Positions 1-24,324 of a DNA stretch of 24,324 nt are shown piece by piece. Within the stretch, counting starts at the first letter, position 1, and each line of letters begins with the position of its first letter. The position numbers and the translations under genes are program-made. The notes under the pieces were generated by a model. It did not search any database, had not been told where the DNA came from, and worked only from the letters and a program-made list of their open reading frames with translations. Source of the DNA: a virus; the IMG/VR virus record IMGVR_UViG_3300044695_001980, positions 1-24,324 of that record; one strand, written 5' to 3'.

Positions 1-158
1 AGATACTCATATAATTCCATTACAAGGTCTTCACTCTCTTGCTTATTCTTTGTAATATTGTAACCTACCTTTACTAACCATGTATGGCTCTGCCGATATA
101 ATGTTTCCAATCTTTTCTCAAATTGGATTTCAATACTACTAGAAATTTCATTTACCAT
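1..158 (-). CDS. Sigma-70-like RNA polymerase sigma factor, N-terminal part (cut by window edge)
   Basis: The reading frame opens at ATG 158-156 and stays open for 52 codons to the left edge. The start overlaps the stop of the preceding gene as TAATG, which supports it. The peptide contains LYRQSHTWLVKVGYNITKNK followed by SEDLVMELYEYL. This pattern (an LY helix, a WL helix, then an acidic EDLV-E-LY helix) resembles the start of region 2 of sigma-70 family factors, including those carried by Bacteroidota phages. If correct, the protein would redirect host RNA polymerase, and as the last visible gene of the early unit it could switch on the late operon. Only the N-terminus is visible, so regions 2.3-4 cannot be checked; a small helical protein of another kind remains possible. 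Confidence 0.55.
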   Translation of the reverse strand, partial: MVNEISSSIEIQFEKRLETLYRQSHTWLVKVGYNITKNKQESEDLVMELYEY

Positions 159-418
159 TATTTACGCTCTTTTACCCAATTATATAAATAATCAACTGCT
201 CTTTTCCAATGTCCTGCACTGCTTGGACAAGTGCAGGGTTGTGGTTCGTTTTCTCCTCTTAATCGGTTAAAAGTATTCCATACATAAGCTGCTTTATTAT
301 CTGGCAAATAAGAACCTAATGAGTTGATAAATTTATCTAACTCAATAAATTCATCAAATGTTAGGGGATGTATTATCTGTGATGGAATAGGATTTCCAGT
401 TACATCTGCATTTATCAT
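158..418 (-). CDS. Conserved small phage protein with a CxC motif, function unknown
   Basis: This encodes an 86-aa protein with no recognised enzymatic domain. The N-terminal half is hydrophobic-acidic (a FDEFIELDKFINSLGSYLP stretch). The middle has an aromatic AYVWNTFNRL segment, and the C-terminal half has PCTCPSSAGHW, where two cysteines and a histidine could bind a metal, before a WKRAVDYLYNWV helix. The pattern looks like small conserved proteins found beside regulatory genes in Bacteroidota phages. It is translationally coupled: its stop overlaps the start of the sigma-like gene by one base, and one base separates it from the stop of the gene upstream. No function is claimed. Confidence 0.75.
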   Translation of the reverse strand: MINADVTGNPIPSQIIHPLTFDEFIELDKFINSLGSYLPDNKAAYVWNTFNRLRGENEPQPCTCPSSAGHWKRAVDYLYNWVKERK

Positions 419-419
419 A

Positions 420-674
420 TTAAAGTTGTTTTAGTTTTGGTAACTTAATATTTTCTGCTTTCGGTTGTTGTATTGGATTATTTGGTGTAATTGGACTATC
501 CAAATCTAATAGATGTTTAATCTTATCAAAGTGTGGATGAGAACCACTAAAAGATAAACCCATACAGGCAAAGATTAATACTAGTGATTCTACTGATTCA
601 ATTCTACTGAAGTCTACTAAATAAAGTGCGTTCTTATCTACTGCTCCATCTAATGTAATTGTTGTTTCTGACAT
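420..674 (-). CDS. Hypothetical small phage protein
   Basis: The 84-aa product is not recognised. It begins MSETTITLDGAVDKNALYLV. A central hydrophobic segment (about residues 28-42, ESLVLIFACMGLSF) could be a buried helix or strand; it is too short and mixed for a clear membrane anchor. A Pro/Lys-rich tail (about residues 60-84) looks flexible. The gene sits tightly between neighbours on the same strand (1 base to the next gene, 12 bases after the previous one) and so belongs to the same early transcript. The start ATG (674-672) follows an A-rich stretch, as expected for Bacteroidota translation initiation. Confidence 0.65.
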   Translation of the reverse strand: MSETTITLDGAVDKNALYLVDFSRIESVESLVLIFACMGLSFSGSHPHFDKIKHLLDLDSPITPNNPIQQPKAENIKLPKLKQL

Positions 675-686
675 GTTATTTTTTGT

Positions 687-878
687 TTAGTTTAATTTAA
701 TTCCTTCTTTACATCCGAACAATTCATTCAGATATATTCTACGTTCCTCACAGAGGCAGTTTGCGTACCCAAGGTTCAACGCAATCCAACTGGCTATACT
801 CTTACCCCATCCTAATGTTAAAACATTGATAAGCCCCTCTAAAACATTCCCTACTTTAATAATGCAAATCTTCTTCAT
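687..878 (-). CDS. Small conserved phage protein with CxCxxRRxxLN motif
   Basis: This 63-aa protein has an N-terminal hydrophobic stretch (about residues 4-22), then LGWGKSIASWIALNLGY, and a compact C-terminal motif NCLCEERRIYLNELFGC. I recognise the combination of a G-K-S-I-A helix with C-x-C-x-x-R-R-x-x-L-N as a small protein recurrent in Bacteroidota phages and prophages, but no biochemical role is known to me. The three cysteines could bind a metal. The start is coupled to the upstream ribbon-helix-helix gene: its stop is one base before this ATG (TAATATG). Confidence 0.7.
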   Translation of the reverse strand: MKKICIIKVGNVLEGLINVLTLGWGKSIASWIALNLGYANCLCEERRIYLNELFGCKEGIKLN

Positions 879-879
879 A

Positions 880-1026
880 TTATCCTTTATGTATTGCTTG
901 TCTAACTAATGCTGCCACAAATCCTCCTATGTTGAATCCATGCTTATTACAATACTCTTTTAATCTTTCATGGACATCTTTCGGGAGTTGCACCATTCCA
1001 TACTTACTTTTCTTTTGTTGTGTCAT
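880..1026 (-). CDS. Ribbon-helix-helix (Arc/CopG-like) small DNA-binding protein
   Basis: This is a 48-aa frame, short enough to be missed by length-filtered gene callers. Residues 9-15 (YGMVQLP) fit the beta strand that inserts into the DNA major groove. Residues 16-29 (KDVHERLKEYCNKH) fit helix A, and residues 32-46 (NIGGFVAALVRQAIH), beginning with the usual G/N turn, fit helix B. Such proteins act as dimers and usually repress their own or nearby promoters. The neighbours are tight: 8 bases from the GIY-YIG stop and one base before the next start. The start ATG lies in AAAACAATGAC, the same context as the upstream GIY-YIG gene. Candidate targets are the dyads in the 2824-3110 control region, but that is inference. 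Confidence 0.75.
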   Translation of the reverse strand: MTQQKKSKYGMVQLPKDVHERLKEYCNKHGFNIGGFVAALVRQAIHKG

Positions 1027-1034
1027 TGTTTTAT

Positions 1035-1562
1035 TTAGTTTAATATATTAAGACTCTTTCCTGCTTCTTTAAATGATTTGATAAATACACTTTCGTATTC
1101 TATCAATTCATCTGTAGTTATACCTTCAAATTGTGCTACAATACCCAATTCATGTTTATCAGGTCCCCACTTATCAAATGAGTCATGCAACAAAGGTAAT
1201 CGTTTTTTTAAGTTTCTATTACTTAATCTCCAATGAGATAGATGTTCACTCCATCTAACTTTGAGATGACACTCTGTTCTACCGATGTAAAATGCCTCAT
1301 CAGGTGACTTTATAAAATATATGGTTCCTAATTTATTGGCTTTTCTCCATCTACTAACTATCTCAACTACTCTAGGTGCATTATCCTTTTGCCAAATGGA
1401 ATGATGTGTAGGATTGATTTCGGTTCTGAATTTGTGATTATCAATCTTATTGCAAGATTTGCATTTAAATTGGAGTCCATCACCTGTTTTTCTGTTTTTA
1501 GAAAATTGTGTAGTAGGTAAATCTCTTCTGCATCCTCCGCAGTACTTTGTGTGTGTTGTCAT
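1035..1562 (-). CDS. GIY-YIG endonuclease with N-terminal zinc-ribbon-like motif
   Basis: The 175-aa product has two parts. Residues 8-37 hold CGGC and CKSC (C8, C11, C34, C37) around a basic, glycine-containing stretch, a zinc-binding layout common in phage nucleases. Residues 79-160 fit the GIY-YIG nuclease fold: GTIY at 79-82, YIG at 92-94 followed by RT, the expected catalytic arginine in KVRW (R103), a nearby histidine (H107), and a glutamate in LIEYESVFI (probably E157) for metal binding. It is probably a free-standing homing endonuclease, or less likely a repair or recombination nuclease. No intron is visible. A second out-of-frame ATG lies 10 bases upstream, inside a repeated ACAATGAC context. 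Its own promoter is at 1628-1658. Confidence 0.85.
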   Translation of the reverse strand: MTTHTKYCGGCRRDLPTTQFSKNRKTGDGLQFKCKSCNKIDNHKFRTEINPTHHSIWQKDNAPRVVEIVSRWRKANKLGTIYFIKSPDEAFYIGRTECHLKVRWSEHLSHWRLSNRNLKKRLPLLHDSFDKWGPDKHELGIVAQFEGITTDELIEYESVFIKSFKEAGKSLNILN

Positions 1563-1627
1563 TGTTTGTCATTGTTTTGTTTCTTGTATAAGTATATACA
1601 TCCTGAAATAAACGATAAATAATTCCT

Positions 1628-1658
1628 TAAATATACTAATTATTTTTTAGATTTACAA
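1628..1658 (-). promoter_or_regulatory. Leftward Bacteroidota-type promoter for the GIY-YIG/RHH unit
   Basis: Read on the minus strand, TTG (1658-1656) is followed by 20 bases and TATATTTA (1635-1628), close to the Bacteroidota -33/-7 consensus TTTG and TAnnTTTG. The same TAGTATATTT core and the same 20-base spacing occur at the replication-gene promoter (2949-2979). It lies just after the terminator of the upstream unit and 66 bases before the endonuclease start. No experimental support. Confidence 0.55.
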
Positions 1659-1666
1659 GTGTATAT

Positions 1667-1703
1667 AAAAAAAGAGCTAGGACAATGACGAACCCAGCTC
1701 TTT
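1667..1703 (-). terminator. Intrinsic terminator ending the replication transcription unit
   Basis: In the leftward transcript, AAAGAGCUGGG (1703-1693) pairs with CCUAGCUCUUU (1681-1671). That is 11 continuous pairs including one G-U, followed by a run of seven U (1673-1667). The corresponding pair on the rightward strand would be A-C, so the structure is better in the leftward RNA. The 11-base loop (1692-1682) contains GUCAUUGU, complementary to the start regions of the next two genes (see findings). Confidence 0.85.
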
Positions 1704-1716
1704 ATTATATATGTAA

Positions 1717-1782
1717 AAATACAGGAGCACTGAATATAAAATGGCACATACTAATTCAGTATTAGATTAAGCTCCTGTATTT
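1717..1782 (-). ncRNA. Long hairpin in the 3' untranslated region of the replication unit
   Basis: AAATACAGGAGC (1717-1728) and GCTCCTGTATTT (1771-1782) form a perfect 12-bp stem. Inside it, ACTGAAT (1729-1735) and ATTCAGT (1754-1760) form a second 7-bp stem with an 18-base loop, leaving a one-sided 10-base bulge (1761-1770). It lies 35 bases beyond the stop of the 63-aa gene and 13 bases before the terminator stem. It could stabilise the 3' end, be the body of a small RNA released from the 3' UTR, or be a protein-binding site. Strand is assigned from the surrounding transcript; the stems themselves are symmetrical. Confidence 0.55.
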
Positions 1783-1817
1783 GTATTAACAACTATTGTT
1801 TGGATTGTAGTTGTTGA

Positions 1818-2009
1818 TTAAAGTTTAAAGTAACGATACCATTCAGTTGTATTTTTAGCTAATTCATGTCCGAACTTTGCATCTTCTGATAATTTGAAAT
1901 TAGGGTCTACAATTATTTCATCTTCTACTTTTTTTGTTTTCCTACTACTTTCAGTAATTTCTGTAATTATTTCTGCAAGAAAATCTTGTCTCTGTAATCT
2001 ATTATCCAT
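1818..2009 (-). CDS. Small acidic hypothetical protein coupled to the replication gene
   Basis: The 63-aa product is not recognised. It is rich in Glu, Lys and Thr (LAEIITEITESSRKTKKVED), probably helical in the first half, and ends with an aromatic NTTEWYRYFKL tail. Its start (2009-2007) overlaps the last 8 bases of the replication-protein gene, which indicates translational coupling and a shared early role. It is the last gene before the 3' hairpin and terminator. It could be a replication accessory or regulatory protein, but nothing in the sequence proves that. Confidence 0.65.
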   Translation of the reverse strand: MDNRLQRQDFLAEIITEITESSRKTKKVEDEIIVDPNFKLSEDAKFGHELAKNTTEWYRYFKL

Positions 2010-2823
2010 ATATTCCGTTTTTATATTGTTGTAACTTATTCTTAAAATTATTTTGTGCTGATGTATTATTAGGTAAATACAACTCTATTAAATTATCAAA
2101 ACCACCATAATCTTCATCTACTTCTCTCATTACTGATTGAAACTTAAATCTACTATTTACTGCAATAAACTTATCAATAACTCTTTCTAGCATAGGTCTA
2201 GTTATTTCATAATCTGATTTATCAATTATAGAATCAACTTCAGTATTAGGTATTTCAGGTAAAGGTTCAGCACTATATACAGCAAGTAGTTTATTCTTAT
2301 CTGTCAACTCTCTACTCTCTACTCTAAACTCTCTACTCTTTACTCTCTTCTCTGGTTGAGTTGTGTTGATAGGTTGTTGAATTCTGTTGAACACCTGTTG
2401 AACACCTGTTGAACTATTGTTAGATTGTTGTTCTAATTCTTTTGCTAATCTTTTAGCTTCTGCACTAGCTTGTCCTGCTCTTGATTTATCACCAATCATT
2501 TTAATATAACCTTCCTCTCTTTCATCTAATTGTTCTACAATAGTTGCGTGTGTAAGGAAATTATCATCAGTAACAATAAAACACATATTAATTACATCTT
2601 CAACCATTTCAACTGAATCACCTAAATTATATGCAATTACATCTATATCATATTCTAATAATCCACCACTTTCGTAAATAATTTCACATAGTTGCCAGAA
2701 TACACCAATAGGTGCTGATGATTTCCATTTCATCTTTAATCTAATTAGTTTCTTATCTTCCCTACTACGGAAATCATGTTTGAACCAATTTTCTTTTTCT
2801 AAAAACTTATATTGTTTTTTCAT
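2002..2823 (-). CDS. Replication-type protein with Lin1244/Lin1753-like N-terminal domain
   Basis: With the start at ATG 2823-2821 the product has 273 aa and begins MKKQYKFLEKENWFKHDF. The pattern W-F-x-H-D-x-x-S/R-R-x-D-x-K, then APIGVFWQLCEIIYESGGLL, then an acidic helix and a KSRAGQASAEAKRL stretch matches the Lin1244/Lin1753-like (DUF4373) N-terminal domain found in phage and plasmid replication proteins of the DnaD/primosome type. A low-complexity Gln/Asn/Ser linker follows, then a C-terminal helical region with a conserved-looking DYGGFDNLI. It probably binds DNA at the origin or loads the helicase. An in-frame ATG at 2862 would add 13 residues, but it lies inside the leader hairpin, so 2823 is preferred. 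Confidence 0.75.
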   Translation of the reverse strand: MKKQYKFLEKENWFKHDFRSREDKKLIRLKMKWKSSAPIGVFWQLCEIIYESGGLLEYDIDVIAYNLGDSVEMVEDVINMCFIVTDDNFLTHATIVEQLDEREEGYIKMIGDKSRAGQASAEAKRLAKELEQQSNNSSTGVQQVFNRIQQPINTTQPEKRVKSREFRVESRELTDKNKLLAVYSAEPLPEIPNTEVDSIIDKSDYEITRPMLERVIDKFIAVNSRFKFQSVMREVDEDYGGFDNLIELYLPNNTSAQNNFKNKLQQYKNGIYG

Positions 2824-2830
2824 ACTGAAT

Positions 2831-2879
2831 AAAAAAACCCATCGAAACTGAATCTCCCACATTCAGTCTCTTTGGGTTT
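2831..2879 (-). terminator. Terminator-like hairpin directly before the replication gene (attenuator candidate)
   Basis: In the leftward RNA, AAACCCA (2879-2873) pairs with UGGGUUU (2841-2835). After a 2x2 internal loop, GAGACUGAAU (2870-2861) pairs with AUUCAGUUUC (2853-2844), closing a 7-base loop GUGGGAG. A run of seven U (2837-2831) overlaps and follows the stem. One pair is G-U in this RNA and would be A-C in the other strand, so the leftward RNA is favoured. The stem ends 11 bases before the AUG, where a terminator would cut off the gene unless relieved. Confidence 0.6.
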
Positions 2880-2884
2880 AGTTT

Positions 2885-2897
2885 GGAATTAAATTCC
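2885..2897. repeat. Palindrome in the replication leader
   Basis: GGAATTAAATTCC is a perfect 6-bp inverted repeat around a central A. It may be a small operator or a minor hairpin between the two larger ones. No binding protein can be named. Confidence 0.4.
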
Positions 2898-2907
2898 GTT
2901 ATCTTTA

Positions 2908-2928
2908 ATATAGAGTGGGAGTCTATAT
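2908..2928 (-). other. Leader hairpin with 7-base loop complementary to the downstream loop
   Basis: ATATAGA (2908-2914) and TCTATAT (2922-2928) form a perfect 7-bp stem with the 7-base loop GTGGGAG on the plus strand (2915-2921), read as CUCCCAC in the leftward RNA. This loop is the exact complement of the loop at 2854-2860 in the attenuator-like hairpin. Confidence 0.65.
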
Positions 2929-2948
2929 CTTATTTCGAATTGTTGAAT

Positions 2949-2979
2949 CAAATATACTATAAGTTTTTCAAATTACCAA
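2949..2979 (-). promoter_or_regulatory. Leftward promoter of the replication unit
   Basis: On the minus strand, TTG (2979-2977), 20 bases, then TATATTTG (2956-2949) match the Bacteroidota consensus TTTG-N17-23-TAnnTTTG. Transcription would start near 2942, giving a leader of about 120 bases. Confidence 0.6.
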
Positions 2980-3070
2980 GTACTTCAGTAATTCTTTTTT
3001 CATAATACATTCTCTACTATATTAAATATGTAAACTCTTATCCAAACGAAAAGGAATGTTGAAATAATTT

Positions 3071-3085
3071 TGACAACTTGTGTCA
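3071..3085. promoter_or_regulatory. Dyad (operator candidate) over the rightward promoter
   Basis: TGACA-ACTTG-TGTCA has 5-bp arms and a 5-base centre. It covers the TTG element (3078-3080) of the rightward promoter, the position expected for a repressor site. The RHH protein encoded at 880-1026 is one possible ligand, but this is a guess. Confidence 0.4.
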
Positions 3086-3105
3086 GTTTGTATAAAATAT
3101 ATTTG
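3078..3105 (+). promoter_or_regulatory. Rightward promoter of the two small plus-strand genes
   Basis: TTG (3078-3080), 17 bases, and TATATTTG (3098-3105) match the Bacteroidota promoter pattern, divergent from the replication promoter 119 bases away. Transcription would begin near 3112, which argues against the GTG at 3111 as a start codon for the first gene. Confidence 0.55.
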
Positions 3106-3182
3106 AGAAAGTGCTAGGATATATCAGCGGAATTTCGTATGTTTGTAAGGTAATGAGAGTTCAACCCCTAAACCCCCCTAAT

Positions 3183-3356
3183 ATGAATACTATCACCGCT
3201 TCCGATTTCCTATCAAGAAAGAGACAAACCATCCTAGATGAGATTGCATCACAAAAAGAGATGTTATCCTATTGGGGACATATTGCTGAAACCGCAAAGA
3301 ACATCCAATTTAGGATATCCGAATTAGAAAAATCACTTGAAAACTTAAATAAATAA
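3183..3356 (+). CDS. Small helical hypothetical protein (divergent early gene 1)
   Basis: From ATG 3183 the product has 57 aa and is not recognised. It begins MNTITASDFLSRKRQTIL and is almost entirely predicted helix with a likely short coiled coil at the end (FRISELEKSLENL). An in-frame ATG at 3153 would add ten residues (MRVQPLNPPN). The choice is uncertain because neither start has a strong ribosome-binding context; the C-rich stretch before 3183 is unusual. It is one of only two genes on the plus strand in the window, and its divergence from the replication gene suggests a regulatory or takeover role. Confidence 0.6.
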   Translation: MNTITASDFLSRKRQTILDEIASQKEMLSYWGHIAETAKNIQFRISELEKSLENLNK

Positions 3357-3382
3357 AACTTAAAACTTAAAACAACAAAGTT

Positions 3383-3538
3383 ATGGAAAAAGTAGAATTA
3401 GTACTAAATGTAGACAATATTTCTGATGAACTTTATCAGTTAATATTAAATGAGTTTATCAAAAAATCAGAAGAAATGGGAATTGATTTTGATTTATATG
3501 ATGACCAGCAATGGGAAATTAAATGTAAATTATCTTAA
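3383..3538 (+). CDS. Small acidic hypothetical protein (divergent early gene 2)
   Basis: A 51-aa frame, MEKVELVLNVDNISDELYQL and onward, lies 26 bases after the previous stop, behind an A-rich leader (ACAACAAAGTT) of the kind used for initiation in Bacteroidota. It is acidic (DFDLYDDQQWEIK near the C-terminus), has no cysteine pairs or membrane segment, and is not recognised. It ends 12 bases before the terminator region, so the plus-strand unit contains exactly two small genes. It is short enough to be missed by length filters. Reality is supported by codon use, spacing and the following terminator. Confidence 0.6.
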   Translation: MEKVELVLNVDNISDELYQLILNEFIKKSEEMGIDFDLYDDQQWEIKCKLS

Positions 3539-3550
3539 AATCTAAAACAA

Positions 3551-3587
3551 ATGAAAAAGGTAGCTGTTTTACAACTACCCTTTTTTT
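3551..3587. terminator. Bidirectional terminator between convergent units
   Basis: GGTAG (3559-3563), then TGT/ACA inside, and CTACC (3575-3579) form the stem. T7 follows on the plus strand (3581-3587), and five T follow on the minus strand (3558-3554). It would stop the small rightward unit and, from the other side, the long late operon whose last stop codon is at 3588-3586. Confidence 0.75.
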
Positions 3588-3711
3588 ATCCCTGACCTCT
3601 ATACTTCTTTGGTTTCTCTTCGTACTTTGAGTAGGATTTTTTAGCTACTCCTGTTCTTTTCTTTCCAAAGGATATTTTATTATTCCCTTTAGAGTCCTTT
3701 GATTTTGCCAT
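3586..3711 (-). CDS. Small very basic conserved phage protein (YRGQG tail)
   Basis: A 41-aa frame starts MAKSKDSKGNNKISFGKKRT and ends with EKPKKYRGQG, with 13 lysines. The FGKK-R-x-G-x-AKKSY core and a terminal K-x-Y-R-G-Q-G motif are a pattern I recognise in tiny proteins of Bacteroidota phages, of unknown role; nucleic-acid or packaging-associated binding is a reasonable guess from the charge. It overlaps the end of the upstream coiled-coil gene by 23 bases in another frame, and its stop codon lies inside the T run of the bidirectional terminator, making it the last gene of the late operon. Confidence 0.7.
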   Translation of the reverse strand: MAKSKDSKGNNKISFGKKRTGVAKKSYSKYEEKPKKYRGQG

Positions 3712-3970
3712 TTTCCATTAGGTATTTTACTTCACTTTCTAATCTTGCAACTTGAGCTGTAAGATGTAATATAGTTTCTCTCATCTCATCCTTTTCATCA
3801 GAACTCTTTTGTAATAGGATTTCTAATTTGGAAATACGAGATTGACAATCTTGACGAATAAATCTATCATCCTCATCTTTCTTTTTTGCTCTCTTCTCAT
3901 AGTATGTCCAAGCACCTGTACCAGTTAATACCGTTATAGCAGTGATGATTACTGAATAGATGTTCTCCAT
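3689..3970 (-). CDS. Membrane-anchored coiled-coil protein (holin- or spanin-like candidate)
   Basis: The 93-aa product has a hydrophobic segment at residues 5-22 (YSVIITAITVLTGTGAWTYY), a strongly basic patch (KRAKKKDED), and a long coiled coil from about residue 42 to 87. A single N-terminal membrane helix followed by a charged coiled coil is a layout seen in phage lysis accessory proteins (holin-like or spanin-like) and also in tail-associated membrane proteins. No lysin is present in the window, so the lysis role is not supported by context. The start overlaps the stop of the preceding gene (TAATG). Confidence 0.7.
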   Translation of the reverse strand: MENIYSVIITAITVLTGTGAWTYYEKRAKKKDEDDRFIRQDCQSRISKLEILLQKSSDEKDEMRETILHLTAQVARLESEVKYLMENGKIKGL

Positions 3971-4650
3971 TACATATATGATTTAATCACTTCGATATGT
4001 CCATCCATAAATGCTACATCATGTACCATTCCAACTTCCTCATCAATTTCTTCCATTATATCTTTGAAATCATCTACTAATAAAGTTGCTTCTTTCAATT
4101 GTTCTTCAGTAGCAATTCCTTTTTCGATTACTTCTTTTTCAATTCCGAATATATTATCTGCAACTTGAGCTGCACTTCTAATCATTCCGACTGTATCTTC
4201 TCCTAATGGCATTGTTTGTATGTGTTCAAATAATGCAACTGCTCCAGGACATAACTTAAAGTTTTTAGTTTTGTATCCTAACACATTTATTTCTCTTCCT
4301 GCTTCTTGCATATTTTCACCTACTGGTATACAATTTGGAACTTCTCTTCCATCTAGTATTTTTGTTCCGTATTGTTCATATCCTTCCCAACAAGGTTCTT
4401 CAAACTCATACGAACCATCAGGCAAAACTTGTCCTAAATTAAGATTGATTCCTCTGAAATCTGTATCGTAAGCAACTTTAGCCATTACCTTTGATTTGGT
4501 ATCCTTTATCTTACTCATCTTATCTTTTCTCCAATAAGAGTAACAGATAGCTGCTGCTTGAGTTTGTTCGTATCCTGCTGATACTTCTTCACCTATACAA
4601 CGAGAGATGAATTGTTCTTCGGTTTCACCTGATTTGATATTAACTGGCAT
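3970..4650 (-). CDS. Phage protein built from conserved cysteine motifs (virion-associated, unknown role)
   Basis: The 226-aa product has recognisable phage motifs in order. Residues 7-40 (SGETEEQFISRCIGEE and AAAICYSYW, with C18 and C36) match a motif found at the ends of many phage head and protease proteins. Residues 87-108 (CWEGYEQYGTKI and GREVPNCIP, with C87 and C107) match another widespread phage cassette. Residues 134-226 form an acidic helical domain with LCPGAVALFEHI and EEVGMVHDVAFMDGH. It is probably a head- or tail-associated structural or morphogenesis factor. It lies at the end of the late operon, overlapping the next start by one base. The exact function is unknown. Confidence 0.6.
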   Translation of the reverse strand: MPVNIKSGETEEQFISRCIGEEVSAGYEQTQAAAICYSYWRKDKMSKIKDTKSKVMAKVAYDTDFRGINLNLGQVLPDGSYEFEEPCWEGYEQYGTKILDGREVPNCIPVGENMQEAGREINVLGYKTKNFKLCPGAVALFEHIQTMPLGEDTVGMIRSAAQVADNIFGIEKEVIEKGIATEEQLKEATLLVDDFKDIMEEIDEEVGMVHDVAFMDGHIEVIKSYM

Positions 4651-4657
4651 ATTTTAT

Positions 4658-6001
4658 TTATTTTGATGGTGTTGTTTCGTAAATACAATTGTATTGATTT
4701 TGTAATGGAACATCGTTACCAGCTGTTTGATATCCAAATGCTCTAATGATACCTTGTCCACTTAATGTAAGAACATATCCAAAGTTCCAAGGAGCTCCAT
4801 CAACTGTTGGTGGATTACCTGCTAGAAAACTACCAGTAGCATATACATTTATAGCAGTTTTTTGTGAACTAGGAAAATATCCACCAATACCCATTCCAAC
4901 CATTGCATTTTTAGTAGTTGCATCATCTATTTGATAACCAACAGCATTAAGACTACCTGAATTTAAATATGCAACTGATAGATTCCATCCTTGGTCACCG
5001 GGTCTAGCTTTGTTAACACCACTTAAACTAAATGAGCCGGTTACAATTGCAAGATAAACTTGTGAGAATGAACCACTACCAACATCCAATGTCATCGAAC
5101 CACTAAATTGAATTGCGTTAAATCTACAATCACCACTTGCTGCATTTGTTTTAGTAGCAGTAGATGCACCAACTAATGTTGCGTATACCGATGATGTATC
5201 AGGTACTCCATATTGATTAGCTTGATACCATCTACCAGTTGTTTGGTCATAAGAGTTTACTATGTATCCTAAATCTGCGTAGTTAGATGCAGTACAACTA
5301 TTTTCAGGTCTATGATTGATTGATGCAGTTACATCGTAGAATAAATGTGGAGTTACTTTCCAGCTATCCAAAAATATACTACCTGATTGTAAGCAAGATG
5401 ATGTAGCAAAAGATTCACCACTACCTGTTACAATTAAACTCATTGAAGTCGAACCTGTTAATGGGAATTCAGTTGCAAATAAACTTGCAGTCATAAATGA
5501 TGCAGAAGGTATTTCCCAAAATGTTCCACTAACAGATGAACTAGCATTTACTAATGTAATTGCATTTTGATTTAATCTAAAAACACCATTTCCTCCACCT
5601 TGCTCTTCAAACTTATAGTTTACAATGCCATAAGGTACAAAGAATATCTCATTTGAGTAATCAGATTTTTGTGGGTCAAATGGTTGGTCAACTGCCGAGC
5701 AAGATGTAAATACTCTATAATATGCTGATTGAGAAGGTTGTGGTACTAAATTGGTAGGAGAACAGTTTCCAGGATTAATAATAGTCCAATTAGAACCACT
5801 ATCTTCTGAAACTTCTATATACCCACCAACGCAACTTTTACAATTAACTAAATAAGTTCCAAATGTGGAATCAATAGTTAATTGAGTTAAAGATGCAGTA
5901 GTTACTGAATTCAAAGTAGGAGTACAACATAGATTTGTAATACCTCTTTGAATATCTTTACCCAAACTTTGTTGCTGATTAGTATTTCTTAAATACAACA
6001 T
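4658..6001 (-). CDS. Large Ser/Thr/Gly-rich virion protein, adhesin- or fibre-like
   Basis: This 447-aa protein is rich in Ser, Thr, Gly and Asn and lacks catalytic motifs. The N-terminal quarter is cysteine-containing (CCTP, CKSC, NCSP, TSCSA) and includes SAYYRVFTSCSA and SNEIFFVPYG, reminiscent of a fibronectin type III or Ig-like beta sandwich. Residues 130-447 look like a lectin- or jelly-roll-like beta domain with many GS turns (GSFSQVYLAIVTGSFSLSG). It lies among small virion proteins at the end of the late operon and is probably an exposed appendage or receptor-binding component. No homology claim is made beyond the composition. Confidence 0.6.
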   Translation of the reverse strand: MLYLRNTNQQQSLGKDIQRGITNLCCTPTLNSVTTASLTQLTIDSTFGTYLVNCKSCVGGYIEVSEDSGSNWTIINPGNCSPTNLVPQPSQSAYYRVFTSCSAVDQPFDPQKSDYSNEIFFVPYGIVNYKFEEQGGGNGVFRLNQNAITLVNASSSVSGTFWEIPSASFMTASLFATEFPLTGSTSMSLIVTGSGESFATSSCLQSGSIFLDSWKVTPHLFYDVTASINHRPENSCTASNYADLGYIVNSYDQTTGRWYQANQYGVPDTSSVYATLVGASTATKTNAASGDCRFNAIQFSGSMTLDVGSGSFSQVYLAIVTGSFSLSGVNKARPGDQGWNLSVAYLNSGSLNAVGYQIDDATTKNAMVGMGIGGYFPSSQKTAINVYATGSFLAGNPPTVDGAPWNFGYVLTLSGQGIIRAFGYQTAGNDVPLQNQYNCIYETTPSK

Positions 6002-6012
6002 ATTTTTTTATT

Positions 6013-6270
6013 TTATTTTAATGCTATAATAGCACCTGCAGTTGTTGATGAAGATACGGCAGTAAAAATACCTGGAATGAATCCTGATGCGGATACAAAT
6101 GTTAATACTGAACCATCTACAGTTTGTGCAATTAAATTACCTGTTTGTCCGATGTATAAACCACCAGCTACAAATGGTAATGCTCCGATTGGGTCAGAAC
6201 CTGTAACAGCTAATCCACCTGCGAATTGTCCATTTTCAATGTATCCTTTTTGATTTGAAATTGAGCTCAT
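6013..6270 (-). CDS. Small beta-rich virion protein resembling a spike-base protein
   Basis: The 85-aa product has the pattern ALPFVAGGLYIGQTGNLIAQ, VDGSVLTFVSASGFIPGIF, and a terminal SSSTTAGAIIALK. The order 'G-x-L-Y-I/V-G-x-x-G, then DGS-x-x-TF, then G-x-x-I/L-P, then T-x-T-T-A-x-x-I-x-A-L' resembles small spike-base proteins of siphophages and gene transfer agents. That similarity is from memory. It would be a trimeric base for an adhesin, fitting the neighbouring 447-aa adhesin-like gene 11 bases downstream. Confidence 0.55.
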   Translation of the reverse strand: MSSISNQKGYIENGQFAGGLAVTGSDPIGALPFVAGGLYIGQTGNLIAQTVDGSVLTFVSASGFIPGIFTAVSSSTTAGAIIALK

Positions 6271-6289
6271 AATATTTTTTTTAAATTGT

Positions 6290-6619
6290 TTATTTTACTT
6301 TAAATGTTTGTCCGTTAAATCTACATTTTGAAACGGTTTTATAATCTATTGTTCTCCAGCTTCCATCTGCTAAATCTAAACATTGAAGATTTACCATACC
6401 GTTTGCTGCTTTAGTAGCACTACCACCTGCAGAACCACCAACGTAAGCTGCAGAATCCCAATACGCAAAGTAATATCTATTATTACCTTCTTCAGTAGTC
6501 CATCCTATACGGATTGGATTACTTTGTGTAGATTCCCTTAACATAAGTGTAAAAGTTCTAAAAGAAATTTCACTTAAAGCAAAGTTAACTAACTTATTGT
6601 ATACTGCGTTACTATTCAT
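6290..6619 (-). CDS. Small hypothetical protein, SH3-like beta-barrel candidate
   Basis: The 109-aa product begins with a helix (NAVYNKLVNFALSEISFRTF). It continues with beta-rich sequence ending GSWRTIDYKTVSKCRFNGQTF. The terminal W-R-T/S-x-x-Y/F-x-x-V-x-x-C element resembles the end of small SH3-like WYL-type domains found in phages, but the match is weak. The gene starts one base after the protease stop region and belongs to the late operon. It could be a virion component or a regulatory protein carried in the late transcript. Confidence 0.5.
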   Translation of the reverse strand: MNSNAVYNKLVNFALSEISFRTFTLMLRESTQSNPIRIGWTTEEGNNRYYFAYWDSAAYVGGSAGGSATKAANGMVNLQCLDLADGSWRTIDYKTVSKCRFNGQTFKVK

Positions 6620-6620
6620 T

Positions 6621-7781
6621 TTACTTTATTAATGCAGGTGCTACACTTCCACTTGCTACTTCACCTGGATAAGATGATGTAACGGATGGTTGTGCTTCCA
6701 ATTCCTCTTTGTGGTAAAGGTATTCACTATATTCATCATGAATTGACCCTGTCATTAATCTACCTTTGGCATCTTTATGAGTAGGTCCTTCGTATAGTTT
6801 ACCATCCTTTGTATAGTGTGGTACTCCTACTTCTAATTCTACTAATCCTAATTCTCTTAATTTGTTTCTACTCCAACTTAATCCTGCTTTACCACCCCAT
6901 AGAAGATAACTGATATTTCCACAATCATTTGGTGATTCAGCATTATCGTAATAGGTTTCAGCTCTACTCAAATAGGAATACATGCGCTTTATCGTTTCAA
7001 CTGAAATGGGTTCACCATTTGCTAACTGCTGTGCACGAATTTTACCTGTTTGGGTTGCACACTTATTACCATTCTTCTCATTTAATTCTATTCCTCTTTT
7101 AGCATTATTAGAGATTCCACTACCATAATCAGAGTAAGATTCAAACTCTATTCTTTCTTTTGATTTAAACCTATTATCCTTACGAATAAGAGCTTTAATC
7201 TGTCCAAGTAGTATAGTTGCTTCATTTTCGTTTAACTCCTCTATATGCTTACTTAAAATGATTTCTGAAGCGTTTATCAATTTGTGTTCAAACAGACCTT
7301 CAATTGAGAATCCTTTTACCTTTCCAGTCTTAACATAATCATTCCAAATCTTATCATCAGTAATCTTAAACATACCAACCCAAGTTCCTTCAGCTAGATT
7401 CAAACCGTAGTTATTAGATTTATCTAACTTTCCACTCTTTACCCAACTCTCTACTAAATTAACACCTTTAATTGATTTATCATGCTCTAAAGTTGCTTTA
7501 TCATTATACTTCTTCATTAGATAGTTTTGAGCAATCTTCTTAACTGTATCTTTTGTAAAGAACACATGATAAGGTTGACCTTGTCCATCAACTCTTAATA
7601 TGCGTTTTTCAGGTATAAGAATTGGACCTAATAGGATTCTTTCTTCATTATCTACTTTTGCAAATTGAATTTCTTCTTTATCAAAGTAAATAAAATCAGA
7701 TTCTATTGCAGGTGATTCTACTAACGAAATAGCAAATACTTCATCCTGCTCATCCTCTATTTTAAGTTCGTATAATTTCAT
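6621..7781 (-). CDS. Prohead (capsid maturation) protease, XkdF-like, with C-terminal phage cassettes
   Basis: The 386-aa product has at least three parts. Residues 48-166 fit the XkdF-type phage serine protease: LLGPILIP, then LEHDKS with H100, VESWVKSG with S112, GTWVGMFKITDDKIW and KGFSIEG. H100 and S112 are the expected catalytic pair; the third residue is not assigned. Residues 222-312 contain KCATQTGKIRAQQLANGEPIS, RMYSYLSRAE and LLWGGKAGLSWSR, a cassette found in many phage head proteins. The tail has HYTKDGKLYEGPTHKDAKG. The protease would cut the scaffold and capsid N-termini during assembly. Its place after the tape measure, far from portal and capsid, is unusual. Confidence 0.8.
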   Translation of the reverse strand: MKLYELKIEDEQDEVFAISLVESPAIESDFIYFDKEEIQFAKVDNEERILLGPILIPEKRILRVDGQGQPYHVFFTKDTVKKIAQNYLMKKYNDKATLEHDKSIKGVNLVESWVKSGKLDKSNNYGLNLAEGTWVGMFKITDDKIWNDYVKTGKVKGFSIEGLFEHKLINASEIILSKHIEELNENEATILLGQIKALIRKDNRFKSKERIEFESYSDYGSGISNNAKRGIELNEKNGNKCATQTGKIRAQQLANGEPISVETIKRMYSYLSRAETYYDNAESPNDCGNISYLLWGGKAGLSWSRNKLRELGLVELEVGVPHYTKDGKLYEGPTHKDAKGRLMTGSIHDEYSEYLYHKEELEAQPSVTSSYPGEVASGSVAPALIK

Positions 7782-7812
7782 ATCTTAATAACATTCAAAA
7801 TCCTAAAAATCA

Positions 7813-10062
7813 TCACCCACCAGTAAATGTTGCAGCTCTACTCGTTCTTCTATCGAGGGCTTGTGCTGATGAAACATCACCACTAACCACATAAGCACGA
7901 ACTGGTTTTTGTGATGCACCTAGGGTTTCACCTATTTGTTGTGTAGGATTCATACCACCACCTGTATTGATTTGAGGTGCTGCTGCTCCTGCAACTCTTG
8001 GTGCGGATATTTGAGCACCTCCACCTCCAGCACTACCTGCATTTGATGCGGGAGCTCCTGGTTGTGAATTGATTTGTTGTACGGATTTAGCTGCTGCAGC
8101 AATTGTAGATGCAATACTTAATCCTGCTGATATAGTATTGATTGCAACAAATGGCATACCTCCAACTAATGGAAGTGCTGCTACTGCTTTTGCATTTGCT
8201 ATTGCGGTATTTGCAATGATTTGTCCGATTGCAGCTGCCTGTTGAATGATAATACCACTAATTGCAAGTGCTTTATTCTTACCTGCTATCTGTCCTAACA
8301 AACTACCGAATTGTTCAAACAAACCTAAATAAGCAAGATTGATTTCTTGTTTAGCCATCATTGCTGCTCTTTCAGTAGTAATTTCCTCATCGGTTATACC
8401 CTTTCTCGCATCTGCATACTTCTTACGGATTTCAGTTTTTTGGAATTCAGTAAGTTCTGTATTTTGTAATTCAATTCGTTCTTGCTCTGCAAGTATAGTT
8501 CTTTGTTCTGCTAAACGCTGTAAATCTAGCTGAAAATCTAAATCAGATAATTGGTTTTGTCTATCTAAATCTTCTAATTTAGTTTGTAAACCTGTTAATA
8601 GAATACCTCTTTCATCTTCTTGAGCTTTAAGTAGGAGTTGTTTATCTTTTTCAGCTTTCTCTTCCTTCTTTTTAGTATCTTCTTCATCGTATTTAGCTTT
8701 TATTTCTGCTAAAGTAATACGATATTGTTCTTCAATAGAAGTAAAATCTTTTCTACCTGCATTTTCTAAAACTTGTCTTCTTTCAGCTAATTTTAATCCT
8801 GCTTCTAATTCTAATCTTTCTCTTTCTGTAAGTGTAGCTTTGAATGCTTCCAACTCAACTGCATCAGCTGCTTTTGCTTTTGCTAACGCATCTTCTCTTG
8901 CTTTTTCTGCATCTGCTTCTCTTTTTTTAGCTGCTTCTTGAGCTGCTTTTGTAGTATCTTCAAAATTAGGTGGTGTTTCTAATCCCTTCTTTAATTTCTT
9001 ATCATTCTCAATTGCTTGTTGAGTTAGTTTATCACCTTCTTTAGCAAATACATCTATATTTTTCTTTGTTTCTGATAAATTTTCAGCATAAGTTTCAAGT
9101 TGCCTATCTACAAATGAAAGGTATTGACCACCTGATAAGATGTAATCACCAATTGTTTGCCAAGTTGTAGGGTCAAGGTCTTCACCACTTACTGCTTTTG
9201 CTGCTGCTTCTGCAGATTTTGCGTAGAATACATTTGCTTGAGTTCGTAGTTTAATACCCTCTACAACTACTGCAGTATTCTCTGCTAACAATTGTTCTGC
9301 CTGTTCCAATGAACCTGCAAATCCAACGGTTTTACCTAATGTATCGTTATATAATTTAAGAGCATCCTTTTTAGAAATAGTTCCTTCTCTAGCTCCCTTA
9401 AATGAGTTTTCAACCTCAATCAATTTTTTATTGAAAGAAGTTAATTCTTCTGTTACTTTAGATTGTGCTTCTTCGTAGGTTTTAGATTCAGCAGTTGCTC
9501 CTGTAATGGCATCTTTTACTTTATCCCAATTGGCAATTAATAAACCTAAAGCAACTACTAATGCACCAATACCAGTCGCAGTTAGAGCTGCTGCAAATGC
9601 TTTAGCACCTGCTGCTGCGGCAGTTTCACCGATACCAACTGCAACGAATGATTTGGCTAAAGCAGCATTAAGAACGGTGTATACTTTTGTAATACCCGTT
9701 AAATTAAAGAATCCTTTTGCAATATCAGTTAAATCATTACCTAATTCTACAAAAGATGCCTGAATATTAGTAAATTGTACTGCAGAGAATTGTTTTAAAG
9801 TAGATAAAGTACCTCCTAACTGCCCACCTATAGCACCGATAGGACCAGGTAATGCACCCAATACATCTGCAAAGTTACCAGCACCTGCTCTTGCAGCAAC
9901 TAATGAATCCTGAACATCATCAATCTGTCTTTGGAGTGCAATGAATTCTGCAGAACCAGCTGCTGTTTCTTTTAATTGTTTTTTAAGAGCACGAAGAGCA
10001 GCTAATGATGGTTCTACATCAGTTTCAACATCAACTTTTACTTTTACTGTTTTATCTGCCAT
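7813..10062 (-). CDS. Tail tape measure protein
   Basis: The 749-aa protein is almost entirely helical. It has a coiled N-terminus with a short DVE-rich start, a hydrophobic Ala/Gly-rich segment at about residues 145-178 (AAAGAKAFAAALTATGIGAL), a long charged coiled coil from about 365 to 575, and a second hydrophobic block at about 595-660. The Gly/Ala-rich tail ends KPVRAYVVSGDVSSAQALDR, an ending I recognise in Bacteroidota phage tape measures. It sets tail length and may form a channel at DNA entry. At about 0.15 nm per residue it would specify a tail near 110 nm, indicating a siphovirus. Its start overlaps the end of a 70-aa gene by 19 bases. Confidence 0.85.
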   Translation of the reverse strand: MADKTVKVKVDVETDVEPSLAALRALKKQLKETAAGSAEFIALQRQIDDVQDSLVAARAGAGNFADVLGALPGPIGAIGGQLGGTLSTLKQFSAVQFTNIQASFVELGNDLTDIAKGFFNLTGITKVYTVLNAALAKSFVAVGIGETAAAAGAKAFAAALTATGIGALVVALGLLIANWDKVKDAITGATAESKTYEEAQSKVTEELTSFNKKLIEVENSFKGAREGTISKKDALKLYNDTLGKTVGFAGSLEQAEQLLAENTAVVVEGIKLRTQANVFYAKSAEAAAKAVSGEDLDPTTWQTIGDYILSGGQYLSFVDRQLETYAENLSETKKNIDVFAKEGDKLTQQAIENDKKLKKGLETPPNFEDTTKAAQEAAKKREADAEKAREDALAKAKAADAVELEAFKATLTERERLELEAGLKLAERRQVLENAGRKDFTSIEEQYRITLAEIKAKYDEEDTKKKEEKAEKDKQLLLKAQEDERGILLTGLQTKLEDLDRQNQLSDLDFQLDLQRLAEQRTILAEQERIELQNTELTEFQKTEIRKKYADARKGITDEEITTERAAMMAKQEINLAYLGLFEQFGSLLGQIAGKNKALAISGIIIQQAAAIGQIIANTAIANAKAVAALPLVGGMPFVAINTISAGLSIASTIAAAAKSVQQINSQPGAPASNAGSAGGGGAQISAPRVAGAAAPQINTGGGMNPTQQIGETLGASQKPVRAYVVSGDVSSAQALDRRTSRAATFTGG

Positions 10063-10256
10063 CGATTGCCTATTAGTTTATTCAATATAATTTTCCAAGT
10101 AACTAGCTCCCTTTTGGATTTTCTATGTCTCTTTATTTTATATAAAGAATCTTTCCAACCATTTGGTAATTCATGTTTACCTTTAGCTATTTCTACATTT
10201 TTACTTACACCATAAAATTCATTAGCGTTAAGTAAATCTAATATATTCTGTATCAT
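10044..10256 (-). CDS. Small basic hypothetical protein upstream of the tape measure
   Basis: The 70-aa product is not recognised. It starts MIQNILDLLNANEFYGVSKN, has a basic centre (KIKRHRKSKRELV), and ends GNRWQIKQ. Its last 19 bases overlap the tape measure start, so translation is coupled. Tail assembly chaperones are usually encoded just before the tape measure; position fits this, but the length is short, there is no obvious slippery site, and the sequence gives no support. Confidence 0.6.
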   Translation of the reverse strand: MIQNILDLLNANEFYGVSKNVEIAKGKHELPNGWKDSLYKIKRHRKSKRELVTWKIILNKLIGNRWQIKQ

Positions 10257-10284
10257 ATCAATATAACAATTATATATCTTTTAA

Positions 10285-10815
10285 TTATTGATGAGTATTA
10301 TCTAATGCATCAGCTATAATAGGACCTAACAATTGTAAAGAGCAAGTTCCATCTTTTAGAGAGTAATCATTTATAGCACGAAGGTGATAATAGTTTCCTC
10401 TAAAATTTACTATATCATTCAATTCCATTTTAACATAATCAGCTAAAGGAATGATTGCTGAACAATTCAACAAACGAGTTCTTGGATTATAGAGTAATGA
10501 AATATAATCTTCCCAATATTCAGTATAAAGTGAACTAGTTGGTGCTAACCCATAAGCAGGTGCTTCGTTATTGAAAAGAAGAGTTCTACTACCTTCAGAT
10601 GGAAAAGAACCAGTCACTACATTGTAGTTATCAAAATATGGAAATGCATTCTGTTCTTTTGCAACACCGTATTGAGTTAAGGAACCACTTTCAATATAAT
10701 AAGTTTCACAATCTACTAATCCATTATAGAAAAACAAACGAGGTAATACCCTAGCTGGAGCATAATCTGGCGCTGATATGTATGTTGGAATGTATATAGG
10801 AATTATTTGAGCCAT
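10285..10815 (-). CDS. Tail-associated structural protein, hypothetical
   Basis: The 176-aa product follows the large tail protein by 11 bases in the same operon. It is beta-rich. The C-terminal part, VKMELNDIVNFRGNYYHLRA with DYSLKDGTCSLQLLGPI, resembles the C-terminal tail-hub element 'L-x-D-I-V/I-x-x-G-x-Y-Y-x-x-x-x-I-x-x-Y-x-L-x-x-G-x-x-x-x-x-L' of Bacteroidota phage tail proteins. It may be a separated domain or partner of the 645-aa protein upstream. No enzyme motif. Confidence 0.65.
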   Translation of the reverse strand: MAQIIPIYIPTYISAPDYAPARVLPRLFFYNGLVDCETYYIESGSLTQYGVAKEQNAFPYFDNYNVVTGSFPSEGSRTLLFNNEAPAYGLAPTSSLYTEYWEDYISLLYNPRTRLLNCSAIIPLADYVKMELNDIVNFRGNYYHLRAINDYSLKDGTCSLQLLGPIIADALDNTHQ

Positions 10816-10826
10816 AATATATTATT

Positions 10827-12764
10827 TTAAGAACAACTGGTTATATAAGTAAATGGTTGACCTGTTATTGACCCAATCTTAATACATCCTGGGAATATTG
10901 TATTACCATAATTTACAAATTCTGAATCGTATGTACCATCGCAATTAATCCAATATGCATCTCCACTATAAGTAGCAGGTCCAATTGAGTAAACTGCGCA
11001 AGTAGGTATTGGAGGATTTAAACCTCCTACGGAACCTGATAAACCTGTTCCTGGAATACGGATTAACGGAGTAGATGCGAATGTTGTTTTAACTTCAAAC
11101 TTACCTTGTGAAAAGAAGTTTGTATTATCAACATAATAAATCTTACCATATTCTCTATTTGCCCCTTTTGAAAATTGTTGTGATAGATAATCCTGGTCTA
11201 ATGTATCTCCAAAATTTAATTGATTTACTGCAAGGTTGTTTGCTGGAATTACTTCAATCTTCTCATCTAAATTTATGTATTGATTGAAATCCCATCTTCT
11301 TCCTGTATTATACCAATTGTTAAATGATTCTATAATAAATTCATTTGCTTTAGTTTTATTTGGATATATTACTAAATTGAATTTCTTTTGTAATCCTATT
11401 ATAAAATCTATTTGCTTTATACCATTTGTTCCAAACGGCATATTAGATGGTATATCCATTACCAATCCATCAGCTGCCTGATTTACTTGTGTAATTTCTA
11501 AATAGGATTTAGTTGTTGCATTTGGGTCCATAGTTACCGTAGGTAAAGTACCTGTTGGTGAATTTGGAGACTGCATTATTTGAAAATAGTAACTTCCAGA
11601 AGGGATATCATACAACTTAAATTGTGTTTGTAATTCGTATGTAGTATTGATACCAAAACTACCCCTACTATTTTGTAATTGGTCAAAGAAACTAATATAA
11701 GATTGTATAGCAGTTGTTCCATACGCAACTGAAGTAGCTGTATTTAACATTCTAATTTGCCATCTACCATTTGCACTAAATGTTCCTGGCATATTATTTA
11801 CAGAGCAACTTACATTTATATTAAGATTTAGAATACCTTCTATATTTGTTATAGTATCTACAGTATATGCATTATTATTATAAAACCCTTGTGGGTCTGA
11901 TAATACGTTAATCCACGGAAGTGTAATAAAACTACCAGAAGTTAATACAACATCTGTCATATTACTACCTGAAATAGCACCTACTTTTATCTTACCATAA
12001 GTTTCCAAATCAACAGAACTAAATTCAGGATATTTTAGGGAGTTATTACAAATCATATACACATCATCAAACCAACTTTCGTTTAAGAAAGATGAAGTAT
12101 ATGTATATCCTGCTTCAGCAAAGATTGCATCTAATACTACTTTAGCTCTGATTGAAGGTTTGAAGTTTTGTACGGTTAGTGCACCATCTATATCATTTAT
12201 TCCAAATGTTTGTAAACTACCTTGTGCAAATTGATATCCTTTACCATAATCTGCTAAAGGATATACTATATCACCATTAAAGAGATTACCTCCCCAACTT
12301 GCTGATATATTATCATAAGATGCAGTATGGTTATATTGTGTAAGAGAAGTTAAATCAGTTAGATACTCTCTGTTTATATCTCTACCAAATGATGAAAGAG
12401 TTCCATATATTGTAACTTCGTATGATTCAATGAATTTATTTGCAATAAGATTTACTTTATTTAATTGCAAATAACCATTAGAAAGATAGATTGAATCAAA
12501 ATCAAAGTATGCAGGAACCTTTATATTTGTGTTAAATAAGAAAGGTGATTCTATACTAATATCATAAACGTGTTCGAAGAAGGCATTATTTACTTTTGTA
12601 CCAGGCAGAGTAATCTGTCTAGTAAAATCAGAAGGTAGAACACCGATATCAAATAGACCCGTTACATTATTAGATAATAGAATATCTTCATCATCAAATG
12701 TATCTAATTGTGTATCGTTTGCTACTAATCGAAAAGTAAATGCCTGTGTACTAATTATACTCAT
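10827..12764 (-). CDS. Large tail structural protein, probable tail tip/baseplate hub component
   Basis: The 645-aa product begins with a beta-rich domain. Residues about 40-70 (GVLPSDFTRQITLPGTKVNN, then FFEHVYDI) and about 95-130 (NGYLQLNKVNLI, then YEVTIYGTLSSFGRDI) form a pattern I recognise in Bacteroidota phage and prophage tail proteins: an 'x-DFT-x-x-I-x-x-P-x-T-K-x-N' motif followed by a 'G-x-L-x-L' and 'Y-x-V-T-x-x-G' motif. The middle is longer, Asn/Ser-rich beta sequence; the C-terminus contains several cysteines (NCDG, FPGCIKI, TSCS). It is probably part of the tail tip or baseplate ring. It overlaps the preceding gene by one base (TAATG). Confidence 0.7.
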   Translation of the reverse strand: MSIISTQAFTFRLVANDTQLDTFDDEDILLSNNVTGLFDIGVLPSDFTRQITLPGTKVNNAFFEHVYDISIESPFLFNTNIKVPAYFDFDSIYLSNGYLQLNKVNLIANKFIESYEVTIYGTLSSFGRDINREYLTDLTSLTQYNHTASYDNISASWGGNLFNGDIVYPLADYGKGYQFAQGSLQTFGINDIDGALTVQNFKPSIRAKVVLDAIFAEAGYTYTSSFLNESWFDDVYMICNNSLKYPEFSSVDLETYGKIKVGAISGSNMTDVVLTSGSFITLPWINVLSDPQGFYNNNAYTVDTITNIEGILNLNINVSCSVNNMPGTFSANGRWQIRMLNTATSVAYGTTAIQSYISFFDQLQNSRGSFGINTTYELQTQFKLYDIPSGSYYFQIMQSPNSPTGTLPTVTMDPNATTKSYLEITQVNQAADGLVMDIPSNMPFGTNGIKQIDFIIGLQKKFNLVIYPNKTKANEFIIESFNNWYNTGRRWDFNQYINLDEKIEVIPANNLAVNQLNFGDTLDQDYLSQQFSKGANREYGKIYYVDNTNFFSQGKFEVKTTFASTPLIRIPGTGLSGSVGGLNPPIPTCAVYSIGPATYSGDAYWINCDGTYDSEFVNYGNTIFPGCIKIGSITGQPFTYITSCS

Positions 12765-13927
12765 TACATTATTAGTTTATAAGGTTGTCCAAGTTGGAAA
12801 TCAAATTGATATTGAATTAACTTATCTACTACACCTGTCTTAAATAATATATTTTGAGTTGTAATGGTTAATGGTTTAAGTGCTCCAGTCACTTCATCAG
12901 TAATCCAATATATTTCATCGGATACTAGGAGTTGTTTTATAATCTCATTATAATCTTCAGATAACCAATTTGTATTTACACTCAACATCTGTTTAGAATC
13001 CACGATATATGCTTGTGTTGCTGTATCGTAATTATTATACCCAAATGTAGAACTTTCCCACGAACCTAATTGTGGTTGATAAGTTTTTCTTTCAGTTGAA
13101 AATGATTGTCTACTAACCATATTAAAGTTAATCCAATCAAATTGTCCGAATCTATTCTTAAATTTAACTCTTACATTAGGGTATTTTTCATTACATACTA
13201 TATTGTATTTTATTGAAGTACCTAATGGGGTTGAACCTGAATATGCTTGTAATGTATAATATTCTAATCCACTACCTGTTATAGGGAATCCAGTCTCTGC
13301 AGGTCCAATTGGATATTGATAAATCTGACCTGTAGAAGCAGTAGAAGAACTTACAATATAATCCCCATTTCCTACGTTCGATGTATACACTATTTTCGTG
13401 GGGACTGCACCACCCGCAGTTCCGGTGTATACACCACTATACCCTTCGTTAGTTATCAACGCAGATTGAGTTACAGGCCCACTAGTCATCAACGGCCAAT
13501 GTACGGAAGCAGAAGTAATGTTTTGTCCAATCGGTTCTTGGAATACACCATACCCATCTAATGCTTTGTATGTATCAGATTTTAAGTGAGATGAAGTAAT
13601 ATAAGTACTACTACTCAAATATTGATAATAAAAATCAACTGCGTAATATGTTACTGATGAAGTATTTGCCTGTGCTAAATCTGTAAGTGTAGAGTTTATA
13701 ATTCTATTCAAATCAAATATACCTACATCTGCAGTATTAGGAAACTTTACAATTGTATAATCTGAAAGAGATGATGAATTAGTTAAACTACCAGTCCAAT
13801 AATATAATTCACCTACATATTGAAATGAAGATGATGTATATACAGGTGTATTCTCCGATAGAGTAAATATCATCGGAGATTGTGCCAAAGATACTAACGC
13901 AGGTGTTTGTGTTATTGATAGAGACAT
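12764..13927 (-). CDS. Tail structural protein, probable distal tail component
   Basis: The 387-aa product is beta-rich, with many Ser/Thr/Tyr in the first 250 residues. The motif CNEKYPNVRVKFKNRFGQFD followed by WINFNMVSRQSF at about residues 246-280 resembles the 'C-x-K-Y-x-x-V-x-x-x-F-x-N-x-x-G-x-x-D-x-x-x-F' element of tail proteins in Bacteroidota phages. The C-terminus has EIIKQLLVSDEIYWI and a short strand-rich end. Together with the coupled 645-aa gene it likely forms the tail tip. The role is inferred from order, not from a demonstrated homologue. Confidence 0.65.
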   Translation of the reverse strand: MSLSITQTPALVSLAQSPMIFTLSENTPVYTSSSFQYVGELYYWTGSLTNSSSLSDYTIVKFPNTADVGIFDLNRIINSTLTDLAQANTSSVTYYAVDFYYQYLSSSTYITSSHLKSDTYKALDGYGVFQEPIGQNITSASVHWPLMTSGPVTQSALITNEGYSGVYTGTAGGAVPTKIVYTSNVGNGDYIVSSSTASTGQIYQYPIGPAETGFPITGSGLEYYTLQAYSGSTPLGTSIKYNIVCNEKYPNVRVKFKNRFGQFDWINFNMVSRQSFSTERKTYQPQLGSWESSTFGYNNYDTATQAYIVDSKQMLSVNTNWLSEDYNEIIKQLLVSDEIYWITDEVTGALKPLTITTQNILFKTGVVDKLIQYQFDFQLGQPYKLIM

Positions 13928-13978
13928 TGTATTTGTTTATATATTAATAACCTATCTTTTAATAAAAGTATTGAAGGC

Positions 13979-14362
13979 TTATTTATCTAAATCATCAATC
14001 TGTTTTGAGAACTGTTCTATTACCTTTTTAGCAATCTCATCAGAATAATCCTGAATAAGAGAATCTATAATTGGTGAGTTGATTGCCTTACTTGCAAAGT
14101 TAATTGCACCTGGTACATTTTTGGTTTTACCTTTACGGACAGTTTCGGAAACCGTAGGGTCATTCCAATACCTACCATACTCTGCACCAGGTGGGGCATA
14201 ATCTATTTCAAATGAGAACGAACCCGTTTTCTTATCTTCTTTAAGTACATTAGCAGGTTTATTAGCTTTTGCTAATTGTTTTTTTAGATTGCCTGTTTTG
14301 ATAGGAGCTTTAACAACTGCTAATGCACTTATTTGTTTTGCTATATCTTTTAATGTAGGCAT
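13979..14362 (-). CDS. HK97 gp10-like head-tail neck / tail completion protein
   Basis: The 127-aa product has KAPIKTGNLKKQLAK at residues 18-32, the hallmark of the HK97 gp10 family (a helix followed by 'AP-x-x-T-G-x-L'). It also has a beta strand with IDYAPPGAEYGRYW, equivalent to the 'Y-A-x-x-x-E-x-G' strand, and C-terminal helices. Such proteins sit at the head-tail interface. A broken second copy of its first 16 codons lies at 15309-15359, on the far side of the second fibre gene. Start ATG 14362-14360 has an A-rich upstream context. Confidence 0.75.
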   Translation of the reverse strand: MPTLKDIAKQISALAVVKAPIKTGNLKKQLAKANKPANVLKEDKKTGSFSFEIDYAPPGAEYGRYWNDPTVSETVRKGKTKNVPGAINFASKAINSPIIDSLIQDYSDEIAKKVIEQFSKQIDDLDK

Positions 14363-14369
14363 ATTTTAT
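14319..14369 (-). repeat. Direct repeat copy 1 (5' end of the neck gene)
   Basis: This segment covers the start codon and first 15 codons of the gp10-like gene. It matches 15316-15366 at 47 of 51 positions. The two copies flank the second fibre gene almost exactly. Confidence 0.85.
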
Positions 14370-14373
14370 TCTT

Positions 14374-15285
14374 TTAGTTTATTTGTGTCCAAGTGGCACC
14401 ATTGTTGTAATATAGGTTAGATGCAGATACTGCAAGTTGTCCTACTGCACCTGCTGGTAATGGGTCTTGTCCTGCAAGTTGCAATACTGATGTAATTTCT
14501 ACTGAACTTGATACAATCAATGGTCTTGTTATCGTCACTCTACCATCAGTAAATGATTGAGATGCTTGGAATTGAATTGGTGCGTAGTATTTAGGTGGTA
14601 AGCCTACACTACCACTTTGTAATATAATAGCTGGGTTTGCTATACCTGTAAGACCAGATAGAGCTGTACCTTCTGCATCACCAGCAATTGCTATATTTCT
14701 TCCTGCTCCATAATTACTCGTAATTCGAGTAGTAGTCAGATTAGAGCTACCAGTAGCGCCTGCAATACTGTTTACAGTCATACCAGTAGGTGATATAGTT
14801 ACATTTCCTGTAGATGAACTAACTGCTAATACATTAAATGCTGGTTGCCAATATAATGCGTTATCACTATCTCTAGCAATTACATTAGTAGAACCAGATA
14901 AGAATGGTATGATAAATTGTCCTGTTCCACCAGGAGCGGAATTAGGTAAAAGTGCTGGTGTAACACTCAACTCACCAGTTATACCAACTGAACCAGTCAC
15001 ACCCAAACTACCAGTTATTTGTGCAGAACCAGTAAATGGAAATCCATCTCCACTACCTCCTCCACCTCCAAAGGATGAAGTTGCTGCTAATGTGGAGATA
15101 TTACCTGCTCCACCTACCCATACATAACCATCTTGTAAAGATGCAGTAAGTGTACCTTGAATGTTCTGGTCACCAACGAAGGTATTAGAACCAGTTGTTG
15201 CTGCGTTTGCTTGTATTACATTACCTTCTATCGTTACAGATGATGAGGAGAATGGAATAATTCTATCTACTTGTATTGTGCTCAT
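14374..15285 (-). CDS. Second tail fibre protein (shorter paralogue)
   Basis: The 303-aa protein is rich in Gly, Ser, Thr and Ala. It shares cassettes with the 1454-aa fibre: TTGSNTFVGDQNIQGTLTA, LTASLQDGYVWVGG, and GFPFTGSAQITGSLGVTGSV. The C-terminus, GQLAVSASNLYYNNGATWTQ, is a common ending of fibre and collar proteins. It is probably a trimeric fibre segment or accessory fibre. The gene is flanked by direct repeats carrying the start of the neck gene, evidence that it entered or was copied here by recombination. Confidence 0.75.
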   Translation of the reverse strand: MSTIQVDRIIPFSSSSVTIEGNVIQANAATTGSNTFVGDQNIQGTLTASLQDGYVWVGGAGNISTLAATSSFGGGGGSGDGFPFTGSAQITGSLGVTGSVGITGELSVTPALLPNSAPGGTGQFIIPFLSGSTNVIARDSDNALYWQPAFNVLAVSSSTGNVTISPTGMTVNSIAGATGSSNLTTTRITSNYGAGRNIAIAGDAEGTALSGLTGIANPAIILQSGSVGLPPKYYAPIQFQASQSFTDGRVTITRPLIVSSSVEITSVLQLAGQDPLPAGAVGQLAVSASNLYYNNGATWTQIN

Positions 15286-15308
15286 ATTTTTTATATATTT
15301 TTGTTAAG

Positions 15309-15359
15309 TTATAATGCTAATGCACTTATTTGTTTTGCTATATTTTTTAAAGTAGGAAT
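15309..15359 (-). pseudogene. Broken copy of the 5' end of the gp10-like neck gene
   Basis: Read on the minus strand from 15359, the sequence encodes IPTLKNIAKQISALAL and then TAA. The intact gene reads MPTLKDIAKQISALAVV. The start codon is ATT instead of ATG, one further residue differs (K-N for K-D), and a stop ends the copy. It lies in the 85-base gap between the two fibre genes and is the second member of the direct repeat 15316-15366. Confidence 0.85.
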
Positions 15360-15366
15360 ATTCTAT
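15316..15366 (-). repeat. Direct repeat copy 2 (remnant of the neck gene start)
   Basis: This copy differs from 14319-14369 at four positions, one of which destroys the start codon. The offset between copies is 997 bases, the length of the second fibre gene plus its flanks. Confidence 0.85.
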
Positions 15367-15370
15367 ATTT

Positions 15371-18300
15371 TTATGAATTGTTTATAATAAACCATCCTAC
15401 TGTATCTGCATCATTTGCTCCGGTTGATTCAATTGTGAATGTTCCTGCTCCTTTTGATGATATGGATACCGATGCGGGTGTTGTATTACTTTGTTTAGTT
15501 AACATTATAATACTATTAGCAGTTACTAATGAATTACTTACTACAACTGTAGCAGGAATTGTACCGCTTAATACTGCAGTTCCTGCTTGTTGATTACTAC
15601 CTGTTGGTAATGTTAATTGTGAGCCAGATGATATTTTAACACTACCTGTCAATGTTGTAGGTGCTACTAATTGTACAGCACTACCACCACCATTACCTAA
15701 ATCATATTCAAAAAATAATGGAACACTTCCTCCACCACCGTTGTATATATTTGTAACAAAGCTACCTGTCTGATTTGATTTAACCAATTGTGAACCATTT
15801 ACACTTGCACTACCAGTTACTGATAAAGAGCCAGTTATACTTTGATTACCATTAAATACATTTGAGCCTGTAGTTGCAAATGAACCTGTATTGATTGTTC
15901 CTCCACTAAATGATGAAGTTGCTACGGTTGTAGTTCTACCATTACTATCCCCTACTAAAACAAATCCTTGTTGTAGTGAAGCAGTTAGATTTCCAGTCAT
16001 CCTAACTGAACCAGTTACATCCAAATCTTTTAATATAGTTACTTGACCTCTTTGGTAATCAGAGTATGGTTGGAACTTTATTGCGTTTGCGTAATCACTT
16101 ACATTAGGGTTATAATCTTGAATATAAGAGCCGCTACCATCTATAAAGAATGCAATTGCTCCCTCATTATTAAATATTTCTTGTCTGTATGTCTGAAGTC
16201 CCTCCTTAATTATTGAAAAAGTGTTCAAATTCAAATCCACAGAATTACTTCCGGAAGTAAGGTCGTATCCACTTGAACGGAGTGATGATGTAACATTATT
16301 AGTTCCACGTATTACAACTGAAGTTCTACCAATTGTATTGTTAAAATCACTACCACTAATAATCAATTGTGGTGTTTCACCTGTTATAGGACCAGTAATC
16401 AATGCTCTTCCTTGTATAGTTAAATCAAACTCTGATGAACCTGATATGGATACTGAACCCGTTATAGTTTGATTACCAATGAATGTGTTTGAACCTGTTG
16501 TTGCAAATCCTAATGCTGTTATTTGTGATGAGCCTGATATTGTTCCAGCAGGTGCTGAAGCAGATGCAGAAACTGTCAAATCAAATGTTGATGCATCTCC
16601 CTTTGTAAAGGTTATTACGTTAACATTAACACTTGCAGTTACTAATAAACTACCTGTATTGGGTGTACCTGAACTCGTTACTTGAGATAATACAATTAAA
16701 TTACTATTACCTTCTACTACTATACTCCCACTAACTGCAACCGGTCCTACTAACATTGCGTTATTGCCAGTTGGTATAGTAAACCCATTAAGGGTTTGTG
16801 GGTTGATATACACTTGTGATTTTATTGTCTCACTTACTGAAAGGGAACCAGTGATTACTGCAGAACCAGAGAATGGAAATGCACTACCACTACCACCTCC
16901 ACCACTACCCGTAGCGACTGTCAAACTAAATGTAGATGCATCTCCTTTAGTAAAAGTTAGTACATTACCACTAACACTACCAGTCACCATAAGTGAACCT
17001 GTATTTATTGTACTTCCACTTACGGTTGTAAATGATAAAATACCACTACCATTAGTAGTTAGAACTTGTCCATTTGTACCATCAGTATTTGGATATCGTA
17101 ATCCTTGTATAGTTGTATTAGAACCTGATATTGTTACATCAGCTCCATATCCAAAAACGTCAATACCACCACCTGATTTTGCAGATATTTTACCACCTGA
17201 ATTTGGATTAGGGAATGTATTGTATGCTTCCAAAGTAGCGGAAGCAACTCCACCACCATAAAGTGTTCTCATAGAAAACGAACCACTTTCTCCTGCATTT
17301 ACTTGCAATCCAGTAAATCCAGAAGGAGTTCCTGAATCCAATGCTTGTATCGTTGGACCTAAATTTGTAGTTCCTACTAATAATTGTTGTGAATATCTTA
17401 TTGAACCTGTTATATTCTGGTCACCATTAAATGAGTTCGAACCAGTAGTTGCAAATGAACCTGTATCTATTGTACCACCTCCACTACCCGTTGGTAATGT
17501 TACATTGAATGTAGATGCATCACCTTTAGTAAATGTTAATGTAGTTCCACTTACACTTGCAGTTACTAATGCCAAACTTGCAGAAGTAAATAGGGATGAT
17601 GTAGCAGAATTTATATTAGTAATAGATGTATTTACACTTGCACTATTAGTATTCAAATTACTTATCGATACTAATGCAGATGCACTAAATGTATTTAATT
17701 CAGTTATTGAATTTACAATACTCGCAGTAGATTGAGATGCAGTAAATACATTTAAAGCATCAATACTGATTTGTTGTGATGCGGAACTTGCATTCAAATT
17801 ACTTACCGAAGTATTAAGTGATGCGGTAGTTGAATTTAAATTCGATATAGAGGTGTTTAAGCTCTGCGTAGTGGAGTTTAAATTACTGATTGATACATTT
17901 ACACTCGCCGAATTAGATTCCAATGAATCAACTCTTTGATTAGTAGATGAAGTGTATGCGTTGAAAGATGCAGTAGATACAAACGATGCAGTTGTGATTT
18001 CAATAGGTTGATTGTTTGCTCCACCTACCCAAAGATATCCTGCATCTAAACCTGGTAATTGTGCAGGACCTGGGTTTAATACCAATCCTTTTCCACCATT
18101 ACCACCTTTAGTTACTACTCCTAATAATTGAGTAACTGAATTACTACCTGACGGTAAACTAGCTGACCAACCTCCACCTTCTGCTACATATATTGTTTGT
18201 CCTGCAATATATCCAGTCAAATCAATTCCTTCTATTAAACCTAATACGATTGCTTCTGTTGTGTTTGCTGCTCCAATAGTTTCATTTGATACAAATGTTA

Positions 18301-19735
18301 CAGGCATCTTATTAGGGTCTGCCGCATCTGCTTTGAATACTCTTGGATTAGCACCTTGTGAGCCACTAATATATAATGGGTCACCTTTTGTTATACTCTC
18401 ACCTGTATATACTACTTCAACTATAGTTGTTCCTACACTTCCACTAACATCAGGTATTACTACACCGAATGTAGTACCATTACCTTTTGTAAAAGTTAAA
18501 GTTCCAGCTGCAAATGATGCAGTAGTTAAACCTAAACTTGCTGAAGTAAATAGGGATGATGTAGCAGAATTTATATTAGTGATAGATGTGTTTACACTAG
18601 CACTATTTGCTTCCAAAGAAGTTACTCTTTGATTGTTAGATGAAGTATATGCATTGAATGATGAAGTAGTTACTAATCCACTAATATCAACTGATGATGT
18701 TAATACAGGTGTTCCATTAACTGTCAAACTACCTTGCACTTTAACACTACCAGATAGAGTTTGTACATCACTCAACTCATCACCAAACTGATTAGAACCA
18801 GAAGAATAGATTACAGATGAACTTTCAAATATTGTTTGTAAGTAAGTAAATGATGCAGAAAATGCAGTTATGTTACCTGTAATATTTTGATTACCAATAA
18901 AGTTGTTACTACCAGTTGTTGCGTATGAACCAGTTTTATCTTGCAAGCTATCTATCTCACCTGCTAATAGTATATTTACACCTTCTTGCGATTGTGTAAA
19001 TGTATTTAACGCATTTATACTAATCTGTTGAGATGCAGATGATGCATTCAATTGAGATATAGATGAATCAGTAGATGCAGTATATGAATTAAACGAAGAT
19101 GTGGTTACAAAACTACCTGTGTTTATTGTACTTCCACTAACATCAGGAATGTTTACATTAAATGTAGTATTGTTTCCTTTTGTAAAAGTTAAGTTACGAG
19201 TACCATTATCAAATGATGCAGTGATTAAAAACGAACCACTCTCTGTTTCAGTTACATAAGATGAAGTTGCTGCATTTAAAGCATTTATACTAACTTGTTG
19301 AGATGCTGAACTTGCATTTAAATTAGAAATTGATACTAATGCCGATGCACTAAACAATTCTAAATTTTGTGTTTCAATTAATAAACTTGCAGTTGCTGCT
19401 TCTAAAGAACTTACTCTTTGGTTATTAGATGCAGTATATGAATTAAACGAAGAAGTTGTTACTAAACTTCCTGTATTGATATTAGTCACTAAAGATGATG
19501 TTGCAAATGCAGATGTTTTTCCACTTGCATTACCTACATAGATGTGTCCTTGTTGTAATGATGCAGTTAAACTTCCTGAAAGGAATAAATCTCCTGCATT
19601 ATTTACTTCAATACCGATAGAATTTCCATATCCATCTTGTAAAGTAGTTAAAGAGGATGTTATGGTAGAATTAGTCCCTAAATGAATTAGAGATTGAAAA
19701 CTTTGTGAAACATAGAGGTTACTTAAATTACCCAT
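15371..19735 (-). CDS. Long repetitive tail fibre protein
   Basis: The 1454-aa protein is built from recurring blocks. One is a FTKG-x-x-T/S-T-F motif in five copies (about residues 182, 415, 735, 930 and 1045). Another is the cassette TGSN-x-F-x-G-x-Q-x-I-T-G in four copies. Others are TTSSFNSYTASNNQRVSSLE and heptad-like SNLNSTTASLNTSVSNLNAS runs, typical of trimeric coiled-coil fibre shafts. Residues about 437-578 form a different beta domain (GESITKGDPLYISGSQGANP). The C-terminal 70 residues (GTAVLSGTIPATVVVSNSLV to VGWFIINN) resemble the conserved tip domain of aquatic phage fibres and are the likely receptor-binding end. The upstream neighbour is the tail-terminator gene; the downstream neighbour is the neck-gene remnant. 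Confidence 0.85.
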   Translation of the reverse strand: MGNLSNLYVSQSFQSLIHLGTNSTITSSLTTLQDGYGNSIGIEVNNAGDLFLSGSLTASLQQGHIYVGNASGKTSAFATSSLVTNINTGSLVTTSSFNSYTASNNQRVSSLEAATASLLIETQNLELFSASALVSISNLNASSASQQVSINALNAATSSYVTETESGSFLITASFDNGTRNLTFTKGNNTTFNVNIPDVSGSTINTGSFVTTSSFNSYTASTDSSISQLNASSASQQISINALNTFTQSQEGVNILLAGEIDSLQDKTGSYATTGSNNFIGNQNITGNITAFSASFTYLQTIFESSSVIYSSGSNQFGDELSDVQTLSGSVKVQGSLTVNGTPVLTSSVDISGLVTTSSFNAYTSSNNQRVTSLEANSASVNTSITNINSATSSLFTSASLGLTTASFAAGTLTFTKGNGTTFGVVIPDVSGSVGTTIVEVVYTGESITKGDPLYISGSQGANPRVFKADAADPNKMPVTFVSNETIGAANTTEAIVLGLIEGIDLTGYIAGQTIYVAEGGGWSASLPSGSNSVTQLLGVVTKGGNGGKGLVLNPGPAQLPGLDAGYLWVGGANNQPIEITTASFVSTASFNAYTSSTNQRVDSLESNSASVNVSISNLNSTTQSLNTSISNLNSTTASLNTSVSNLNASSASQQISIDALNVFTASQSTASIVNSITELNTFSASALVSISNLNTNSASVNTSITNINSATSSLFTSASLALVTASVSGTTLTFTKGDASTFNVTLPTGSGGGTIDTGSFATTGSNSFNGDQNITGSIRYSQQLLVGTTNLGPTIQALDSGTPSGFTGLQVNAGESGSFSMRTLYGGGVASATLEAYNTFPNPNSGGKISAKSGGGIDVFGYGADVTISGSNTTIQGLRYPNTDGTNGQVLTTNGSGILSFTTVSGSTINTGSLMVTGSVSGNVLTFTKGDASTFSLTVATGSGGGGSGSAFPFSGSAVITGSLSVSETIKSQVYINPQTLNGFTIPTGNNAMLVGPVAVSGSIVVEGNSNLIVLSQVTSSGTPNTGSLLVTASVNVNVITFTKGDASTFDLTVSASASAPAGTISGSSQITALGFATTGSNTFIGNQTITGSVSISGSSEFDLTIQGRALITGPITGETPQLIISGSDFNNTIGRTSVVIRGTNNVTSSLRSSGYDLTSGSNSVDLNLNTFSIIKEGLQTYRQEIFNNEGAIAFFIDGSGSYIQDYNPNVSDYANAIKFQPYSDYQRGQVTILKDLDVTGSVRMTGNLTASLQQGFVLVGDSNGRTTTVATSSFSGGTINTGSFATTGSNVFNGNQSITGSLSVTGSASVNGSQLVKSNQTGSFVTNIYNGGGGSVPLFFEYDLGNGGGSAVQLVAPTTLTGSVKISSGSQLTLPTGSNQQAGTAVLSGTIPATVVVSNSLVTANSIIMLTKQSNTTPASVSISSKGAGTFTIESTGANDADTVGWFIINNS
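17574..17647 (-). repeat. 74-base direct repeat within the long fibre gene (copy 1)
   Basis: It matches 18534-18607 at 70 of 74 positions, 960 bases away, and encodes the SITNINSATSSLFTSASL block. DNA identity this high within a fast-evolving fibre suggests recent duplication or gene conversion. Confidence 0.8.
18534..18607 (-). repeat. 74-base direct repeat within the long fibre gene (copy 2)
   Basis: Partner of 17574-17647, in the same reading frame and orientation. A crossover between the two would remove exactly 320 codons and keep the frame. Confidence 0.8.
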
Positions 19736-19748
19736 ATTTTATTTATTT

Positions 19749-20591
19749 TTATATGTTTATCCATTTTTGATATTGTTCATTCCACTTACCAGGTATTGTA
19801 ATCCAAACTTTACCAGGTGTAATCCATTGAATACATTCTGCACAACTTTCTAATGCTCCAGGTGGTAATACAGGTAAACCAGAAAAGTTTATATTTTGAT
19901 TTTGAGTACTATCAACTACAGTATAACATACCAAGTTATCATAAGTAGGTGAATCTCCTGGCTGCTCTACTGATGTAAATGTTTTCCCAATTGGGAATGT
20001 AGCTTGATTTAAAACTGCAATATATCTTTGTTTTGTATTACATTCTTCAATTATATATGTTTGAAATTCATCGGGTTTAATTAAAAAAAAAAGACAACGA
20101 TTTCTATCATTGTGGGTGGTGAGTGTAAATGTGGCCACCCAACCTGCTAAACCATTGTTATACTCTTCTGCAAAAGCAACACAAGATATATCATCGGTTA
20201 TATCAAACCCTTGAACACCTCTTTGTGTATATGATGTTAAATCATTTATAATTGATAAGGTGTTAGCATGAATATCTACGGTATCATCTACTCCATAAAA
20301 CGGAATAGTTTGAGCGTTTCTTTCACCTGTTGATTCATTATCCTTATTCTTAATTTTATCCGCAACAATCAATTGAATGTTATAATTGGTAATGTTTGTA
20401 CCAAAATTAGATTCAGTAATCAAAATGTTACCCAATGGGTATGCAGGAAATTCTCTGGTATCTATCTTTGAAATATCACCTTGTGTTACAATAGCAATAG
20501 ATGGGTGATTATTCATTATTGTCTTAAAGTAATTTAGGACATTATAATATAATGAATAATTCGTACCTGTATTATGAATAATTTCACTCAT
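19749..20591 (-). CDS. Tail terminator/completion-like protein with C-terminal extension
   Basis: The 280-aa product has two regions. Residues 1-168 (NYFKTIMNNHPSIAIVTQGD, then YPLGNILITE, NYNIQLIVADKI, and GLAGWVATFTLTTHNDRNRC) fit a family of about this length seen between connector and tail genes of Bacteroidota phages, where a tail terminator or completion protein is expected. Residues 171-280 are an added, cysteine-containing region (SCAECIQWITPGKVWITIPG) not seen in that pattern. The junction is encoded by a run of ten T; loss or gain of one base there gives an immediate stop. The role is inferred from position and general pattern. Confidence 0.6.
   Translation of the reverse strand: MSEIIHNTGTNYSLYYNVLNYFKTIMNNHPSIAIVTQGDISKIDTREFPAYPLGNILITESNFGTNITNYNIQLIVADKIKNKDNESTGERNAQTIPFYGVDDTVDIHANTLSIINDLTSYTQRGVQGFDITDDISCVAFAEEYNNGLAGWVATFTLTTHNDRNRCLFFLIKPDEFQTYIIEECNTKQRYIAVLNQATFPIGKTFTSVEQPGDSPTYDNLVCYTVVDSTQNQNINFSGLPVLPPGALESCAECIQWITPGKVWITIPGKWNEQYQKWINI
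20083..20092 (-). other. Homopolymer run of ten T in the coding strand (slippage candidate)
   Basis: The coding strand reads C-T10-AATTAAA, in frame as CTT TTT TTT TTA. With nine T the next codon is TAA; with eleven T, TAA follows after one further codon (AAT). Either slip would end the protein at about residue 169-171. Confidence 0.8.
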
Positions 20592-20597
20592 AGTTTA

Positions 20598-21116
20598 TTA
20601 TAGTTGTATACCCCCAAAATATTGATTACTCTGGTCTGGATATATCTGTGTTTGATTACCAACCGTTTCTAAATATTGTGGAATATTGTTTGAATAAGAA
20701 ATCAAATAGTTTTGTAATCGAAGGGCGTAATAATCGGCATTTGTTTGTGCAATTTGTTTAAGGTAATCTATTTCCGATTTAGTTGGTGCTTCACCTTGCT
20801 CACTCTTTTGTTTTACAGCACCATTAGATTTGAATTGAACAGAACTAAACGGAATATACTCCACACATGCATACCATATTAAAGAGTTTTTAATATAATC
20901 ATCTAAAAGGTCTTGATAATATATACTCAAACCACTAACAGTACCTGCTACGATTTGTGCTTGTAAATAATCAAAAAGGACAGTACCCAATAAGTTCTTT
21001 AAGTACTTATCTTGTGATACTCTTACAAATGGTAATAAAGCATCTGCATCTATTGCACCCTGTAATGGTGTGTTCTTTATAATATCGTTTCTTGTAATGA
21101 AAAGTGCGTAAGCCAT
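20598..21116 (-). CDS. Head-tail connector (adaptor) protein
   Basis: The 172-aa product is mostly helical: MAYALFITRNDIIKNTPLQG, then LLPFVRVSQDKYLKNLLGTV and LFDYLQAQIV, then SLIWYACVEYIPF, and a C-terminal helix LKQIAQTNADYYALRLQNYL. This layout ('x-I-x-x-x-D-I-x-x-x-T-x-L-x-x-x-V-D, I-x-x-AQ-D-x-x-x-x-x-x-L-G-x-x-L') matches small connector proteins that follow the portal in Bacteroidota phages. It likely forms the ring joining portal and tail. The spacing to neighbours is 6 and 9 bases. Confidence 0.7.
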   Translation of the reverse strand: MAYALFITRNDIIKNTPLQGAIDADALLPFVRVSQDKYLKNLLGTVLFDYLQAQIVAGTVSGLSIYYQDLLDDYIKNSLIWYACVEYIPFSSVQFKSNGAVKQKSEQGEAPTKSEIDYLKQIAQTNADYYALRLQNYLISYSNNIPQYLETVGNQTQIYPDQSNQYFGGIQL

Positions 21117-21125
21117 ATCTGTATA

Positions 21126-22433
21126 TTAGTTATATTCTTTTGAGAAAAATGCTGAATTAGTTCCTACTTGTCTAATAAAGTTTACATCACTCATTTCTTC
21201 AGCTTTATTTGGTAATGGTTCGAATGCGGTTTCATCTTCACTATCTTCAGTAGTAGCAGGATTTTCCATTGAATCATTTACATCATCTTCTACTTGAGCT
21301 ACAGTCTGACCCGTTTCTTCAGCAGTTTGTGAAAGGATTACCAATGGAGTTAATTGTTCAAAGTACAATTCCAGCTCATCACCATACCCACCTTGCGTTA
21401 ATACCATATCTAATGAGTTTAGAATTAGATTTTGGAATGGAGATATTGTCATAGTTTGAAGAATACTAAATGCAGTTTTCATTTCTTCTGATTGAGAACT
21501 AAAACCATTAGCTTCAGTTCTAATACCAAATAGAAGTGGAGATGTTACTCTGTGTGCAACTAGGATTCTATCTTGTGTATATCTTGCTACATAATCGTAT
21601 TTCTCGTGTAGATTTTCAATAGAGATTACATCGATAGTTGGTTTAGTTGCAGGGTCATCATTAAATGATAACATAAATCTACCTGCATTATCTGTACCTG
21701 TGAATTTAGCTTGAACCAAATCCTCAATAGTTTGTCTTTCTTCAGGTGCAGGAACTCCATTATTGAAGTTAATCATTACTGCTGGTAAGAAACCATTTGT
21801 AATGTTATTATAATGTAGGTTACTTATCTCACCTTCAGATATACTGAATTGTAATGCTGCTACATAATCAGGTAGTGAATAGTAATATAGTCCTGGTGAA
21901 TAGTGTTTAATATAAAGAATTTCCATCTTATCATTTGATGTTCCAAATGCAGGAATCTTCTTTTTATCTTTTATCTTTCTTTGGTCATTCCAATCAGTAG
22001 AATAGTAATAGTTCTCTATACGAGGATTATTATATATCTTTTCAGCTCTTAATAATTGGACTGGAATATGATACATTTTGATTATCTTTGTATGTTCATC
22101 ATTCCAATATACTTGGTATGCTGCATTACCATATAATTTTAAATCAAATGCTACTCTTTTAGTTTCTTCTTGTGGGATTATCTTTTGTAAAACGGAATCA
22201 AATGCTTCGTTTTTAGAATACAATCCTTTACCATATATTAAATCAGCAATACCTTCTATACATGCTGAATTAGTTGTAGATACATTATAAGCAGAAGTAA
22301 CTGCATCAAAGAAGTCATCGTGTCCATAAACACCAAAAGGTACGAATGGATACCTTGTCTTTGTATCCTCCGTAATGATTGGAAGTTGGTTATTATTTAC
22401 ATTAACGATAGAAAATTTCTGTCCTTGTTTCAT
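21126..22433 (-). CDS. Portal protein
   Basis: The 435-aa product fits phage portal proteins. An N-terminal SAYNVSTTNSACIEGIADLI helix region is followed by LKLYGNAAYQVYW and MYHIPVQLLRAEKIYNNPRI (the 'x-P-x-x-V/L-R' strand). SPGLYYYSLPDYVAALQFSI comes next, then a long stem region with VAHRVTSPLLFGIRTEANGF, and the C-terminal helix MKTAFSILQTMTISPFQNLI. It forms the dodecameric DNA gate at the capsid vertex and docks the terminase. The C-terminal 80 residues are acidic and probably flexible. No Mu F-like fusion is present. It lies after the capsid and tail-tube genes, an order reversed from the usual portal-protease-capsid. Confidence 0.85.
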   Translation of the reverse strand: MKQGQKFSIVNVNNNQLPIITEDTKTRYPFVPFGVYGHDDFFDAVTSAYNVSTTNSACIEGIADLIYGKGLYSKNEAFDSVLQKIIPQEETKRVAFDLKLYGNAAYQVYWNDEHTKIIKMYHIPVQLLRAEKIYNNPRIENYYYSTDWNDQRKIKDKKKIPAFGTSNDKMEILYIKHYSPGLYYYSLPDYVAALQFSISEGEISNLHYNNITNGFLPAVMINFNNGVPAPEERQTIEDLVQAKFTGTDNAGRFMLSFNDDPATKPTIDVISIENLHEKYDYVARYTQDRILVAHRVTSPLLFGIRTEANGFSSQSEEMKTAFSILQTMTISPFQNLILNSLDMVLTQGGYGDELELYFEQLTPLVILSQTAEETGQTVAQVEDDVNDSMENPATTEDSEDETAFEPLPNKAEEMSDVNFIRQVGTNSAFFSKEYN

Positions 22434-22435
22434 AT

Positions 22436-22798
22436 TTAGTCCATTATTATGTAGTGGTTTTCACTAACATTAGAGATGTATTGTGTATTTTGATTTTCGT
22501 AAACTGCTTTATCAACTGTTGATTGTGATGCATACACTTGGATTGAACCATTCCATATTGGTTCAATTGAACCTGAATTAAGTAATGTTGCTCTGTATTC
22601 TGCACCAACTATTGCTCCACTAATATCCATAGAGAATGATACAAATGATTCGTATGGTTCATAAGTTAACCCACTAATTGATGCACTAAAATTGTATTGA
22701 GTAGTCATATCTTGCAGAGTCAAACCAAATATTGTACTACCTGTTGGTTGTGTTCTGAAAGTATATTGATTAGATTGAGATATGTAATATGCTAACAT
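22436..22798 (-). CDS. Small beta-rich virion protein, hypothetical
   Basis: The 120-aa product is beta-rich with many Ser, Tyr and Gln. It contains LTLQDMTTQYNFSASISGLT, EYRATLLNSGSIEPIWNGSI and the end NTQYISNVSENHYIIMD. I recognise the ending 'Y-x-x-Q-x-x-x-Y-x-S-N-x-S-E-N-x-Y-I-I' as a feature of small structural proteins next to portal genes in Bacteroidota phages, without known role. It starts the sub-operon downstream of the internal terminator, and its stop is 2 bases before the portal start. Confidence 0.6.
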   Translation of the reverse strand: MLAYYISQSNQYTFRTQPTGSTIFGLTLQDMTTQYNFSASISGLTYEPYESFVSFSMDISGAIVGAEYRATLLNSGSIEPIWNGSIQVYASQSTVDKAVYENQNTQYISNVSENHYIIMD

Positions 22799-22840
22799 TA
22801 TCTTATAATTAGGTTATCTATATCTAGTAATAACAACGGA

Positions 22841-22858
22841 TTAACTACAAATAGTTAA
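22841..22858. repeat. Perfect inverted repeat next to the internal terminator
   Basis: TTAACTA-CAAA-TAGTTAA has 7-bp arms and a 4-base centre. It begins three bases beyond the U run of the terminator at 22862-22892 in the direction of transcription. It may be a second hairpin that protects the new 5' or 3' end, or an operator for the portal unit. Confidence 0.5.
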
Positions 22859-22861
22859 AAC

Positions 22862-22892
22862 AAAAAAAACCCCTACATTTCTGTAAGGGTTT
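22862..22892 (-). terminator. Internal late-operon terminator after the tail-tube gene
   Basis: In the leftward RNA, AAACCCUUACA and UGUAGGGGUUU form 11 pairs (one U-G) around a GAAA tetraloop, followed by eight U (22869-22862). It separates the highly needed capsid and tube genes from the portal and tail genes. Partial read-through would set their ratio. Confidence 0.85.
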
Positions 22893-22913
22893 AATATTTT
22901 ATGCTATACTGAA

Positions 22914-23459
22914 TTAAGCAGGGGAACCGTAAACTACTGTGAAGTTTTGGGTTAAACCACCTAATGCATTAGTTGTAGTTGAGCCTGATAGGAATACTGC
23001 TGGCAATTGTTCCTGACCAGTGAACGTAACTGAATAACCATAAAGGTCACCCAATGCTGCTCCTGTTTGAATTGTACCTGCAGTAACATCTGCTCCTTCT
23101 CTTTCACCAACTAATAGTGCATCTCCGTTTTGTGTCCAAACAATGATTTGAGGTCTACCATAAGCCATAAGCTTTAATTGGGTAGTCATTTCATTTGTTA
23201 ATTTCTTCAAATTAAGAACTAATTCTTGAGAGAAGAAAGTTGTTCCGTTTTCACGAGATGAATTTACAGTTTCAGTATATGCACTAGTTCCCTTTAATTC
23301 ATAGTAGTAAAGAGAAGAGCCGGATGGAACTGCTGTGAGTTCTCCGCTTCCGTTTTTAGTGAAAGAACCAGTAGTGTAGTTAATGAAGTAAACTCCTTGA
23401 AGTCCACCTACACTTTCCTTACATACTTCGTTTCTTCCAGCTGATATATTACATGGCAT
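22914..23459 (-). CDS. Major tail tube-like virion protein
   Basis: With the start at ATG 23459 the product has 181 aa: MPCNISAGRNEVCKESVGGL and onward. The pattern QELVLNLKKLTNEMTTQLKL, LMAYGRPQIIVWTQNGDALL, DVTAGTIQTGAALGDLYGYS and TFTGQEQLPAVFL is one I recognise from Bacteroidota phages, in the position of a major tail protein. The middle is a beta sheet typical of tail-tube folds, but a capsid decoration protein cannot be excluded. An in-frame ATG at 23507 would add 16 residues, but it lies in a hairpin (23489-23511), so the internal start is preferred. An intrinsic terminator follows at once. Confidence 0.65.
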   Translation of the reverse strand: MPCNISAGRNEVCKESVGGLQGVYFINYTTGSFTKNGSGELTAVPSGSSLYYYELKGTSAYTETVNSSRENGTTFFSQELVLNLKKLTNEMTTQLKLMAYGRPQIIVWTQNGDALLVGEREGADVTAGTIQTGAALGDLYGYSVTFTGQEQLPAVFLSGSTTTNALGGLTQNFTVVYGSPA

Positions 23460-23488
23460 ATCTTTATTATTTAAGTTTGTTTGATAAT

Positions 23489-23511
23489 AGGGGTGAGAAT
23501 ATCCCACCCCT
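23489..23511 (-). other. Hairpin in the gap between the capsid and tail-tube genes
   Basis: AGGGGTG and CACCCCT arms (23489-23495, 23505-23511) close a short interrupted inner stem (GA/TC). In the leftward RNA it is not followed by a U run, so it is more likely a stabilising or processing hairpin 3' of the capsid gene than a terminator. Read rightward, a TTTAGTTTTTT stretch follows, which would suit a terminator for antisense transcripts. Confidence 0.55.
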
Positions 23512-23522
23512 TTAGTTTTTTA

Positions 23523-24324
23523 TTATACTGCTGCTCCGTAGTATACGATATCAGAACCGATACCGAACTGCGTTCCAGCGGTGTATCTCATTACTATTCT
23601 GTAGTTTTGAGAACCATCTATGTTTGCCATGTCCAATACTCTTACTTCGTTGTAATCAGATAATAAACCTGTACCGAAGAATAAGTTAGATTTTTGAGCT
23701 GCAACTACTTTAGATGCACTCATACCTGGACAATGGAACATTTCAATTCCGTTGAAGTTCAATGGTTTCTCACCTATGTTCATTTGGTTGTTGAAACCAT
23801 TTGCACCTGCTGAACCACCTGCTAATGCCTGCTGATAAGCCTTAACTACGTTAGTTGGAACATACAATGCCAAATCTTGCTTACCATATACAGTTGTAGG
23901 GATACTAGCAACGATATCATTCAATTTAGATAATACGTTAGTTGCAGTGATTGAACCAGAGATTACAGTTGAAGTACCTTCTGCTTTAGCTGAAACTACT
24001 GCTCCTGCTCCACCAGCTGCAACAGATGCAGATAATGCAGTTTGGAATCCAGGGAATGAACCATTGGAGTTTGTACCTTGCCAAATAGCAATTTCAGTTG
24101 CTTCGGCGATTTGTCCACCTACATAAGAGATTAAGAAATCGTTGAAGTTCTTTGGAATCTCATCGAATGCAGAGAATCCCAAGGAAAGAGCTTCCCAAGA
24201 ATCTACGAACTCTTGCTTACACAATTGTAAGTTAACTTGTAGTTCTTTTGGAGTCAATACTTGTTCAGAGATTGCTACTGAACCTGATGTTACGAAATCA
24301 CAAGAAGCATCTTGTACGATACCA
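23523..24324 (-). CDS. Major capsid protein, C-terminal part (cut by window edge)
   Basis: The frame is open through the right edge (267 codons visible); an apparent TTG start at 24257 is only an internal leucine codon. Just before it lies ASCDFVTSGSVAISEQVLTP, then KELQVNLQLCKQEFVDSWEA, EIPKNFNDFLISYVGGQIAE and AIWQGT. The rest has QDLALYVPTNVVKAYQQALA, NFNGIEMFHCPGMSASKVVA and a strand-rich end IGSDIVYYGAAV. This matches HK97-fold major capsid proteins of Bacteroidota phages, where the E-x-V-L-T-P-K-E-L stretch lies in the N-arm/E-loop region. The protein forms the capsid shell. Terminase and any scaffold gene would lie to the right of the window. Confidence 0.8.
   Translation of the reverse strand, partial: GIVQDASCDFVTSGSVAISEQVLTPKELQVNLQLCKQEFVDSWEALSLGFSAFDEIPKNFNDFLISYVGGQIAEATEIAIWQGTNSNGSFPGFQTALSASVAAGGAGAVVSAKAEGTSTVISGSITATNVLSKLNDIVASIPTTVYGKQDLALYVPTNVVKAYQQALAGGSAGANGFNNQMNIGEKPLNFNGIEMFHCPGMSASKVVAAQKSNLFFGTGLLSDYNEVRVLDMANIDGSQNYRIVMRYTAGTQFGIGSDIVYYGAAV

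Follow-up and report, generated by a model that had tools for sequence, protein, structure and literature searches.

The window (the whole 24.3-kb stretch of DNA analysed here) is a phage record whose structural genes run leftward, and it carries on the minus strand a replication initiator gene with its ATG at 2823. The relatives align from MKKQYKF onward; the alternative start in the ORF list, at 2862, falls within a hairpin. Upstream of the ATG is a leader of ~110–120 nt carrying hairpin A, a middle mini-hairpin and hairpin B. The features are given here in the order of transcription, where class I denotes the window's leader and those aligned with it.

2949–2980, minus strand: leader promoter, with CTTG (2977–2980), a 20-nt spacer and TATATTTG (2949–2956), a case of a conserved TTTG-N20-TATATTTG-like pair
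2908–2928, minus strand: hairpin A, RNA 5'-AUAUAGA-CUCCCAC-UCUAUAU, loop at 2915–2921; from the fold, with stem covariation at 5 of 7 pairs
2898–2908, minus strand: linker UUAAAGAUAAC from hairpin A to the middle hairpin, conserved in the class I alignment
2885–2897, minus strand: middle mini-hairpin GGAA/UUCC, from the fold (GAAC/GUUC instead in the relatives L058, L059 and L106)
2835–2879, minus strand: full hairpin B, made of an outer stem, an internal loop and an inner 10-bp stem, with double changes at 7 of 10 inner-stem pairs
2854–2860, minus strand: hairpin B loop, RNA GUGGGAG, kissing partner of 2915–2921
2831–2837, minus strand: U-run (A7 on the plus strand) abutting the outer stem, the putative terminator tail; a U-run is found in all class I members
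2002–2823, minus strand: replication initiator gene, 273 aa, Lin1244_N-like just below the Pfam cut-off and a PHROG replication initiation protein

Three neighbouring regions of the window can be described briefly. Upstream of the leader a small ORF runs divergently (3111–3356, plus strand); no family was found for it, and it goes with an 11/12 sigma-70-like match, TTGACA-N17-TAAAAT, at 3070–3098 on the plus strand. The gene at 1035–1562 (minus strand), downstream of the initiator gene, encodes 175 aa that are Cys-rich at the N-terminus and include a GIY-YIG nuclease domain. The product of 15371–19735 (minus strand), 1454 aa long and rich in Ser/Thr, contains internal repeats of several families and is probably a tail-fibre-like structural protein.

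An earlier, sequence-only reading of this DNA had described two 7-bp hairpins with 7-nt loops that are exact reverse complements, both in the leader of the replication gene, and this description holds. In plus-strand letters, hairpin A is ATATAGA-GTGGGAG-TCTATAT (2908–2928) and the core of hairpin B is ACTGAAT-CTCCCAC-ATTCAGT (2847–2867), each stem without mismatch, and both precede the minus-strand ORF at 2002–2823. Also correct was the extension of hairpin B to 10 bp in the leftward RNA (2844–2870), which proceeds through a U-G pair. Still further out, 2873–2879 pairs with 2835–2841 to form the outer stem AAACCCA/UGGGUUU. To that description we add that hairpin B forms the tip of a larger structure, resembling an intrinsic terminator, a short way upstream of the start codon, that the middle mini-hairpin and linker are conserved, that a TTTG-N20-TATATTTG promoter lies upstream at a near-fixed distance, and that the leader precedes several unrelated families of replication initiator.

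The leader fold has a minimum free energy of −30.9 kcal/mol (z −4.2), equalled by none of 200 shuffles. Nowhere else in the 24.3 kb is there a pair of hairpins with 7-bp stems and complementary 7-nt loops within 150 nt of each other, and none of 60 dinucleotide shuffles contains one; when stems are relaxed to at least 5 bp, this is still the sole such pair in the window, and 2 of the 60 shuffles have one.

Four homologous loci of the initiator gene share the leader but with other loops, CUCGUAC/GUACGAG in L001 and GUGAGAU/AUCUCAC in L002–L004. Further leaders were gathered by scanning viral contigs for the linker, where 8 of 28 matches were due to chance and had no leader architecture, and 91 loci of initiator relatives were fetched by protein alone, avoiding selection for the RNA. 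A script detected the loop pair upstream of the gene in 13 of these 91 loci; about 14 more were recognised by eye, including members of a second class (below), and several of these were later confirmed by script. Most other protein-fetched loci have no leader directly before the gene, and often show a close preceding gene or a contig end.

The class I alignment (A5) comprises 17 distinct leaders, with the kissing helix entered as a pseudoknot. Pairing is found in 93.9% of cells, and 22 of 32 pairs are changed on both sides. The covariation score is 0.560, against 0.179 in shuffles, and none of 500 shuffles reached the observed value of any measure; sliding the partners by 1–3 columns as a control lowered pairing to 34–45%. 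In the kissing helix, all 105 cells of the 15 in-register leaders are Watson-Crick, over nine loop pairs; L058 and L059, whose rows are out of register, carry further complementary loop pairs. The distance from loop to loop is near-constant, 60–62 nt. Covariation between the loops of relatives had been proposed as the check on a loop-loop contact, and it is extensive; a search of the relatives for uncompensated loop changes, which would have spoken against the contact, turned up none. Evolution gives the predicted kissing contact strong support.

About half of the scored class I leaders have a TTTG-N20-TATATTTG-like pair 14–18 nt before the aligned leader start, and most of the remainder have, by eye, TATATT with an upstream TTTGG. 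A conserved promoter upstream of hairpin A agrees with the earlier reading. The promoter presumably follows the Bacteroidota-type consensus, which suggests Bacteroidota as the host phylum. Across class I leaders no antisense promoter is conserved, the best scores being at background, and the class I stems hold 22 G-U cells on the gene-sense strand versus 1 A-C cell, which identifies the folded functional molecule as the gene-sense RNA. On both counts, each an indirect test, the earlier suggestion that the leader is the target of an antisense copy finds no support. The same 22-to-1 imbalance, together with an orientation fixed between promoter and ATG, argues against a DNA element, namely a replication origin with cruciform-forming inverted repeats; the leader does adjoin an initiator gene, as such an origin might, but we consider this very improbable.

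The end of hairpin B has the anatomy of an intrinsic terminator, a G-C-containing stem followed directly by a U-run, and it is the sole such site in 1700–3500, where 0.4 were expected. In classes I and II alike no gap separates the U-run from the G-C outer stem, and the ATG lies 11–25 nt past the U-run start. Some members have short U-runs (UUUUUAAU) and may terminate only weakly. Inspection by eye showed no conserved antiterminator pairing that could replace the terminator stem. A generic scan of all loci for loop complements proved too permissive (358 unique hits versus 350 in reversed sequence) and was replaced by a terminator-based test covering all loci gathered by then. Of 217 terminator-like hairpins that have an ATG no more than 40 nt away, 28 have an upstream complement of at least 7 nt to the apical loop, where ~5 were expected from permuted upstreams, an excess that mainly confirms classes I and II because many of the 28 belong there and some loci were fetched by the leader. 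For terminators with no ATG nearby, the figure is 8 of 227 versus ~6 expected. These patterns bear on whether hairpin B might act at the level of translation or mRNA stability, insulating the start-codon region or guarding the 5' end with no termination involved. It does stop just short of the ATG, and the U-rich stretch there could aid initiation; the abutting U-run is nevertheless terminator anatomy, and the loop-complement enrichment is restricted to terminator-like sites before genes, so that we judge such a role quite unlikely.

Class II leaders have the linker AUUAAAGAU after hairpin A, in the same place as the class I linker. They differ from class I in a longer A loop (~12–15 nt), in lacking the mini-hairpin, and in the 8–9 nt that pair with the B loop. 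Ten 8-nt cores were found (CACUUCAC, CUCAUCAC, UGCUUCAC, GUCUUCAC, CUCUUCAC, CUUCUCAC, CGCUUCAC, CAUCUCAC, CCUUCAAC and CCUCUUAC), each with its exact complement and set in a nearly invariant background. In the class II alignment (A7, 16 leaders) every kissing-helix cell is paired and 4 of 8 pairs are doubly changed, the whole-structure covariation score was reached by none of 500 shuffles, and loop spacing is 52–56 nt in most. The leaders of L161 and L166 have only 3 differences in 90 nt, and two of these make up one compensatory loop pair; over their first 246 nt, the genes behind them share 84% identity.

A third leader class is likely represented by L112, L117, L118 and L119. L117 (2690–2790) and L119 (2696–2795) have a longer A loop and, in the terminator hairpin, a long stem, with compensated loop changes (GUAGAAG/CUUCUAC versus AUAGCAG/CUGCUAU) and a small gene between leader and initiator. 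Tandem leaders, suspected in these two from weak matches to search model R1, were absent when the sequences were read. We treat L033, L122, L139 and L140 as candidates only, because ~5 such matches are expected by chance. In L033 (6600–6750, minus strand) a class II-like leader with CUUCCAC/GUGGAAG precedes an unknown 60-aa gene, on a contig fetched by a chance pattern match. Terminator-shaped hairpins whose apical loop matches an upstream hairpin loop were also seen on the plus strands of L124 (~1009, UAACGGA/UCCGUUA), L141 (~2401, GACGAGU/ACUCGUC) and L142 (~2880, GGUCGUAC/GUACGACC), each a lone case that came out of a noisy scan. Each phage record has one leader; no second one was found in any phage, weaker opposite-strand matches to model R1 being shadows of the one site. 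By eye, the YUNR U-turn motif is not conserved in the loops. Two clear classes and the additional candidates apparently constitute an RNA family undescribed so far.

In almost every member the gene directly after the leader is of an initiator type. The family stands before replication initiators, in phages known mainly from metagenomes. The downstream types are Lin1244_N, DUF6291, DnaD-like loaders, DUF1376-like primosomal proteins (weak) and HTH_36 / O-like proteins, with some matching no model. Several unrelated initiator families downstream indicate that the leader moves between initiator genes, and any factor reading the linker is therefore unlikely to be a single one of these initiators; since the linker is kept while the downstream family changes, a host factor or a widely shared phage factor may read it. 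A scan of genome contigs for the linker gave only chance matches inside genes, and model R1 matched none of 399 Flavobacteriales genomes, which is weak evidence given strict filters and no positive control. In Flavobacterium phage 1/32 the initiator homologue sits inside an operon, with no leader directly before the gene. The position before initiator-type genes and the terminator-shaped end also weigh against a structural or packaging RNA; one RNA with two complementary loops might form oligomers by A-to-B loop pairing, for which phi29 pRNA is the comparison, and we find this hardly credible here.

Despite the differing downstream families, the linker UUAAAGAUAACGGAAG and the mini-hairpin are the most conserved part of the leader, as would suit a riboswitch-like sensor in which the kissing contact builds a pocket and the linker binds a ligand or protein signal. 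Loop-loop contacts scaffold known riboswitches, e.g. the purine class, and a sensor of this kind would be compatible with an attenuator, as the attenuator's sensor. However, the downstream genes have no metabolic theme, the conservation of the linker is inflated in part by its having served as search query, and no Rfam riboswitch matches the leader: with the window and ten member loci, none of the 4227 models of Rfam release 15 scored above its gathering cut-off, and sub-threshold matches were at chance level (E 2–5). We regard a ligand- or protein-sensing role as unlikely.

Taken in order, the promoter, hairpin A, linker, terminator-shaped hairpin B and start codon are, as read from the sequence, the anatomy of an attenuator. 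We accordingly favour, with a probability of roughly 0.6, a cis-acting 5' leader RNA that serves as a transcription attenuator of the initiator gene, its terminator hairpin coupled to hairpin A by the loops. Sequence and evolution together establish the sense-strand RNA, its stems, its loop-loop pairing and the position of its terminator-shaped end. RNA polymerase would start at the conserved promoter and transcribe hairpin A, then the linker and mini-hairpin, before hairpin B, whose outer stem and U-run would form an intrinsic terminator immediately before the gene. Pairing of the hairpin A loop with the terminator-hairpin loop would physically couple the first-made hairpin to the terminator, and the near-constant loop spacing of classes I and II favours such an intramolecular contact. 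This coupling would set the frequency at which polymerase continues into the gene. We infer that termination takes place and that the kissing contact alters it; as to direction, an early contact could impede closure of the terminator or could stabilise it. The leader would in this way control expression of the replication protein, and, if it is a true attenuator, the loop of its terminator hairpin has a conserved pairing partner within its own leader. Against the attenuator count the short U-runs of some members, the lack of a conserved antiterminator on inspection by eye, a kissing contact that is compatible with a closed terminator, and loops that change faster than stems, which is not expected from a purely cis role.

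The rates of change for close pairs, which are phylogenetically non-independent, are 0.286 for the kissing helix versus 0.040 for stems in class I, and 0.250 versus 0.123 in class II. Between L010 and L013, 5 of 7 kissing pairs are changed versus 2 of 25 stem pairs, and the L161/L166 differences include the compensatory loop pair described above. The class I kissing helix has no G-U, while stems can pass through G-U. Loops outpacing stems is as expected of specificity determinants, such as those of plasmid compatibility (PMC9458437), and leaves room for a role in trans. Terminated leader RNA might accumulate with phage copies, its loops pairing with other nascent leaders to report dosage or distinguish self from non-self; the pairing would tune termination or block a related co-infecting phage, with the loop sequence deciding recognition, as in plasmid incompatibility or P4 CI immunity. 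Several facts make this a tentative proposal of rather low probability. A conserved linker and almost fixed spacing fit better with pairing inside one molecule, and in a free leader such pairing would keep both loops occupied. Each record has a single leader. Faster loops may be neutral, given other constraints on stems. Prophage immunity of the P4 kind seems unlikely in these phages, since a PF00589 integrase is found in none of 24 member records, many of them fragments, and in 14 of 14 control genomes. We see the trans self/non-self role as a serious but unproven extension of the cis attenuator. Conceivably, at rather low odds, a widespread natural code of orthogonal loops marks the replication-gene leaders of phages as self; sibling or competitor leaders would recognise each other and set expression of the replication gene, and the loops would diversify as specificity determinants. 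Loop diversity in any case bears on whether RNA lets phages detect copies of themselves or their relatives.

We found no description of such a leader in the open-licence literature. The leaders of pT181 (repC) and pIP501 (repR) have an intrinsic terminator before the replication gene, and the phage leader resembles them in this, in its place before a replication gene, and in recognition through hairpin loops. Their pairing partner is a separate antisense RNA, whereas that of the phage leader is the terminator hairpin of the same sense RNA, with no conserved antisense promoter. Loop and stem swaps in pT181-type attenuators give orthogonal variants (PMC3753616). The loop diversity of the phage leaders is likewise a ready natural set of parts, probably orthogonal.

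P4 CI (c4) likewise involves the leader of a phage replication operon and complementary segments within it: transcription ends prematurely when CI RNA pairs with seqA and seqC (PMC4825925). P4 uses a processed RNA acting in trans in the lysogenic state; in the leader described here, by contrast, two hairpin loops make the contact and their spacing is almost fixed, and the c4 model gave no match to the window or ten member loci in the search with the whole Rfam library.

The sequence-only reading had drawn a parallel with ColE1 RNAI/RNAII, whose kissing loops are 7 nt long and fully complementary. It stands for loop size and loop variability and fails for mechanism: in ColE1, sense-antisense loop pairing controls a primer, whereas here both loops are in one sense RNA, with a putative terminator before a protein gene. 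Purine and guanidine-II riboswitches share with the phage leader an intramolecular loop-loop contact in an mRNA leader. Their kissing-loop sequences are largely conserved around the ligand site, whereas the phage-leader loops are hypervariable and without Rfam match. In ColE1, altered RNAI/RNAII pairs make compatibility groups (PMC9458437). The many different loop sequences of the related phages, matched in every case, suggest that phage replication genes have an RNA switch not described before. It would be distinguished by pairing two hairpin loops of one sense leader, the terminator hairpin included, an arrangement that, to our knowledge, none of its near relatives (pT181, P4 CI and ColE1) has.
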